A stretch of DNA of 64,000 nucleotides from Hydrogenophaga taeniospiralis (GTDB lineage: Bacteria; Pseudomonadota; Gammaproteobacteria; Burkholderiales; Burkholderiaceae_C), in contig NZ_JAHBAG010000001.1 of assembly GCF_020510445.1 (NCBI RefSeq), positions 844,501 to 908,500 on the forward strand, given 5' to 3'. Positions 1 to 64,000 of this stretch are shown here, in pieces. A model generated the notes under the pieces. It saw nothing but the letters and a program-made list of their open reading frames with translations, had not been told where the DNA came from and did no database searches. The position numbers and the translations under genes are program-made. Within the stretch, counting starts at the first letter, position 1, and every line of letters begins with the position of its first letter.

Positions 1-192
1 GGCCAGCAGGTCGCCGCCCGCCAGGCCCTGCACCAGGCTGACCAGCGTGGCGGCCGGCGAGGGCAGGAAGGCGCGGTTGACCCAGCCGCTCTGGCTGGCC
101 AGCCACCACAGGGCCACGAAGCCGCCGAGCACGGCGATGGAGCCCGCGGCGCTGCCGAGGGCGTTGAGGCGTTTGAAGGATGGAAGGCTCAT
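1..192 (-). CDS. ABC transporter permease, SsuC/TauC-like (partial, 5' end only)
   Basis: These are the first 64 codons of a second inner-membrane permease; the remainder lies beyond the left edge of the window. Its ATG sits in an ATGA overlap with the stop of the permease gene at 189-932, so the two are translationally coupled. A short basic N-terminus is followed by a hydrophobic segment at about residues 13-30 and then a loop with an FLPSP motif, as is usual at the start of nitrate/sulfonate/taurine-type permeases. It probably pairs with the neighbouring permease to form a heterodimeric channel. The substrate is not readable from the sequence. Confidence 0.75.
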   Translation of the reverse strand, partial: MSLPSFKRLNALGSAAGSIAVLGGFVALWWLASQSGWVNRAFLPSPAATLVSLVQGLAGGDLLA

Positions 193-932
193 GCGGTTTG
201 CTCCCCCATGCGGCGCGCCACCCGCTGCTGCAGCGCGAGCGCGCCGGCGTTGACGGCGTAGCCCACCCCGCCGATCCAGGCCAGCCAGCCCAGCATGAGC
301 GCCGGGTCCAGGCTCTGCTGCGCGATCATCATGGCGTAGCCCATGCCGTTGGGGTTGGCCGCGATCTCCACCGTGACCGCCACCACCAGCGCGATCGCCA
401 CGCCCAGGCGCAGCGCCACAAAGAGGCGCGGCACGATGGCCGGGCCGACGATCCAGGCGAAGCGCTGCAGCGGCGTGAGCTGCAGCGCCCGCGCCACCTC
501 CAGCAGCCGGGGCTCGACCTGCTGCACCGCCGCCTGCGTGAGCACCAGCATGGGCCACAGGCAGGCAAAGGCGATCACGCTCACCTCCATGCGCAGGCCG
601 AAGCCGAACACCAGCATGGCCAGCGGGATCAGTGCCACAGAGGGAATGGGCCGCGCGACTTCCACGCTCAGGTAGGCCGCTCGCGCCGCCCGGCGCGACA
701 GGCCCAGCAGTGTGCCCAGCAGCAGCCCGCCGAGCGCGCCGATCAGCAGGCCCAGCGCGGCGCTGCCCAACGTGAACGCGGTCGCGCTCCAGAGCGAGCC
801 GTCGGTGGCCGCGCCCGCCAGCGCCTGGAGCGCCGCGCTCGGCGGCGCGATGGCGTCGCTGCCCTGGCCGACGGTGCGGGTCCACAGCTCCAGCGCGCCG
901 ATCAGCACGGCGGGGAAAACGAGGGCCTTCAT
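189..932 (-). CDS. ABC transporter permease, SsuC/TauC-like
   Basis: This 247-residue integral membrane protein has about six hydrophobic segments. The EAA loop that docks on the ATPase is visible around residues 144-163 (LEVARALQLTP, then GPAIVPRL). The length and pattern fit the BPD_transp_1 domain of nitrate/sulfonate/taurine importers. The start overlaps the end of the ATPase gene by 4 bp and the stop overlaps the next permease by 4 bp, so it is an internal gene of a five-gene operon (TetR, binding protein, ATPase, two permeases). Two distinct permeases rather than a homodimer is the notable point. The substrate is unknown. Confidence 0.85.
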   Translation of the reverse strand: MKALVFPAVLIGALELWTRTVGQGSDAIAPPSAALQALAGAATDGSLWSATAFTLGSAALGLLIGALGGLLLGTLLGLSRRAARAAYLSVEVARPIPSVALIPLAMLVFGFGLRMEVSVIAFACLWPMLVLTQAAVQQVEPRLLEVARALQLTPLQRFAWIVGPAIVPRLFVALRLGVAIALVVAVTVEIAANPNGMGYAMMIAQQSLDPALMLGWLAWIGGVGYAVNAGALALQQRVARRMGEQTA

Positions 933-1699
933 GCATGCCCCAGGTAGTGGTAGAGCTCGCGCCGCAGGCGCAGGAACTCCGGGTGCTCCTTGGTGCCGAT
1001 CTGGTCGCGCGGCTGCGGCAGCGGCACGTCGATCACCGCCGCCAGGCTGGGGCGCTCCGGGGTCGGGTTGGCGCGCAACGCGATCACCCGGTCGCCCAGG
1101 TACAGCGCCTCTTCCAGGTCGTGCGTGACGAACATGACCGTCAGCCCCTCTTCGCGCACCAGCCGCGCCAGCTCGTCCTGCAGCGTCTCGCGCGTCATCG
1201 CGTCCAGCGCGCCGAAGGGCTCGTCCATCATCATCACGTCGGGCCGCTGCGCCAGGCAGCGCGCGATCTGCACCCGCTGCTGCATCCCGCCCGAGAGCTG
1301 CGCCGGGTACTTGCTCGCGTGGGCGCCCAGGCCCACGGTGTCCAGCACCTTCGCGATGCGCGCGGGCCGCTCGGCCTCGGGCACCTTCGCCGCCTCCAGC
1401 GCCAGGCTCACGTTGGCCGCCACGCTGCGCCAGGGCAGCAGGGCGCGGCCATAGTCCTGGAACACGAAGGCCACCTCGCGGCTCGGGCCGGTGATCGGCC
1501 GGCCCTGGCGCATCACGGCACCGCTGCTGGGCGCCACGAAACCGGCCGCGGCGCGCAGCAGCGTGGTCTTGCCGCAGCCCGAGGGGCCGATCACGCAGAC
1601 GAACTCGCCGCGGCGCACGCTCAGCTCGGTGGGCGAGAGGATTTCACGGCCGCCGAGGGTGATGGCGACCTGATCGAAATGCAGAACGGTTTCGGACAC
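929..1699 (-). CDS. ABC transporter ATP-binding protein, SsuB/TauB-like
   Basis: A 256-residue cytoplasmic ATPase that would power the adjacent importer. All nucleotide-binding motifs are intact: Walker A GPSGCGKTT at residues 38-46, Q-loop glutamine at 81, signature LSGGMQ at 135-140, and Walker B MMMDEP at about 156-161, followed by an H-loop THD. The gene starts 7 bp after the binding-protein stop and overlaps the next permease by 4 bp. The family (nitrate/sulfonate/taurine ATPases) is clear, but sequence alone does not separate sulfonate, taurine, riboflavin-precursor or aromatic substrates. Confidence 0.9.
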   Translation of the reverse strand: MSETVLHFDQVAITLGGREILSPTELSVRRGEFVCVIGPSGCGKTTLLRAAAGFVAPSSGAVMRQGRPITGPSREVAFVFQDYGRALLPWRSVAANVSLALEAAKVPEAERPARIAKVLDTVGLGAHASKYPAQLSGGMQQRVQIARCLAQRPDVMMMDEPFGALDAMTRETLQDELARLVREEGLTVMFVTHDLEEALYLGDRVIALRANPTPERPSLAAVIDVPLPQPRDQIGTKEHPEFLRLRRELYHYLGHA

Positions 1700-1706
1700 C
1701 CGGGCC

Positions 1707-2648
1707 TCACTTCGCGATCAGCCGGGCCACATCGGGTGTGGTCTTGAGCATCTCCTGGTCCTTCATCAGGCCGACCCAGTAGTTCAGCTGCTTTTCCGTG
1801 ACGATGGGCGAGGGCGGGGAGATCTGCACCTTGGCCAGCACCTCGGGCGGCAGCTTGATGTATTTGCCAACGGCCGCGCGCACGGCCTCGTTGTTCCTGG
1901 GCTGCAGCATGAAGGCCGCGCCCTGCTGCACGCCCTCGCGGAAGGCCTTGACCGCAGCGGGGTTCTTCTCGGCCCACTCGCGCCGTGCGGTGTGGATGAT
2001 GGTGGGCTGGTTCTCGGGCAGGAAGGTCGAGTAGTAGCTGGCCACGTAGCCCGCGCCGCTGTCGGTGATGCGGCTCATGAACGGGTCGGCGCTCACCACG
2101 GCGTCGACCGAGCCGCCGCGCAGCAGGTCGCCGTGCTGCGGGAACGAGGCCTCGATGAAGTTCACCTTCTTGTGGTCCACGCCTTGCTTCTTGAGCCAGG
2201 CGCGGAAGGTCACGTGCAGGAAGGCGCCCAGGCCGGGCACGCCGACCTTCTTGCCCACGCAGTCCTGCGCGGTGCGGATGCCGCTGCCGGCCTTGGCCAC
2301 CAGGCCGAAGCCGGTGATGGTCTTGGAGGTGGCGCCGCCACCGGCCACGACCACGTGGTCCAGCCCACCGTCCACCGACTGCAGGAACACGCTGGGCGTG
2401 GGGCCGCCGATCTGCAGCGAGTCGGCCTGCACGGCGGCGGGGATGGTGGAGTTGATGGGGATGAATTTGAGCTCCACCTCCAGCCCGCGCTTCTTGAAAA
2501 AGCCCTGCTCGGCGGCGACGAACACCGAGGCGAAGTCGGTCACGGCGGTGAAGCCGAACACCACCTTGGGCAGGGTCTGGCCGAGCGCCGGCAGGCTCGC
2601 GGCGGCGGGGAGAGCGGCCAGTGCGGCCAAGGCGGTGCGTCGTTTCAT
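1707..2648 (-). CDS. ABC transporter substrate-binding protein, NMT1/SsuA-like
   Basis: This 313-residue periplasmic binding protein supplies substrate to the permeases encoded just downstream. Residues 1-24 are a signal peptide (KRR, hydrophobic core, cleavage near ALG-Q). The mature protein opens with a beta strand and FASVFVAAEQGFFKKRGL, the usual NMT1/THI5-like lobe-1 signature. Its ATG overlaps the TetR stop by 4 bp, so regulator and importer are cotranscribed. The ligand cannot be named. Linkage to a TetR regulator and to acetoacetate-CoA ligase across the divergent promoter is suggestive but not diagnostic. Confidence 0.85.
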   Translation of the reverse strand: MKRRTALAALAALPAAASLPALGQTLPKVVFGFTAVTDFASVFVAAEQGFFKKRGLEVELKFIPINSTIPAAVQADSLQIGGPTPSVFLQSVDGGLDHVVVAGGGATSKTITGFGLVAKAGSGIRTAQDCVGKKVGVPGLGAFLHVTFRAWLKKQGVDHKKVNFIEASFPQHGDLLRGGSVDAVVSADPFMSRITDSGAGYVASYYSTFLPENQPTIIHTARREWAEKNPAAVKAFREGVQQGAAFMLQPRNNEAVRAAVGKYIKLPPEVLAKVQISPPSPIVTEKQLNYWVGLMKDQEMLKTTPDVARLIAK

Positions 2649-3370
2649 GCGGGTCTCCTACGGGATGGTGGGGTGGTTTTTTTCGGGACGGGGAAAGTGG
2701 GGGCGGGCAGGGCGGCCTGCAGGCCGCCCACGATGAATCGCACGAGCCGGTCCGCGGCTTCGGGGTCGCCGGCCCGGCTCTGGTTCTGCGACAGCCGCGT
2801 CACCCGGTCGTCGACCAGGTGGTGCAGCAGGGCGCCGAGCGCGAACTGGTAGCCCCAGGCCACGTCGGCCAGGCGGGCGTGCGGCAGGGCGGCGTGCATG
2901 GCGGCGATGAAGCGGTGCGCCATCGGGTCGAAGAACTCGCGCAGCACGCGGTCGGCTTCGGCGCTGCCGTAGGCCAGCTCGCGGCCGACCAGTTGCGCGT
3001 AATAGAAACCCTCTTCGCTGTTGCGCAGCCGGATCACGGGCTTCACGAAGGCCTCGACGATGCGGGTCAGCGTCTGCGGGTCTTGCGGGTTCGCCGCCGC
3101 CGCGTCCAGTGCGGCCAGGCGTTCCTCGATGGTCTGGTTCCAGTGCGCAAAGATGGCGTGGAACAGCTCGTGTTTGGGGCCGTAGTAGTAGCCCACCAGC
3201 GCCAGCGGCACGCCGGCTTCTTCGGCGATCTGCCGGATCGTCACGCCGTGGTAGCCGCGTTGCGCGAACAGCTTCTCGGCCGCCAGCAGGATGGCCTGCT
3301 GGCGGTCGGGCCGGGGGGCGCCGCGCGAGGGCGCGGGTCTGGAGCGGGTGGGGGCGGGGCCGGTGACCAT
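2645..3370 (-). CDS. TetR/AcrR-family transcriptional regulator
   Basis: A 241-residue repressor that heads the importer operon. The N-terminal helix-turn-helix spans about residues 20-66 (ILLAAEKLFAQRGYHG, then IRQIAEEAGV and YYYGPKHELF); the rest is an all-helical ligand and dimerisation domain. The frame stays open far upstream, but the ATG at 3370 is chosen because the HTH begins about 20 residues after it and the upstream extension is the antisense of the ligase gene. It probably autoregulates and controls both divergent units through the tandem repeats at 3379-3416. The low-complexity proline/arginine N-terminus is dispensable-looking. Confidence 0.88.
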   Translation of the reverse strand: MVTGPAPTRSRPAPSRGAPRPDRQQAILLAAEKLFAQRGYHGVTIRQIAEEAGVPLALVGYYYGPKHELFHAIFAHWNQTIEERLAALDAAAANPQDPQTLTRIVEAFVKPVIRLRNSEEGFYYAQLVGRELAYGSAEADRVLREFFDPMAHRFIAAMHAALPHARLADVAWGYQFALGALLHHLVDDRVTRLSQNQSRAGDPEAADRLVRFIVGGLQAALPAPTFPVPKKTTPPSRRRPA

Positions 3371-3378
3371 GGCCGGTA

Positions 3379-3416
3379 TTGAACGGTTGTACAAAAATAT
3401 TGAACATCCGTACAAA
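3379..3416. promoter_or_regulatory. Tandem TetR-type operator candidate
   Basis: Two 17-bp direct repeats of the form TTGAAC-N4-GTACAAA occur at 3379-3395 and 3400-3416, 21 bp apart (two helical turns). Each is an imperfect palindrome (TTGAAC against GTACAA). They lie in the only gap between the divergent tetR operon and the acetoacetate-CoA ligase gene, 9 bp from the tetR start. The position and dyad form suggest the binding site of the TetR protein, possibly as two cooperating dimers. Confidence 0.55.
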
Positions 3417-3475
3417 CCCTTGTGCAGCTGCGGCAGGCCACGAACCAGAATGGCGCACCCTAGGAAGCCGTCCGC

Positions 3476-5653
3476 ATGAACCCCACCGCGCCCCACATCC
3501 CCCAGATCCGCCTCTACCAGCAATGGCTGGCCGAACACCGCGGCCTGCATTTCGACAGCTACGACGCGCTCTGGCGCTGGTCCACCACCGAGCTCGACGC
3601 CTTCTGGCAGAGCATCTGGGACCACTTTGAACTGCGCTCGCCCACGCCGCACACGGCCGTGCTGGCGAACAACGTGATGCCCGGCGCGCAGTGGTTCCCG
3701 GGCGCGCAGGTGAACTACGCGCAGCAGGTGTTCCGCCACGTGGCGCCCGCGCACGCGGCGGGCTTCATGGCCATCGAGAGCCGCAACGAGAAGGGCCGGC
3801 GCGTCGAGCTGTCGTGGCCCGAGCTGCGGCGCCAGGTGGCTTCGCTCGCGCTGCACCTGCAGGCCCAGGGCGTGCGGCCCGGCGACCGCGTGGCGGCCTA
3901 CCTGCCCAACATTCCCGAGACCATGGTCGCCTTTCTCGCGGTGGTCAGCATCGGCGCGGTGTGGAGCGTGTGCGCGCCCGACATGGGCACCAACGCGGTG
4001 CTGGACCGCTTCAAACAGATCGAGCCGGTGGCGCTGATCGCCTGCGATGGCGTGACCTACGGCGGACGGGACTTCGACCGCCTGGGCGTGGTGGCCGAGC
4101 TGCGCGCGGCCCTGCCCACGCTGCGCCATGTGATCCTGCACACCAACCTGGCCGAGGGCCCGGACGCGGTGGACCGCGCGCTGGCAGCCGCCCAGCCCTG
4201 CGCCGCGTTCAGCACCGCCGTCGCCCGCAGCGACGCAGCGGTGCAGGCCTTCGAGCCGCTGTGGCTGCCCTTCGACCACCCGCTGTGGATCGTCTACAGC
4301 AGCGGCACCACCGGCCTGCCCAAGCCCATCGTGCACGGCCACGGCGGCACCATGATCGTCGCACTGGCGCTCAAGACCCTGCACAACGACGTGGGCTGCA
4401 GCTACGCGCCCAACAGCTGGGGCGAGCGCTACCATTGGTACAGCTCCACCGGCTGGGTGATGTGGAACGCGCAGGTCAGCGGCCTGCTCAACGGCACCAC
4501 CTGCGTCATCTACGACGGCAATCCGGGCGGCAGCAAAGAGAAACCCGACTGGACCGTGCTCTGGCGCTTCGCGTCCGAACTCGGCGTGAGCTTCTTCGGC
4601 GCCGGCGCGGCGTTTTTCGCGAACTGCATGAAGGCGGGCGTGGACCTGGCGGCGTGTGGGGATCTGTCCCAGGTGCGGGCGCTGGGAACGACGGGATCGC
4701 CGCTGTCCGAGGACGCGCAGAACTGGGGCACGGCGCAGTTTCGCAAGCTGCGAGGAAGTTCACTCCCTCTCCCTCTGGGAGAGGGCGGGGGTGAGGGCCT
4801 CGCCGCGCCCAGCCCTCACCCTGACCCTCTCCCAGAGGGAGAGGGAAATGAAGCCGGCGACATCTGGTGGTGCAACATCTCCGGCGGCACCGACTTCGCC
4901 GGCGCCTTCATCGGCGGCCATCGCGAGCTGCCACAAACCCCGGGCCGCATGCAGTGCCGCCTGCTGGGCTGCGCGGTCGAGGCCTGGAACGAGCAGGGCC
5001 AGCCCGTCATCGACGCCGTGGGTGAACTGGTCTGCGCACAACCCATTCCCTCCATGCCGCTGTATTTCGTGGGCGACAAAGACAACCAGCGCCTGCTCGG
5101 CAGCTACTTCGACATGTACCCGCCCGGCCACGGCAGAAAGCCCGGCGGCGGTGATCTGGACAAGGAAGCCGGCGCCGTCTGGCGCCACGGCGACTGGCTG
5201 CGCATCCACCCCGACGGCTCCTGCGTGATCTACGGCCGCTCCGACGCCACCATCAACCGCCACGGCCTGCGCATGGGCACGAGCGAGCTGTACAGCGCGG
5301 TCGAGGCGCTGCCCGAGGTGCTGGACTCGATGGTGGTGGACCTCGAATACCTCGGCCGCGAGAGCTACATGCCGCTGTTCGTGGTGCTGCGCCCGGGGTT
5401 GGCGCTGGACGATGCGATGCGCGAGAAGATCAACGCCGCCATCCGCACCGCGCTCTCGCCGCGCTTCGTGCCCAACGCCGTGTTCCAGGTGGCCGAGATC
5501 CCGCGCACCCTCTCGGGCAAGAAGCAGGAGCTGCCGATCAAGAAGCTGCTGCTGGGCCAGCCGCTGGAGAAGGTGATCAACAAGGAAGCCATGGCCAACC
5601 CGGGCTGCCTGGACTGGTACGTGGACTTCGCCGCCCGGCAAGCGGCGGAGTGA
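3476..5653 (+). CDS. aacS: Acetoacetate-CoA ligase with an in-frame repeat insertion
   Basis: This 725-residue cytoplasmic adenylate-forming enzyme activates acetoacetate with ATP and CoA, feeding ketone bodies or PHB-derived acetoacetate into central metabolism. It has an ACAS-type N-terminus, the P-loop YSSGTTGLPKP at about residues 274-284, the GGTD motif after WWCNIS, and the C-terminal SGK(K) with the catalytic lysine near 682. A GGAAG ribosome site precedes the ATG. It is longer than usual because residues about 429-462 are encoded by a palindromic GC-rich repeat (4763-4845) inserted in frame between FRKLR and DIWWCN. Whether the enzyme stays active is unknown; the frame is fully open. 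Confidence 0.88.
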   Translation: MNPTAPHIPQIRLYQQWLAEHRGLHFDSYDALWRWSTTELDAFWQSIWDHFELRSPTPHTAVLANNVMPGAQWFPGAQVNYAQQVFRHVAPAHAAGFMAIESRNEKGRRVELSWPELRRQVASLALHLQAQGVRPGDRVAAYLPNIPETMVAFLAVVSIGAVWSVCAPDMGTNAVLDRFKQIEPVALIACDGVTYGGRDFDRLGVVAELRAALPTLRHVILHTNLAEGPDAVDRALAAAQPCAAFSTAVARSDAAVQAFEPLWLPFDHPLWIVYSSGTTGLPKPIVHGHGGTMIVALALKTLHNDVGCSYAPNSWGERYHWYSSTGWVMWNAQVSGLLNGTTCVIYDGNPGGSKEKPDWTVLWRFASELGVSFFGAGAAFFANCMKAGVDLAACGDLSQVRALGTTGSPLSEDAQNWGTAQFRKLRGSSLPLPLGEGGGEGLAAPSPHPDPLPEGEGNEAGDIWWCNISGGTDFAGAFIGGHRELPQTPGRMQCRLLGCAVEAWNEQGQPVIDAVGELVCAQPIPSMPLYFVGDKDNQRLLGSYFDMYPPGHGRKPGGGDLDKEAGAVWRHGDWLRIHPDGSCVIYGRSDATINRHGLRMGTSELYSAVEALPEVLDSMVVDLEYLGRESYMPLFVVLRPGLALDDAMREKINAAIRTALSPRFVPNAVFQVAEIPRTLSGKKQELPIKKLLLGQPLEKVINKEAMANPGCLDWYVDFAARQAAE
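4763..4845. repeat. Palindromic dispersed repeat inserted within aacS
   Basis: An 83-bp imperfect inverted repeat: left arm CTCCCTCTCCCTCTGGGAG then GGTGAGGGC, a short spacer, and a right arm GCCCTCACCCTGACCCTCTC then CCAGAGGGAGAGGG. It would fold into a long hairpin in RNA. Elements of this pattern are scattered in many proteobacterial genomes and, when translated in this frame, give the recognisable LPLGEG and PLPEGEG peptides seen here. The insertion keeps the aacS frame open. Confidence 0.85.
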
Positions 5654-5663
5654 AGTCGTGCGT

Positions 5664-7385
5664 TCAGCGGCAGGCGAAGCTGCTGGCCTCTTCGAGGCTG
5701 CCCGAGCCCTTGTAGGTGGCGACCTTGGGGTAGGCGCACAGCGGCCGCGAGCGGTTGGGCGCCCAGCTGGCGGGCACATCGGGGTTGAGCTCGCCGGCGT
5801 TGCCCGGGCCGCGCGCGGTGGCGATGATCTGCTCGGGCGCGATGCCTTGCTCCACCCACTGCACCAGCGGGCCGAGCGCGTCGAACTGGTCGGTGGACGG
5901 GCCGGCGCGGCAGTGGTCCATGCCCGGCACGCGGAAGAAGCGCGCGAAGCCCGACGGGTCGCCGCCGGTGCGCCGGTCCAGGCCCTCGTACCAGGCCTGC
6001 GTGTCGTGCGGCGAGAAGATCGCGTCGCTCATGCCGTGGTAGACCAGCAGCTTGCCGCCCCTGGCCTTCACGCGGCCCAGGTCGGTGGCGTCGGGCGGGG
6101 TCATGAAGTCCATGGCCGATTCGGTGAACGGCCCGGCCGTGGCCTGCACCGAAGCGAGCATCGCGTCCACGTCGCCGTTGAGCGCGAAGGCCTCGCCGTT
6201 GAAGCTGGCCGGGTTCTGCGGCGGTGCGCCGAAGATGAGGCCCACGGCGCCCGAGTCGCGCTGGATCGGCGCGCTGAACTCCCAGTTGGCCACACCGGGG
6301 CTGGCCAGGCCGGCGTCGTAGGGGAAGCTGGCGTAGAAGGGTTTTCCGTCGCGCGTGGTGGCGCCGCTGAAGATGGGCGCGATCGCCGCCTTCTGCGCGC
6401 TGCTCAGGCAGCTGCCGTTGCGCTCGCCGTTGCAGGTGGGCACGTCGCGGGCCAGGTTGAACGCGGCCTGGCAGGCGGTGGGGTGTTGCACCATGCCGTC
6501 GCGGGCGCCGTCGAGCGCGTCGCAGCGGTCCAGCACGGCCCGGACCACGGTCTGGCGTTCGGGCTGGGTGAAGGCGCTGCCGAGGTCCTTGGGGTTGGTG
6601 GCGACCTTCTTGTACTGCTGCGCGCCCCAGATGTTGGCCACGGCCGCCTTGGGCAGGTTGTAGCCCGGCGCGCCGGCCAGGAAGCCGTCGAACATCTCGG
6701 GGTAACGCGCGGCGGCCACCAGCACATGGCGACCGCCGTTGGAGCAGCCGGCGATGTAGGAGCGGTCGGGCGCCTTGCCGTAGGCCCGGCGCACCACTTC
6801 CTTGGCCATGGGGGTGAGCTTGCCCACCGCCTGGTAGCCGTAGTCGAGCCGCGCCTGCGGGTCCAGGCCGAAGCCGGGGCCGCGCGTGAGCTGGTTGTCG
6901 TGGCCGGCGTCCGAGCTGATCACGGCGAAACCCTGGTGCAGGGCGGAGGTGATCGGGCCGCCGCCGAAGGCGCCCAGCGCGGGCTGCACCGAGCCGTCGA
7001 TGCCACCGTTGCCTTGGTACAGGAAGCGCCCGTTCCAGCGCAGCGGCAGGCGCATCTCGAAGCCGATGGCGTAGGGCGTCTTGCCGTCGGCGCCCATGCG
7101 CTCGTGCATCGCGCCCAGCACCACGCAGTGCGCGGCCACGTCCTGCGCGCCGGCCTTGAGCGCACCCGCGGCCACCGCCGTGACGCTCTGGATGCGGGTG
7201 TGGGCCAGCCCGGCGAGCCGGCCCGCCAGGGCCTCACAACCGGCCATGCTCGCCGGCCGGGCCGGCGCCAGTGCGGCGCCGGGGGCCAGGTGGGGTGCGG
7301 TCGAACAGGCCGCGAGCGTGGTGATCGTCAGCGCGGTGAGCGCGACCGAGGCCCAGGGGCCGCGAGGGTGGGGGCGTGTGTGCAT
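5664..7385 (-). CDS. Tannase/feruloyl esterase-family lipoprotein
   Basis: A 573-residue secreted serine esterase of the tannase family, which hydrolyses galloyl, feruloyl or related aromatic esters. The signal peptide ends in a lipobox (TLAAC, Cys27), predicting a lipid-anchored envelope enzyme. The catalytic triad is visible as Ser215 in GCSNGG, Asp454 in GMSD and His491 in MDHC. Cys214 and Cys492 flank the Ser and His and would form the family's hallmark CS-D-HC disulfide. It converges on aacS with a 10-bp gap. A palindrome at 7434-7448 upstream may be its operator. The exact ester substrate is not deducible. Confidence 0.88.
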   Translation of the reverse strand: MHTRPHPRGPWASVALTALTITTLAACSTAPHLAPGAALAPARPASMAGCEALAGRLAGLAHTRIQSVTAVAAGALKAGAQDVAAHCVVLGAMHERMGADGKTPYAIGFEMRLPLRWNGRFLYQGNGGIDGSVQPALGAFGGGPITSALHQGFAVISSDAGHDNQLTRGPGFGLDPQARLDYGYQAVGKLTPMAKEVVRRAYGKAPDRSYIAGCSNGGRHVLVAAARYPEMFDGFLAGAPGYNLPKAAVANIWGAQQYKKVATNPKDLGSAFTQPERQTVVRAVLDRCDALDGARDGMVQHPTACQAAFNLARDVPTCNGERNGSCLSSAQKAAIAPIFSGATTRDGKPFYASFPYDAGLASPGVANWEFSAPIQRDSGAVGLIFGAPPQNPASFNGEAFALNGDVDAMLASVQATAGPFTESAMDFMTPPDATDLGRVKARGGKLLVYHGMSDAIFSPHDTQAWYEGLDRRTGGDPSGFARFFRVPGMDHCRAGPSTDQFDALGPLVQWVEQGIAPEQIIATARGPGNAGELNPDVPASWAPNRSRPLCAYPKVATYKGSGSLEEASSFACR

Positions 7386-7433
7386 GCAGGTCTCCTGGGT
7401 TCTTGTGGGCGGTTCGAACCGTTCCGCAGAATA

Positions 7434-7448
7434 GTTACTCTAGATAAC
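7434..7448. promoter_or_regulatory. Palindrome upstream of tannase gene (operator candidate)
   Basis: GTTACTCTAGATAAC lies about 50 bp upstream of the tannase ATG. The outer arms GTTA and TAAC match, and the centre TCTAGA is itself a palindrome. A local drop in GC surrounds it, so it may overlap the promoter. No regulator gene is adjacent. Confidence 0.3.
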
Positions 7449-7519
7449 CAAGTCAATGGCCGAATCGGGGAGAACCCGACACCATCTACCCACCGTTCCA
7501 TCCGTCGGCGCTGTGCCGG

Positions 7520-8098
7520 TCAGGCGCGCCGTGTGGCCAGCACCATGCCACTGGCCCAGGCCAGTTGCGTGGTGTGGAAGTCGGTGCGCCCGTCCAGCGT
7601 GTCCAGCAGTTGCCGGACCTTCTCGGCGTGGCCCTCGGGCCAGTTGGCTTGCGGCAGCATGTCGTCGATGACATAGATGCCCCCCGGCTTGAGCAAGGCC
7701 AGCGCTTCGTCGAGCAGGCGGTATTTGCCCGACCAGGTGTCGGCAAAGACGAGATCGAACGAAGCGACCGGCAACGAACACAGGAAGGGATCGCCATCGG
7801 CGCAGACGGCGGTGAGCCGCGGATCGTGGCCCAGGTGGCGGTGCAGCACCGCGAGCAGAAAGGGGTCGTTGTCCACCGTGGTGAGGTGTGCCCCCGCGTC
7901 CATGCCGTCGAGCAGCCAGGCGGTGGACAGACCCGTGCCGGCGCCCAGCTCCAGCAAGCGGCCGCCGGGCTTCGCGGCGGCCAGTGTGCGCAGCAGGCTG
8001 CAGGTCAACGGATCGGACGCCATGGTGAAGCCGGTGGCGCGGGTGTCGGCCCAGAGGGCGGGGATGGGTGCAGGTTCGCGAAGAAGGTGTTCGTTCAT
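7520..8098 (-). CDS. Class I SAM-dependent methyltransferase (O-methyltransferase-like)
   Basis: A 192-residue cytoplasmic methyltransferase. The SAM-binding motif I LLELGAGTG is at residues 48-56, followed by an acidic motif II (TTVDND) and the motif FADTWSGKYRLLDEALALLKPGG typical of caffeoyl-CoA/catechol-type O-methyltransferase folds. The frame extends 22 codons further upstream, but the ATG at 8098 is preferred because the extra residues are proline- and cysteine-rich and unlike the fold. It stands alone between the tannase and a Bug-type gene. The acceptor is unknown. Confidence 0.8.
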   Translation of the reverse strand: MNEHLLREPAPIPALWADTRATGFTMASDPLTCSLLRTLAAAKPGGRLLELGAGTGLSTAWLLDGMDAGAHLTTVDNDPFLLAVLHRHLGHDPRLTAVCADGDPFLCSLPVASFDLVFADTWSGKYRLLDEALALLKPGGIYVIDDMLPQANWPEGHAEKVRQLLDTLDGRTDFHTTQLAWASGMVLATRRA

Positions 8099-8510
8099 GT
8101 TGTGCAGTGGGCAAGCGTCGCACCTGGTCGGTGCCGGGTGATGGGGGGGAGAGAAAACGCGCACAACGCCCTGCGGCCCACCGGGATGGTGACCGTTGTG
8201 GGGCCGGGGTTCGGGGAGATCAGAGGGTGGCGGAAGGCCACACCTGGCGCGCGAACAAACCCCGGCCCTGCGCTAGCAGGCTCGACGGCAGGGGAGGGGT
8301 GTGGCGCATCAACATGAGGCATCCATGCTAACGCCTGCGGCCATGCAGATCCGCGCGGTTCCTCCCTGGGATGGCCAGCCCGCGTCGGTGGGCGGCCTCC
8401 AGTCGCGTGTGCGACCCAAAATCGGCATGCCATGGGGCGGCCCCGGTTCACGGCGCAGGCGTGGCGGGCTATGTTGTGGGGCTGTCCATTCCATCCCGCA
8501 GGAGACACCC
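8099..8510. other. Intergenic region, 412 bp
   Basis: No convincing gene is present on either strand. The open frames here lack family-like sequence and mostly mirror GC-skewed codon shadows. The region must hold the divergent promoters for the methyltransferase and the Bug-type binding protein. A GGAG ribosome site precedes the ATG at 8511. I see no clear hairpin or terminator. Confidence 0.5.
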
Positions 8511-9506
8511 ATGAACACCCATCGCCCCGCCACCCTCAACCGCCGTCAGGTGCTGACCACCGTGGCCGCCATCGCCGCACCGGCCATCCTGCCGGCCCAC
8601 GTGTTCGCACAGGACAAATACCCCTCACGCCCCATCAAGCTGATCGCGCCCTGGCCCGCCGGTGGCAGCAGCGACGGCGTCATGCGCGCTTTCGCCGACA
8701 GCGCCGGCAAGACGCTGGGTGTGCCCGTGATCATCGAGAACAAACCCGGCGTGGGCGGCACGCTGGGCGCGGCCGCCATGGTGGGCGCCGTTCCCGACGG
8801 CTACACGCTCACGCAGCTGCCGCTGGGCATCTACCGCCTGCCGCACATGCAGAAAATGCCCTTCGACCCGGTGGCCGACCTCACCCACATCGTCTGCCTC
8901 ACCGGCTACACCTTTGGCATCGCCTGCACGGCCGACGCGCCGTTCAAGACGCTCAAGGAGATGGTGGCCTACGCCAAGGCCAACCCCGGCCAGCTGGAGT
9001 ACGGCCACACCGGAACGGGCACCACGCCGCACCTGGCCATCGAAGAGTTCAGCGAAAAGGCGGGCATCCGGCTCAACCCGGTTCCGTTCAAGGGTTCGGC
9101 CGAGATCATGCAGGCCATCCTGGGCGGCCACATCCGCATGATGAGCGGCACCACCGAGTTCGCGCCACATGTGCAGAGCGGCAAGCTGCGCCTGCTCGCC
9201 ACGCTGGGCAGCAACCGCAACAAGGCCTTTCCTGACGTGCCCACGGTGAAGGAAAGCGGCTGGGACACCATCAGCGAATCGCCCTTCGGCATCGGCGGCC
9301 CCAAGGGCATGGCCCCGGCGGTGGTGAAGGTGCTGCACGACGCGTTCAAGAAGACGCTGGAAGACCCGGCCGTACTCGCCACGCTCGACAAGTTCTTCCA
9401 GCCTGTGATCTACATGAACAGCGCCGATTACACGGCCTACGGCGAGCGCACCTTCAAGGCCGAGAAGGCCACCATCGAGCGGCTGGGGCTGGCGAAGAAG
9501 GGCTGA
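8511..9506 (+). CDS. Bug-family tripartite tricarboxylate transporter substrate-binding protein
   Basis: A 331-residue periplasmic binding protein of the Bug/TctC family, which is greatly expanded in Comamonadaceae and Bordetella and binds carboxylates, amino acids or aromatic acids. The N-terminus carries an RR-containing signal (LNRRQVL, then a hydrophobic core, cleavage near VFA-Q at about 33). The family hallmarks PWPAGGSSDG and ENKPGVGG follow. The ATG at 8511 sits 6 bp after GGAG; an open extension to 8301 is not used. No membrane subunits (TctA/TctB) are nearby, so it is an orphan binding protein, as is common for this family. Confidence 0.9.
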   Translation: MNTHRPATLNRRQVLTTVAAIAAPAILPAHVFAQDKYPSRPIKLIAPWPAGGSSDGVMRAFADSAGKTLGVPVIIENKPGVGGTLGAAAMVGAVPDGYTLTQLPLGIYRLPHMQKMPFDPVADLTHIVCLTGYTFGIACTADAPFKTLKEMVAYAKANPGQLEYGHTGTGTTPHLAIEEFSEKAGIRLNPVPFKGSAEIMQAILGGHIRMMSGTTEFAPHVQSGKLRLLATLGSNRNKAFPDVPTVKESGWDTISESPFGIGGPKGMAPAVVKVLHDAFKKTLEDPAVLATLDKFFQPVIYMNSADYTAYGERTFKAEKATIERLGLAKKG

Positions 9507-9527
9507 TTGAAGAAAGCTTTTCCACCG

Positions 9528-10028
9528 ATGCTTCTGAAGGCCATCCAGGGCGACATCACCCAGCTGCGCGTCGACGCCATCGCCAACGCTGCCAACTCTT
9601 CGCTGCTCGGTGGCGGCGGGGTAGACGGGGCCATCCACCGGGCCGCAGGGCCCGAGCTGCTGCACGAATGCCGCCTGCTCGGGGGCTGCAAGACGGGCGA
9701 CGCCAAACTGACCAAGGGCTATCGGCTGCCCGCCCGGTTCATCGTGCACACCGTCGGGCCCGTGTGGCGTGGCGGCGCGCATGGAGAGCCAGCAATGCTC
9801 GCCTCGTGTTACCGGCGGTCGCTGGAGGTGGCCGCTGCCGCCGGGGTGGCATCGTTGGCGTTTCCCAGCATCAGCACGGGCATCTTCGGCTACCCCATCG
9901 AAGAAGCGTCAACGGTGGCAGTCGCGACGGTTCGTCAGGTGCTGGCAGCGGGCTGCCCGGTGCAGTCCGTCATCTTCTGCTGCTTTTCGGCGGCCGACGT
10001 GGCGGTGTACCAGGCGGCGCTGGCCTGA
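9528..10028 (+). CDS. Macro-domain protein, O-acetyl-ADP-ribose deacetylase-like
   Basis: This 166-residue protein is a single MacroD/YmdB-type macro domain, which hydrolyses O-acetyl-ADP-ribose and removes mono-ADP-ribose from proteins. The diagnostic loops are present: [22 protein letters not shown] near residues 17-38 and STGIFGYP further on. The ATG at 9528 gives the standard N-terminus [11 protein letters not shown]; an in-frame TTG at 9507 directly after the upstream stop is possible but adds non-family residues. It follows the Bug gene with almost no gap and may be read through from it. Confidence 0.87.
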
Positions 10029-10046
10029 GCTGAAACCCGGCGGGTC

Positions 10047-10985
10047 TCACCCCCGCACCAGACAAGCCGCGATCCGCGTCCCCTCCGCGAACACGAAGTC
10101 CTTGAAGGCCTGGTTCACGCCGTTGAGCGTGACGTCGCGCCGGTGGATGAAGCACCAGTCGATGTACTTGGGCATGTCGGCGAGGTCGAGCACGGCGATG
10201 CGGCCGGCCTCCAGCTCCACCTGGAACACGTGGGCCGACAGGAAGCTGATGCCCAGGCCCTCCATCACCGCGTGTTTCACCGTCTCGTTGCCCGAGAGTT
10301 CCAGCCGCTGGCGCACCTGGATCGATTGCGCCTGCAGCAGTTGTTCGAGGAACAGCCGGGTCGACGAACCGGGCTCGCGGAAGATGAAGTCTTCCTGCCG
10401 CAGGTCGGTCCATTCCAGCGCGCCGCGCCGCGCCAGCGGGTGGTTCACCGGCGCCACGATGCAGTGCGGATGCCGGGCGAAGCTGTGCGCTTCCACGTCG
10501 GCCTCGGACGGCGGGTAACCGGTGATGGCGATGTCCAGCCGCCGCTCGGCCAGCATGGCCAGGATCTCCGAGCGCTTGCCCACCGTGAGCTTGAGGTGCA
10601 CGTCGGGGTGGCGCCGGTGGAATTCGCTGAGCAGGCGCGGCGCGAAGTAGTTGGCGGTCTGCACCACGCCCAGGTGCAGCAGCCCGCGCAGGCCACGCGA
10701 GGCCTCGGTGCTGCCGCTCTCGGTGTAGAAGGCCATGGCTTCTTCGGCCGCGCGCACCTGCGCCAGGATGATGCGGGCGTGCCCCAGCAGCTCCTGCCCG
10801 GCGTCGCTCAGGCGCTTGCGGTCGGTCGGGTCGAACAGGGCGGTGCCCAGTTCCTGCTCCAGCTGGCGCACCACCATCGAGACGGCGGGCTGCGTCAGCG
10901 CCAGCTGCTCGGCCGCGCGCGAGAAGCTGCCGCAGCTGGCCACCGCCTCGAACACCCGCAAGTGGCGGACCTTCAATTCCATCAT
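10047..10985 (-). CDS. LysR-family regulator, CbbR-like
   Basis: A 312-residue LysR-type regulator. The winged HTH is at residues 5-64 (LRVFEAVASCGSFSRAAEQLALTQPAVSMVV, given in part), followed by a periplasmic-binding-like effector domain with the GNETVKHAVMEGLGISFLS pattern found in CbbR-type regulators. It is transcribed away from the rhamnose operon, and its start is preceded by GAGGAG. Divergent placement 159 bp from rhaD makes it the best candidate regulator of rhamnose catabolism, a job usually done by AraC- or DeoR-type proteins elsewhere; this role is inference. Confidence 0.88.
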   Translation of the reverse strand: MMELKVRHLRVFEAVASCGSFSRAAEQLALTQPAVSMVVRQLEQELGTALFDPTDRKRLSDAGQELLGHARIILAQVRAAEEAMAFYTESGSTEASRGLRGLLHLGVVQTANYFAPRLLSEFHRRHPDVHLKLTVGKRSEILAMLAERRLDIAITGYPPSEADVEAHSFARHPHCIVAPVNHPLARRGALEWTDLRQEDFIFREPGSSTRLFLEQLLQAQSIQVRQRLELSGNETVKHAVMEGLGISFLSAHVFQVELEAGRIAVLDLADMPKYIDWCFIHRRDVTLNGVNQAFKDFVFAEGTRIAACLVRG

Positions 10986-11089
10986 CTCGATTTCTCCTCA
11001 GGACATTCCCGGATAAAAGCAGCGCCCCTGCTGGCCGTCACCCGGCTGCCGACCCGGCCAGGGCTGGAATATAAGACTTCGTTATCGAT

Positions 11090-11107
11090 TTGATCAATTT
11101 CCATCAA
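11090..11107. promoter_or_regulatory. LysR-type binding site candidate
   Basis: TTGATCAATTTCCATCAA is an inverted repeat (TTGAT and ATCAA with an 8-bp spacer) in the AT-rich part of the gap between the divergent lysR and rhaD genes. The dyad fits a LysR recognition site. The spacing is too wide for an FNR box, which needs 4 bp. Confidence 0.4.
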
Positions 11108-11144
11108 TAGCCGGGACTGGGGGCGCGGCCTAGCATCCCGTCCC

Positions 11145-13250
11145 ATGAACACAGCCACCCCCCCAGCCTTTCCCCAGTGGGACGACGCCGCGACCGCCGG
11201 CATGGACCAGCCCCACCTGCTTCTGTACCGCTCCAACCTGCTCGGTTCGGACCTGCGCATCACCAACTACGGCGGTGGCAACACCTCGGCCAAGATCTGG
11301 CAGCGCGACCCCCTGAGTGGCGCCGACGTCGAAGTGCTCTGGGTCAAGGGCTCGGGCGGTGACGTGGGCTCCATGAAGCTCGACGGTTTCTCCACGCTCT
11401 ACATGGACAAGCTGCGCGCGCTCAAGGGCCTGTACCGCGGCCTGGCGCACGAAGACGAGATGGTGGCCTACCTGCCGCACTGCACCTTCAACCTCAACAC
11501 CCGCGCGGCCTCCATCGACACGCCGCTGCATTCTTCGCTGCCCTATGCGCACGTGGACCACATGCACCCGGACGCCGTGATCGCGATCGCGGCCATGGCC
11601 AACGGCGAAGCCATCACCCGGCAGGTGTACGAGGGCACCGTGGGCTGGATGCCCTGGCTGCGCCCGGGCTACGAGCTGGGCCAGCAGCTCAAGGCCTACA
11701 ACGAAGCCCACCCGGGCCTGCGCGGCATCGTGCTCGGTGGTCACGGCCTGTTCAGCTGGGGCGAATCGTCCCGCGCCTGCTACGAAAACACGGTGGACCT
11801 GATCGAGCGCGCGCAGGCCTGGTTGTCGCGGGAGCGCGAGCGCCGCCAGGTGCAGGTGTTCGGCGGCACACGCTTCGACACGCTGGCCACCGAGGCGAGC
11901 GAGGCCACGCTGGCGCGTGTGCTGCCCGTGCTGCGCGGCCTGGCCGCCCAGGGCAGCCCCAAGCTGCTGCACGTGAACACCTCGCCCGAGGTGATGCAGT
12001 TCGTCAACTCGGCCGAGCTCGAACCGCTGGCCGCGCTGGGCACCTCCTGCCCCGACCATTTCCTGCGCACCAAGATCCGCCCGCTGATCGTGCCCGAGGC
12101 GGTCTACACGCTCGAAGGCCCGGCGCTCAAGACCGCGCTGGACGGCCTGCTGGCCGCCTACCGCGCCGACTACGCCGCCTATTACGAGCGCTGCCGGCGC
12201 GCCAACAGCCCGGCGTTGCGCGACCCCAACCCGGTGGTGATCCTGCTGCCGCGCATCGGCATGGTGACGATTGCCAAGGACAAGGCCACGGCCCGCATCG
12301 CCGGCGAGTTCTATGTGAACGCCATCAACGTGATGCGCGAGGCCAATGCGGTGGACCAGTACGTGGGCCTGCCCGAGCAGGAGGCCTTCGACATCGAATA
12401 CTGGCTGCTCGAAGAAGCCAAGCTGCAGCGCATGCCCAAGCCCAAGCCGCTGGTGGGCAAGGTCGCCCTGGTCACCGGCGGGGCCGGTGGCATCGGCCAG
12501 GCCATTGCCCGGCGCATGCTGGCCGAGGGCGCCTGCGTGGTGCTGGCCGACATCGACGAGGACGCGCTGGCCAGCGTCACCGCCGACCTGGCCAAGGCCC
12601 ACGGCAAAGACCACGTGCGTGGCGTGCGCTGCGACGTGACCGACGAGGCCAGCGTGATCGCTGCCTACGGCCGCGCGGCCCTGGCGTTTGGCGGGGTGGA
12701 CATTCTGGTGAGCAACGCCGGCATCGCCTCGGCCGCGCCCATCGACGAAACCACGCTGGCGCTGTGGAACCGCAACCAGAGCATCCTGGCCACGGGCTAT
12801 TTCCTGGTGGCGCGCGAAGCCTTCAAGCTGATGAAGGCGCAGGGCACGGGCGGCTCCATCGTCATGATCGCCAGCAAGAACGGCATGGTCGCGAGCAACC
12901 AGGCCACGGCCTACTGTGCCGCCAAGGCCGCCGAGATCCAGCTTTCGCGCAGCTTCGCGCTCGAAGGCGCGCCGCTGGGCATCCGCTCCAACGTGGTCAA
13001 CCCCGACGCCGTCATCCGCGGCTCCAAGATCTGGACCGGCCAGTGGAGCGCGGAGCGTGCCCAGGCCAACAAGATCGGCGAAGACGATCTCGAAGCCTTC
13101 TACCGCGACCGCTCCATGCTCAAGCGCAGCGTGTTCCCGGAAGACATCGCCGAGGCCACCTACTTCTTCGCCTGCGAAGACCTCAGCGCCAAGAGCACCG
13201 GCAACATCCTCAACGTGGACGCCGGCAACCTCGCCGCATTTACAAGATAA
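11145..13250 (+). CDS. rhaD: Bifunctional rhamnulose-1-phosphate aldolase / short-chain (lactaldehyde) dehydrogenase
   Basis: A 701-residue fusion. Residues 1 to about 420 form a class II aldolase domain (the HVDHMHPDAVIA and GGHG motifs supply metal-binding histidines) that cleaves L-rhamnulose-1-phosphate into dihydroxyacetone phosphate and L-lactaldehyde. From residue 440 there is a short-chain dehydrogenase with TGGAGGIG at 444-451 and the catalytic Tyr590 and Lys594 (YCAAK), expected to oxidise the lactaldehyde. This RhaEW/YuxG-type arrangement is known from Bacillus and rhizobia. It is the first gene of the rhamnose operon; a GC-rich repeat separates it from rhaI. Confidence 0.93.
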   Translation: MNTATPPAFPQWDDAATAGMDQPHLLLYRSNLLGSDLRITNYGGGNTSAKIWQRDPLSGADVEVLWVKGSGGDVGSMKLDGFSTLYMDKLRALKGLYRGLAHEDEMVAYLPHCTFNLNTRAASIDTPLHSSLPYAHVDHMHPDAVIAIAAMANGEAITRQVYEGTVGWMPWLRPGYELGQQLKAYNEAHPGLRGIVLGGHGLFSWGESSRACYENTVDLIERAQAWLSRERERRQVQVFGGTRFDTLATEASEATLARVLPVLRGLAAQGSPKLLHVNTSPEVMQFVNSAELEPLAALGTSCPDHFLRTKIRPLIVPEAVYTLEGPALKTALDGLLAAYRADYAAYYERCRRANSPALRDPNPVVILLPRIGMVTIAKDKATARIAGEFYVNAINVMREANAVDQYVGLPEQEAFDIEYWLLEEAKLQRMPKPKPLVGKVALVTGGAGGIGQAIARRMLAEGACVVLADIDEDALASVTADLAKAHGKDHVRGVRCDVTDEASVIAAYGRAALAFGGVDILVSNAGIASAAPIDETTLALWNRNQSILATGYFLVAREAFKLMKAQGTGGSIVMIASKNGMVASNQATAYCAAKAAEIQLSRSFALEGAPLGIRSNVVNPDAVIRGSKIWTGQWSAERAQANKIGEDDLEAFYRDRSMLKRSVFPEDIAEATYFFACEDLSAKSTGNILNVDAGNLAAFTR

Positions 13251-13251
13251 C

Positions 13252-13328
13252 CCCCCGAGGCGCCTGCCGGCGCTTCCCCCCAGGGGGCGACACCAGCGGC
13301 CGGGCAAAGCCGGTTCCGCGGCGTCCAC
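13252..13328 (+). repeat. Dispersed intergenic repeat, copy R1
   Basis: A GC-rich element in the rhaD-rhaI gap, recognisable by a C-run/G-run hairpin (CCCCCCAGGGGG region) followed by GGCAAAGCCGG and TTCCGCGG. Similar copies lie at 15798, 31209, 38842 and 38978 in this window. It fills most of an otherwise tight operon junction and could act as an mRNA hairpin. Confidence 0.7.
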
Positions 13329-13372
13329 TGGACGAGATGGGCGCTCAGGCACCCGCTCAACAAGGAGACAAC

Positions 13373-14659
13373 ATGAAGACCATCGACAACGGATTGCTGG
13401 AGGCGCACAACGAACCCCAGTTGCGCCATGTGCAGAGCGACTACGAGCACCTGGGCGAGCAGCTCGCGCGCCGCCAGATCGACATCGAGACCGTGCGCCA
13501 GCAGGTCGCGGCCTTCGGCGTCGCCATCCCCAGCTGGGGCGTGGGCACTGGCGGCACGCGCTTCGCCCGCTTCCCTGGCCAGGGCGAGCCGCGCCACGTG
13601 TTCGACAAGCTGCAGGACTGCGGCGTGATCCAGCAGCTGGCGCGCGCCACGCCCACGGTCAGCCTGCACATCCCCTGGGACAAGTGCAGCGACTGGAGCG
13701 AGCTGCGCCAGGCCGCTGCCAGCGCCGGCCTCGCCTTCGACGCCATGAACTCCAACACCTTCAGCGACCAGCCCGGCCAGGCCCACAGCTACAAGTACGG
13801 CAGCCTGAGCCACACCAACGCCGCCACCCGCGCGCAGGCCGTGGCGCACAACCTCGAATGCATCGCCATCGGCCAGGCGCTGGGCTCCAAGGCGCTCACC
13901 GTGTGGGTCGGCGACGGCAGCAACTTCCCCGGCCAGCAGCACTTCCGCCGCGCCTTCGACCGCTACCTGGAGAGCGCGCAGCAGATCTACGCCGCGCTGC
14001 CGGGCGACTGGCGCATGATGCTGGAGCACAAGATCTGCGAGCCGGCTTTCTACGCCACCGTGATCCAGGACTGGGGCTCCAGCTTCCTGGCCGCGCAGAC
14101 CCTGGGCCCGAAGGCGCAGTGCCTGGTGGACCTGGGCCATCACGCGCCCAACGTCAACATCGAGCTGATCGTGGCGCGGCTGATCGCCGCCGGCAAGCTC
14201 GCGGGCTTCCACTTCAACGACAGCAAGTACGGCGACGACGATCTGGACGCGGGCAGCGTCTCGCCCTACCGCCTGTTCCTGGTGTTCAACGAGCTGGTGG
14301 CCGCGGCGCACGAAGGCGTCGCCTTCGACCCGGCCTACATGCTGGACCAGAGCCACAACGTGACCGACCCCATCGAGAGCCTGATGACCAGCGCCATCCA
14401 GGTGCAGCGCAGTTACGCGCAGGCCCTGCTGGTGGACCGCGCCGCACTCGACGCCGCGCAGGACGCCAACGACGCGCTCACCGCCACCCACCTGCTCAAG
14501 CAGGCCTTCCAGACCGACGTGACCCCGCTGCTGCAGCGCGTGCGGCTGGACGCCGGCGGCGCCATCGACCCGGTGGCCGCCTACCGCGCCAGCGGCTACC
14601 GCCAGCGGGTGGCCGGCGAGCGCCCGGCCGCCGTGGGCGGTGGCGGTGGCATCGTGTGA
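13373..14659 (+). CDS. rhaI: L-rhamnose isomerase (RhaI type)
   Basis: A 428-residue xylose-isomerase-like TIM barrel that converts L-rhamnose to L-rhamnulose. Metal-site motifs of the RhaI family are visible: EHKICEPAF, VDLGHHAPNVN and FHFNDSKYGDDDLDAGS. The ATG at 13373 follows AAGGAG by 5 bp; the frame is open far upstream but that is shadow of rhaD. It differs from the E. coli RhaA lineage and is the type usually found with RhaD/RhaEW fusions and RhaM mutarotase, in keeping with the surrounding genes. A glycine run closes the C-terminus. Confidence 0.9.
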   Translation: MKTIDNGLLEAHNEPQLRHVQSDYEHLGEQLARRQIDIETVRQQVAAFGVAIPSWGVGTGGTRFARFPGQGEPRHVFDKLQDCGVIQQLARATPTVSLHIPWDKCSDWSELRQAAASAGLAFDAMNSNTFSDQPGQAHSYKYGSLSHTNAATRAQAVAHNLECIAIGQALGSKALTVWVGDGSNFPGQQHFRRAFDRYLESAQQIYAALPGDWRMMLEHKICEPAFYATVIQDWGSSFLAAQTLGPKAQCLVDLGHHAPNVNIELIVARLIAAGKLAGFHFNDSKYGDDDLDAGSVSPYRLFLVFNELVAAAHEGVAFDPAYMLDQSHNVTDPIESLMTSAIQVQRSYAQALLVDRAALDAAQDANDALTATHLLKQAFQTDVTPLLQRVRLDAGGAIDPVAAYRASGYRQRVAGERPAAVGGGGGIV

Positions 14660-14803
14660 ACCCATTCCCCGGCCGGGGCTGCGCGCGAGACGCCCCGGCC
14701 GGCCACCCATCTTGACCGCTGGCGTTTCCCATCACCAACGGCAGGACATCGACCCCGACAGGTCGGCCTTTTTCAACCGCGACGACATCCTTTGGAGACA
14801 TAC

Positions 14804-15796
14804 ATGAAAAAATCCCGCTTCGCACTGACCGCAGCCGCCCTGGCGCTTGCCCTGGCCCAGCCCGCCTTCGCCGCCGACAAGATCGCCCTGGTGGTCAAGA
14901 GCCTGGGCAACGGCTTCTTCGACGCCGCCCACCAGGGCGCGCTCGAAGCCGCCAAGGAGCTCAAGGACGTGGAGATCATCTACACCGGCCCCGCCAAGGC
15001 CACCGCCGAAGGGCAGATCGAGATCGTCAACTCGCTGATCGCGCAGAACGTCAAGGCCATCGTGATTTCCGCCAACGACCCCGACGCGCTGGTGCCCTCG
15101 CTCAAGAAGGCCATGCAGCGCGGCATCAAGGTCATCTCGTTCGACTCGGGCGTGAAGAAGGAAGGCCGCCTGATGCAGCTCAACCCCTCCAACAGCGCGC
15201 TGATCGGCGAGAAGCTGGTGAAGATGAGCGAGCAGGTGGTGGGCAAGACGGGCGAGATCGCCGTGCTCTCGGCCACCGCGCAGGCCACCAACCAGAACAT
15301 CTGGATCGGTGAGATGAAGAAGGTGCTGGCCAAGCCCGAGTACGCGGGCCTGAAGCTGGTCAACGTGGTCTACGGCGACGACCAGACCGACAAGAGCTAC
15401 CGCGAAGCGCAGGGCCTGTTCAAGAGCTACCCCAACCTCAAGGCCATCGTCGCCCCGACCACGGTCGGCATCGCCGCGGCCGCCAAGGCCGTGCAGGACG
15501 AGAAGAAGGTCGGCCAGATCTTCGTGACCGGCCTGGGCCTGCCCTCCGAGATGGCCGGCCACGTGCAGAGCGGCGCGGTGAAGTCGTTCGCGATCTGGAA
15601 CCCGATCGACCTGGGCTACTCGTCCATCCACGCCGTGCACGCCTTCATGAAGGGCACGGCCAAGGGCACCAAGGGCGAGATGATTTCGCTGGGCCGCGTC
15701 GGCAAGGCCACGCTGGACGAAAACGGCGAAGCCGCCATGGCCGAGCCCTTTACCTACGACGCGACCAACGTCGAGAAATTCGCAAAAATCTTTTGA
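14804..15796 (+). CDS. rhaS: L-rhamnose ABC transporter substrate-binding protein
   Basis: A 330-residue periplasmic sugar-binding protein of the ribose/RhaS family. Residues 1-23 are a signal peptide cleaved after AFA. The mature protein starts with KIALVVKSLGNGFFDAAHQGA, the usual sugar-binding opening, and contains NSLIAQNVKAIVISANDPDALVP, the standard lobe-linking strand. It is placed between the isomerase and the ATPase of the same operon and delivers rhamnose to RhaT/RhaP/RhaQ. The ATG at 14804 is preferred to an in-frame TTG at 14792 because a GGAG lies between them. Confidence 0.9.
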   Translation: MKKSRFALTAAALALALAQPAFAADKIALVVKSLGNGFFDAAHQGALEAAKELKDVEIIYTGPAKATAEGQIEIVNSLIAQNVKAIVISANDPDALVPSLKKAMQRGIKVISFDSGVKKEGRLMQLNPSNSALIGEKLVKMSEQVVGKTGEIAVLSATAQATNQNIWIGEMKKVLAKPEYAGLKLVNVVYGDDQTDKSYREAQGLFKSYPNLKAIVAPTTVGIAAAAKAVQDEKKVGQIFVTGLGLPSEMAGHVQSGAVKSFAIWNPIDLGYSSIHAVHAFMKGTAKGTKGEMISLGRVGKATLDENGEAAMAEPFTYDATNVEKFAKIF

Positions 15797-15797
15797 A

Positions 15798-15880
15798 GCA
15801 CCCCCCGCGCCGCTTCGCGTCACCCCCCTCAAGGGGGGCGGGGCACTGGCCGTCCGGCAAAGCCGGCCCGGCGGTGCCCT
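15798..15880 (+). repeat. Dispersed intergenic repeat, copy R2
   Basis: The same element class as R1, filling much of the 223-bp rhaS-rhaT gap: CCCCCGCGCCGCTTCGCGTC, a C-run/G-run hairpin around CTCAAGGGGGG, then CGGCAAAGCCGG. A stable RNA hairpin here could protect the rhaS message and set a high ratio of binding protein to transporter, as is common in sugar ABC operons; this effect is inference. Confidence 0.7.
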
Positions 15881-16019
15881 GCGGTCAGACCGCTTCATGC
15901 GATGCGGGGCGCGCGCCGGAGCCTTGGAAAACCCAGGCCTCGACTCCTGACGGCCGGCAACGGCGCTGCGGGGGAACCTGCCGTACCCTTGCCGAGCCTC
16001 TTGTCTCCACAGCGTGACC

Positions 16020-17591
16020 ATGAATCCTGATTCCCCCTCCGCCTGGCTTCGGCTGCGCGGCATTCACAAACGCTTCGGCCCCACCCACGCCCTCAAGGGC
16101 GTGGACCTGGAGCTGGTGGGCGGCGAAGTTCTTGCCCTCATCGGCGAAAACGGCGCTGGCAAGTCCACGCTGGTCAAGACGCTGACGGGCGTGCACCAGC
16201 CCGACGAAGGCCGCATCGAGCTGGGGGGCCAGCCGGTGCGCTTTGCCCGCGCGCAGGACGCGCAGGCGGCCGGCATCGTGGCCGTGCACCAGGAAACCGT
16301 GATGTTCGAGGAGCTGAGCGCGGCCGAGAACATCTTCATCGGCCGTCAGCCCATGCGCCGGCTGGGGCCGCTGTCTTTCATCGACTGGGCGCGCATGAAC
16401 ACCGAAGCCCAGACCGTGCTCGACCAGGTGGGTGCCGGCTTTGCCGCCACCACCCCGGTCAAGCAGCTGAGCCTGGCCCAGCGCCACCTGATCGAGATCG
16501 CCCGCGCGCTGTCGCAAAAAGCGCGCGTGGTGATCCTGGACGAACCCACCGCCGCGCTCTCACAGGCCGAGATCCGCGACTTCTACGGCCTGGTGCGGGG
16601 CCTGAAGGCGCAGGGCGTGGCCGTGCTCTTCATCACCCACAAGTTCGACGAAATCTTCGCCGTCGCCGACCGCTACGTGGTGCTGCGCGACGGCGCCTCG
16701 GTGGGCCACGGCCGCATCGCCGACGCCCGCGAGGGCGAGCTGGTCAAGCTCATGGCCGGGCGCGAGATCGAGAAGATCTACCCCCACATTCCGCGCCGCG
16801 CGGGCGACGTGGTGCTGGAGGTGCAAGGCCTCTCGCACCCCACCGAATTCGACGGCCTGGGCTTTTCGCTGTGCGCCGGCGAGATCCTGGGCTTCTATGG
16901 CCTGGTGGGCGCGGGCCGCAGCGAAGCCATGCTCGCGCTGATGGGCCTGAACCCGCTGGCGCGCGGACAGATCCGCGTCGGCGGCAAGGCCCTGAAGGTG
17001 CGCGAACCGGCCGACGCCATCGCCGCCGGCCTGGCCTATGTGCCCGAAGAGCGCCAGCGCCAGGGCGGCATCCTGGACTTTTCGGTGCGCCACAACATCA
17101 CGCTCGCCGGCCTGGCCGGCCCGGTCACGAACGCCGCGTCCCTCGCGCGCGGACCCTGGTTGTCCCGGGTCCGCGAGTCCGCGCTGGCCGAGTCCATGAT
17201 CGCGCGCCTGCGCATCAAGACCGAGAGCCAGGACACGCCGCTGTCGGGCCTGTCGGGTGGCAACCAGCAGAAGGTGGTGATCGCCAAGTGGCTGGGGCTG
17301 AACCCGCGCATCGTGATCCTGGACGAACCCACCAAGGGCATCGACGTGGGCGCCAAGCAGGCGGTCTACCAGCTGATCGCCGAGATGGTGGCGCAGGGCC
17401 TGGCGGTGATCCTGGTGTCCAGCGAGCTGCCCGAGGTGATGCACCTGGCGCACCGCACCGTGGTCATGCGCCGGGGCCGCATGGTCGCCACCTACGAACA
17501 GGGCCAGGCCGACGCCGAAACCATCGTCGCCGCGGCCTCGGGCATCGAGCCCGAGGCCCTCCACCAACACGTGCTGGAGATGGCCGCATGA
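16020..17591 (+). CDS. rhaT: L-rhamnose ABC transporter ATP-binding protein (tandem ATPase)
   Basis: A 523-residue RbsA-like tandem ATPase. The first half has Walker A GENGAGKST at 42-50, signature LSLAQR, and Walker B VVILDEPTAAL. The second half has the family's degenerate P-loop GLVGAGRSEA, a normal signature LSGGNQQK and Walker B VILDEPTKGID. One polypeptide therefore supplies both nucleotide-binding sites, the second degenerate as usual for sugar importers of this group. The start at 16020 (ATG) is chosen over an in-frame GTG 6 bp upstream. It overlaps rhaP by 4 bp. Confidence 0.92.
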   Translation: MNPDSPSAWLRLRGIHKRFGPTHALKGVDLELVGGEVLALIGENGAGKSTLVKTLTGVHQPDEGRIELGGQPVRFARAQDAQAAGIVAVHQETVMFEELSAAENIFIGRQPMRRLGPLSFIDWARMNTEAQTVLDQVGAGFAATTPVKQLSLAQRHLIEIARALSQKARVVILDEPTAALSQAEIRDFYGLVRGLKAQGVAVLFITHKFDEIFAVADRYVVLRDGASVGHGRIADAREGELVKLMAGREIEKIYPHIPRRAGDVVLEVQGLSHPTEFDGLGFSLCAGEILGFYGLVGAGRSEAMLALMGLNPLARGQIRVGGKALKVREPADAIAAGLAYVPEERQRQGGILDFSVRHNITLAGLAGPVTNAASLARGPWLSRVRESALAESMIARLRIKTESQDTPLSGLSGGNQQKVVIAKWLGLNPRIVILDEPTKGIDVGAKQAVYQLIAEMVAQGLAVILVSSELPEVMHLAHRTVVMRRGRMVATYEQGQADAETIVAAASGIEPEALHQHVLEMAA

Positions 17592-18583
17592 GCTTGTCTT
17601 CCCATTTCCATACGCGCCGCCGCGAGTGGCTGCTCGCGGCCATCATCGTCCTCATCGTGCTGGCCGTGGGCTGGCGCGCGCCGGTGTTCCTGAGCTGGCG
17701 CAACGTGCTCGACATCGGCAACGATTCGGCCATCCTCGTGATCCTGGTCATGGGCCAGATGCTGGTGCTGCTCACCCGTGGGGTCGACCTGTCGGTCGCC
17801 TCCAACCTGGCGCTCACCGGCATGCTCTGCGCGCTCGCCGCGCGCGCCTGGCCGGGCATGCCGCTGCCGGCGCTGCTGCTCATGGCCTGCGTGGTGGGCG
17901 CGCTGCTGGGCGCCGTCAACGGCTGGCTGATCATGCGGTTCTCGCTGCCGCCCATCGTGGTCACGCTGGGCACGCTCTCGGCCTACCGCGGCGCCACCTT
18001 CGTGGCCAGCGGCGGGGCCTGGATCTCCGACCACGAAATCCACCCGCTCATCAAGGGCCTGCCGCGCGAGGACTGGCTGGGCCTGCCCGCGCTGATCTGG
18101 TTTGCGCTGGGCGTGTTGCTGGTCAGCGCCTACCTGCTGCGCTGGCGCCGCGAAGGGCGCGAGCTCTACGCCTACGGCGGCAACCCGCACGCGGCGCTGT
18201 ACGCCGGCATCCCGGTGCGCCAGCGCCTGGTCATGGCCTACACCTTCTCGGGCCTGCTGGCCGGGCTGGCGGGGCTGCTCTGGGTGGGGCGCTATTCGAT
18301 CGCCTTCACCGAACTGGCCTCGGGCTACGAGCTCACGGTGATCGCCGCCTGCGTGATCGGTGGCGTGAGCATCGGTGGCGGCGTCGGGACGATTGCCGGC
18401 GCGCTGCTCGGCGTGCTGTTCATCGGCGTCATCAACGGCGCGCTGCCGGTGATCCAGGTCTCGCCGTTCTGGCAGCAGGCCATTGCCGGCGCGGTGATCC
18501 TGATCTCGGTGGTGCTCAACGCGCGGGCCGACCGCACGCAGGGGCGCCAGATTCTCGAAACCCCGCAAGGAGCCCAAGCATGA
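17588..18583 (+). CDS. rhaP: L-rhamnose ABC transporter permease 1
   Basis: A 331-residue RbsC-family inner-membrane permease with about nine to ten hydrophobic helices. The family motif GQMLVLLTRGVDLSVAS and the C-terminal GGVSIGGGVGTIAGALLG are present. It overlaps rhaT by ATGA and rhaQ by ATGA, giving strict coupling of the transport genes. It pairs with RhaQ to form a heterodimeric channel, as in the Rhizobium rhamnose importer. The ligand assignment rests on the operon, not on the permease sequence. Confidence 0.9.
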   Translation: MSLSSHFHTRRREWLLAAIIVLIVLAVGWRAPVFLSWRNVLDIGNDSAILVILVMGQMLVLLTRGVDLSVASNLALTGMLCALAARAWPGMPLPALLLMACVVGALLGAVNGWLIMRFSLPPIVVTLGTLSAYRGATFVASGGAWISDHEIHPLIKGLPREDWLGLPALIWFALGVLLVSAYLLRWRREGRELYAYGGNPHAALYAGIPVRQRLVMAYTFSGLLAGLAGLLWVGRYSIAFTELASGYELTVIAACVIGGVSIGGGVGTIAGALLGVLFIGVINGALPVIQVSPFWQQAIAGAVILISVVLNARADRTQGRQILETPQGAQA

Positions 18584-19569
18584 AGGCGCTGGACACCTGG
18601 GAGCGCATCCTCATCGCGCTGATCGTGCTGGTGTACCTGGGCTTCGGCCTGGGCATCGAAGGCTTCTTCACACCTTATGCGCTGGCCGACACCACCTACA
18701 ACTTTTCCGAGAAGGCGCTGATCGCGCTGGCCATGGCCCTGCTGGTGATCGGTGGCGAGATCGACCTGTCCATCGCCGCCACCATGGCCCTGGCCTCGAT
18801 GGCCATGGGCTTTGCCATGCAGGCCGGCGCGGGCGTCGGCACCATGGTGCTGGCGGCCCTGGCCATCGGCGCGGCCTGCGGCGCGCTCAACGGCTGGCTG
18901 GTCACGCGCTGGAAGCTGCCCGCCATCGTCGTCACCATCGGCACGCTCTCGCTGTACCGGGGGCTGGCGCAGGTGGTGCTGGGCGACCAGGCCATCACCG
19001 GCTACCCCGAGACCCTGGTCACCTGGGGCAACGGCTACCTGGGCGACCTGCTCGATATGCCGTGGCTCATCGTGCCGATCGAGTTTGTCGTCATGCTGGT
19101 CGCGGCGCTGCTGGTGGGCCTGTACCTGCACGCCACCGTGCACGGGCGGCGCATCTACGCCATCGGCGCCAACCCGGTGACCGCGCGCTTCTCCGGCATC
19201 GCGGTGGACCGCTACCGCCTGGGCCTGTTCGTGTTCGCCGGCATCATGGCGGCGCTGGCGGCCGTGCTGCTCACCGGGCGCATCGGCAGCACGCGGCCCA
19301 ACCTGGCCATGGGCTGGGAGCTCGACGCCGTGACCATCGTGATCCTGGGCGGCGTGTCCATCCAGGGCGGGCGCGGCAGCGTGGTCGGCACCCTGCTGGC
19401 GGCCGTGCTGTTGGGCAGCTTCACCTTCGCCATGGGCATGCTCAACGTCACCGGCATCGTGGTCTCCATGGTGGTGGGCGGCCTGCTGATCGTGGCCATG
19501 GTGCTGCCCCAGTACCTGCGCCGCCTGGCCTCGCGTTTCCAGAAGCCACCGGCCGCCGGGAGTGCCTGA
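18580..19569 (+). CDS. rhaQ: L-rhamnose ABC transporter permease 2
   Basis: A 329-residue RbsC-family permease, second partner of the importer. It carries [17 protein letters not shown] and the C-terminal [17 protein letters not shown] motif typical of these permeases. It starts in the ATGA overlap with rhaP and is followed 1 bp later by the mutarotase ATG. The divergence from RhaP is clear throughout, so this is an old paralogue pair rather than a recent duplication. Confidence 0.9.
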
Positions 19570-19570
19570 C

Positions 19571-19891
19571 ATGCCCACCGAAAAACACGCCTTCCGCATG
19601 TTCCTCAAGCCCGGCTGCGTGGCCGAGTACCGCCGCCGCCACGACGCCATCTGGCCCGAGCTGGTGGCCCTGCTCAAGGACGCGGGCATCGAGGACTACA
19701 GCATCTACCTCGACGAAGAACACGGGGTGCTGTTCGCCGTGTTGCGCCGCCGCCTGGGCCACACCATGGCCAGCCTGCCGCAGCACCCGGTGATGCAGCG
19801 CTGGTGGCAGCACATGAAGGACCTCATGCGGTGCCACCCCGACGGCTCGCCCGTGGCCGAGGATCTGCCGTGCCTGTTCCATCTCGATTGA
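19571..19891 (+). CDS. rhaM: L-rhamnose mutarotase
   Basis: A 106-residue cytoplasmic enzyme that interconverts the alpha and beta anomers of L-rhamnose so that the isomerase is supplied with its preferred form. The length matches the family (about 104). The signature [12 protein letters not shown] with the catalytic His24, and [10 protein letters not shown] near the C-terminus, are both present. The ATG at 19571 begins 1 bp after the rhaQ stop, and rhaK starts 2 bp after the end of this gene. Confidence 0.93.
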
Positions 19892-19893
19892 CC

Positions 19894-21354
19894 ATGGACA
19901 GCGGCACACACACCCTGGTGCTCGACATCGGCAAGAGCAACGCCAAGCTGGTGCTGTTCAACGCCGAAGGCGACGTGCTGGCCCGCCGCGTGCAGGCCAA
20001 CGCGTCGGTCGAGGCCGACGGCTACACCGCGCTCGGCACCGAAGCCCTGCGGGCCTGGCTGCTCGACGCCATGCCCACGCTGCCCGAGCGCCGGCAGATC
20101 GGCCGCATCGGCATCACCACCCACGGCGCCGCCTTCTGCGCCATCGGCGAACACGGCCTGGCCCTGCCGCCCATGGACTACGAATGGGACGGCTACGGCC
20201 CCTGGCGCGAACGCTACACCGCGCTGCTCGACGGCTTCGACGTCACCGGCTCGCCGCTGCTGCCGCTGGGCCTGAACGCCGGCCTGCAGCTCTACTGGCT
20301 GCAGCAGAACCGACCCGAGGACTGGGCGCGCCTGCGCCACTGGCTGCCGTATCCACAGTACTGGGCCTGGTGGCTCACCGGCGCGGTCGCCAACGAAGCC
20401 ACCTCGCTGGGCTGCCACACCCACCTGTGGCAACCGGCGCGCAACGCCTTCGCCCCCTGGGCCGTGCGCCAGGGGCTGACCGAGCGCTTCGCGCCGCTGC
20501 GCCTCGCGCACGAAACGCTGGGCCCGCTGCGCCCCGAACTCGCCACCGCGCTGGGCCTGCCCGCCGGCTGCCAGGTGCACGTTGGCCTGCACGACAGCAA
20601 CGCCTGCCTGGCGCGCCACCTGCACGCGCTGCCCGGCGCCAGCGTCGTCTCCACCGGCACCTGGACGGTCATCATGGCGCCCGGCGTGCCCGCCGACACG
20701 CTCACGCTCGACCCGCTGCGCGACCAGCTCTTCAACCAGTCCATCGAAGGCAAACCCGTGCCCACCGCGCGCTTCATGGGCGGGCGCGAGTTCGCCCACC
20801 TCTGCCACGGCGCCGACCCGGCGCTGGCCACCGAGCGCGCCCTGCACGAGGTGCTGGAAGCCGGCTGGCTGGCCTTGCCCGGCAGCGACGCCGGGCCCAA
20901 CACCCTCTTCGGCCAGGCCGGCGAGATCCTGCGCGGCGACCAGCCCATGGGCGTCGCGCCCCAGGTGGTGCCCCTGCACCTGCGGCCGGCCCTGGCCGCG
21001 CTCTACTGCGCCATGATGACCACCCGCATCCTGCTCGACCTGCTGCCCCCCGCGCTGCGGGCGCGCGCTCCGAGGGGCGATGCCTCGTCCGTGGTGATCC
21101 TCGAAGGGCCGCTGGCCGACAACCCGGCCTACGCGGCCGCGCTCAGCGCACTGCTCGCACCCCTGGCGGTGGTGCGCAGCCAGGACGAAGTCGAGGGCAC
21201 GGCGCGCGGCGCCTGGCTGAGCACCCGCTGGGCCATGCCCCCGCACGGCCGCGACGCCTACGCCAGCGTCCCACCACCCGCCGCCCCGGTGGCGCAGCGC
21301 CTGCAGGAACGCTTTCGGCGGTGGTCCACCGTGGCGGACGACGCGCTGGTGTGA
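19894..21354 (+). CDS. rhaK: FGGY-family carbohydrate kinase, rhamnulokinase role
   Basis: A 486-residue sugar kinase of the FGGY family, expected to phosphorylate L-rhamnulose at C1 to give the aldolase substrate. The N-terminal phosphate loop DIGKSNAKLVLF is at residues 11-22 and the second ATP-site motif STGTWTVIM is about 240 residues later. It diverges from E. coli RhaB but belongs to the kinase type found with RhaI/RhaM clusters. The ATG at 19894 lies 2 bp after rhaM; an upstream open extension is shadow. It is the last gene of the rhamnose operon. Confidence 0.88.
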   Translation: MDSGTHTLVLDIGKSNAKLVLFNAEGDVLARRVQANASVEADGYTALGTEALRAWLLDAMPTLPERRQIGRIGITTHGAAFCAIGEHGLALPPMDYEWDGYGPWRERYTALLDGFDVTGSPLLPLGLNAGLQLYWLQQNRPEDWARLRHWLPYPQYWAWWLTGAVANEATSLGCHTHLWQPARNAFAPWAVRQGLTERFAPLRLAHETLGPLRPELATALGLPAGCQVHVGLHDSNACLARHLHALPGASVVSTGTWTVIMAPGVPADTLTLDPLRDQLFNQSIEGKPVPTARFMGGREFAHLCHGADPALATERALHEVLEAGWLALPGSDAGPNTLFGQAGEILRGDQPMGVAPQVVPLHLRPALAALYCAMMTTRILLDLLPPALRARAPRGDASSVVILEGPLADNPAYAAALSALLAPLAVVRSQDEVEGTARGAWLSTRWAMPPHGRDAYASVPPPAAPVAQRLQERFRRWSTVADDALV

Positions 21355-21437
21355 GCGGCTGAGCCCCGCCGCCTGCAAGGGATCGCGGGGGCGCGTAGCA
21401 TGCGCTCCCGACCCTTTCATCCCTTTCAGGAACCCCC

Positions 21438-21956
21438 ATGGCCATCACCCTCTCGTCCGCCAGCCTGCCCGTCTTCCAGACCGCACTGACCAACCTGCTG
21501 CACTGCCTGGAGAAGGCCGAGGCCAGCGCCACGGCGCGCAAGTTCGACGTCAACGTGCTGTGCGCGGCCCGCCTGGCGCCCGACATGCTGCCCTTCACCG
21601 CGCAAATCCGCATCGCCTGCGACGCGGCCAAGAACGGCGCCGCGCGCCTGGCCGGCATCGAAGCGCCGAAATTCGAAGACAACGAAACCACCTTCCCCGA
21701 ACTCAAGGCCCGCATCGCCAAAACCCTGGACTGGCTGGCCACCGTGCCCGCCACGGCCATCGACGGCCGCGAAGCCGCCGAGATCGTGTTCCCGGTGGGC
21801 CGCGACAAGACCCGCAGCATGCCCGGCGAGGCCTACCTCAAGCACTACGCCCTGCCCAACATGTTCTTCCACGTCGTCACCGCCTACGCGCTGCTGCGCC
21901 ACAACGGCGTGGACCTGGGCAAGGTGGACTACCTGGCGGGGCCGCAGGGCGCTTGA
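21438..21956 (+). CDS. DUF1993-family protein
   Basis: A 172-residue soluble helical protein of the DUF1993 family. Family features visible are the N-terminal SLPVFQTALTNLLHCLEKAEA helix, LAPDMLPFTAQIRIACDAAKN, and the C-terminal PNMFFHVVTAYALLRHNGVDLGK. The fold resembles DinB-like four-helix bundles, and the biochemical role is unknown. It has a GGAA ribosome site and stands alone between the rhamnose operon and the DUF1697 gene. Confidence 0.88.
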   Translation: MAITLSSASLPVFQTALTNLLHCLEKAEASATARKFDVNVLCAARLAPDMLPFTAQIRIACDAAKNGAARLAGIEAPKFEDNETTFPELKARIAKTLDWLATVPATAIDGREAAEIVFPVGRDKTRSMPGEAYLKHYALPNMFFHVVTAYALLRHNGVDLGKVDYLAGPQGA

Positions 21957-21982
21957 GATAACGTGAGCGGGAGACCACACCC

Positions 21983-22525
21983 ATGCCCCGCTTCGTCGTT
22001 CTGCTCCGTGGCGTCAATGTCGGCAAGGGCAACCGCGTGCCAATGGCCGACTTTCGGGCCATGCTGGAGGAACAGGGTCATACCGAGGTGCAGACCCTTC
22101 TGAACAGCGGCAACGCGGTGTTCTCGACCAAGAGCCGCAGCCCGGCCAGACTGGCGGCGGACGTGGCGTCCGCCCTTCAGGCGCGCTTCGGTGTCGCGAC
22201 GCCGGTCATCGTCAAGACCACGGCCGAGTTCGCGGCCATCGTGGCCGACAACCCGATGACGCCACCGGAAGCCGAGCACCCACGCTTCCTCGTGGCCTTC
22301 GCGATGGACCGGGCCCGGCTGGCGGAACTCGACGCCCTGCGACCGCTGCTGCAACCCGGCGAGCGCCTCGCCGTCACGGAGCACGCCGCGTACCTGCACT
22401 GCGCGGGCGGGCTCCTGGAGAGCAGGGCGGGAGAGGCCCTGCTGGGCAAGGCCGGTCGGGGGATCACGACCCGCAACTGGGGCACGACGCTGAAGCTGGC
22501 TTCCCTGCTGGGTGTCTCGGCGTAA
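21983..22525 (+). CDS. DUF1697-family protein
   Basis: A 180-residue conserved protein of unknown function. The family signature FVVLLRGVNVGKGNRVPMAD opens the protein, and LNSGNAVFST and the C-terminal TTRNWGTTLKLA complete it. The gene follows DUF1993 by 26 bp and could be cotranscribed. Its stop at 22525 marks the left edge of the accessory zone. Confidence 0.9.
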   Translation: MPRFVVLLRGVNVGKGNRVPMADFRAMLEEQGHTEVQTLLNSGNAVFSTKSRSPARLAADVASALQARFGVATPVIVKTTAEFAAIVADNPMTPPEAEHPRFLVAFAMDRARLAELDALRPLLQPGERLAVTEHAAYLHCAGGLLESRAGEALLGKAGRGITTRNWGTTLKLASLLGVSA

Positions 22526-22548
22526 AACCCCTGCGGTGAGGTTTGCCC

Positions 22549-22644
22549 CAACTTGCATCGCGCCTGAGCGGGTTCCCGTCATCACGCGGGGATCGACGAG
22601 AGTTTGTGCCCGGAGGGCTGAGATTCCTCGGGTGGCTGGCCTGA
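22549..22644 (+). pseudogene. C-terminal fragment of a small conserved gene (permuted half)
   Basis: The frame QLASRLSGFPSSRGDRREFV, then PGGLRF and a stop, resembles the second half of a family of small cytosolic proteins whose first half (WADDDLHEF to KLASRL) occurs 2 kb downstream at 24567-24720. Both halves share the 18-bp sequence at 22550-22567 and 24703-24720. No start codon or ribosome site precedes this piece. The family match is from memory and the function is unknown. Confidence 0.5.
22550..22567 (+). repeat. 18-bp direct repeat, left copy
   Basis: AACTTGCATCGCGCCTGA, identical to 24703-24720. It bounds the segment containing the HsdR remnant, the AlbA_2 gene and the IS30-type remnant, and coincides with the break of a coding frame. 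Confidence 0.7.
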
Positions 22645-22651
22645 GATGCCC

Positions 22652-22880
22652 TCATCCAGACCGTTGAGGAGCTATGTAGACAAAGCCAATGCGTTCAAGT
22701 CGGCTCGTGTCCGCCGCCATCAGCTTCTGCAGGGCTTGCGATATGTGCGCGTCGCCGTGGCCGCGCTGCTGCAGGTTGGCCCGCAGGTGCTCGGCCTCGA
22801 TGCAGCGGTTGCCTTCGCGCTTGCTCCAGTTGCCCAGGTGGGTATAGCCCAGGCCGCCTACGGCTGGGCTGGCGGTTGGC
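22652..22880 (-). pseudogene. Type I restriction enzyme HsdR N-terminal remnant
   Basis: On the minus strand, directly after the AlbA_2 gene, the frame reads [20 protein letters not shown], continuing [14 protein letters not shown] and [12 protein letters not shown] before a stop. This matches the N-terminal region of R subunits of one type I restriction family (LGY.YLG.W.....N..IE..LL...L..RG). There is no start codon in this frame and the remaining roughly 900 residues, including the nuclease and helicase domains, are gone. With the adjacent AlbA_2 protein it marks a decayed type I restriction locus. Confidence 0.6.
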
Positions 22881-24326
22881 CTATTCCTTGGACGCGTGGG
22901 ATCGCAGGCAGTTTTGCCCGGCGGCGGTCAAACGGTACCGCTGAAGGCTGCTCTGAGGTTTGTCGGGTACTGTCATCTCGACGAAGCCCCCCGCCACTGC
23001 GGGCACCAGATAGACCGCCCGGAAGTGCTCTCGGTCTTTCAGCCCCAGTGCCATCTGGACGTCGGCGCGCTTCATCTCGCCTTGCATGACCGCCAGCAGG
23101 CTCAGAACTTCGGGGGTGACTTGCGGGGTGACTTGCGGGGTGACTTGCGGGGTGACTTGCGGGGTGACTTGCGGCGTCGCCACCCGCCACACCACCGCGC
23201 GGAACTGGTTCGCCTCGCGCTCGTCCACCAAATCAATCTTCGGCCAAGCGCCCAGTGCGCGCGGCACCCCCGTGCCCAGCCCCCGGTACGGCAGGATGTG
23301 CGCCGCGTGCTCGGCCAGCACCTTGTTGCGGCGGTTGGAAACACCGGTGCGAATCTGTTCCGGCGTCAGGCTGTCGGGCAAATGGCCGGGGCTGATGATC
23401 TCCACCCGGTCGGTGAACACAAACAGGCGGATCGTGGCGCTCACCAGGAAATCCCGGTGCACCAGCGCGTTCACCAGCAACTCGACGAAAGCCTCTTCCG
23501 GCACCTCCAGCTGCCCCAGCGTGTTGAAGCCCCTGCCGCCCTGCACATGGTGCAGGCTGCGCTTGATGAACGCCATGCCGCGCTGAAACTGCTCTTCCAG
23601 CGTGCCGTCGATGTTTTCGCTGTCCAGGTAGCGCGTATCGCCCAGGTAGGTGCCCGGGAACCACACTGCGCCGATCTGGCACACCTGCAGCAGCCGCTGC
23701 GGCTGCTTGCCAAACAGCAGCAGCCCGGCCAGGTTGGGCACGCCGTCCTGCGCCAGTTGCAGGTTCTCCATCAGTTGCACCACCGGCAGGCCCGCCGCAT
23801 CCAGGCTCTGGCCATAGCGCCGCTCGAAATAGCGGCCAAAGGCCCGCTCGTCAATGTCGGCCGCCGTGGCGTTGTGCACCGGCACCTGATCGGCCTGCAG
23901 CAGCCCGGCGCGCTGAAACATGCGCTGCATTTCCTCGCGCGCCGTCACATGCCGCTTGTCGGCCCCGCTCTTCACCCACACCCGGCCCTGCAAGTCCATG
24001 TAGGGCTTGTTCAGCCCGTCGGGCACATTGACGACCATCACCAGCCCCTGGGCGGTCAACACGTTGTGGCTCACCGGGCTCAGCGGCGGGCGCACATGCT
24101 GGCTGGCGGCGTTGCTCAGCAACTGGTTCAGCCGCCGCACGGCTGCGGCATCCAGCCCGGAAATGGAGCCATCGTCTGCCACACCCAGCAGCAAACACCC
24201 GCCGCCGCTGTTGGCCAGCGCCGCCAGTTCGGCGGCCAGGCTGTCGGCGTTGGTGGCATCGCGCTTGAACTGGTGGCGGCTGTCTTCGCCACGGGTCAGG
24301 ATGCGCATGAGTTCGGCCTCCGTCAT
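22881..24326 (-). CDS. AlbA_2 (Schlafen-like) domain ATP-binding regulator
   Basis: This 481-residue protein has an N-terminal AlbA_2/AAA_4 domain (residues about 10-130; ESRHQFK-like [23 protein letters not shown]), a middle HATPase_c_4-type region with [12 protein letters not shown] near 300, and a C-terminal winged helix. Such proteins often sit inside type I restriction-modification operons and are thought to be regulators. Here only an HsdR remnant follows, starting within a few bases of the stop. Between the ATPase-like region and the winged helix lies a run of five PQVT units encoded by a perfect 12-bp tandem repeat, which probably forms a flexible linker of variable length. Confidence 0.8.
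23116..23175. repeat. 12-bp tandem repeat (five copies) in the AlbA_2 gene
   Basis: The unit GTGACTTGCGGG is repeated five times head to tail (the last copy ends in C). On the coding strand it specifies PQVT per unit. Because the unit is a multiple of three, slippage would change linker length without breaking the frame. Confidence 0.92.
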
Positions 24327-24470
24327 CTGCCTGGCTCCTCGTGTTCAATGTGATAGACGTTCACTTTTATGCCCCTGAACCTTCGAGGCGGTGCAACTCA
24401 CTCACCCAACTGCAGTTCTCAGGCGCTTTACTCCTGGCGGATTCAAGTCTGAAGTGCAACACCCCGGGGT

Positions 24471-24590
24471 TCAATGAACGAGGGTGGAATGTTGCGGGCT
24501 GTTGAGCAGGAGCTCCCGATAGACCGCCAAGGGTGATCGTACGCCCAGCCCTTTGCGAGAGCGGTTGTGATCCGATCTGTTCCCCAACTG
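24471..24590 (-). pseudogene. IS30-family transposase C-terminal remnant
   Basis: The minus-strand frame ends in NRSRKGLGVRSPLAVYRELL, then NSPQHSTLVH and a stop. An N.R.RK.LG...P.....Y/F pattern followed by a short tail is the typical C-terminus of IS30-type transposases. Downstream, 24437-24470 read on the minus strand contains GTGTTGCACTTCAGACTTGA, which resembles an IS30-group terminal repeat. The DDE catalytic core is absent, so this is only the right end of a former element. Confidence 0.55.
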
Positions 24591-25127
24591 CCGCTCTCCC
24601 TCGTTTGGGCCGACGATGACCTTCATGAGTTCGTCGTCTATGCCTCCAGCGAGCACTTCTCCGGCGCGACCAGCGTGTACGTGGCTCCGGGAGATATGTC
24701 CAAACTTGCATCGCGCCTGAAATCCATGCTGCAGCTGCTGCAGGAAGCGGACCCGACCTTTGTGCGCAAAGACATGCACGCTGAGACCGCCATCAACGCC
24801 AAAGGCTTCGAAGTGGACTTTCTGCGTCGCATGCAAGAGGGCGACGACCCCCACCCCTTCAAGCTGTCAGCCGCAGAAGACGAGCTCTGGCCCGTCATGG
24901 CCGAAAGGGCCAAGATCCTGACCGAGGCCCCCTGCTTCCAGCACGTGGTGATCGGTGCCACGGGCAAGATGGCCGTGATGCACACCATCTCGCCAGTCAC
25001 TTTTGTCGAATTCAAGCGCTGGCTGGCGGACCGCCCCAACCGGGAGCCGGCCAAACGCAGGCGGGATGCGCTGCAGGCGCAGACCGTTCAAAGTCTCATG
25101 GACGAGGGCTTGCTGCACGCGCCCTGA
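24567..25127 (+). CDS. Chimeric ORF: small-protein N-terminus fused to nucleotidyltransferase C-terminus
   Basis: A 186-codon open frame from two sources. Residues about 10-52 (WADDDLHEFVVYASSEHFSG, then TSVYVAP and KLASRL) match the first half of the small family whose second half lies at 22549-22644. From about residue 52 the sequence (LLQEADPTFVRKD, NAKGFEVDFLRR, VMHTISPVTFVEFKRWL, RRRDALQAQTV) matches the C-terminal part of GSU2403-type nucleotidyltransferase-fold proteins; the catalytic GS...D head is missing. The GTG start overlaps the IS30-type remnant, so the 5' end was also cut. The switch lies at the 18-bp repeat 24703-24720. It is probably non-functional, although the frame is intact. 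Confidence 0.6.
   Translation: MIRSVPQLPLSLVWADDDLHEFVVYASSEHFSGATSVYVAPGDMSKLASRLKSMLQLLQEADPTFVRKDMHAETAINAKGFEVDFLRRMQEGDDPHPFKLSAAEDELWPVMAERAKILTEAPCFQHVVIGATGKMAVMHTISPVTFVEFKRWLADRPNREPAKRRRDALQAQTVQSLMDEGLLHAP
24703..24720 (+). repeat. 18-bp direct repeat, right copy
   Basis: Identical to 22550-22567. Here it encodes KLASRL within the chimeric ORF, exactly at the transition from one protein family to another. Confidence 0.7.
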
Positions 25128-25219
25128 ACCTCAAACCGCCGTTCGCCAACGGTCACGCAGACCACCGCCGCGCGGCCGCCCCGCCGGTGGCGCATTCAGC
25201 ACAAACGAAGGGAGCCCCA

Positions 25220-25492
25220 TTGATCGGCCCCACCGACTGGTTTGACACCCCCAAGAGCATCCTGCTCGCCGCGCTGCGCGTGCTCCGGTGGCTGGCCATG
25301 GACCTGCTCATCCAGACCGTGGGCTGGTCGATTGGGTGGTTTGTGCTGCGGGTGCTGACGCTGGGGCGTTGCCCGGGGGAGCGGCTGGGCGGGGTGGATG
25401 AGGCTGCGCCCGGCACGGCGTTCGTGGTGGAGGTTGTGGGGCTGGGGGTGCTGGCGGTGGGGATTTGGGGGTTGGCTGGGGCTTTGCCTTGA
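25220..25492 (+). CDS. Small membrane protein of unknown function
   Basis: A 90-residue protein with two hydrophobic segments (about residues 14-46 and 68-90) separated by a short polar loop (LGRCPGERLGGVDE). The TTG at 25220 is chosen because AAGGGAG lies 6 bp upstream; a GTG at 25187 in the same frame would add 11 residues without a ribosome site. I do not recognise the family. It sits between the chimeric ORF and the low-GC cassette genes and still has the high GC of the host chromosome. Confidence 0.55.
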   Translation: MIGPTDWFDTPKSILLAALRVLRWLAMDLLIQTVGWSIGWFVLRVLTLGRCPGERLGGVDEAAPGTAFVVEVVGLGVLAVGIWGLAGALP

Positions 25493-25832
25493 GGGTTGGC
25501 TTGGGGCCGTTGTCTCTTGTCGACCCGAAGCCAGCGTCCGGCTCTGCGTCACATAGCTTTCATTCCGGTTGTATTGGTCGGCAGCCTCAGCTGAGGCGAA
25601 TGTGCATGCTCGAGTAAATTGGCGAGCGGCATATGGGACCGACGGACCATATCGGTCGTGCGCCTGGAGCTTGTTCAGGCTTGTCGGATCTGTTATACCT
25701 ATCCAATTGCCTGACTGCTTGAGCCAACTGGTCGATTTCAATAACCTCTTGGGGGCCACATGCAACGGTGTTTAATGACTGCAGCTGTGGGTATCCGACG
25801 TTTTGTCGGCTTAAATCAAAGATAGCGATCAT
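25493..25832. other. Intergenic transition into low-GC DNA, 340 bp
   Basis: GC content falls markedly within this stretch. No convincing gene is seen. It contains small dyads, for example GACCGA/TCGGTC around 25649-25670 and CCGAC-GTTTT-GTCGG at about 25796-25810, but no clear attC core site and no integrase gene. It presumably carries the promoter for the first cassette-like gene. Confidence 0.5.
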
Positions 25833-27079
25833 ATGAGCGACCCCAACGCCGAACGACTCCATCGTCTTGAGGCAGCAACGGAACGAATTGTTCACTACCC
25901 TCCAGCAGGCAGTTTTGGGGGGCTCATTGACGGAAGTGGGGCGCTACTTGATGGATTCCGTCTTGTATACGCAACAGACAACTTAGAGACAGAATTTAAC
26001 GGTGTATCGCTAGCTGACATTGAGGCGGAGTGCCCCTCGCTGACGCGATTCTTTTCCGGCACAGGTCTATTGTTTCATTCAACAGAGATTTATGAAGAAA
26101 TAGTCCGCTCGGGGAAGACTCAACTTCCCATCGACTACTCGGTCGGTTTTGATACGCAGGTTGCGGAGGCTTTTCGTTTGTATGAGTCTGGCAGAACAAT
26201 TTCTGACTGGGACCGTTTCTGCAACTTGATTCAGTACGTCACTAGACATAACTTCAATTTCGACTATTCTTTCTACATCATCGAAGATCTCGTCAACGCG
26301 GCAGATAAAAAAAATACTCGCCCATTCAATGCAGTTCGCGCACTCAAGCGATTTGATTTCGTTCACTCCGCATCTTTACTCGAAAATCCAAAATACCCAA
26401 TATTTACTGAATCAAGGGAAGAGGCGGGGCGACGAGCCTGCGACACTCTTTCCTCTTTTCTTTCGAGCGAAGAAATAAAACACAGCCTGGCTCGTCGTAA
26501 GGCACTTCTCACCGTGCTAGTAAAGGCGACATGCCTATTTTGGCAATCCCCCACCGAGTTGATCCGCAACTTGTCTACTCTCATCAAATTTTCCCTAGAT
26601 CACTTAGGTAGATTTGCGAAGCTAGAACTATATTTCGCATGGAAGCTTCTCAAGCATGGTGAAGACCTGCGGTTTTTTGCACCGATATGTCAGCCCAGCG
26701 AGGGAGCATTGTCAAAACTGAGCGGCATGAGTTGGGACCTCTACTCGATACGCCACCAAGAAACGATGGCAAGCTGCGCACGGAAGGGTGCGTTTTTGTC
26801 CCTTTCTTTGCAACGCTAGATCGCCGTCTCAAGGAGCTACGAGATGCATGCCCGATTCGATGCCTATTAATCGATGACCAAAATCAACGTTTGAATACGA
26901 TATTCGCTGACGAACTTGAATTCTTCACAGACGTAAATGCAGCCTTGGACATTTCAACGGCGGCTAGACTACGAAATCCATGGGCAAAGATGCAAAGACT
27001 ATCACTGCAGGTTGCAGATGGTGATATTGAGTTGCTGCTTAGTGAGGCGATAAACGAATGTCGAAGCGCAATAGTGTGA
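25833..27079 (+). pseudogene. Low-GC gene of unknown function, apparently frameshifted
   Basis: A 328-codon frame (25833-26819) ends abruptly while a second frame carries on with sensible protein (VPFFATLDRRLKELRDACP onward) to 27079. Adding one T to the T5 run at about 26791-26795 joins them: GAFLSLSLQR-stop becomes GAFFVPFFATLDRR, giving 415 residues with no internal stop. The protein looks soluble, mostly helical, with no motif I recognise. The AT-rich codon use contrasts strongly with the host. The final stop lies 2 bp before attC-like site A, so this is the upstream-most cassette-type gene. Sequencing error, inactivating mutation and programmed slippage are all possible. Confidence 0.65.
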
Positions 27080-27080
27080 T

Positions 27081-27147
27081 CGCCAACCCATCATTCCACC
27101 GGGTCTACGCGAAAAGCTGCGCAGGCCGGTGAATTTAAATGTTAGCT
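27081..27147 (+). other. attC-like recombination site A
   Basis: A 67-bp imperfect hairpin. The left end is CGCCAAC (R''-like) and the right end is GTTAGCT (R'-like). The inner arms are CATTCCACCGG and CCGGTGAAT with one extrahelical base, and the core is GC-rich. The left end begins 2 bp after the stop of the upstream gene and the right end overlaps the start (ATGTTAG) of the next, as expected for integron cassette junctions. The core closely resembles site B. Confidence 0.6.
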
Positions 27148-28035
27148 GCTTTGCAACACATTGAGGATGCTGTGAGTGATAAATCATTATCGGAATATAT
27201 TGATATCCATTTCGCTCTGCACTTTGCGAAGAGGCTCGCTCACATCGATGAGAATGGCAGCCCCCCAAATTGGATCCTGACCGACCCACGGCATATGTAT
27301 GTTCAAATGGCTAGCCACCGGCTTACACTTCTGCGTACGGCTGTCGCTGACGCTAAGGGGCTGATTACACAAGCTGAAAATCCGCCGCCCGATGATTGGC
27401 TCGGTACTGTCGGACTGACTCGCGATAAGTACGTCCAGCAAGTGGTGGATTTATTCACCCTTCTCCTGCACTCTACAGCCGATCGAGCGCTACTGCTAAC
27501 AAATGCGGTTCTATGTCTAGGAATTGATCCACGGAAGCTAAGCATCAAGGAAATATCCAAGAAGCTGCATAATCAAGGCGATATTATTGCCGCTCTTCGC
27601 TCGGTGCACTTCTGCATTTCTCACTTATCTGACCCTAGAAATCAATTCGCGCATAGGGGCGAACGTAGATACGTTGGCCAGTTTTCGGATGTTGCCCGCA
27701 TGAAGGTGATTCTGAAAAAATTTGAATGTCCGTCAGACCAAATTCAGTTGGCGGACTTAGAAGCTTTTCAACGATTGAAAGCGGACATGCTGTCCGAACT
27801 CATCGCTGTGGAGGCAGTGTTGGAGCCGGTGGTTGAAAGTCTATTGCCTAGCTATTTAGCAAAAATCGAATCGCTCGGTGGTCCCGACACCCCGAACGAC
27901 GAAGAAACGGCCCGCGCAAATGCTGCTCTAGCGTACTTCAAAGGCGGAATTCGCCCAGCCTTCATGGATGCAGCCACTCTCTCAATGCACCGGCCTGCGC
28001 GAAAAACCGCGCAGGCCGGTGATTTCAACGGTTAG
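27139..28035 (+). CDS. HEPN-domain protein (cassette gene)
   Basis: A 298-residue, helix-rich cytosolic protein with low-GC codon use. Residues 167-172 are RNQFAH, the R-x4-H motif of HEPN domains, in the context HFCISHLSDPRNQFAHRGER; this region resembles Cthe_2314-type HEPN proteins. HEPN proteins are frequently metal-independent RNases in toxin-antitoxin and defence systems. No obvious antitoxin is encoded beside it, although the membrane coiled-coil gene follows 9 bp later. The ORF runs through attC-like site B and ends at the TAG formed by its GTTAG core, so the last dozen residues are site-encoded. Confidence 0.65.
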   Translation: MLAALQHIEDAVSDKSLSEYIDIHFALHFAKRLAHIDENGSPPNWILTDPRHMYVQMASHRLTLLRTAVADAKGLITQAENPPPDDWLGTVGLTRDKYVQQVVDLFTLLLHSTADRALLLTNAVLCLGIDPRKLSIKEISKKLHNQGDIIAALRSVHFCISHLSDPRNQFAHRGERRYVGQFSDVARMKVILKKFECPSDQIQLADLEAFQRLKADMLSELIAVEAVLEPVVESLLPSYLAKIESLGGPDTPNDEETARANAALAYFKGGIRPAFMDAATLSMHRPARKTAQAGDFNG

Positions 28036-28037
28036 GC
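27973..28037 (+). other. attC-like recombination site B
   Basis: A perfect 14-bp stem CACCGGCCTGCGCG / CGCGCAGGCCGGTG (27988-28001 and 28008-28021) with a 6-nt loop, extended by AAT/ATT with an extrahelical G, and a perfect R' core GTTAGGC at 28031-28037. The left R'' box is degenerate (GCCACTC instead of GCCTAAC). Core and right arm match site A closely, as attC sites within one array often do. Confidence 0.6.
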
Positions 28038-28044
28038 ATCTGAT

Positions 28045-28737
28045 ATGACTTCAATTCGTACACGACTTGGGTCGGTCATCTCGTTGTGCTGGATAGCGGG
28101 CATCGTTTACTTGGCTGTCAGAGACACAGCCGTGCTCGCCAAAATGAGCCCAAATGAATGGGGAGATTTTCTGGCCGGTTCCTTTGCGCCTCTGGCTTTT
28201 CTCTGGCTTGTGCTTGGCTACCTCCAACAAGGAGATGAACTTCGCCTCAGCACAGACGCCCTTCTCCTACAAGCGGAAGAACTCAAGAATTCGGCGCAGC
28301 AACAACGCGAATTGGTCGAGGTGGCGCGACTGCAGGTCGAAAGCGAGCGCGAGGCGCTAGCTTTCGAGAGACGGCTCAGAGAAGACCTCTCAGAGCCCAA
28401 GTTTTCGGTGCTCGGGGGTGGAGGAACATTCCGAGGAGACGGCCAGTCGACCTACAACATCACCATCACCAATACTGGTCATGACGCGACGACCTTCTCT
28501 GCAAGGATCAACTTTCTGGAGGCTGGCTGGCGAGTTATCGCGTCCCTTCCTCTATTCGAAAAAGGACTTAGCCACAAGGCACGTGTAGAGCATCCAACGC
28601 CGCTAGAAGAAGGCAATTCATTTCTTGTCCTTAGTTTTGTCGATGGGCTTGGTCGAGCGGAGGAGAGGACATACCGTGTCAGCCGAGAAAGTGATCATCC
28701 TCATGCAGGCCTCAAGTTCCAGCGCGTTGATTCCTAA
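28045..28737 (+). CDS. Membrane-anchored coiled-coil protein (cassette gene)
   Basis: A 230-residue protein of unknown function. Two hydrophobic segments (about residues 9-28 and 42-60) form an N-terminal hairpin, then a charged coiled coil runs from about 62 to 118 (LQAEELKNSAQQQRELVEVA and on), followed by a beta-rich cytosolic domain (YNITITNTGHDATTF). It starts 8 bp after the GTTAGGC core of site B, and its TAA stop lies inside the left box of site C, a typical cassette layout. The fold could sense or scaffold at the inner face of the membrane, but this is speculation. Confidence 0.65.
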   Translation: MTSIRTRLGSVISLCWIAGIVYLAVRDTAVLAKMSPNEWGDFLAGSFAPLAFLWLVLGYLQQGDELRLSTDALLLQAEELKNSAQQQRELVEVARLQVESEREALAFERRLREDLSEPKFSVLGGGGTFRGDGQSTYNITITNTGHDATTFSARINFLEAGWRVIASLPLFEKGLSHKARVEHPTPLEEGNSFLVLSFVDGLGRAEERTYRVSRESDHPHAGLKFQRVDS

Positions 28738-28789
28738 CCTCTGTGCAACCGGACCCGCTACGGCAGGTCGGTTAGCCCGAACGTTGAAC
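28732..28789 (+). other. attC-like recombination site C
   Basis: A 58-bp site with the full attC layout: R'' TCCTAAC (containing the upstream stop codon), L'' GCAACCGGACC, a short loop, L' GGTCGGTTAGC, and R' GTTGAAC (fits GTTRRRY). The L arms pair except for one extrahelical G (AACCGGACC against GGTCGGTT), the feature that orients attC recombination. It is different in sequence from sites A and B. Confidence 0.65.
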
Positions 28790-28942
28790 GACTGCTTTTC
28801 TCTTTGAGCACTGGCCGCTCCTGGTCGCCCTCGTTCACTCCTCCTCGGATAAACCCTCCATTGACACCACCCCGCGCTCCCCCGAAGGTGCAAGGCCCGC
28901 CCGCCAGCCTGTCACCCGGAGCCGCGCCATACCCTCTACCCC

Positions 28943-29063
28943 GCACCAGCACATCGCCACCGTGATGCAGGTGGCCTCCGACGGCGCGGGGGTGCGGGCG
29001 GCGGCGGGGCATGAGCAGGTGATTCGCGATTCGTGGCACCGCAGTACCGGCTGGACCGTCACC
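28943..29063 (+). pseudogene. N-terminal fragment of a sigma-54-dependent (AcoR-type) regulator
   Basis: The plus-strand frame HIATVMQVASDG, then EQVIRDSWHRS, resembles the start of AcoR/Fis-family regulators, which begin with a helix and an ...I..SW.R motif. The frame dissolves after about 40 codons into the antisense of the EamA gene. No GAF, AAA+ or Fis domain remains. It lies just right of attC-like site C and may mark where host sequence resumes. The rest of 28790-28942 shows no recognisable feature. Confidence 0.4.
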
Positions 29064-30042
29064 CCCTCCGGCTCACCAACACAATCCCCGCCGCCACCCC
29101 CAGCAGCGCCAGCACCAGCTGCAGCGTCAGCGGCTCGCCCAGCAGCACCACGCCGAACACCAGCGCGAACACGGGGGTGAGGAAGGTGAAGGTGGACATC
29201 TGCGTGGCGGGGTAGTGGCGCAGCATCCACATCCAGGTCAGGTAGCTGGCGAAGGCGCCCACGGCGGTCTGCAGGAACACCGAGCCCCAGGCCAGGGCCG
29301 AGTAGTCGAAGCGCCAGGTCTCACCCAATGCGAGTGAGAGCAGCGGGGCCACCGCGGCGGTCACGCCGAGTTGGTAGAACAGCGATTTTTCGGCCGCCAC
29401 CGCGGCCACCCGGGTGGTGCGGATGGCCAGCGTGGTCAGGCCCCAGAGCATGCCGGCGGCCAGGCCCATGGCGTCGCCGATCCATTGGCCGGGGACCGGC
29501 GCCGGGCCGCCCCAAGCCGGGCCAGCCCCCCCGGGGGGCAGCGACCCGCGCAGCGGTGGAGCGTGGAGGTCCATCGGTATCGAGCCATGGAGGAAGGCTT
29601 CGCTGAAAGCCACCGCCACGGCGGCAAAGGCCAGCGTCAGGCCGATCCACTGGATGCGCCGCAACCGTTCGCTTTTCACGAAGCGCGGCAGCAGCAGCGC
29701 GACCCAGAACGGGCTGGTGTAGAGGAACACGGTGAGGCGCGAAGCGCTGGTGTGGGTGAGCCCGATGTAGATGAAACAGAACTCGCCCGCGAACAGCAGG
29801 CCCACGATCAGCCCGCCCCACAAGGAGCCGTCGCGCCTGAACAGCGGCACGCCGCGCAGTTGGCACCACAGCCAGAGCAGGGCGGTGGCGCCCCACATGC
29901 GCACCGAGGCCTGCCACAGCGGCGGGATCTCGCGCGAGGCGAACTTGATCAGGATCTGCTGGAAACCCCAGAAGGCGCAGCAGGCCACGAGCAGGGTGAT
30001 GGCGAGGGTGTCGAGGTGGTCTTTGCGCTGGACGGGGGTCAT
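29059..30042 (-). CDS. EamA-family (DMT) transporter with in-frame repeat insertion
   Basis: A 327-residue inner-membrane protein with ten hydrophobic helices in two EamA repeats (first about residues 8-135, second about 185-320), typical of drug/metabolite exporters. The loop between helices 5 and 6 contains about 23 residues (APPLRGSLPPGGAGPAWGG and neighbours) encoded by a dispersed GC-rich repeat at 29501-29569, read here in reverse. The ATG at 30042 is preferred; an upstream ATG at 30081 adds 13 arginine- and proline-rich residues. It follows the flavin reductase-MarR gene on the same strand and may export a compound linked to that pathway. Confidence 0.85.
   Translation of the reverse strand: MTPVQRKDHLDTLAITLLVACCAFWGFQQILIKFASREIPPLWQASVRMWGATALLWLWCQLRGVPLFRRDGSLWGGLIVGLLFAGEFCFIYIGLTHTSASRLTVFLYTSPFWVALLLPRFVKSERLRRIQWIGLTLAFAAVAVAFSEAFLHGSIPMDLHAPPLRGSLPPGGAGPAWGGPAPVPGQWIGDAMGLAAGMLWGLTTLAIRTTRVAAVAAEKSLFYQLGVTAAVAPLLSLALGETWRFDYSALAWGSVFLQTAVGAFASYLTWMWMLRHYPATQMSTFTFLTPVFALVFGVVLLGEPLTLQLVLALLGVAAGIVLVSRRG
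29501..29569 (+). repeat. Dispersed repeat within the EamA gene (family S, copy 1)
   Basis: A roughly 70-bp element: GCCGGGCCGCCCCAAG, a variable middle, then GGGGGGCAGCGACCCGCG, CAGCGG and GGAGCGTGG. It is near-identical at both ends to 32099-32170 inside nicX. It is read antisense within the EamA gene without creating a stop. Confidence 0.8.
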
Positions 30043-30099
30043 GGATCGGGATGGTTGGGGCGCGCGCCGTGCTGGCGCCATCGCACGGGCAGGGGGCGT

Positions 30100-31101
30100 T
30101 CAGCGCCCTTCGGCCAGGCGCTGCAGATGTCTTTTGAGGGCCTCGGCTTCGCCGGGCGACCAGCGCGAGAGCAGGGTGGTTTCCTGTTGGCGCGCCTGTT
30201 CGATCAGCGCGGCGGCGATGCGGCGGCCGTTGGCGGTGGTGGCCACCAGGGTGCGGCGCTGGTCGGCCGGATCGGCCAGCAGCTCGACCAGCCCGTCTTC
30301 GGCCATGCGCTGGACCAGCTTGGTGACGGTGGGTTGTTTGGCGAGCACGTCGTGCGCGAGCTGGCCCAGGGGCAGGCTGCCCTGCAGGCCGGCGGCGCCG
30401 GGCGCGAGCGCCGCATCGTGCAGCACGGCCAGCACGCGCCAGGCGATGTGGGTCAGGCCCTGCGCGGCAATCGCGTTCTCGAAGTCGCGGTACACGGCGT
30501 GGCTGGCCTGGCCGAGCAGGTAGCCCAGGTAGCTGCCGACGAAGCGGCCGTCGGTGGGCTGCGGCGCGCTGGGGTCGGCCTGCAGCGGGTGCTCGGTGTA
30601 GAAGCGCCCGCCGTGGTAGAGCAGGGGTGAGGCGGAGGCGCGGCGCGTGCAGCGCTCGACCTCGCCGACGAAGATCACGTGATCGCCCTCGGTGTACTGG
30701 CTGCGGTTGAAGCACTCGAAGGTGGCGACGCAGCCCGTGAGCAACGGCGCGCCGCTGACGCCTTCGACGAAATCCACGCCCTGCCAGCGGTCCACGTCGC
30801 GCGCGGCGAAGCGCTCGGCCAGCGCCTGCTGGTCGGCCGCGAGCACGTTGATGGCGTAGTGCTGGCCGTTGGCAAACACCGCCATCGAGCCGGCCGCGCG
30901 CCCCAGGCTCCAGAGCACCAGCGGCGGGTCCAGCGAGACCGAGTTGAACGAGCTGGCGGTCAGCCCCGCGAGTTCACCGGACGCGGTGCGCGCGGTCACG
31001 ATGGTCACGCCCGTGGCGAACATGCCCAGCGCCGTGCGGAAGTCGCGCGGGGAAAAGTCGGGAGGCCGTGCCTGGTGGCCGGCGGAGCGGGCAGGGGACA
31101 T
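30100..31101 (-). CDS. Flavin reductase fused to a MarR-type domain
   Basis: A 333-residue two-domain protein. Residues about 18-170 are a flavin-reductase (DIM6/NtaB) domain (FRTALGMFATGVTIVTA, then TASSFNSVSLDPPLVLW) that supplies reduced FMN or FAD. Residues about 190-333 are a MarR-like winged helix (LAHDVLAKQPTVTKLVQRM, then DQRRTLVATTANGR). The same fusion is known in the reductase C1 of Acinetobacter 4-hydroxyphenylacetate hydroxylase, where the MarR-like part senses substrate. It is divergent from nicX and probably partners the flavoenzyme at 33306-34574. No ribosome site is evident before the ATG, so it may be leaderless. Confidence 0.88.
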   Translation of the reverse strand: MSPARSAGHQARPPDFSPRDFRTALGMFATGVTIVTARTASGELAGLTASSFNSVSLDPPLVLWSLGRAAGSMAVFANGQHYAINVLAADQQALAERFAARDVDRWQGVDFVEGVSGAPLLTGCVATFECFNRSQYTEGDHVIFVGEVERCTRRASASPLLYHGGRFYTEHPLQADPSAPQPTDGRFVGSYLGYLLGQASHAVYRDFENAIAAQGLTHIAWRVLAVLHDAALAPGAAGLQGSLPLGQLAHDVLAKQPTVTKLVQRMAEDGLVELLADPADQRRTLVATTANGRRIAAALIEQARQQETTLLSRWSPGEAEALKRHLQRLAEGR

Positions 31102-31114
31102 ACGTGGAATTTAT

Positions 31115-31126
31115 ATGAAAATTCAT
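31115..31126. promoter_or_regulatory. MarR-type operator candidate between flavin reductase and nicX
   Basis: ATGAAAATTCAT, a perfect dyad in a short AT-rich island 14 bp upstream of the flavin reductase-MarR start. MarR operators are commonly AT-rich dyads of this kind. It could let the fused MarR domain, if it binds DNA, control its own gene and the divergent nic genes. Confidence 0.4.
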
Positions 31127-31208
31127 GAATAATGCGCTTCGGACCTGTCTCAACCTTAAGAGCTCAGGGTTGATCAAACCATTTTTCAGCGCACGTGCCT
31201 TCGTCAAG

Positions 31209-31285
31209 GATGCCGTGGAACCGGCTCCGCCGGGCCACAGGCATCGCCCCCCGAGGGGGTGACGCCGAAGGCGGCGCGGGGGAGA
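31209..31285 (-). repeat. Dispersed intergenic repeat, copy R3
   Basis: The R element in reverse orientation: GGAACCGGCTCCGCCGGGCC, then a CCCCCCGAGGGGGTGACGCC hairpin and GGCGGCGCGGGGGAG. It ends 5 bp before the nicX ATG, and its terminal GGGGGAG appears to serve as the nicX ribosome-binding site. Confidence 0.65.
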
Positions 31286-31289
31286 CCAT

Positions 31290-32429
31290 ATGCTTCAGGA
31301 GCGGACCGAACCCGCCTGGATCGACGCTTTCGAAACCGTGTTGCGGCGCTGCGCACTGCAAACCGGTGACACGGTGGCCATTCTCGGCGAAACACAAAGC
31401 CGCCCGGTGCTGCTGGAATTGGCGCGGCTGGCGGCGGCCCGCATCGGTGCCGATGCCTTCACGCTCACCCTGCCGTCGGTGTTCACCCGCGGCGAGCCGG
31501 TGGCGCGCTCCACCGGCGCCACACCCGCCATCCAGCAACTGGGCCCGGTGATCGCGGCGCTGCAGGCCTGCACCCTGGTGGTGGACTGCACCGTCGAAGG
31601 CCTGATGCACGCGCCCGAGCTGCCCGCCATCCTGCGGGGCAACGGCAGCACCCAGCCGCGCATCGTCTACGTGAGCAACGAACACCCCGAGGCGCTGGCG
31701 CGCCTGCTGCCCGACGACCCGACCGAAGCGCGGGTGAAGGAACACGTCAAACGCCTGCGGGGCGCGAAGGCCATGCGCGTGACCTCATCCGCGGGCACCG
31801 ATCTCGCCATCTCGCTGCAAGGCGCGGTGGCCGGCGGCAACTGGGGCAGCACCACCCGCCCGGGCACGCTGACCCACTGGCCCGGTGGCCTGGTGCTTGC
31901 GTTCCCGGCGGCGGGCAGCGTGAACGGCACGCTGGTGCTCGCCGAGGGCGACGTGAACCTGACCTTCAAGCGCTACATCGAGCGGCCGATCACGCTGACC
32001 ATTGAAAACGACCACGTGACGCGCATCGAGGGTACGGGGGTCGATGCCGAGCTGCTGCGGTCGTACTTCGCCGCATGGGGCGAGGCGGATGGTTTTGCCG
32101 CCGGGCCGCCCCAAGGCGAAACGCGCCCCCTCGGGGGGCAGCGACCCGCGCAGCGGCGGAGCGTGGGGGCCCCCGGTCCTGCGTATGCGGTGAGCCACGT
32201 CGGCTACGGCCTGAACGACGCCGCTCGCTGGGACAGCATGGCGCTTTACGACAAACGCGACTTCAACGGCACCGAACTGCGCGCTTTCGCCGGCAACTTC
32301 CTCTACAGCACGGGGGCCAACGAAACCGCCGGGCGCTACACGCGAGGCCATTTCGACTGGCCGATGCGGAACTGCAGCGTGGCGCTGGACGGCACCGTGG
32401 TGGTCGACGCCGGAAAGGTCGTGGCGTGA
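31290..32429 (+). CDS. nicX: 2,5-dihydroxypyridine 5,6-dioxygenase (NicX type) with in-frame repeat insertion
   Basis: A 379-residue M29-peptidase-like ring-cleavage dioxygenase that would open 2,5-dihydroxypyridine to N-formylmaleamate. The metal-ligand motifs of NicX are present: His303 in SHVGYGL, and His354 and Asp356 in GHFDWPMRNC. The protein is longer than P. putida NicX (about 350) because about residues 269-296 are encoded by a dispersed repeat (32099-32170), inserted between ADGF and AYAVSH, only a few residues before the His303 ligand. The gene overlaps nicD by GTGA. Activity may be affected by the insertion. Confidence 0.83.
   Translation: MLQERTEPAWIDAFETVLRRCALQTGDTVAILGETQSRPVLLELARLAAARIGADAFTLTLPSVFTRGEPVARSTGATPAIQQLGPVIAALQACTLVVDCTVEGLMHAPELPAILRGNGSTQPRIVYVSNEHPEALARLLPDDPTEARVKEHVKRLRGAKAMRVTSSAGTDLAISLQGAVAGGNWGSTTRPGTLTHWPGGLVLAFPAAGSVNGTLVLAEGDVNLTFKRYIERPITLTIENDHVTRIEGTGVDAELLRSYFAAWGEADGFAAGPPQGETRPLGGQRPAQRRSVGAPGPAYAVSHVGYGLNDAARWDSMALYDKRDFNGTELRAFAGNFLYSTGANETAGRYTRGHFDWPMRNCSVALDGTVVVDAGKVVA
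32099..32170 (+). repeat. Dispersed repeat within nicX (family S, copy 2)
   Basis: The same roughly 70-bp element as 29501-29569: GCCGGGCCGCCCCAAG, a variable middle, GGGGGGCAGCGACCCGCG, CAGCGGCGGAGCGTGGGGG. Here it is read sense and keeps the nicX frame open, adding AAGPPQGETRPLGGQRP and the following residues. Confidence 0.82.
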
Positions 32430-33274
32430 ACAGCATTCCCCGATTCACCACCCTGGGCGACGGCGCCACCACCGTGCTCATGCTGCACGGCATCGGCGGC
32501 GGGCACCTGGCGTTTGCGCCGCAGGTCGAGACCCTGGGCGAGGTCGGCTATCGCGCCGTGGCCTGGGACATGCCGGGCTACGGCCACAGCGCGCCCATCG
32601 AGCCCTACACCTTCAAGGGCCTCGCTGAGGCGTGCATCAGGCTGATCGATGCGCTGGTGGGGGAGAAAGACGAATCGGCGCCGGGGCGTGCGGGCTCTGT
32701 CGTGCTCGTCGGCCACAGCATGGGCGGCATGGTGGCGCAGGAGGTGATCGCGCGGCGACCCGATCGCATCAGCAAGCTGGTGCTCTGCGGCACCTCGGCG
32801 GCCTTTGGCAAACGGAACGACGGCCGCGACGCCGAGGCCTGGGCGCGGCAGTTCATCGGCCAGCGCACCGCGCCGCTGGACGCCGGCCAGTCCATGGCCG
32901 ACATGGCTTTGAGGCTGGTGCCGCAGATGGTCGGCCCGGGTTCGCTGCCCGAAGGCGTGCGCCTGGCCGAGCAGTGCATGGCCCGCGTGCCGGCCGCCAC
33001 CTACCGGCGCGCGCTGGAGTGTCTCGTCACCTTCGACCGGCAGGCCGCGCTGGCCCACATCGGCGTGCCCACGCTGCTGATCGGCGGCGAGTTCGACCGC
33101 GTGGCCGCACCGTCGGTGATGAAGCGGATGGCACAGCAGATTCCGAACGCGCGCTACGTGGAGATGGCCGGCATCGGCCACCTGATGAACCTCGAAGCCC
33201 CCGACGAGTTCGACCGCATCCTGCTGGACTTCCTGCGCGAGCGGCCGCCGAAGTCGCGGCCCGATCTGCACTGA
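32426..33274 (+). CDS. nicD: N-formylmaleamate deformylase (NicD-like alpha/beta hydrolase)
   Basis: A 282-residue alpha/beta hydrolase. The nucleophile elbow is GHSMGG (Ser98), with candidate acid Asp224 (GGEFDRV) and His252 (GIGHLMN) completing the triad; the oxyanion region is LHGIGGG at 20-26. Coupled by a GTGA overlap to nicX, it is expected to remove formate from N-formylmaleamate, giving maleamate. The GTG start is dictated by the overlap and by the natural N-terminus. The following steps (maleamate amidase NicF, maleate isomerase NicE) are not encoded nearby. Confidence 0.8.
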   Translation: MNSIPRFTTLGDGATTVLMLHGIGGGHLAFAPQVETLGEVGYRAVAWDMPGYGHSAPIEPYTFKGLAEACIRLIDALVGEKDESAPGRAGSVVLVGHSMGGMVAQEVIARRPDRISKLVLCGTSAAFGKRNDGRDAEAWARQFIGQRTAPLDAGQSMADMALRLVPQMVGPGSLPEGVRLAEQCMARVPAATYRRALECLVTFDRQAALAHIGVPTLLIGGEFDRVAAPSVMKRMAQQIPNARYVEMAGIGHLMNLEAPDEFDRILLDFLRERPPKSRPDLH

Positions 33275-33305
33275 ACACGACCCACCCGAAGAGGAGACAA
33301 GACCC

Positions 33306-34574
33306 ATGAACAATCCCGTCAACCCCCACACCGGCCTGGACTTCACCCCCGCCGTGGGCGACATGGCCTTCACGCCGCTGCAGCGCGAGCTGCTGGCCAA
33401 GGCCCACGCGCTGGGCCGCGACAAGTTCGCCGCGCGCGCCCCGCAGTGGGACACCGAAGCCAGCTTCCCGTTCGCCAACTACGACGACCTGCGCGAGGCG
33501 GGTTTCCTCAAGCTCTGCGTGCCCACGTCGCACGGCGGCCTGGGCGCGGACTACACCACCTACATGATGGTGGCGGCCGAGATCGGCCGCTTCTGCGGCG
33601 CCACCGCGCTCACCTGGAACATGCACATCTGCTCGACCATGTGGACCGGCGTGCTGGCCGACGGCATTCCCATGACCGACGATCAACGCCGCGAACACGC
33701 GGCCCGGCGCGAGCTGCACTTCGGCCGCATCGTCAACCAGGGCGCGCTCTACGCCCAGCCCTTCAGCGAAGGCACGGCCGCCGCAGCCGGCCGCGCGCCC
33801 TTCGGCACCACGGCGAAGAAGGTCGAGGGCGGCTGGCTCATCAACGGCAAAAAGATCTGGGCCAGCCTCTCCGGCGCGGCCGACTACTACGGCGTGCTCT
33901 GCACCGAAGACAAGGGCGACCACCACCCCGACGCGCGCGACACGCTCTACATCAGCGTGCCGGCCACGTCCGAGGGCTTCAGCATCAGCGGCGACTGGGA
34001 CCCGCTCGGCATGCGCGGCACGGTCAGCCGCAACCTGGCGTTCAAGGACGTGTTCGTGAGCGACGCCGAACAGCTCATGCCGCGCGGCATCTACTTCAAG
34101 GGCGCGCAGACCTGGCCCGCCATGTTCTTCACGCTCTCGCCCACCTACCTGGGCGTGGCCAACGCGGCCTACGACTTCACGGTGATGTACCTGCGCGGCG
34201 AGGTGCCGGGCGAGCCGCCGGTCAAGCGCCGCCAGTTCCCCACCAAGCAGATCGCGGTGGCGCAGATGCGCATCCAGCTGGAGAACATGAAGAGCATCTT
34301 CGCCCGCGCCATTGCCGAAGCCAAACCCAACCCCAGCAAGGACGAGAAGATGCGCCTGTACGCCGCGCACTACAGCGTGATGGAAGGCGCCAACGACATC
34401 GCGCGCCTCGCCATCCGCACCTGCGGCGGCCAGAGCATGCTCAAGCACCTGCCCCTGGAGCGCCTGTACCGCGACAGCCGCTGCGGCGCGCTCATGCTGC
34501 CCTGGACGGCCGAACTCATCCTCGACCGCATGGGCCGCGAGACGCTGTACGAAGCCGGCGAAAAGGACGAGTGA
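33306..34574 (+). CDS. Acyl-CoA-dehydrogenase-fold flavoenzyme (possible pyridine or aromatic hydroxylase)
   Basis: A 422-residue protein of the acyl-CoA dehydrogenase superfamily: helical N-terminal domain, central beta domain (GGWLINGKKIWASLSGAADYY, in part), and C-terminal helices (VMEGANDIARLAIRTCGGQS). Members of this fold also act as group D two-component flavin monooxygenases that use FMNH2 or FADH2 from a separate reductase. Position 31 bp after nicD, together with the divergent flavin reductase, favours a ring-hydroxylating role feeding NicX over beta-oxidation, but the sequence alone does not settle it. AGGAGAC precedes the ATG. Confidence 0.72.
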   Translation: MNNPVNPHTGLDFTPAVGDMAFTPLQRELLAKAHALGRDKFAARAPQWDTEASFPFANYDDLREAGFLKLCVPTSHGGLGADYTTYMMVAAEIGRFCGATALTWNMHICSTMWTGVLADGIPMTDDQRREHAARRELHFGRIVNQGALYAQPFSEGTAAAAGRAPFGTTAKKVEGGWLINGKKIWASLSGAADYYGVLCTEDKGDHHPDARDTLYISVPATSEGFSISGDWDPLGMRGTVSRNLAFKDVFVSDAEQLMPRGIYFKGAQTWPAMFFTLSPTYLGVANAAYDFTVMYLRGEVPGEPPVKRRQFPTKQIAVAQMRIQLENMKSIFARAIAEAKPNPSKDEKMRLYAAHYSVMEGANDIARLAIRTCGGQSMLKHLPLERLYRDSRCGALMLPWTAELILDRMGRETLYEAGEKDE

Positions 34575-34658
34575 CAAGAACCCGTGAAAAGGGCGGGTGC
34601 GCCCGGGGCCATTGCCCCGCGCCCCCCGGCCGCGCGGGGCGCTCCCTAGAATGCCCGG

Positions 34659-35582
34659 ATGCGATTTCCCCTCCCGCCCCGACCCCTGCGTGGCCTGGCC
34701 CTGAGCCTGTTGTGGCTGCCGGCCGTTGCCATGGCCGCGGCCGGTGCCCGCGGCGGCCCCGGGCAGCCACCGGCTGCGAGCACCGGCGGCCACGACCCCT
34801 GCACCGAGTTCGTGGCCCGGCTGCCCAACGTCAAGGCGCCGCTGTGCGCGGCCGCCCAGCTCAGGCCCACGGTGGGGCGGTCCTTCCAGGGACGCACCCT
34901 GTACGCGCGCGATGTGGTCGCGCCCGAGGCCCGCATCCGCGTGCTGGTGATCGGGGCCATGCACGGCGACGAACTCTCGTCCGCCTCGGTGGCGCTGCAC
35001 TGGATCCAGCGCGCGCTGGAGACGCCGTCCAACGCCCACTGGCGCTTCATCCCGGCGCTCAACCCCGACGGCCTGATGGTGCGGCCCGCGACCCGCATGA
35101 ACGCGCGCGGCGTCGACCTGAACCGCAACTTTCCCACGCCGAATTGGGCGCGCGACGCCAAGGTCTATTGGGAAAAACGCACCCGCAAAGACCCGCGCCG
35201 CTGGCCCGGGCCCAGCCCCTTGTCGGAGCCCGAGTCGCGCTACCTGCACGACGAGATGGAGCGCTTCCAGCCGGACCTGATCGTCAGCATCCACGCGCCC
35301 TACGGCGTGCTCGATTTCGACGGCCCGGGCGTGCCCCCGCCCCAGCTCGGGCGGCTCTACCTGGACCAGGTCGGCATCTTCCCCGGCAGCCTGGGCAACT
35401 ACGGCGGCGTGCACAAAGGCATGCCGGTCGTCACCATCGAACTGCCCAGCGCGTTGCGCACCCCGCTGGACGCGGAAGTCCGCCAGATGTGGCTGGACCT
35501 GCTGCGTTGGATGAGCGAGCGCATCGTGCCCGGAGAGTCGGCCGGCCAGGCGGTGCCGGTGAAGGCGAAGAAGACCGGCTGA
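34659..35582 (+). CDS. M14-family zinc carboxypeptidase, murein-peptide amidase (MpaA)-like
   Basis: A 307-residue secreted metallopeptidase. A signal peptide (hydrophobic 11-26, cleavage near AMA-A) precedes the M14 fold. Zinc ligands are His102 and Glu105 (MHGDE) and His212 (SIHAP); DLNRNFP near 153-159 and the catalytic Glu261 (VTIELPS) complete the site. MpaA removes meso-diaminopimelate from murein tripeptides during cell-wall recycling; the signal peptide here points to a periplasmic variant. It is followed by a bidirectional terminator. Confidence 0.82.
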   Translation: MRFPLPPRPLRGLALSLLWLPAVAMAAAGARGGPGQPPAASTGGHDPCTEFVARLPNVKAPLCAAAQLRPTVGRSFQGRTLYARDVVAPEARIRVLVIGAMHGDELSSASVALHWIQRALETPSNAHWRFIPALNPDGLMVRPATRMNARGVDLNRNFPTPNWARDAKVYWEKRTRKDPRRWPGPSPLSEPESRYLHDEMERFQPDLIVSIHAPYGVLDFDGPGVPPPQLGRLYLDQVGIFPGSLGNYGGVHKGMPVVTIELPSALRTPLDAEVRQMWLDLLRWMSERIVPGESAGQAVPVKAKKTG

Positions 35583-35604
35583 GGGGCCGGGCGCTTTCGC
35601 ACGC

Positions 35605-35629
35605 AAAAAAGCCCGCGACGCGGGCTTTT
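35605..35629. terminator. Bidirectional rho-independent terminator
   Basis: An A6 run, GCCCGC-GAC-GCGGGC stem-loop, then T4. It lies between the convergent M14 peptidase gene (plus) and dadA (minus) and can serve both strands. Confidence 0.85.
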
Positions 35630-35669
35630 CCTTGGGTGAGGGGCAGCCACCGGGCGGAACCGGTTTCCC

Positions 35670-37019
35670 TCAGGCCTGGCTGGTCAGGGCGGCGGGGGCG
35701 CTGGTGGCCTGGACCGGGGCGCTGCGCGGCGCCATGCCATAGAAGCCGAAGTTCATCGCCGGCACTTCGCCGCTGATGAGTTCGGCCAGGGCCTTGCCCG
35801 AGCCAGCGCCGTGCGTCCAGCCCAGGGTGCCGTGGCCGGCGTTGACCCAGAGCTTGCCCACCTTGGTGCGGCCGATCAGCGGGATGTTGGTCGGGGTGGC
35901 CGGGCGCAGGCCGCACCAGAACTGCGGGTCGCCGCCTTCTTCGGGCGTGCGGGTGTCGGCCACGCCGGGGAACACCTGCTCGATGCGTTTGACCAGCATC
36001 TGCGCGCGGGTGCGCGCCAGCGGCGTGTCCAGCGAGAGGTCGAAGCCGCCGAGCTCGATGGTGCCGGCCACGCGCAGCTGGTTGCCCAGGCGCGAGATGG
36101 CGATCTTGAGCTGGTCGTCCAGCAGGCTGACCTGCGACGCCGCTTCCGGCTTGAGCAGTTTGAGCGTGGCGCTGTAGCCCTTGCCGGGGTAGATCGGCAC
36201 GCGCACACCCACCTGTTGCAGCAGCGCGGTGGAGTAGGAGCCGGCGGCGACCACGAAGGCGTCGGCCTTGAGCTCCCGCGTCTGGCCGGTGGCGCGGTCG
36301 CGCACGCTCACCGCGTCCACCTCGTTGCCCCGTGACTGGATGCGCAGGATGTCGTGGCCCATCAGGGACTGCATGCCCTTGTCGCGGCACAGCTGGGCGA
36401 GCTTCTGGGTGAAGAGCAGGCAGTCGCCGGACTCGTCGCTCTCGGTGTAGGTGCCGCCGACGATGCGGTCGGCAAAACCGCGCAGCGCGGGTTCGATCTT
36501 CAGCAGCTCGTCCTTGCTGACCACCTTGCGGTTCACGCCGTGGCGGCGCATCAGCTCGGCGGCGCTGCCCGCCTCGTCAAACGACTTCTGGCTGGTGTAG
36601 TAGTGGGCGATGCCCTTGGTCAGGCGGTTGTACTGCAGGCCGGTGGTGGCCACCACGTCTTTCAGCGCCGCGTGGCTGTAGCTGCCCAGCGCCACCAGCT
36701 GCGCCACGTTGCGTTCGAAGGCGGCGTCGTTGCACTGGCCCAGGAATTGCATGCCCCAGAGCCACTGCGCCGGGTCCAGCTGCGGGCGAAATTTGAGCGG
36801 GCCTTCGGGGTCGAACAGCCACTTCAGCGCCTTCAGGGGCGCTTCGCGGTTGGCCCAGGGCTCGCAATAGCTCACCGAAATCTGTGCCGCGTTGCCAAAG
36901 CTGGTTTCCAGCGCGGCATCGGCCTGGCGATCCACCAGTGTGACCGCGTGGCCCCGCTGCAGCAGATGCCACGCGGTGCTCACACCAATGATGCCTGCAC
37001 CCAAGACGACGACTTGCAT
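35670..37019 (-). CDS. dadA: D-amino acid dehydrogenase
   Basis: A 449-residue membrane-associated flavoprotein of the DAO family that oxidises D-amino acids (classically D-alanine) to 2-oxo acids and passes electrons to the respiratory chain. The FAD-binding GxGxxG is at residues 7-12 (LGAGIIGVSTAWHL). Further DadA signatures are TSFGNAAQISVSYCEPWANREAPLK (in part), VPIYPGKGYSATL, and the C-terminal GHGTLGWTHGAGSGK. It is divergent from an ArgP-like regulator, which probably controls it or responds to an amino acid. No alanine racemase dadX is adjacent. Confidence 0.92.
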   Translation of the reverse strand: MQVVVLGAGIIGVSTAWHLLQRGHAVTLVDRQADAALETSFGNAAQISVSYCEPWANREAPLKALKWLFDPEGPLKFRPQLDPAQWLWGMQFLGQCNDAAFERNVAQLVALGSYSHAALKDVVATTGLQYNRLTKGIAHYYTSQKSFDEAGSAAELMRRHGVNRKVVSKDELLKIEPALRGFADRIVGGTYTESDESGDCLLFTQKLAQLCRDKGMQSLMGHDILRIQSRGNEVDAVSVRDRATGQTRELKADAFVVAAGSYSTALLQQVGVRVPIYPGKGYSATLKLLKPEAASQVSLLDDQLKIAISRLGNQLRVAGTIELGGFDLSLDTPLARTRAQMLVKRIEQVFPGVADTRTPEEGGDPQFWCGLRPATPTNIPLIGRTKVGKLWVNAGHGTLGWTHGAGSGKALAELISGEVPAMNFGFYGMAPRSAPVQATSAPAALTSQA

Positions 37020-37158
37020 GATCCGCTCCAGAAAAATAATGGGACAACTGGACGCGAGTATGGGAAAAACCCCGACGCAAGTGAAGCGAAATTAACCTAA
37101 AATTTTTGTCATCAGATCTGCTAATGAAGACCGATCGCCTCCACACCCCTTTCACCGC

Positions 37159-38079
37159 ATGAGCACTTTTGATCCCGACGCCCTGGAATGCCTGGCCGCC
37201 ATCATTGAAGAAGGGGGGTTCGAGCGCGCCGCGCAGCGCTTGTCCATCACCCAGTCGGCGGTCTCGCAGCGGCTGCGCGCGCTCGAAGCGCAGGTGGGCA
37301 CGGTGCTGATCGTGCGCAGCCGGCCCCTGAAGCCCACCTCGGCCGGGCAGCTCATGCTCAAGCACGCCAAGATGATGCGGCTGCTGCGCGCCGACCTGGA
37401 AAAAGACCTCAAGGAGCTCGCACCGAGCTCCACCGGCAACGGGCGCGAGGAAGAGCGCATCTCGGTCGCCATCAACGCCGACAGCATCGCCACCTGGGCG
37501 CTGCCCGCGCTGGACGCCCTGGCCCAGGGTGGCCTGCCGATCGAGATCATCACCGACGACCAGGAGTTCACCCACGAGTGGTTGCGCGAAGGCCAGGTGC
37601 TGGGCTGCGTCACCTCGCTGGGCCAGGCGCTGCGCGGCTGCAAGATGGAGCCGCTGGGCGCGATGGACTATGTGGTGGTGGCGCGGGCCGACTACGCCGC
37701 GAGCCACTGCCCCAAGGGGCTGAACGCCCACAACTTCCACAAGGTGCCGTTCGTCGCCTTCAACCGCAAGGACCACCTGCAGCACGAGTTCGTGACCCAG
37801 TCCTTCGGACTGCCGCGCGTCATGCTCAAGCAGCTCTTCGTGCCGTCCAGCGAAGGCCAGGTGCGCGCGGTGCAGGCGGGCTGGGGCGTGAGCGTGTTGC
37901 CCGAGCTGCGGGTGCGCGAGCTCATCGCCAGCGGTGAGCTGGTCAACCTGGCCCCGCGCCACCGGCTGGGGGTGGGGCTGTACTGGCACTGCTGGAACCT
38001 GAGTTCGGACGTGCTGGACGCCCTGAGCAGCGCCCTGCGGCAGGCGGCGGCCCACAGCCTGCGGGTCGGCAAGGCCTGA
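37159..38079 (+). CDS. argP: LysR-family regulator, ArgP/IciA-like
   Basis: A 306-residue LysR regulator closest in pattern to ArgP (IciA/LysG), which senses arginine or lysine. The HTH spans residues 6-60 (LAAIIEEGGFERAAQRLSITQSAVSQRLRALE, in part), and the effector domain includes NADSIATWALPAL, a region conserved in ArgP proteins. In E. coli ArgP activates argO; here the divergent neighbour is dadA, 139 bp away across a low-GC promoter region. The target assignment is inferred from position. Confidence 0.82.
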   Translation: MSTFDPDALECLAAIIEEGGFERAAQRLSITQSAVSQRLRALEAQVGTVLIVRSRPLKPTSAGQLMLKHAKMMRLLRADLEKDLKELAPSSTGNGREEERISVAINADSIATWALPALDALAQGGLPIEIITDDQEFTHEWLREGQVLGCVTSLGQALRGCKMEPLGAMDYVVVARADYAASHCPKGLNAHNFHKVPFVAFNRKDHLQHEFVTQSFGLPRVMLKQLFVPSSEGQVRAVQAGWGVSVLPELRVRELIASGELVNLAPRHRLGVGLYWHCWNLSSDVLDALSSALRQAAAHSLRVGKA

Positions 38080-38192
38080 TTCATCGGGTATCGAAATAGA
38101 CCCGGTCGGCTGCAAAGGTACTTCCTGGTCGGATAATCGACCTCACCGTCGAGTCGGGGGCTCTGAATCCCCGCTCCATCCAGAGGACCCCC

Positions 38193-38831
38193 ATGGCCAG
38201 CGCCGCCCCCACACCCCGCCCCGGCACCCCGCCCAAACGCAGTTTCCGCGAGCAGATGCACATCGCGCGCGAAGACGCCATCGTTGCGGCCGTGAACCGG
38301 CTGCTGGCCGAAAAGGGGTTCGACGCCATGACGGTGGACGAGGTGGCGGTCGAGGTCGGCATCGCCAAGGCCAGCCTCTACAAGCATTTCCCGAGCAAGG
38401 AAGACCTGGCCGCCGCGGCCATGGCGCGCGTGATGGAGCGGGCCCGTGCGTTTCTGGAAGGGCTCGATGCCTCGCGTGCGCCGCTGGCGCTGCTGCGCGA
38501 CGCGGCGCGCTGGACCATGGAGGTGCAGCTCGCCGGCGAAATGCCGTCCCTGCCGAGCGAAAACTCCAGCCTGCGCGCGACCCTGACCACCCACAAGGGC
38601 TACGTGGACGGGCTGATGGAGGTGAGCGAACGGCTGGGCGCCTGGATCAGCGCGGCCCAGGCCGATGGCAGCCTCAACCCGGCGCTGCCACCGATCGCGG
38701 TGCTCTACACCCTGTACGCCCGCGCCTGCGACCCGGTGCTCGGCTTCCTCAAAGGGTCCGGGCTGTACAGCCACGAGCAGATCATCGAGATGGTGCTGAG
38801 CACCTGTTTCGACGGACTGCGGAAGAGGTGA
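38193..38831 (+). CDS. TetR/AcrR-family transcriptional regulator
   Basis: A 212-residue repressor. The HTH occupies about residues 28-75 (AVNRLLAEKGFDAMTVDEVA, then GIAKASLYKHFPSKEDL). The C-terminal domain is all-helical, with RDAARWTMEVQLAGEMPSLP resembling TetR_C_11/33-type domains. The ATG follows AGAGGA by 7 bp. No obvious target gene is adjacent, since both flanks are repeats or convergent, so its regulon is not visible. Confidence 0.85.
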   Translation: MASAAPTPRPGTPPKRSFREQMHIAREDAIVAAVNRLLAEKGFDAMTVDEVAVEVGIAKASLYKHFPSKEDLAAAAMARVMERARAFLEGLDASRAPLALLRDAARWTMEVQLAGEMPSLPSENSSLRATLTTHKGYVDGLMEVSERLGAWISAAQADGSLNPALPPIAVLYTLYARACDPVLGFLKGSGLYSHEQIIEMVLSTCFDGLRKR

Positions 38832-38841
38832 CCCCGATTCG

Positions 38842-38920
38842 ACTCCCCCCGCGCCGCCTGCGGCGTCACCCCCCAGGGGGCGATGCGAGTGGCCCGGCAA
38901 AGCCGGTTCCACCGCATCCT
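38842..38920 (+). repeat. Dispersed intergenic repeat, copy R4
   Basis: CCCCCCGCGCCGCCTGCGGC, a C-run/G-run hairpin around CCCAGGGGG, then GGCCCGGCAAAGCCGGTTCC. It is the left arm of a large inverted pair with R5, separated by about 57 bp. Confidence 0.72.
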
Positions 38921-38977
38921 GGGTCAGGGCACGCGCTCCGGAGAGACCCTGTGTGCGCCGAGGGGGAGCTCATCCCA

Positions 38978-39056
38978 GGGCACCGCGGAACCGGCTTTGC
39001 CGGGCCGCCAGTGCCGCCCCCTGGGGGGTGACGCCGCAGGCGGCGCGGGGGGAGCT
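38978..39056 (-). repeat. Dispersed intergenic repeat, copy R5 (inverted partner of R4)
   Basis: GGAACCGGCTTTGCCGGGCC, CCGCCCCCTGGGGGGTGACG, CCGCAGGCGGCGCGGGGGGAG: the same element as R4 on the other strand. The pair flanks 57 bp of non-repeat sequence between a TetR gene and the stop of the Usp gene, and could form a long cruciform or act as a terminator for both. Confidence 0.72.
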
Positions 39057-39479
39057 CTACCTCACCAGCAGAACCGGCACCAAGCAATGGGCCAGCACCT
39101 GGGTGGTGACCGATCCCATGACGAGGTTGCCCAGGGCGCTGTGGCCGTGTGACCCCATCACCACCATGTCGAACTTGCCGGCGGTGGCGGTCTTGGCGAT
39201 CAGCTCGCCCGCCGAGCCCACCTTGTGCACCACCTTGGGTTCGATGCCGTGCCGCTGCAGGAACTTGACCACCGGGGCCGTGACCTTGGTGGCTTCGTCG
39301 GCGTAGTAGCTGTTGGCGATTTCGGCCCCCACGGCGGCGCGCGCGCGCGGTGGCAGCGCCGCTTGCACGGTCAGGATGGTGAACTCGTTTTTGGCGCTGA
39401 ACACCTCGTCGTGCGTGGTCAGGTAGGCCAGCATTTTTTTGGTGTAGAGGCTGCCATCCACCGCGAGCAGGACTTTCAT
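39057..39479 (-). CDS. Universal stress protein (UspA family)
   Basis: A 140-residue single Usp domain. The N-terminal KVLLAVDGSLYTKKMLAYL and the C-terminal ATP-type loop GSHGHSALGNLVMGSVTTQVL (G-x2-G-x9-G-S/T) are present, so nucleotide binding is likely. It is preceded by AAGGAGA. Such proteins rise under starvation or respiratory stress; nothing here shows its control. Its stop abuts repeat R5. Confidence 0.9.
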   Translation of the reverse strand: MKVLLAVDGSLYTKKMLAYLTTHDEVFSAKNEFTILTVQAALPPRARAAVGAEIANSYYADEATKVTAPVVKFLQRHGIEPKVVHKVGSAGELIAKTATAGKFDMVVMGSHGHSALGNLVMGSVTTQVLAHCLVPVLLVR

Positions 39480-39518
39480 CGGGGTCTCCTTGTCAGTTGA
39501 ACTGGGTCGAGTGTAGGG

Positions 39519-40403
39519 TCATGGGGCCGGGCCGGCGTAGGTACTTTCCGACGGAGCCGACTCGGACGACGCGGCCCCAGGCACCCGGATCAGGCCCGTG
39601 GGCTGGAAACCGTCCTGCTCGTTCTTGTGCGCATAGCCCAGCGGGTTGGCCACAATGCGGCAGCGGCCCACCTGTTGGTCCATCGCGTGGTGCAGGTGGC
39701 CGTGCAGCCAGACGTCGGCCAGCGGCAGGAGCTCGTCGAGCGCGTTGCAGAAACCCGCCGTGCCCGGGCTCAGGCCGTAGCGCGGGTCCACGCTGTGCAG
39801 CGTGGGCGCAAAGTGCGTCACCGCCACGGTGGGGCCGTCAAACGGCTGGGCCAGGGCCTCGCGCAGCCAGCGCTGGCATTCCAGCCCGAGTTCGCGCATG
39901 GCCTGGGCGTCAAACAGCCGGCCATGGCGCTGGCCGGCCATCTTGCTGAGGTAGAAGTTGGCGGCGCGGAACGCCTTGTCGCGCTGTTCCAGATCCCCGT
40001 TGCCGGGGGGTGTCACCGTCTTGCCCAGCGCGTCGTAGTCGCTCCAGAGTGTGGTGCCGACAAAACGGATGCCGTCCAGCACCAGGGTCTCGCGCTCCAG
40101 CCAGACCATGCCCAGCCGCTCGCAGCTGCGGCGCAGTTCGCGGTGCGCGTCGTCCACGTCGAGCGCGTCGTATTCGTGGTTACCGGGCAGGAACAGCACC
40201 GGCACCGGCCAGCCCGCGTACTGGGGCAGCGGGGAAAAGCGCTGCAGCCCCCAGTCGGGTTCGGCCATCACGCTGCCGTCGCGCCGGGTCTGGTACGAAC
40301 CGACGTCGCCCGCGAGCACCAGCAGGTCGGCGCCGGGCGCCGGGGTGGCGATGAAGTCCGGGTTGGCTTCGAGGTGCAGGTCGCTCAGCAGCTGGATGTT
40401 CAT
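39519..40403 (-). CDS. Calcineurin-like metallophosphoesterase
   Basis: A 294-residue metallophosphoesterase. The full set of di-metal motifs is visible: DLHLE (D8, H10), AGDVG (Asp at about 33), GNHEYD near 77, VTHFAP and the closing GHLHH. The ATG at 40403 overlaps the stop of the LysR gene (ATGA), so the two are cotranscribed. Substrates in this family range from nucleotides to phosphodiesters and cannot be told from the sequence. The C-terminal tail is serine- and proline-rich. Confidence 0.88.
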   Translation of the reverse strand: MNIQLLSDLHLEANPDFIATPAPGADLLVLAGDVGSYQTRRDGSVMAEPDWGLQRFSPLPQYAGWPVPVLFLPGNHEYDALDVDDAHRELRRSCERLGMVWLERETLVLDGIRFVGTTLWSDYDALGKTVTPPGNGDLEQRDKAFRAANFYLSKMAGQRHGRLFDAQAMRELGLECQRWLREALAQPFDGPTVAVTHFAPTLHSVDPRYGLSPGTAGFCNALDELLPLADVWLHGHLHHAMDQQVGRCRIVANPLGYAHKNEQDGFQPTGLIRVPGAASSESAPSESTYAGPAP

Positions 40404-41392
40404 GGGCCCATTGTCGGATAGGTGGGCGGATGATCGGCACGGAACCCCAGGATCGACGCCCGCTCCACGGTCTGCCGCAGCCAGCGGTGGGCGCTGCTGT
40501 GCGAGGCCTGGCGGTGCCAGAGCGCGTCCACGTGCACCGCCGGCACCGGCAGTGGCAGCTCGCGCAGCGCCAGTTCGTGCTCCATGCCGGTGGCGCCCAC
40601 GAAATGGCGCGGCAGCACGGTGAGCAGGTCGGTGGTGGCCACGACCCGGCCCGCGGTGAAGAACTGGTTGACCGTGAGCACCACGCGCCGCTGGCGCGAC
40701 AGCCCGGCCAGGGCCTCGTCCACGAAGCCGAACGGCCGGCCTGAGAAGCTCACCAGCAGGTGGCGCGCCTGGCAGTAGTCGTCCAGGCTCAGCGGCCCCT
40801 GGGACAGGGGGTGGTCGCGGCGCATCACCACCACGTACTCGCCGTCGTACAGGCGCTGGTGCAGAAAGCGCGGGCTGTTCTCCTGCAGGTGCAGCGCCCC
40901 GAGTTCGGCCAGCACCCCGGGGAAATGGCCGATGGCGAGGTCGGCCGAGCCGGACTCCAGCAGGTCGCGTGGGTCGCGCGTGGTCAGGGGCAGTATGCGC
41001 AGGTTCACCCCCGGGGCCTCGTTTTCCAGGATGTCGACCAGCCCCGGCACGAGCTTGGCGGCGGTGGCGTCGGCCATGGCCAGCACGAAGGCGTTGTGCG
41101 CGGTGGCCGGGTCGAAGGTGCCCGGGGCGAGCACCTCGCGCAGCTGTTGCAGGGCGTCGCGCACCGTGGGCCACAGGGCCGTGGCCAGCGGTGTGGGCTC
41201 CACGCCGTAGCCCGAGCGCCGCACCAGTTCGTCGCCCAGCGTCTCGCGCAGCCGCTTGAGCGCGTTGCTCACCGCCGGCTGCGTCATGGCCAGGTTGTGG
41301 GCGGCCCGGGTGAGGTTGCGCTCGGTCATCACCTCGTCGAAGACGCGCAGCAGGTTCAGGTCCAGGGTGCGGAAGTTTCGCTCATTCATCAT
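40400..41392 (-). CDS. LysR-family regulator (NodD/NahR-like)
   Basis: A 330-residue LysR regulator with the N-terminal form LDLNLLRVFDEVMTERNLTR of the NodD/NahR/LinR branch, HTH to about residue 68, and an effector-binding domain. It overlaps the downstream phosphoesterase gene by 4 bp and is divergent from a small membrane protein gene. Two adjacent ATGs mark the start. The AT-rich gap 41393-41494 (for example ATGTGAATGTAATACATCAC) probably contains its operator. Confidence 0.87.
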   Translation of the reverse strand: MMNERNFRTLDLNLLRVFDEVMTERNLTRAAHNLAMTQPAVSNALKRLRETLGDELVRRSGYGVEPTPLATALWPTVRDALQQLREVLAPGTFDPATAHNAFVLAMADATAAKLVPGLVDILENEAPGVNLRILPLTTRDPRDLLESGSADLAIGHFPGVLAELGALHLQENSPRFLHQRLYDGEYVVVMRRDHPLSQGPLSLDDYCQARHLLVSFSGRPFGFVDEALAGLSRQRRVVLTVNQFFTAGRVVATTDLLTVLPRHFVGATGMEHELALRELPLPVPAVHVDALWHRQASHSSAHRWLRQTVERASILGFRADHPPTYPTMGP

Positions 41393-41494
41393 GAATGTGA
41401 ATGTAATACATCACAAAAATAAATTGGCGTGACATGAGGGTTTACCCTAAATTCTCCCTGTCCACAAGACACTTTCCTTTTCAAGGAGTCTTCC

Positions 41495-42076
41495 ATGAGC
41501 AGCATTGCAACCTCTTCTTCTGTTTCCCTGGGTCGGCCCTCATCCGGTGCCGGCACCAACACGGGCACCTACCAGGCCCGCCGCCATTTCGACGGTTCAC
41601 GCGGTCTGGCCGCCCTCTTGCTCGCCGCCGCCGTGGCGGCGATGGTGGTGCTCGCCGACCGCCTGATCAGCACCTGGGCCGACGGCCACCTGTTGCTGGC
41701 CTGGGTGTTCCTGTGGGTGGTGGTCTTTGCCGGGCTGGCCCTGTTCGCCGGTGCCGCACGCAACCTGGCGCGCAGCGCCCTGCGTTCGCTCGACGGCTGG
41801 TCCCAGGCGCTGGCCGAAGCCCGCGCCGAGGCCCGCATGTGGGAAATCGCCCGCCAGGACCCGCGCGTGATGAACGATCTGCTGTGTGCCCGCATGCGCG
41901 CCGAAGAACCCAGCACCGAGGTGGTGGCCGAACCCGCCGGTTTCAGCGAAGCCCTGGCGCCGCTGGGCATGGAGGCCGAGGCCGCACCCGCTGCCCCGCA
42001 AGGCGGGGCCTGGGACCGCTTCGTGAGCCGCCAGGTCGAACAGCGCAGCCGCAGCGCCTATCTGTACTACGTCTGA
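41495..42076 (+). CDS. Membrane protein of unknown function
   Basis: A 193-residue protein with two transmembrane helices at about residues 37-57 and 65-86, followed by a cytosolic part with an amphipathic alanine/arginine-rich helix (LAEARAEARMWEIARQDPRV) and a conserved-looking RSRSAYLYYV C-terminus. I recognise similar short proteins only as hypothetical. A strong AAGGAG precedes the ATG and a rho-independent terminator follows, so it is a well-formed monocistronic gene divergent from the LysR unit. Confidence 0.8.
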   Translation: MSSIATSSSVSLGRPSSGAGTNTGTYQARRHFDGSRGLAALLLAAAVAAMVVLADRLISTWADGHLLLAWVFLWVVVFAGLALFAGAARNLARSALRSLDGWSQALAEARAEARMWEIARQDPRVMNDLLCARMRAEEPSTEVVAEPAGFSEALAPLGMEAEAAPAAPQGGAWDRFVSRQVEQRSRSAYLYYV

Positions 42077-42119
42077 CGCTCCAGCCGGCGAGCCGCCGGC
42101 CCGGGCACCGACCCGCAAC

Positions 42120-42153
42120 AAAAAAGCCACCGGAACCCGGTGGCTTTTTTTTT
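42120..42153 (+). terminator. Rho-independent terminator
   Basis: GCCACCGG-AAC-CCGGTGGC stem-loop (42126-42144) followed by a T9 run, with an A6 run before it. It lies 44 bp after the stop of the membrane protein gene. Confidence 0.9.
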
Positions 42154-42216
42154 GCCCGTGGCACGTGTGTCCGTGCGTCCGCATGAAACGGTCCAGCCCG
42201 GGCCGCCGCCGGGCCA

Positions 42217-42238
42217 CCCTTCGACAAGCTCAGGACGG
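42217..42238. repeat. Short dispersed motif containing CTTCGACAAGCTCAGGACGG
   Basis: CTTCGACAAGCTCAGGACGG lies between the terminator and the convergent pckG stop. This motif recurs in intergenic DNA of many proteobacteria; only one copy was noticed in this window. Its role is unknown. Confidence 0.45.
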
Positions 42239-42293
42239 CTGGCCGGTGTCGCCCCCGTGCCGGTAGCGCGAAGCGCTGCGGGCGGGGGCGTGA

Positions 42294-44171
42294 TCAGGCG
42301 AGCGAAGCCAGGCGCTTCTGCAGCTCCGCCTTGGTGTCCACCAGCGCCTGGGGCAGGTGGTAGGCCAGTTGCTCGAAGTGCGCGTCGTGCAGTTTGAGCT
42401 CTTCCACCCAGGCGGCTTTGTCGATGCTGGTCACGGTCTTGAATTGTTCAGCGCTGAAGTCCAGGCCGGTCCAGTTCAGTTCGGCGTAGTTCGGGGCAAT
42501 GCCGAACATGGTGTCCGTGCCCTGGGCCTGGCCTTCGAGGCGGTCGATCATCCACTTGAGCACGCGCATGTTGTCGCCGTAACCCGGCCAGACGAACTTG
42601 CCTTCGGCGTTCTTGCGGAACCAGTTCACGCAGAAGATCTTGGGCAGGGTGTGGCCCGATTCCTCCAGCTTGTGCTCCATGTCGAGCCAGTGCTGGAAGT
42701 AGTCGCTCATGTTGTAGCCGCAGAAGGGCAGCATGGCGAACGGGTCGCGGCGCACCACGCCCTGGGCGCCGAAGGCGGCGGCTGTGGTTTCGCTGCCCAT
42801 GGTGGCGGCCATGTACACGCCTTCCATCCAGTTGCGGGCCTCGGTCACCAGCGGCACGGTGGTGGAGCGGCGCCCGCCGAAGATGAACGCGTCGATGGCC
42901 ACGCCGTTGGCATCGTCCCACTGCGGGTCCAGGGCCGGGTTGTTGGTGGCGGCCACGGTGAAGCGCGAGTTGGGGTGCGCGGCCTTGGCGCCGGTTGCCT
43001 TGGCGATGGCCGGCGTCCAGTCCTTGCCCTGCCAGTCGATCAGGTGGTCGGGCAACGTGCCGGTGTCTTTTTCCATGCCTTCCCACCACACGTCGCCGTC
43101 GTCGGTCAGCGCCACGTTGGTGAAGATCACGTCCTTGTCCAGCGAGCGCATGCAGTTCGGGTTGGTGTGCATGTTGGTGCCGGGGGCGACGCCGAAATAA
43201 CCCGCTTCGGGGTTGATGGCGTACATCTTGCCGTCGGCGTGGGGCTTGATCCAGGCGATGTCGTCGCCGATGGTGGTGACCTTCCAGCCGGCGAAACCGG
43301 CCTCGGGCGGCACCAGCATGGAGAAGTTGGTCTTGCCGCAGGCGCTGGGGAAGGCAGCGGCCACGTGGTATTTCTTGCCCTGGGGATTGGTCACACCCAG
43401 GATGAGCATGTGTTCGGCCAGCCAGCCCTGGTCGCGGCCCATGTTGGAGGCGATGCGCAGCGCCAGGCACTTCTTGCCCAGCAAGGCGTTGCCGCCGTAG
43501 CCCGAGCCATACGACCAGATTTCGCGGGTTTCGGGGTAGTGGACGATGTATTTGACGGTGGGGTTGCAAGGCCAGCTGGTGGTGTCCTTTTGGCCTTCGG
43601 CCAGCGGCGCGCCCACGGTGTGCATGCACGGCACGAACTCGCCGTCGGTGCCGAGCACGTCGTACACGGCGCGGCCCATGCGGGTCATGAGCTTCTGGTT
43701 CACCGCCACGTAGGCGCTGTCGGTCAGTTCCACGCCGATGTGGGCGATGTGCGAGCCCAGCGGGCCCATGCTGAACGGCACCACGTACATGGTGCGGCCC
43801 TTCATGCAGCCGTCAAACAGCGGCTGCAGCGTCTGGCGCATCTCGGCCGGGGCCATCCAGTTGTTGGTCGGGCCGGCGTCTTCCTTCTTCTCGGCGCAGA
43901 TGTAGGTGCGGTCTTCCACGCGGGCCACGTCCGAGGGGTCGGAGCAGGCCAGGAAGCTGTTGGGGCGCTTGGCCGGGTTGAGTTTCTTGAAGGTACCGGC
44001 GTCCACCAGTTGCTGGCACAGGCGGTTGTATTCGGCGTCGCTGCCGTCGCACCAGTGGATGGTGTCGGGCTTGCACAGGGCGGCCATGTCGGCGACCCAG
44101 GCGACCAGGCGGGCGTTCTTGACGTAGGCGGGTTGGTTGAGGTTGAGGCCCTGCATCGCGGGAGAGTTCAT
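42294..44171 (-). CDS. pckG: Phosphoenolpyruvate carboxykinase (GTP)
   Basis: A 625-residue cytosolic enzyme converting oxaloacetate and GTP to phosphoenolpyruvate, CO2 and GDP, the first committed step of gluconeogenesis from acids. The kinase P-loop [13 protein letters not shown], the substrate loop [18 protein letters not shown] (in part) and the C-terminal [12 protein letters not shown] are all present, and the length is standard. The gene is preceded by GGAG and appears monocistronic. It suits an organism living on organic acids and aromatic compounds, as the rest of the window suggests. Confidence 0.96.
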
Positions 44172-44503
44172 GGGAATGGCTCCAGAAGTTTGTCAATCGG
44201 CAGGCACAAGAGACGGCAACAGCCGCGGGCCACAGCAAAGTAGGCGGGCGGCTGTAGAGAAGGTCTCTCGTGCGAGAAGGGCGGTCGGCGCTCGGGGCTG
44301 CGTGCGGATTGCGGGTGCAGCGCGAAGGGCAAAAAGGGGGTCTGTGGACCCGGTGTTTGTTCCGCGTGTCGGCCTGTGCCCCAATTTTATGAAAGCACCC
44401 GGTCAGTTACCGGCAAGTTACATGCAAAACCCGCATAACCTGATGCATGGATTGACGTGCCGTTGCGGCACATCCGGGGCCTTTTTCCTGGCCGCGCGGT
44501 CAA
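44172..44503. other. Intergenic region upstream of pckG
   Basis: No gene is visible. It should hold the pckG promoter and leader. There is a cluster of AGTTAC half-sites at about 44403-44420 (CAGTTACCGGCAAGTTACAT) that could bind a regulator, and a small low-GC patch around 44380-44450. No clear catabolite-type operator was found. Confidence 0.4.
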
Positions 44504-44522
44504 GAAAAAGGCCGAAGGCCCC
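44504..44522 (-). terminator. Rho-independent terminator for the 47-residue membrane protein
   Basis: Read on the minus strand: GGGGCCTTCGGCCTTTTTC, a GGCC-TTC-GGCC hairpin followed by T5. It lies 34 bp after the stop of the small gene at 44557-44700. A wider GGCCTTTTTC/GAAAAAGGCC dyad also spans 44478-44513. Confidence 0.75.
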
Positions 44523-44556
44523 GGGGGGCGTTCGGCCTGATGGGCTGGCCAGGGGC

Positions 44557-44700
44557 TCAGGCCATGAAGACGGCAATGAAAGCCAGCAGGAAAATCAACA
44601 CGGCGCCGGCCACGGGCAGCACGAGCGGCATCATGGGAACGATGGACTCGACCACATCCTGCGGCTGGTCGGTGGGGCTGGCGTGATCGGGGTGCGACAT
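44557..44700 (-). CDS. 47-residue single-pass membrane protein with an FNR-box promoter
   Basis: A complete 48-codon gene. The product starts MSHPDHASPTDQPQDVVESI and continues into one long hydrophobic helix (residues about 23-47, VPMMPLVLPVAGAVLIFLLA) ending in VFMA. An N-terminal acidic and histidine-bearing head is followed by the membrane anchor, a form shared by small subunits of respiratory complexes. GGAG lies 5 bp before the ATG, a perfect FNR/Anr box lies 16 bp upstream, and a terminator follows. I do not know the family; a small accessory subunit of an oxygen-responsive terminal oxidase is one guess. Confidence 0.75.
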   Translation of the reverse strand: MSHPDHASPTDQPQDVVESIVPMMPLVLPVAGAVLIFLLAFIAVFMA

Positions 44701-44716
44701 GGAATCTCCGGAAGGT

Positions 44717-44730
44717 TTGATCTAGATCAA
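44717..44730. promoter_or_regulatory. FNR/Anr box
   Basis: TTGATCTAGATCAA matches the FNR consensus TTGAT-N4-ATCAA exactly. It lies 16 bp upstream of the ATG of the 47-residue membrane protein. That is close for class II activation, so it may repress under low oxygen or the transcript may start within a short leader. Confidence 0.75.
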
Positions 44731-44797
44731 CGCCGATTTTATAGGCAGATGCCGGCGAGCGGCGGCGTTCGGGGCGTTTTCAGGGGGGATCCGGGGA

Positions 44798-45226
44798 CTA
44801 CAGCAGGGCATAGGTCGTGCTGACGCGGCACACGCTGCGGCCGTCGCTGGCGCCGCTGATGTCGATTTCGCCGAACACCAGGCTCTTGCCCGCGCGGACC
44901 ACGCGCGCCGTGATCCGCGCGTCCTGCCCCGACAGGGGCTTGAGAAAGCTGGTGTTCTGCTGCACCGTGGTCATGGGGCGCTGGTCCCCCAGCTGGGTGA
45001 CGATGGCCAGCACCATGGCGGTGTCGGCGGCCGACATCATGGCCTGCCCGCACAACATGCCGCCCACGCGGCTGAGCTGCTCGTTCTGCGGCAGGCGAAG
45101 CGTCACCTCCCCGTCGCCGAACGACTCCACCCGCAGGCCCAGCGCCTGGACCCAGGGCGCGAACCAGTCGGACAGGCGGTGCTGCAGGGCCTCGGTGGTG
45201 AGAGCGGGGGCGTGGGGTTCGGTCAT
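44798..45226 (-). CDS. PaaI-family (hotdog) thioesterase
   Basis: A 142-residue hotdog-fold protein that would hydrolyse acyl-CoA or aryl-CoA thioesters. The helix and active-site motif GGMLCGQAMMSAADTAMVLAI (in part) matches PaaI/YbgC-like thioesterases, with Asp as the usual catalytic acid. It starts 4 bp after the end of the channel gene and is likely cotranscribed with it. The physiological substrate is unknown. Confidence 0.85.
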   Translation of the reverse strand: MTEPHAPALTTEALQHRLSDWFAPWVQALGLRVESFGDGEVTLRLPQNEQLSRVGGMLCGQAMMSAADTAMVLAIVTQLGDQRPMTTVQQNTSFLKPLSGQDARITARVVRAGKSLVFGEIDISGASDGRSVCRVSTTYALL

Positions 45227-45230
45227 GCCC

Positions 45231-46691
45231 TCATTCTCCCCGCCGGAATCGGGCCAGCCAGTGCTCCATCAGCTTGCCGGCGGCCTCGCGCCCGCCCAGG
45301 CCGAAGGAGAGCGCCACCGCCACCGCCACCGCGCCGAGCGTGAGGCCGAAGGCCAGGTTCACGATGTCGTCGGCGATGCCCATGGCGCGCAGCCCCATGG
45401 CGATCACCAGCGCCAGGATGGCGAAGCGGCCGACGCGGGCCAGACCCTGGGTGCCGGGGCCGCTGGCGCGGTCGATCGCGTCGTGGGCCAGATTGGCCAG
45501 CCAGAAGCCGATGACCAGCACGGCCGAGCCCAGCAGCACGTCGCCACCGAAACGGATGAAGGTGGACACGATGTCGCTGACCTGCGCGAAGCCGAGCTGC
45601 GCGGCCGCCTCGACGGCGGCGAACAGCATGGCGAAAAACAGCGCGACACGGCCCACGGCGGTGGAGGCGCTGGTGTTCACGAAGGCGTGCGCCAGGCCAA
45701 CGCGGGCGGGCAGGGTGTCAAAACCCAGCGTGGCCAGCAGGCTGGCGAGCAGCTTGCTGGCGAAGGACGCCACCAGCCAGGTGACGACCAGGATCAGGCC
45801 GGCCGCGATGATGTGCGGCACCGCGTCCATGATCAGCCCCAGCATATTGGTGGCGGGCCGGGAGATGGCCTCGATCTTGAGGGCGTCCAGCGCCGCGATC
45901 AGCGAGGGCAGGAACACCGCCACGAACACCAGCAGACCGATCACGCTGGAGAGCCGCACGGTGTCGGCCAGCCCGGCCCGGCCGCCCAGCTTGTCCACCC
46001 CGGCGGTGCGCGAGAGGTTGGTGGTGAGGTTGCGCAGCACCGTGGCCAGGATCCAGCCCACGCCACCAATGACAAAGGCGGCCACCGCGTTGGGCAGCAT
46101 GTCCAGCGTCTTGGTCACCATGGCGCGCAGCGGGTCGAGCAGGCCCTCCATCTGCAGCGCGCCCAGGATGGCGGGCACGAACAGCAGGATCACCAGCCAG
46201 AACAGCGCTCCCGCCAGGCTCTCGCTCATGGGTGACATGTCGGCGTGTTCGGACAGCGCTTCGTCCAGCGAGGTCTTGTCGAGCAGCTTTTGCGTCACGG
46301 CGCGCACCACGCTCGCCGCCAGCCAGCCCACCAGGGCCAGCACCAGACCGCCGAGCATGCGCGGCGCGTATTCGAAGAGCTGGGTGGTGAAGGCCGAGAA
46401 CGGGCCGGAGACGATCGCGAGGTTCAGCGAATTGAACACCGCCACCAGCGTGAGCAGGATCACGATCCAGAACAGACCCAGCGCGACCGCGCCTTCGATG
46501 TCCACGCCGGTGCCGGTGAGCTTGCCGAAGCGGTGGTTCACACCGACGAAGCCCAGGCTCTTGCGCACCGCCGCGCGCACCACCACCGCGATCAGCCAGC
46601 CCAGAATGAAGATGGCCAGCGCGCCCAGCAGCTGCGGGATGTGGGTCCCGAGCGTGCTCTGCAGCGAATCCCACAAGGCATTCATGTTCAT
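45231..46691 (-). CDS. Mechanosensitive-channel-like multi-pass protein (CmpX type, conserved TM-helix repeats)
   Basis: A 486-residue inner-membrane protein with about ten to eleven hydrophobic segments and repeated 'conserved TM helix' units (LGALAIFILGWLIAVVVRAA; MLGGLVLALVGWLAASVVRA; AVAAFVIGGVGWILATVLRN; VLLGSAVLVIGFWLANLAHD). This pattern belongs to CmpX-like relatives of MscS; the C-terminal FGLGGREAAGKLMEHWL stands where the MscS beta domain would begin, so the cytosolic cage is absent. The ATG at 46691 follows AGGAG; the frame is open 18 codons further upstream. Confidence 0.85.
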   Translation of the reverse strand: MNMNALWDSLQSTLGTHIPQLLGALAIFILGWLIAVVVRAAVRKSLGFVGVNHRFGKLTGTGVDIEGAVALGLFWIVILLTLVAVFNSLNLAIVSGPFSAFTTQLFEYAPRMLGGLVLALVGWLAASVVRAVTQKLLDKTSLDEALSEHADMSPMSESLAGALFWLVILLFVPAILGALQMEGLLDPLRAMVTKTLDMLPNAVAAFVIGGVGWILATVLRNLTTNLSRTAGVDKLGGRAGLADTVRLSSVIGLLVFVAVFLPSLIAALDALKIEAISRPATNMLGLIMDAVPHIIAAGLILVVTWLVASFASKLLASLLATLGFDTLPARVGLAHAFVNTSASTAVGRVALFFAMLFAAVEAAAQLGFAQVSDIVSTFIRFGGDVLLGSAVLVIGFWLANLAHDAIDRASGPGTQGLARVGRFAILALVIAMGLRAMGIADDIVNLAFGLTLGAVAVAVALSFGLGGREAAGKLMEHWLARFRRGE

Positions 46692-46959
46692 GAAACTCCT
46701 CCGTTGGTTGACCCCGGTCGGGGCGCCCATGATGCAAGTGAGCAAGGCCCAGCGTCAACCTCTGGAGGGCGGCCCCACATCTCGTTACACGGTCGTTGGC
46801 GGATGTGTTGTGGATGGGCTGTGGTGTGCGGTGGATGTCGCGACTCGCGTCCAAGATGCGAGCAAATCAGCGATGGGCATCGGTGGCGGAACGGCCGCCC
46901 CAGATGGCGCAGGGCGCCTTGCAGCGCGCCTGACGAGGGGTGTCAGCGCCTGATCAACG

Positions 46960-48159
46960 TCAGACCAGCGACGCTTCGAAGCCGTGCGCCTGCAGCTGCC
47001 GGATCACCTCGGCGATGTGCTCGCGCCCGCGGGTCTGCAGCACCAGTTCGACCGCCACGTTCTGCGCCGCCAGCAGGGTGAAGGCTCGCTGGTGGTGCAC
47101 TTCGTCGATGTTGGCGCCGGCCTCGGCCACGATGGCGGTGATGCGCGCCAGGTTGCCCGGCACGTCGCGCGCGTTGACCTGGATGCGCGCGAGCCGGCCG
47201 GCGCGCACCATGCCGCGTTCGATGATGGAGGCCAGCAGCAGCGGATCGATGTTGCCGCCGCTGAGCACCAGGCCCACCTTCTTGCCCGCGAACCGCTGCG
47301 GGTGTTTGATGAGCGCGGCCAGCCCGGCCGAACCCGCGCCCTCGACCAGGGTTTTCTCGATTTCGAGCAGCATCACGATCGCCTGCTCGATGTCGCCCTC
47401 GTCGACCAGCAGCAGGTCGTCTACCAGGCCCCGCACGATGGCCTGCGTGATCTGGCCGGGCGAGGCCACGGCGATGCCCTCGGCGATGGTGCTCACGCCC
47501 ATGGGCAGGTGCGTGCCCTTGATGGCGTTGTACATGGAGGGGAAACGTTCGGTCTGCACGCCGATGATTTCGATGCCGGGCCGGATCGCCTTGGCGGCCG
47601 TGGCCATGCCCGCGATCAAGCCGCCGCCGCCGATGGCGACCACCAGGCAGTCCAGGTCGGGCTGGGCGCGCAGCATTTCCAGCGCCACCGTGCCCTGGCC
47701 GGCGATGATGGCCTCGTCGTCGTAGGGGTGCACGAACACCAGGCCCTCGTTGGCGGAGAGCTCCCGGGCGTGGGCGCGGGCTTCGTCGAGCGTGTCGCCG
47801 TGCAGCACCACCTCGGCGCCGAAGCCGCGCGTGCGCTCGACCTTCACGCCGGGCGTGAAACGCGGCATGACGATGACCGCGCGCAGGCCCAGGCGCTGCG
47901 CGTGGTAGGCCACGCCCTGGGCGTGGTTGCCCGCGCTCATGGCCACCACGCCGCGAGCGCGCTCCTCGGCGCTGAGCTGCACGAGCTTGTTGCAGGCGCC
48001 GCGTTCCTTGAACGAGGCCGTGTACTGCAGGTTCTCGAATTTCAGGAACACCTGGCAGCCGGTGAGCTGCGAAAGGGTGCGCGATTCGACGCAGGGGGTG
48101 TCCAGCACCTGCCCGGTCAGCCGTTGCGCGGCGGCTTCGATATCGTGTCGTTCCAGCAT
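46960..48159 (-). CDS. ilvA: Threonine ammonia-lyase with C-terminal ACT domain
   Basis: A 399-residue PLP enzyme deaminating threonine (and serine) to 2-oxobutyrate (or pyruvate). The PLP lysine is Lys51 in TASFKERGA, the substrate loop is SAGNHAQG, and the phosphate-binding GGGGL follows. Residues about 325-399 form one ACT domain (RIQVNARDVPGNLARITAIV), so this is the shorter, single-ACT form rather than E. coli IlvA. The ATG at 48159 is chosen over an upstream extension because it gives the normal N-terminus. Confidence 0.93.
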   Translation of the reverse strand: MLERHDIEAAAQRLTGQVLDTPCVESRTLSQLTGCQVFLKFENLQYTASFKERGACNKLVQLSAEERARGVVAMSAGNHAQGVAYHAQRLGLRAVIVMPRFTPGVKVERTRGFGAEVVLHGDTLDEARAHARELSANEGLVFVHPYDDEAIIAGQGTVALEMLRAQPDLDCLVVAIGGGGLIAGMATAAKAIRPGIEIIGVQTERFPSMYNAIKGTHLPMGVSTIAEGIAVASPGQITQAIVRGLVDDLLLVDEGDIEQAIVMLLEIEKTLVEGAGSAGLAALIKHPQRFAGKKVGLVLSGGNIDPLLLASIIERGMVRAGRLARIQVNARDVPGNLARITAIVAEAGANIDEVHHQRAFTLLAAQNVAVELVLQTRGREHIAEVIRQLQAHGFEASLV

Positions 48160-48335
48160 GCTGCGATTGTGGCCTGTCTGTCGCGCGAAATGGGTTTGGG
48201 GAAAGCCCGATAAATTGCACGGACGCGCTCCATCACGCTCTTCCATGATTGATCAAGCTGGGTTATGGTCCGCTTGAATGCCGGGGGGCCCCGGCGTCGC
48301 ATCGCTGGAATGGAACGCCGTCTGGAGGTGACCGG

Positions 48336-50729
48336 ATGAACAAACGCACGGGGGAGCACGCCGCGTCGCTGGTGCGCGGCCTGCCCGATGCCCGCGAGGG
48401 GCGCGTGTTTGTGCCGCATGGCCTGCGCCAGGCGCCGGTGCTCGACCTCATGTGTTCGCATTTCGTGCTCACCCTGGCCGCGCGCCAGGGGCCGCGCTTC
48501 AACGTGCGCCGGGACCTCAACACCCTGCTGTCGCTGGCGGGGCGGCACCTGGTCTGGCCGCTGACCGTGCTCACGCGCTTGCGCGAATTCCTGGAGCGCC
48601 GCTGCAAGGACAACGAGCTCTGGAGCGGACACGACCACCTGACCATGGGCGCCTTCATGGAGCGCTACGGCGTCTGGCGCGGCCCCTATGAAGAAGGCAC
48701 GCTGTTCTTCTACCTCGACGAATACGCCAAGGAGTCGCCCAAGGACCTGCTCGCGGTGCTGGCGGTCACGGGCGAGTGGCTGAGCCACGCGCTGAAGAAG
48801 CAGTCCACCCTGGTGGAAAAGAACATCGACGCCCTGGCCGGCCTGCTGCAGCTCAACCGCGCCGAGCGCGCCCTGCTGCTGTACGGCACGCTGGCGCGCT
48901 ACCAGCGCGACCTGCGCTCCATCCTGGTCGAGTTCAAGGTGAACAACGCGCCCGAGGCCTACGCGGCGATCGCCGACGTGGCCGGCGTGAAGGCCAGCGA
49001 GGTCGGCGAGGCGTTGCGCGCGGGCTCGCGGCTGGAGCGCATCGGCATGGTGGAGAACCTGATCTCCGAGCACAACATCACCGACCTGGCCGACCTCATG
49101 AAGGTCAGCGAAAAGCTGCCCCCGGTGCTGATGCGCGAGTACCGCACGCAGAGTGAGCTGATGGCGGTGTTCACGCGGCCGGCCGCGCGCTCGACGCTGA
49201 GCGAGAAAGACTTCGAGTTCGTGGGCGAAGACGTGCGCCTGCTCTCGGGCCTGCTGCGCGAGGCCGTGGCGCGCAAGGAGCCGGGCGTCAACATCCTGCT
49301 TTACGGGCCGCCCGGCACCGGCAAGACCGAGCTGGCGCGCGTGGTGGCTCAGGCCGCGGGGCTGGAGCTGTTCGAGGTGGAGTACGCCGACCGCGACGGC
49401 AACGCGCTCTCGGGCCGCGACCGCTACCGCTCGCTGCAGATCGCCCAGGTGTTCCTCAAGGGCACGGCGCACTCGGCGCTGCTGTTCGACGAGGTGGAAG
49501 ACGTGTTCCCGCCGATCTCCAGCGAGGCGGCGCAGATCATGGCGCGGGCCGAGCATGTGAGCGCGCCCCACACCGGCAGCGTCAGCGGCAAGGCCTGGGT
49601 CAACCAGATCCTGGAGACCAACGCCGTGCCCACCCTGTGGGTCACCAACCGCATCGAGCAGATCGACCCGGCGTTCCGCCGCCGCTTCGCCTACCACCTC
49701 GAACTCAAGAGCCCGCCGCCCGGCGCGCGCGAGCAGCTGGTGCGCAAGACGCTGGAAGACGTGCCGGTGTCCGACGCCCTGGTGGGTCGGCTGGCCGAGC
49801 GCAAGGGCCTCACGCCCGCGCAGATCCGCACCGCGGTGCGCTTCGCCCAGCTGGCGGCGTACCCGGCCAAGGCGGCGGCCCGGCGTTCGGCCAAGGCCCC
49901 GGCGCGAGGCGCGGGCCCGGCCCTGCTCGACGACCTGATCGAGCGCCAGCTCAAGAACGCCGACCTCGCGCTGGGCCGCGCGCCCGACACGGTGCAGCGC
50001 CCCAGCGTGACGCAGTACAGCCTGGACATGCTCAACGTCGAGTCGCGCTACGAGCCGGCGCGCATCATCGGCGCGCTCAAGGCGCGCGGCCATGGCTGCC
50101 TGTGTTTCCACGGCGCGCCCGGCACCGGCAAGACCGCGCTGGCCGAGTACATCGCCCAGCAGCTGGAGCGCCCGCTCATGGTCCGCCGCGCCAGCGATCT
50201 GGTGAGCAAGTTCGTGGGCGAGACCGAGCAGCAGATGGCCGCCATGTTCCGCGAGGCCGAGGCCGAAAAGGCCGTGCTGCTGCTCGACGAGGCCGACAGC
50301 TTCCTGCAGGACCGTCGTGGTGCTCAGCGCACCTACGAGGTGACCGAGGTCAACGAGATGCTGCAGGGCATGGAGCGCTTCGCCGGTGTCTTCATCTGCA
50401 CCACCAACCTGATGGACAGCATCGACCAGGCGGCGCTGCGGCGCTTCACTTTCAAGATCCGCTTCAAGCCGCTCACGGCGGCGCAGCGCGAGACCATGTT
50501 CGTGGTCGAGGCGCTGGGCGGCGATGCGTCGCGGCTGGACGCGGCGCTGGCCACGCGGCTGGCCCGGCTCGACCAGCTCTGCCCGGGCGATTTCGCGGCC
50601 GTCAAACGCCAGATGGAGATCCTGGCGGCCGAGCTTGCCCCGGACGAATTCATGGCCCAGCTCGAAGCCGAGCACCGCATCAAACCCGAGGCGCGCGAGG
50701 CGCGCGGCATCGGCTTTCTCGACAGTTGA
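48336..50729 (+). CDS. Tandem AAA+ ATPase of unknown function
   Basis: A 797-residue protein with a roughly 290-residue N-terminal region (helical, with an HTH-like AAIADVAGVKASEVGEALRAG, in part) and two AAA+ modules. Module 1 has Walker A GPPGTGKT at 324-331, Walker B LLFDEVED (Asp385) and a TNRIEQIDPAFRRRF sensor and arginine-finger region. Module 2 has GAPGTGKT at 593-600 and LLLDEADS (Asp651). The two modules resemble Cdc48/ClpX-like unfoldases, but no peptidase-docking loop is evident. GGAGG precedes the ATG. It stands alone. Proteins of this layout are widespread in Proteobacteria without an assigned role. Confidence 0.85.
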   Translation: MNKRTGEHAASLVRGLPDAREGRVFVPHGLRQAPVLDLMCSHFVLTLAARQGPRFNVRRDLNTLLSLAGRHLVWPLTVLTRLREFLERRCKDNELWSGHDHLTMGAFMERYGVWRGPYEEGTLFFYLDEYAKESPKDLLAVLAVTGEWLSHALKKQSTLVEKNIDALAGLLQLNRAERALLLYGTLARYQRDLRSILVEFKVNNAPEAYAAIADVAGVKASEVGEALRAGSRLERIGMVENLISEHNITDLADLMKVSEKLPPVLMREYRTQSELMAVFTRPAARSTLSEKDFEFVGEDVRLLSGLLREAVARKEPGVNILLYGPPGTGKTELARVVAQAAGLELFEVEYADRDGNALSGRDRYRSLQIAQVFLKGTAHSALLFDEVEDVFPPISSEAAQIMARAEHVSAPHTGSVSGKAWVNQILETNAVPTLWVTNRIEQIDPAFRRRFAYHLELKSPPPGAREQLVRKTLEDVPVSDALVGRLAERKGLTPAQIRTAVRFAQLAAYPAKAAARRSAKAPARGAGPALLDDLIERQLKNADLALGRAPDTVQRPSVTQYSLDMLNVESRYEPARIIGALKARGHGCLCFHGAPGTGKTALAEYIAQQLERPLMVRRASDLVSKFVGETEQQMAAMFREAEAEKAVLLLDEADSFLQDRRGAQRTYEVTEVNEMLQGMERFAGVFICTTNLMDSIDQAALRRFTFKIRFKPLTAAQRETMFVVEALGGDASRLDAALATRLARLDQLCPGDFAAVKRQMEILAAELAPDEFMAQLEAEHRIKPEAREARGIGFLDS

Positions 50730-50805
50730 AACCCCACGCGCCCGCCGGGCGCCGCGCGGCGCGGGTTTATAGTCCGCCGACCCGTCTCGACCCCCTGCCG
50801 CCGCC

Positions 50806-51270
50806 ATGAATGCCAGAACACCCACCGAGGTCATCGAGCTCTTCAACGAGCCCGGTCACCTGATGCGCCGCGCGCACCAGATCGCGGTGTCCACCTTTCA
50901 CGAAACGCACGGGCGCCAGATCACGCCGGTGCAATACGCCATCCTGCGCGCCCTGCAGCACGAGCCGGGCATCGACCAGGTCACGCTGGCGCAGCGCGTG
51001 GCCCTGGACACCTCCACCACCGCCGACATCGCCGCGCGCCTCGAAGGCAAGGGCTGGATCGTGCGCGAGCTCATGGCGCGGCGCCAGCGGCGCCTGCTGC
51101 TCACGCCCGAAGGCCAGGCGGTGCTCGACGCCATGCTGCCCAAGGTCAACCCCATGTACAGCCAATTGCTGGGCTCGCTCACGCCCGGTGAACAGGTTGA
51201 ATTCCTGCGCCTGCTGCGCAAGTTCGTGCATCTCAACGACCCGACGGACGGCGGCCCGGATCAGGGTTAA
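50806..51270 (+). CDS. MarR-family regulator upstream of vanAB
   Basis: A 154-residue winged-helix regulator. The recognition region QVTLAQRVALDTSTTADIAA and the wing ARRQRRLLLTPEGQAVL are standard MarR. It is transcribed in the same direction as vanA, which begins 84 bp after its stop; the gap contains a promoter overlapped by two dyads. It probably represses vanAB and is relieved by vanillate or a related phenolic acid. This role is inferred from position. Confidence 0.87.
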   Translation: MNARTPTEVIELFNEPGHLMRRAHQIAVSTFHETHGRQITPVQYAILRALQHEPGIDQVTLAQRVALDTSTTADIAARLEGKGWIVRELMARRQRRLLLTPEGQAVLDAMLPKVNPMYSQLLGSLTPGEQVEFLRLLRKFVHLNDPTDGGPDQG

Positions 51271-51286
51271 CCCGGGATCGGGCCGC

Positions 51287-51338
51287 TTGTTTTTGCGGTC
51301 TTTCATTCAGTACAATGAATCACATTCAGCATACTGAA
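51287..51338 (+). promoter_or_regulatory. vanAB promoter with two operator dyads
   Basis: A -35 TTGTTT (51287-51292), an 18-bp spacer and a -10 TACAAT (51311-51316). Dyad 1 ATTCA-N6-TGAAT (51305-51320) covers the -10; dyad 2 TTCAG-CATA-CTGAA (51325-51338) covers the expected start of transcription. Bound repressor at either site would block RNA polymerase. Confidence 0.6.
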
Positions 51339-51353
51339 CAAGGAGACGCCATC

Positions 51354-52391
51354 ATGTTCCCGAAAAACACCTGGTACGTGGCCTGCACGCCCGACGAGAT
51401 CGACGTGAAACCGCTGGGCCGCACCATCTGCAACGAGCGCATCGCGTTCTACCGCGTGGCCGCCAACGAGGTCGCGGCGGTGGAAGACTTCTGCCCGCAC
51501 CGCGGCGCGCCGCTCTCGCTGGGCTACGTCAGCGAAGGCAAGCTGGTCTGCGGTTACCACGGCCTGGAAATGGGCTGCAACGGCAAGACGGTGGCCATGC
51601 CCGGCCAGCGCGTGGGCGGCTTCCCGGCCATCAAGAGCTACCCGGTGCAGGAGCGCTACGGCTTCATCTGGGTCTGGCCCGGCGACGCCGCGCTCGCCGA
51701 CCCGGCCCTGATCCCCCACATGGCGTGGTACGACAACCCCGAGTGGGCCTACGGCGGGGGCCTCTACCACGTCAAGGCCGACTACCGGCTGATGGTCGAC
51801 AACCTGATGGACCTGACGCACGAGACCTATGTGCACTCCACCAGCATCGGCCAGAAAGAGATCGACGAGACGCCCTGCAAGACCGTGGTCGAGGGCGACA
51901 CGGTGATCACCAGCCGCTACATGGAAAACATCATGGCGCCGCCGTTCTGGAAGATGGCCCTGCGCGCCAACCACCTGGCCGACGACGTGCCGGTGGACCG
52001 CTGGCAGATCTGCCGCTTCACGCCGCCGAGCCACGTGATCATCGAGGTGGGCGTGGCCCACGCCGGCCACGGCGGCTACAACGCGCCCAAGGAGCACAAG
52101 GTCTACAGCCAGGTGATCGACTTCATCACCCCCGAGACCGACACCTCGATGCACTACTTCTGGGGCATGGCGCGCCAGTTCAACCCGCAGGACAAGGCGC
52201 TCACCGCGCAGATCCGCGAGGGGCAGGGCAAGATCTTCGCGGAAGACCTGGAGATGCTGGAGCGCCAGCAGGCCAACCTGCTGACCTGGCCGCAGCGCGG
52301 GCTGCTCAAGCTCAACATCGACACCGGTGGCGTGCAGTCGCGCCGCGTGATCGACCGGGTGATTGCCGCCGAAAGCCAGGTATCCCCATGA
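51354..52391 (+). CDS. vanA: Vanillate O-demethylase oxygenase subunit
   Basis: A 345-residue Rieske non-haem iron oxygenase that removes the methyl group of vanillate as formaldehyde, giving protocatechuate. The Rieske centre ligands are Cys47 and His49 (CPHRG) and Cys66 and His69 (CGYHG). The mononuclear iron motif DNLMDLTHETYVH supplies His156 and His161. AAGGAG precedes the ATG, and the stop overlaps vanB by 4 bp. Dicamba demethylase and similar VanA-like enzymes are alternatives, but the vanB partner and length favour vanillate. Confidence 0.9.
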   Translation: MFPKNTWYVACTPDEIDVKPLGRTICNERIAFYRVAANEVAAVEDFCPHRGAPLSLGYVSEGKLVCGYHGLEMGCNGKTVAMPGQRVGGFPAIKSYPVQERYGFIWVWPGDAALADPALIPHMAWYDNPEWAYGGGLYHVKADYRLMVDNLMDLTHETYVHSTSIGQKEIDETPCKTVVEGDTVITSRYMENIMAPPFWKMALRANHLADDVPVDRWQICRFTPPSHVIIEVGVAHAGHGGYNAPKEHKVYSQVIDFITPETDTSMHYFWGMARQFNPQDKALTAQIREGQGKIFAEDLEMLERQQANLLTWPQRGLLKLNIDTGGVQSRRVIDRVIAAESQVSP

Positions 52392-53359
52392 CCACCGCCG
52401 GCGACACGCTCACGGTGCGCGTGGCGCGCAAGCGCCAGGAAGCCCAGGACATTTGCAGCCTCGAACTGGAGCACCCCCAGGGCCTGCCCCTGCCAGCGTT
52501 CACCGCGGGGGCACACCTCGACATGCACCTGCCCGGCGGCCTGGTGCGCCAGTACTCGCTGTGCAACACGCCGGGCGACACGCGGCGCTACCAGATCGCG
52601 GTGCTGCGCGACGCCCAGTCGCGTGGCGGCTCGCAGGCCGTGCACGAGGCCGTGCACGAGGGCGACGTGTTGAGCATCAGCGCGCCCAAGAACCACTTCC
52701 CGCTGGCCGCCCAGGCGCAACGGCATCTGCTGCTGGCCGGTGGCATCGGCGTCACCCCCATGCTGGCCATGGCCGAGGCGCTGAGCGCGCAGGGCGCGGC
52801 GTTCGAGCTGCACTACTGCACCCGCTCGCGCGGGCGCACCGCGTTCGTCGAGCGCCTGGGTGTGGCGGCCTACGCCGGCCAGGTGCGGCTGCACCACGAC
52901 GATGGCGACGCCGCGCAGAAGCTGGACATCGCCGCCCTGCTGAGCGCCTGCGACGCCGGCACCCACCTCTACGTGTGCGGGCCGCAGGGCTTCATGGACG
53001 CGGTGCTCGGCACCGCGCGCGCCCAGGGCTGGCCCGAGGAGCGCCTGCACTACGAGTTCTTTGGCGCCGCCCCGGTGGCGAGCGACCAGGACGCGGCCTT
53101 TGACATCGAGATCGCCAGCAGCGGGCGGGTGATCCCGGTGCGGGCCGGCACCACCGCCCTGCAGGCCCTGCTCGACGCCGGCCTGGACATTCCCATGTCG
53201 TGCGAACAGGGCGTGTGCGGCACCTGCCTCACGCGGGTGAAAAGCGGCCAGCCCGACCACCGCGACCACTACCTCACGCCCGAAGAGCAGTCCGCCAACG
53301 ACCAGTTCCTGCCCTGCTGCTCACGCGCCCGCAGCGCCCGGCTGGTGCTCGACCTTTAG
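52388..53359 (+). CDS. vanB: Vanillate O-demethylase reductase subunit
   Basis: A 323-residue phthalate-dioxygenase-reductase-type protein that passes electrons from NAD(P)H through FMN to a plant-type [2Fe-2S] cluster and on to VanA. The FMN motif RQYSLCN is at about 54-60, the nucleotide loop LLLAGGIGVTPM at 114-125, and cluster ligands are Cys272, Cys277, Cys280 and Cys310 (CEQGVCGTC...PC). It is coupled to vanA by an ATGA overlap and ends the operon. Confidence 0.92.
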   Translation: MTTAGDTLTVRVARKRQEAQDICSLELEHPQGLPLPAFTAGAHLDMHLPGGLVRQYSLCNTPGDTRRYQIAVLRDAQSRGGSQAVHEAVHEGDVLSISAPKNHFPLAAQAQRHLLLAGGIGVTPMLAMAEALSAQGAAFELHYCTRSRGRTAFVERLGVAAYAGQVRLHHDDGDAAQKLDIAALLSACDAGTHLYVCGPQGFMDAVLGTARAQGWPEERLHYEFFGAAPVASDQDAAFDIEIASSGRVIPVRAGTTALQALLDAGLDIPMSCEQGVCGTCLTRVKSGQPDHRDHYLTPEEQSANDQFLPCCSRARSARLVLDL

Positions 53360-53367
53360 CAAGGGCG

Positions 53368-53396
53368 AAAAAAAAACCGCCCGGGAAACCGGGCGG
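53368..53396 (-). terminator. Rho-independent terminator (minus-strand gene)
   Basis: Stem CCGCCCGG-GAAA-CCGGGCGG with a 9-A run on its left, which is a T-run for minus-strand transcripts. It lies 30 bp beyond the stop of the hypothetical gene at 53426 and 9 bp past the vanB stop. It may also stop vanAB transcripts weakly. Confidence 0.8.
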
Positions 53397-53425
53397 CGGG
53401 GACGCTCGAAAGCCGGTGCGCGGGC

Positions 53426-53779
53426 TCAGTGCATCAACGCCATCGGCCCCGACGGCAGCTCTTCCGGCGAGTGGTCCGGGTGGTGGCCCACGAAGAAGCG
53501 CAGCTTCTGGTCGAGGCGGGCCACACGCTCGTTCGCCACGAACTCGCAGTGGTGCTTGGAAATCAGGTTGAACAGCTTGCCGCGCAGGAACCACAGGTCC
53601 TTGGGGTTCTCGCACGAGATCAGCGCTGCGTGCAGCCGGGTGCGCATCGGGTCCTGGATGTCGGCCATCGCGTCGTGAAACTCGTCCACGAGAAAGTCCA
53701 TTTCGAGCACTTGCGTGTCGCGGTACTTCTCGTCGTGTCTGGCCTTGAGGCTGTTGAACCAGGGCAGTTTGAAAAACAT
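53426..53779 (-). CDS. Conserved hypothetical soluble protein
   Basis: A 117-residue helical protein, MFFKLPWFNSL at the start, rich in charged residues, with HHCEFVANERVARLDQKLRF in the C-terminal half. No catalytic motif or membrane segment is seen and I cannot name the family. The ATG at 53779 is preferred to one 12 bp upstream because GGAG then sits 7 bp before it. It has its own terminator. Confidence 0.72.
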   Translation of the reverse strand: MFFKLPWFNSLKARHDEKYRDTQVLEMDFLVDEFHDAMADIQDPMRTRLHAALISCENPKDLWFLRGKLFNLISKHHCEFVANERVARLDQKLRFFVGHHPDHSPEELPSGPMALMH

Positions 53780-53968
53780 GATGGGCTCCATCGCGTGATG
53801 TTCACGGGCCCCGAAATGGTGGTTCCGGGCTCACAGTAGACATCGGCAAACGGCGCCCCGCCTTGACCCTGCGCAGCCCAAACACATCTACTTGCCCGAC
53901 GAGTGGTCGGGCCGTTTTCCGGGCGTCAGACGATGGTTGACACAACGGCCGCCATGGGCCGCCACCAC

Positions 53969-55867
<1,899 letters not shown>

Positions 55868-55987
55868 GTGAAGTGCGGTGCGAAACCGGTGGCTTGGGGC
55901 ACCCGATGGCTAGGCGCCAGCGCGCAGACAGTGCTTCAGCACGGCAAGCGGTGGCAACAACGCCAGCGGGTGATCCCAAGGCAGCGG

Positions 55988-56407
55988 TCACATTTGTTCC
56001 CAGGGCAGGCCGTCGTACCGCCAGCCGTTCAGGCTGGAGCGCTTGAAGGTGTCGTTCAGGTCCCCCTCGAAGCCGTGCACCACGTGCGTCACGTCGGTGA
56101 AGCCGGCCGCCTCCAGCGCGGCGCCCGCGTCCAGCGTGCGCTTGCCGCTGCGGCAGATGAGCAGGATCGGCCGGTCCTTGGCGCCCGCTTCGGCGGCCAC
56201 GGCCGCGGCGAAGCGCACCGGGTCGGGCGTGAGGTCGGGGTACTCGTACCAGGGGATGTTCTCCACGCCGGGCGGGCGGCCCACGTAGAGCGACTCGATC
56301 TCCATGCGCACGTCGAGGAACAGCGGCGGTTCCTGGCCCAGCGCGGCGCGGCGCTCGGTCTCGGCTTGCAGCCAGGCCCAGGCTTCCTTCGGGAGCAGGT
56401 GTTTCAT
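55988..56407 (-). CDS. Rhodanese-like sulfurtransferase
   Basis: A 139-residue single rhodanese domain. The active-site loop is CRSGKR with Cys85 as the persulfide carrier, and FLDVR and GVENIPWYEY are the usual surrounding motifs. The ATG at 56407 gives the natural N-terminus; an upstream in-frame ATG is not needed. It lies 120 bp before recQ on the same strand. The physiological acceptor is unknown. Confidence 0.88.
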   Translation of the reverse strand: MKHLLPKEAWAWLQAETERRAALGQEPPLFLDVRMEIESLYVGRPPGVENIPWYEYPDLTPDPVRFAAAVAAEAGAKDRPILLICRSGKRTLDAGAALEAAGFTDVTHVVHGFEGDLNDTFKRSSLNGWRYDGLPWEQM

Positions 56408-56568
56408 GGCGCCTATTGTCGGGCATGCCCCGTCCACCATCGCCGGGGCCACCGGGTCGGAGCGGATCGGCCGTGAGGTCGGCGCCCGGGAGCGTCTGGC
56501 GCTTTCTTGAGCCGCATCAAGATCGGAATCCCGGCGTCTGCGATGCTGGTTCCGTTGAAAGTGGAACC

Positions 56569-56856
56569 ATGCGCCAGTTCTTTTTCCTGCTTCTGATCTG
56601 TGTCGGCACGGCCGGTGTGGCCGGGCCGTGGCGTGCGAGCGAGGGCAACACCAGTGGATGGGCGCTCATGACCCCCAAAGAGCGGCTCGAACACCAGGCC
56701 GTGGTGCGCGCCTTCACCAACCTCGCCGAGTGCCGCGCCTACCAGTTGCGCCACCACGCGCAGATGGAGGCCCGGGCCCGCGCCGGTGGACAGACGCTGC
56801 AGCCGGGCCGCCGCGACATCTGCGAACACCTGCGCCCGCCGGCCACCCAACCCTAG
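56569..56856 (+). CDS. Small secreted protein at the head of an electron-transfer operon
   Basis: A 95-residue protein with a signal peptide (MRQFFFLLLICVGTAGVAG, cleavage near residue 19). The mature part of about 76 residues is polar, has two cysteines (LAECRAY, DICEHL) that could form a disulfide, and three adjacent histidine/arginine positions (LRHHAQ). I do not recognise the family. It lies 9 bp upstream of the flavocytochrome gene and is probably its periplasmic partner. Confidence 0.68.
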   Translation: MRQFFFLLLICVGTAGVAGPWRASEGNTSGWALMTPKERLEHQAVVRAFTNLAECRAYQLRHHAQMEARARAGGQTLQPGRRDICEHLRPPATQP

Positions 56857-56865
56857 AGCCCACCG

Positions 56866-58125
56866 ATGCGCAACCCGGTTCGCCCCTCGTCCCTGTGGAA
56901 CCCCCTGATCGGGGCGATGGGGGTCGGCACGCTGGTGTTCTGGGCCTTCCCGTCCGATGTGCCGCGGCTGCGCGCCGGCGGCATCGTCGCGGGGTGGGTG
57001 GGCTGTGGCCTGCTGCTCGCCAGCCTGCTGCTCATGGTCCGCGAGCCGCGGCTGGCGCGGTGGCTGGGTGGCCTGGAACCCATGTACCGCTGGCACCACC
57101 GGCTGGGTGTGTGGGCCTACCTGGCGCTGCTGGCGCACCCGCTGGCCCTGGCGGCCAGCGCCTGGGCCGAATCGCCCGCGGTGGCCTGGGCCACGCTCGC
57201 GCCGTGGCAACAGGGTTGGCCGGTCTGGTCGGGGTGGGTGTCGCTGCTGTGCATGATGGCCGGCCTGCTGATCGCGCTGTGGCCTGGCTTGCCGTACGCC
57301 GTCTGGCGCAAGCTGCACCACCTGCTCTCGCTGTCCGTCGTCGTGGGCGCGGCGCATCTGGTGCTGCTGGGGTTGGATGGCGTGCTGCTGGCGGTGCCGG
57401 TGCTGGTGCTGGCCTTGCTGCTGTGGCGGGTGTTCCGCGCCGACCAGGGGCTGGGTGCGCTGCCCTACGTGGTGCGGGGCGTCGAACAGCTCTCGCCGTC
57501 GACCGTCGAAGTGACGCTGCAGCCCTTGGCGCGCCCCTTGGGCGCACAGCCCGGGCAGTTCGTGTTGGCCGCTTTCTTGGCCGGCCCGCGCTTCCAGGGT
57601 TGCGGCGAATACCACCCCTTCACGATCAGCGCCATGGGCGCCGATGGCCGCTTGGTGCTGGGCATCAAGGCCCTGGGCGACTGCACGCAGCGGCTGCAGC
57701 AGGCGCAGCCCGGCACCGAAGCCCGCGTGCAGGGACCGTTTGGCCGTTTCCTTGCCGATGGCGCAGGGCCCAGCCTGTGGTTGGCGGGGGGCATCGGCAT
57801 CACGCCTTTTGTCGCCGCGCTGCGCAACGGCCCCCTGGCGCACCCGGTGCACCTGATCTACCTGCACCGCGACCATGCGGGCGCGCCCTACGCGGCCGAA
57901 CTCGCCGCGCTGGCCGCGACACAACCCCGGCTCCGGTTGCAGATCGTCGACACCGGCGACACCACGCCGGACCTCGGTCAGCTCTTGCCCGATGCGGATG
58001 AACTGCGTGGGATGCATTGTTTCCTGTGCGGCCCCCCCGGCCTGCTGGGCGCGGCCGTTCAGCGGCTGCGCGAGCGCGGCGTGGCAGCGTCCCACGTTCA
58101 TTTCGAGTGCTTTGACTTCAGGTGA
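56866..58125 (+). CDS. Ferric reductase-like transmembrane flavocytochrome (FRE/NOX type)
   Basis: A 419-residue membrane flavoprotein. The N-terminal half (residues 12-190) has about six helices with haem-candidate histidines His77/78 (YRWHHRLG), His91 (LAHPLAL), His151/152 (RKLHHLL) and His164 (GAAHLVL). From about 200 there is an FAD domain ([11 protein letters not shown]) and an NAD(P)H domain ([23 protein letters not shown]). It should move electrons from cytosolic NAD(P)H across the membrane to a periplasmic acceptor, such as iron, oxygen or the cytochrome b5-like protein encoded next. Confidence 0.87.
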
Positions 58126-58131
58126 AACATC

Positions 58132-58494
58132 ATGCGCAAACTGGTTCTGCTGGCCACCGCTCTCTTCTGGATCGCCATCACGGTGTTCGCCGCCACGGGC
58201 ACATCCACCGCCCCCGCGCCCGCCAAAGCGTCGGTGGTGACCGAGAAGCGCTACGCGCTCGCCGACGTGGCCCGACATGCGGTGGAGACGGACTGCTGGA
58301 TGGCCATCGACGGCGCGGTCTACGACCTCACCGCCTACCTGCCCGAGCACCCGACCCGGCCCAGCGTCATCGTGCCCTGGTGCGGCAAAGAAGCATCGGA
58401 GGCCTACAAGACCAAAACCAAGGGCCGACCGCATTCGCCCGAGGCGACCCAGTTGCTCACCACCTACCGCATCGGCGTGTTGGCCGGGCCTTGA
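58132..58494 (+). CDS. Exported cytochrome b5-like haem protein
   Basis: A 120-residue protein with an N-terminal signal or anchor (residues 3-21) and a cytochrome b5 fold at about 41-118. [20 protein letters not shown] and [12 protein letters not shown] are characteristic. Axial haem ligands are predicted to be His73 in EHPTRP (instead of the usual HPGG) and His101 in GRPHSPEA. It begins 6 bp after the flavocytochrome stop, so the two are cotranscribed and it is a likely periplasmic electron acceptor. Confidence 0.82.
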
Positions 58495-58553
58495 CGGCAC
58501 AGCCAAAGCCCGCAGGCCTCGCAGGTGTGCCGGTGCCTTCCTACAATCGGGGC

Positions 58554-59615
58554 ATGAAACCGACCGCCTACACCCGCGCCCAGGCGCTGCCCGACATCCT
58601 CCAGCAACGCATCGCCATCCTCGACGGCGCCATGGGCACCATGATCCAGCGCTTCAAGCTGGGCGAGGCGCAGTACCGCGGCGAGCGCTTCAAGGACTTC
58701 CACAAGGATGTGAAAGGCAACAACGAGCTGCTGAGCCTGACACGCCCGGACGTGATCCGCGACATCCACGAGGGCTACCTGGCCGCCGGCGCCGACATCA
58801 TCGAAACCAACACCTTCGGCGCCACCACCATCGCGCAGGAGGACTACGACATGGCGGGCCTGGCGCGCGAGATGAACCTGGCCTCGGCCCGCATCGCCCG
58901 CGAGGCCTGCGACAAGTTCAGCACGCCCGACAAACCCCGCTTCGTGGCCGGCGCCCTGGGCCCCACGCCCAAGACCGCCAGCATCAGTCCCGACGTGAAC
59001 GACGCCGGCGCCCGCAACGTCACCTTCGAACAGCTGCGCGCCGCCTACTACGAGCAGGTGGAAGCGCTGGTCGAAGGCGGGGCCGACCTGCTGCTGGTGG
59101 AAACCATCTTCGACACCCTCAACGCCAAGGCTGCGCTGTTCGCCATCGACGAGTATTTTGAAAACAGTGGTGAGCGCCTGCCCGTCATCATCAGCGGCAC
59201 CGTGACCGATGCCTCCGGCCGCATCCTGAGCGGCCAGACCGTCACCGCCTTCTGGGCCAGCGTGCGCCACATCCAGCCCCTGGCCGTGGGCCTGAACTGC
59301 GCCCTGGGCGCCACGCTGATGCGCCCCTATATCCAGGAGCTGGCCAAGGTCGCGGGCGATACCTTCATCAGCTGCTACCCCAACGCCGGCCTGCCCAACC
59401 CCATGAGCGACACCGGCTTCGACGAAACGCCGGACGTGACCAGCCGCCTGCTGCGCGAGTTCGCCGCCGAGGGGCTGGTGAACATCGTGGGCGGCTGCTG
59501 CGGGACCACGCCGCAGCACATCGGGGCGATCCATGAGGCGGTGGCGAGCCAGGCGCCGCGCCACCTGGCGCAAGGTCGTTCCCCTTTCTACCGAGAGGCC
59601 GCCGCAGCCGCTTGA
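58554..59615 (+). CDS. metH: Methionine synthase N-terminal half (homocysteine S-methyltransferase domain)
   Basis: A 353-residue protein equal to the homocysteine-binding module of cobalamin-dependent methionine synthase. Zinc ligands are Cys249 (GLNCALG) and Cys315/Cys316 (GGCCGTTP). [10 protein letters not shown] opens the domain. The folate, cobalamin and activation modules are absent and the frame ends cleanly, so this is a split MetH, as occurs in many Burkholderiales where the rest is a separate gene. That partner is not in this window. No cobalamin riboswitch was seen upstream. Confidence 0.9.
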
Positions 59616-59641
59616 ACGGGGGCGGATGGAAGCTGTCGCGC

Positions 59642-59971
59642 CTACATCAGCCGGGATGCCGTACCGGTTTGAGCCGCGAAGGTGGATGGGGCGAACCAGT
59701 GCGCCATGGGTTTGCTTCCGTCGTTGGCCCCGTCCAGGGAGCGGGTGAGCAGTGCAACCATGTCGGCCCGGGCCTGGCTGGTCGCCAGCACGAGGATGTG
59801 GTCGACGTGGGCCGTCTTGATGAAGCACCGCTGGCCGTGGCGACTGGGAGTGAACTCGAACATGCCCACGGTGTGGCCCTGCCGCAGCGCAGCGACCAGG
59901 TCTTCCGTTTCACGCGGGGTCCAGAGGTCAACCTCCAGCAACCACGCTTCAATGTCGTCTGTGAAACTCAT
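59642..59971 (-). CDS. Hypothetical small soluble protein
   Basis: A 109-residue protein starting MSFTDDIEAWLLEVDLWTPR, convergent with metH. The ATG at 59971 follows GGAGG by 7 bp; a longer open frame upstream is not used. It contains DLVAALRQGHTVGMFEFTPS and ILVLATSQARADMVALLTRS. There is no membrane segment or catalytic motif, and I do not recognise the family. Confidence 0.65.
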   Translation of the reverse strand: MSFTDDIEAWLLEVDLWTPRETEDLVAALRQGHTVGMFEFTPSRHGQRCFIKTAHVDHILVLATSQARADMVALLTRSLDGANDGSKPMAHWFAPSTFAAQTGTASRLM

Positions 59972-60189
59972 TTCAGAACCTCCATGTGACGAACCTGGAC
60001 TCCTGAGAGTCATCGCCACCTGGCAGAAGAAATGAAGCGTCAAATTGTCAGCAATCGAAACATGGCGTGGGTAGACGCTGCTCCCTTCGCGTGCGCATCT
60101 TGCGTGGACAGCGCCCGCCGAGGCCGACCTTCAGGAGATTTCTGAAGGTCCTTCACCTTGCCGCACACGCCTCGGCCCCCCACAATCGC

Positions 60190-60346
60190 GGCTTCCCATC
60201 AAGGGGAGTAACCAGCCCGCCACCGGACGCACAGCCCGGCCCCGGCGGGTGGGGTTTTCGTCAGTACGTGGCCTGATCGCTCGCGAAACAGGACGCCGGA
60301 AACCCCGGGTCGGGCGCCACGCCCGGCTCCGGCCAGACCTTGGAGG
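60190..60346 (+). ncRNA. yybP-ykoY manganese riboswitch
   Basis: The leader of the TerC gene carries the hallmarks of this riboswitch: AAGGGGAGTA at 60201-60210, GC-rich paired arms, and the closing GCCAGACCTTGGAGGG at about 60332-60347. The class binds Mn2+ and commonly precedes TerC/Alx-type exporters. The ribosome site of terC lies downstream of the closing stem, about 40 bp away. Confidence 0.72.
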
Positions 60347-60392
60347 GTGTTTGTTCATCAACACCGTCCGTTCAGAAAAGGTCTTGTCATTC

Positions 60393-61343
60393 ATGGAAAC
60401 CATCGCGCCCCTGTGGCTCTGGCTGGTGTTCGTCGGCTTCGTGCTGGCGGCGCTGTTTGTCGATTTCGTCGTGCTCAAGAAGCAGGGCGCCCACGCCGTG
60501 GGCGTGAAGGAAGCGGTCAACTGGTCGCTGATCTGGGTGGGCTTGAGTTTTCTGTTCAACGGCCTGCTGTGGTGGGCGGTGAAAGACGGTACCGGCTCGA
60601 CCGCGCTGGCGAACGAGAAGTCGCTGGAGTTCCTGACCGGCTACCTGATCGAGAAAAGCCTGGCGGTGGACAACATCTTTGTCTTCCTGCTGATCTTCAG
60701 CTACTTCGCGGTGCCCGCGGCCTACCAGAAGCGGGTGCTGATGATCGGCATCGTGGGCGCCATCGTGCTGCGCACGGGGATGATCCTGGTGGGCGGCTGG
60801 CTGCTGGCGGAGTTCCACTGGCTGCTGTACCTGTTCGGCGCCTTCCTGGTGCTCACGGGTGTGAAGATGTGGCTGGCCGCCGGTCAGGAGCCCGACCTGA
60901 ACGACAACCCGGCCCTGAAGCTGCTGCGCAAACTGTTGCCGGTGAGCCGGCACTACGACGGCGAGCGGTTCTGGACGCTGGAGAACGGCAGGAAGATCGC
61001 CACGCCGCTGCTGATGGTGATCGCCATGGTGGCGCTGACCGACGTGATCTTCGCGGTGGACTCGATCCCGGCGATCTTCGCCATCACCGCCGATCCGTTC
61101 ATCGTGCTGACCAGCAACGTGTTCGCCATCCTGGGCCTGCGCGCGATGTTCTTCCTGTTGCAGGCGGCGGCCAGCCGCTTCCACCTGCTGAACTATGGCC
61201 TGGCCGTGATCCTGGTGTTCATCGGCGGCAAGATGGTGCTGATCGACGTGTTCAAGATCCCGGTGGCGGTGTCGCTGGGTGTGGTGTTGGGCATCCTGGC
61301 GATCACCATGGTCTGGAGCCACAAGACGGCGCCGAATACCTGA
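60393..61343 (+). CDS. TerC/Alx-family membrane protein (metal exporter)
   Basis: A 316-residue inner-membrane protein with about nine helices. The TerC signatures are EKSLAVDNIFVFLLIFSYF (in part) and ALTDVIFAVDSIPAIFAIT, whose acidic residues lie in the membrane and bind metal. Members act in Mn2+ efflux or metallation of exported enzymes. The ATG at 60393 gives the normal METIAPLW start. Control by the upstream Mn2+ riboswitch supports a manganese role. Confidence 0.9.
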   Translation: METIAPLWLWLVFVGFVLAALFVDFVVLKKQGAHAVGVKEAVNWSLIWVGLSFLFNGLLWWAVKDGTGSTALANEKSLEFLTGYLIEKSLAVDNIFVFLLIFSYFAVPAAYQKRVLMIGIVGAIVLRTGMILVGGWLLAEFHWLLYLFGAFLVLTGVKMWLAAGQEPDLNDNPALKLLRKLLPVSRHYDGERFWTLENGRKIATPLLMVIAMVALTDVIFAVDSIPAIFAITADPFIVLTSNVFAILGLRAMFFLLQAAASRFHLLNYGLAVILVFIGGKMVLIDVFKIPVAVSLGVVLGILAITMVWSHKTAPNT

Positions 61344-61365
61344 GACAGCCCGGCCCCGATGGGGC

Positions 61366-61977
61366 TCAGTCCTCCGGCAGGAGCCGCTCGATCTCTTCCT
61401 GCATGGCCTGCACCATCTGGGTGTAGAGCCTGAGCTTGTCGCCGCTCTCGCGCAGGCGCTCGCTCAGGCGCTGGGCCACGGCGGCCATGAGTTTGGCGCC
61501 GGTGGCGGGCTGTTCCCGGATCAGGGTTTCGAGCGCATCGCGTGTGAGCACGGCGCAGCGGACGTCGGTGCTGGCGACGCACGAGGCCGAGCGCGCGGCG
61601 CCGTCGACCAGCGCCATCTCGCCGATCAGGCTGCCCGGCCCCAGCACCCGCAGCGTGACCGGCTCGGTGCGGCTGACCGTGAGCGACTCCACCGTCACCT
61701 CGCCGTCAAGCACCAGCACCATGAAGCCGGTGTCGCTCGCGTCGCCCTGGTGGATGAACGTGGTGCCGCTGTGAAAGCGGCGCGGGCGCATGAAGCCCAC
61801 CACGGTCATGGCCTCGGCCTCGCTGAGCTGCATCAGCGCCGTGGGCGCGCGCAGCATGCGCGCGGCCTCGTGCGCGATGTCGGAGCCGGCCACCAGCGCC
61901 TGCCGCTCTTCGGGCAGCCGCGACTCGGGGGCGTCGTATTTGCGACGGGCAGCGAACAGTTTGTCGAACAGGGCCAT
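61366..61977 (-). CDS. Cyclic nucleotide-binding domain protein without DNA-binding domain
   Basis: A 203-residue cytosolic protein. Residues about 50-165 are a CRP-type cNMP-binding domain with the phosphate-binding cassette GEMALVDGAARSAS. No helix-turn-helix follows; the C-terminus is a long helix (VAQRLSERLRESGDKLRLYT and on). It may act as a cAMP or c-di-GMP sensor acting through protein contact. The ATG at 61977 is preferred to one 48 bp upstream. It is divergent from the two-component genes. Confidence 0.83.
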   Translation of the reverse strand: MALFDKLFAARRKYDAPESRLPEERQALVAGSDIAHEAARMLRAPTALMQLSEAEAMTVVGFMRPRRFHSGTTFIHQGDASDTGFMVLVLDGEVTVESLTVSRTEPVTLRVLGPGSLIGEMALVDGAARSASCVASTDVRCAVLTRDALETLIREQPATGAKLMAAVAQRLSERLRESGDKLRLYTQMVQAMQEEIERLLPED

Positions 61978-62111
61978 GGAGGGCGGCTGCGGGGCCGCGA
62001 TGAAGGGAGGGGCGCCGGAGCGCAAAGGCGCCTATTGTGAACCGCCGCAGCGGCCGCGTGTGTGTGGCATATCCATTGCTAGGCCTTCTCCAACCTCCAA
62101 CCCGCTGCGCC

Positions 62112-63314
62112 ATGCCCGTCGAAGCCCCCTTCCTGCATCCGCGTCCGGTCGCCGCCGACGCCTGGCGCGACCCGCTGGCCCTGCTGCTGGCGTCCACCGG
62201 CGAGGGCATCTACGGCGTGGACCTGGACGGCGCCTGCGTCTTCATCAATGAGGCGGGCGCGCGCATGATCGGCTACGAACCGCAGGAGCTGCTGGGGCTC
62301 AACATGCACGGGCTGACCCACCACTCGCGCGCCGACGGCGGCCACTACCCCGAGGCCGAGTGCCCGATCTTCAACGCGTTTCGCCAGGGCCTGCCCTGCC
62401 GCATCGACAGCGAGGTGTTCTGGCGCCGCGACGGCACGGCCTTTCCGGTGGAGTACTCCAGCCACCCCATCGTGGAAGACGGGCGGGTGCGCGGCGCGGT
62501 GATCACCTTTGTGGACATCACCGAGCGCAAGCGCGCCGCCGACGCGCTGCGCCGCGCCAAGGACGAGCTTGAGGGCCGCGTGCGCGAGCGCACCCAGGCG
62601 CTGGAGACCGCGCTGCGCCAGGTGCGCGAGCTCGCGGCCTGGTCCGAAACCGTGCGCGAGGACGAGCGCACGCGCATCGCGCGCGAGGTGCACGACGAGC
62701 TGGGCAGCCTGCTGGTGGCGCTGAAGATGGACGTGAACTGGATGGACAAGCGCCTGTCCGAGCAGCAGCAGCGCAGCCCCGACGCGGCCGAAGACATGCG
62801 CAGCCGCATGCGCTGCAAGTGCCAGAACATGAGCCGCCTGATCGAGAACGCGGTGGACAACGTGGGCCGCATCATCACCGACCTGCGCCCCAGCATCCTG
62901 GACCACCAGGGCCTGTGGGCAGCGCTGGAGTGGCAGGCGCAGGAGTTCGTGGCCTCGGCCGAGCTGGCGCTGGACTGGCGCATGGCGGTGGACGAAAGCC
63001 TGGAACTGCCCGAGCCGCTGGCCATGGCGGTGTTCCGCATCTTCCAGGAAATGCTCAGCAACGTGGGGCGCCACGCGCGGGCGCGGCACCTGGGCGTGGC
63101 CATCGCGCGCAGCGGCGCGGAGCTGAGCCTGGCGGTGCAGGACGACGGCGTGGGCGCGCCCGCCCAGGCCTTCGAGGCGGCGGACGCCTACGGGGTGATG
63201 GGCATGCGCGAGCGCGCGCGGCACTTCGGCGGGCGCATCGACATCCACAGCGCACCAGGTCGGGGCACGCGCATGTGCCTCACGTTGGCGCTGCCCCCAG
63301 AAAACAGCCCATGA
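62112..63314 (+). CDS. PAS-domain sensor histidine kinase (NarX/HisKA_3 type)
   Basis: A 400-residue soluble kinase. A PAS domain spans about residues 22-138 (LASTGEGIYGVDLDGACVFI, ending FVDITERKR), followed by a coiled linker, a HisKA_3 box with the phospho-acceptor His194 (RIAREVHDELGSLL), and an HATPase_c domain (FQEMLSNVGRHARA, DDGVGAP). No membrane segment is present, so the signal is cytosolic; redox or a small ligand bound by PAS is possible. It is followed 61 bp later by its response regulator. Confidence 0.9.
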   Translation: MPVEAPFLHPRPVAADAWRDPLALLLASTGEGIYGVDLDGACVFINEAGARMIGYEPQELLGLNMHGLTHHSRADGGHYPEAECPIFNAFRQGLPCRIDSEVFWRRDGTAFPVEYSSHPIVEDGRVRGAVITFVDITERKRAADALRRAKDELEGRVRERTQALETALRQVRELAAWSETVREDERTRIAREVHDELGSLLVALKMDVNWMDKRLSEQQQRSPDAAEDMRSRMRCKCQNMSRLIENAVDNVGRIITDLRPSILDHQGLWAALEWQAQEFVASAELALDWRMAVDESLELPEPLAMAVFRIFQEMLSNVGRHARARHLGVAIARSGAELSLAVQDDGVGAPAQAFEAADAYGVMGMRERARHFGGRIDIHSAPGRGTRMCLTLALPPENSP

Positions 63315-63375
63315 ACACCGCGCCGGGCCGCTCCAGGCCAGCCCGCGCCGCGGTGCCCAACACAAAGGTGACCGA

Positions 63376-64000
63376 ATGAACGCAGAACCCACCGTGATCG
63401 TCGAGACCATCCGCGTGCTGATCGGTGACGACCACCGCATCGTGCGCGAAGGGCTCAAGCAGGTGCTGGCCGAGGCGCCCGACGTGCTGGTGGTGTCCGA
63501 GGCGCAGAGCGGCCCCGAGGTGCTGGCCCAGGTGGCCGCGCTGCAGGCGCGTGCCGGGATCGACCTGGTGCTGCTCGACATCGCCATGCCCGGCATCGAC
63601 GGGCTCGACGTGCTGCAGGCGCTCAAGCGCGAGCACCCCAGGTTGCCGGTGCTCATGCTCAGCACCTACCCCGAGAAACAGTACGCGGTGCGCTGCATCC
63701 GCATGGGCGCCTCGGGCTATCTCAACAAGAGCGCCGACCCCGACGACATGCTCGCCGCGGTGCGCAAGGTGGCCGCCGGCGGGGTGTTCCTCACGCAGGC
63801 CACGGCCGAGGCGCTGGCCGCCGCCGTGGGCCAGGCCGGTGCCCAGGCCGGGCCCGAAGCGCTCTCGCACCGCGAACACCAGGTCTACCGCCTGCTCACG
63901 CAAGGGCAGACCGTGAGCGAAATTGGTGCGCAGCTCGGGTTGGCGCCCAACACGGTGAGCACCTACCGGGCGCGCATCCTGGAAAAGACCGGCACCAAGA
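63376..64000 (+). CDS. NarL/FixJ-family response regulator (partial, 3' end missing)
   Basis: The first 208 codons of a response regulator, cut by the window edge. The receiver domain has the acidic pair DD at 18-19, the phospho-acceptor Asp68 (LLDIAMPG) and Lys in GYLNKSADP. A LuxR-type HTH begins at about 168 (ALSHREHQVYRLLTQGQTVS, then NTVSTYRARILEKTG) and is nearly complete. It is the cognate partner of the PAS kinase just upstream. A few residues are probably missing. Confidence 0.9.
   Translation, partial: MNAEPTVIVETIRVLIGDDHRIVREGLKQVLAEAPDVLVVSEAQSGPEVLAQVAALQARAGIDLVLLDIAMPGIDGLDVLQALKREHPRLPVLMLSTYPEKQYAVRCIRMGASGYLNKSADPDDMLAAVRKVAAGGVFLTQATAEALAAAVGQAGAQAGPEALSHREHQVYRLLTQGQTVSEIGAQLGLAPNTVSTYRARILEKTGTK

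Follow-up and report, generated by a model that had tools for sequence, protein, structure and literature searches.

Three gene cassettes stand in tandem on the plus strand of the window (the whole 64-kb stretch of DNA analysed here), in a region whose GC content is 0.47, 0.50 and 0.58 in 1-kb steps across 26001-29000, against about 0.69 around it. Cassette 1 (25822-27141) carries gene 1, a single 415-aa gene with a frameshift, whose two frames (25833-26819 and 26687-27079) match residues 1-322 and 318-415 of one intact homologue. Cassette 2 (27142-28031) carries gene 2, here gene B (27139-28035, with homologues starting at 27172), and cassette 3 (28032-28783) carries gene 3, here gene C (28045-28737; 230 aa). 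The cassettes close on sites A (27081-27147; 67 bp), B (27973-28037; 65 bp) and C (28732-28789; 58 bp), likewise on the plus strand. Much of an initial annotation of this DNA was borne out on re-reading: the coordinates, lengths and strand of the sites; the low GC of the gene region; stop codons just before A (27077-27079), inside the GTTAG of B (28033-28035) and inside the TCCTAAC of C (28735-28737); the end boxes GTTAGGC of B (28031-28037) and GTTGAAC of C (28783-28789); and a core sequence common to A and B, which are 80% identical over 55 bp. Its count of three genes holds for plus-strand cassette genes, with the amendment that the two overlapping frames read at gene 1 belong to a single broken gene.

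As Rfam at gathering scores gave no match for the window sites, an attC covariance model was built from 21 sites in loci around intI of other genomes, none of them from the window genome; its alignment comprised 25 attC minus four (L129:5541 and L135:12691, misaligned; L140:2999 and L141:3354, omitted for compactness). Across the whole 64-kb window and up to E = 10, three matches only were returned, exact to the base: site A (41.1 bits, E 1.2e-7 in the window), site C (21.0 bits, E 0.0083) and site B (19.7 bits, E 0.017). The initial annotation had proposed IntegronFinder or the attC covariance model as a check; the model used here, trained on other genomes, matches all three sites and confirms the observation. 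As a control, 183 kb of DNA from relatives, in 53 loci surrounding EamA and hemH, contained no match at E <= 1. When the search is extended to all 5.28 Mb of the genome, site A stays significant (E 1e-5), and sites C (E 0.68) and B (E 1.4) do not. A first motif scan for attC had missed 3 of 3 window sites, whose boxes deviate or whose stems score too low.

Folding supports the claim of a single extrahelical base for A and C, each with one unpaired stem base, and contradicts it for B, an unbroken hairpin with no extrahelical base; two similar sites in relatives keep the unpaired base. With the left box of B also degenerate, the earlier caution that some sites may be inactive is judged right. 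Site C, by eye, resembles the 129-bp attC of L129 minus its middle. Site A is 84% identical to an attC at 2877 kb of the same genome and 83% identical to one at 926 kb. A genome-wide search yielded at least 19 plus-strand attC matches in seven clusters (651-659, 871-873, 926, 2382-2385, 2437-2439, 2877 and 3986 kb), a lower bound since 150 of 2881 candidates were scored; among these candidates a single doubtful minus-strand match was seen (E 3.5). The plausible matches listed (19 of 19) all lie on the contig plus strand.

For gene 1, 78 relatives were found, of which 34 entered the family alignment. The product of gene B is probably a HEPN RNase-type protein, a prediction drawn from its match to the Cthe_2314-like HEPN family (E 4e-4, below the family cut-off) and from an R-x4-H motif that all 15 aligned proteins keep unchanged (of 17 homologues, 15 were aligned). 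Gene B had no relative in 398 other genomes sampled from the order, in viral contigs or in plasmids; gene C occurred in 2 of the 398 genomes and has 867 distant relatives in the protein collection, with no detectable attC near the two distant homologues. Plasmids held four distant relatives of P0019, a homologue of gene 1, and one partial match for gene C, and in PADLOC none of genes 1-3 matched a family at E <= 0.1. In gene B and its homologues P0004 and P0007 the reading frame continues into attC-like sequence (AAQAGDF, AAQSGDF), which hints that the gene forms a cassette in other places as well. Among nine sister-array genes tested, four carry a DpnII-type nuclease, an AbiU2-like HEPN, a DUF4062 or a TIR domain, the TIR gene being a candidate cassette; all four types are presumably associated with genetic conflict. 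Adjoining the array, a Schlafen AlbA_2 / Fic-like C-terminal protein is encoded at 22881-24326 (minus strand), and the nucleotidyltransferase (PF12281) at 24567-25127 lacks about 50 N-terminal residues that match in the 312-aa frame of relatives.

To the left of cassette 1 lies an attI-like site (25676-25827, plus strand), 65% identical to the attI at position 3986k of contig C1, on which the window spans 844501-908500, and below the 1e-6 limit of the survey of the genus described later. Its expected crossover falls between 25821 (G) and 25822, where the core reads GATAGCG. The stretch common to the window and to the relative G061 before the first gene ends CTTAAATCAAAG/ATAGCG in the former and TTTAAATCAAAG/TTAGCC in the latter, and the same attI stretch sits immediately upstream of complete intI in L136 and L139. 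Mean column conservation in the 22 of 23 copies that could be anchored is 0.85 across the last 30 bp on the left of the crossover, falls to 0.74 within the 6-bp core and drops to 0.40 past it. Its homology to attI that adjoin intI, in a family whose sequence diverges at G/TT, places the site among attI, the window core itself being GATAGCG. Overlapping it on the minus strand, 25665-25754 matches the first IntI residues (YNRSDKP; tblastn 43% over 30 residues, E 5e-4); these residues alone are left of the intI that stands beside the attI of a complete integron. Beyond the first codons the sequence is not intI, the place of whose body is taken by a leader (25520-25675). Similar leaders lie left of attI at C1:925k and C1:2380k and in G049, G052, G045 and G035, that at 2380k being 74% identical to 25521-25581 (E 1e-6).

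After the last attC comes a constant array terminus of 44 bp (28784-28827, plus strand), which overlaps the right box of site C and reads TTGAACGACTGCTTT...CTCCTGGTCG. By coordinates it abuts an attC match at 11 places: the window, L120, L128, L200 (6685), L201 (2189), L202, L204 (1234), L206, L208, L212 and L213. Full intI is present in two arrays that end in this terminus, L128 and L127; some copies have no detected attC alongside, for example L205 and that at 1806 in L200. A 13-copy profile of the terminus found 20 matches over 906 kb: its 13 inputs, two more that repeat inputs where loci overlap, and five that were additional (L049, L135, L201, L204 and L206). Shuffled sequence of four loci gave none. 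The window ends score 9.4 for inverted repeats, against 7.3 for shuffled ends (sd 1.3, max 12.7), and 7 left compared with 13 right ends average 6.48, against a permuted 4.26 (sd 0.52); no target-site duplication was seen by eye in the platform ends compared. With three attC and no intI nearby, the window array fits the working definition of a CALIN (two attC or more without a neighbouring intI), the label given by the initial annotation (a cluster of attC sites lacking an integrase). The label is too narrow: an attI with the first intI codons stands at the left end and an array-ending sequence at the right.

Chromosomal sequence shared with relatives resumes at 28840-29045 (plus strand), a flank that 18 of the genus's 67 genomes possess. 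The stretch 28840-29058 is the start of a gene that in G061 forms a 663-aa frame resembling, by eye, a sigma-54 activator, and about 6 kb before EamA are missing from the window in a deletion that it has in common with G035. Comparison of relatives for presence or absence of the cassettes, as had been suggested, showed that G061 has different contents next to this right flank, and G059 different contents between both flanks of the array. At the G061 locus the attI is followed by two other cassettes, the terminus known from the window and, past an IS30-like insertion (by eye), the same right flank; the left flank differs from that of the window. The G059 locus carries the left ORF of the window, an attI remnant, a TIR-domain gene and the right flank, with no detectable attC. 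Ten loci of relatives gave no DNA match to 25497-28839.

Searched against the genus, the attI at C1:3986k has 37 matches, counting its own, spread over 22 of the 67 genomes. A survey of the flanks covered 36 attI sites, that is, 35 of these 37 (two G047 matches being left out) together with the window. Full intI adjoins 3 of the 36: one in G057 and two on G016 contigs, which are perhaps the same sequence. A left flank of 1 kb or more is available for 35 copies; of these, 32 have no full intI alongside and 19 keep 40 intI residues or fewer. The window genome holds four clear copies of attI (the window, 925k, 2380k and 3986k) and two weak ones (2877k, E 0.001; 2436k, E 0.02). Two G005 arrays have in common an identical 1.5-kb segment, which was considered as a shared cassette and rejected: it is an insertion inside attC with short inverted ends (TGGACTCCCCC/GGGGGAGTCCA). 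It is found at L200 2599-4149 and in L205 and L206 (G005), with 100% identity at two G005 places and 86% in the window genome, and is reminiscent of the attC-targeting IS1111 group.

A second locus bears on how such sites are filled. About 25 bp past the hemH stop codon, this attI module occurs in G000, which is the window genome, and in G025, G027 and G054, and the short stretch from hemH to attI looks homologous in all four species; intI was for this reason most likely already absent in the common source of the four copies. Among these species, full intI was found in the genome of G027 only, and partial intI in that of G025. From attI to the next shared sequence the contents measure about 1.5, 2.3, 0.8 and 1.9 kb in G000, G025, G027 and G054 respectively, and only G025 and G027 share a part of them. 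G027 joins attI straight to TTGAACAGCGA, where G025 carries an extra segment ending CG/TTGAACAGCGA; the absence of this segment from G027 falls precisely on the attI crossover. Between G054 and G027 the flanks are 92-95% identical, with no shared DNA match in the contents. The covariance model found attC in G000 and, for G025, in the shared part only; the extra G025 segment gave no match, and neither did G054 or G027. These differences in content suggest cassette exchange in trans, which would be the simplest reading of the sequences. Relatives that are nearer by hemH (G035, G015, G061 and G052) have no attI site there, so loss or transfer took part. In the hemH survey 30 loci were read, and the others were judged by comparing coordinates only.

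The initial annotation found no integrase in the window, and indeed no integron-integrase match lies there. The family TIGR02249 has seven matches in the genome, all outside the window and none reaching the family cut-off. The highest-scoring one, with 87 bits where the cut-off is 265, is a C-terminal fragment (C1:650014-650166) that lies beside another array, some 220 kb from that of the window, and is 88-92% identical over 52-53 residues to the IntI of four relatives. At this place (L048 10007-10293, C1:650.0-650.3 kb) two C-terminal integrase fragments lie side by side in opposite directions, adjoining a cassette array, and the second is perhaps, by eye, part of an IS91-type element. Judged from its sequence, the window array is in decay, with a frameshift in gene 1, an altered attI core, no extrahelical base in site B, and intI surviving as fragments only, elsewhere in the genome.

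Taken together, the preferred reading, to which we give a probability of roughly 0.85, is that the window holds a chromosomal integron platform, made up of attI, three attC cassettes and a constant terminus, which would have lost its integrase and would now be decaying. An IntI would have inserted the cassettes at G/TT cores; in this attI family at least some insertions would have taken place in trans, after intI had gone from beside attI; and the window array would by now be frozen, since the genome has no complete intI and the cores are altered. Several observations were counted against the platform: the insignificant genome-wide scores of sites B and C, the weakness of the window attI, the different left flank in G061, the undetected attC in G059, and the same result near the two distant homologues of gene C.

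The strongest competitor, to which we would give somewhat less than an even chance, is that a complete integron stood here until recently, that a local deletion removed intI, and that all cassettes were acquired in cis, with no exchange in trans needed at this locus. Loss of intI is well known (PMC12444791, PMC3607928, in the sections consulted), and attI copies elsewhere keep from none to 188 intI residues, as independent deletions would leave. Such deletions sit less easily with an identical leader type in place of intI at non-orthologous places, and the hemH attI, which is not that of the window, seems to have exchanged its contents with no intI alongside. The recurrence of leaders at non-orthologous places suggests that platforms were copied as units. 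A tentative extension of the platform reading, for which the odds are distinctly below even, makes these units of Hydrogenophaga chromosomes dispersed and non-autonomous, each with attI, cassettes and terminus, all loaded and unloaded in trans by one integrase encoded elsewhere, with the window holding a dying copy; against the trans step, an intI match at E <= 1e-60 is absent from 14 of the 22 genomes with this attI, some of them drafts.

It is improbable that the array is a plain CALIN, for which an integrase from another locus would have inserted cassettes off-target into a secondary site of the chromosome, with the attI-like stretch there by chance or unrelated. Such insertion is one proposed origin of CALINs, as the consulted part of PMC8618304 has it, and among the four clear attI copies of its own genome that of the window is the weakest; that stretch nevertheless can be aligned for some 150 bp to attI that adjoin intI, has the first IntI residues and the leader common to two other platforms, sits where attI must sit, and recurs in G061 before other cassettes. 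That the sites are inverted repeats arisen by chance beside unrelated genes of low GC, a thought encouraged by the imperfect boxes at all three sites and the low genome-wide scores of B and C, is refuted by the specificity of the model, which matches only these sites and nothing in controls, by near-identical attC elsewhere in the genome, and by the presence of attI and terminus.

CALINs, the loss of intI and mobilisation in trans are already in print (PMC12444791, PMC8618304 and PMC3607928, each as far as the sections consulted go). Dispersed attI platforms without an integrase look new, no description having been found in the literature searched, a body that excludes subscription papers and preprints. 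Integron surveys count intI genes and attC clusters, and IntegronFinder, the standard program, does not detect attI outside class 1, according to the available text of PMC9024848. If CALINs often keep an attI that a remote integrase can serve, they may be functional places of docking and not mere debris, and the way in which the capture capacity of a genome is counted would change. The hemH locus, with four species, one attI junction and different contents, makes the question testable.

Among known systems, an integron mobilization unit, or MITE-flanked integron, would move an integron that has no transposase of its own; here the inverted ends appear weak, and no target duplication was seen by eye in the ends compared. 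In the delta-attI-type cassettes of mobile integrons, parts of attI lie away from intI (PMC12901181, in the portion consulted), and the partial attI closes the right side of a cassette, whereas the window attI is a docking site at the left end. The integron remnant of Treponema phagedenis likewise retains attC sites and cassettes after the loss of intI and, unlike the present family, is described in the consulted part of PMC3607928 as one static remnant. In Xanthomonas, chromosomal integrons downstream of ilvD have intI broken or deleted (PMC12444791, sections consulted), and resemble the window in being a vertical platform with an inactivated intI; they occupy one locus, whereas several attI platforms per genome are found here. 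CALINs, which according to the same sections of PMC12444791 are mobilisable in trans and recur at conserved places in Xanthomonas, share with the window attC-bounded cassettes and no nearby intI, and differ in that the window array keeps an attI, the first intI codons and a constant terminus, with copies of this attI recurring through the genus.
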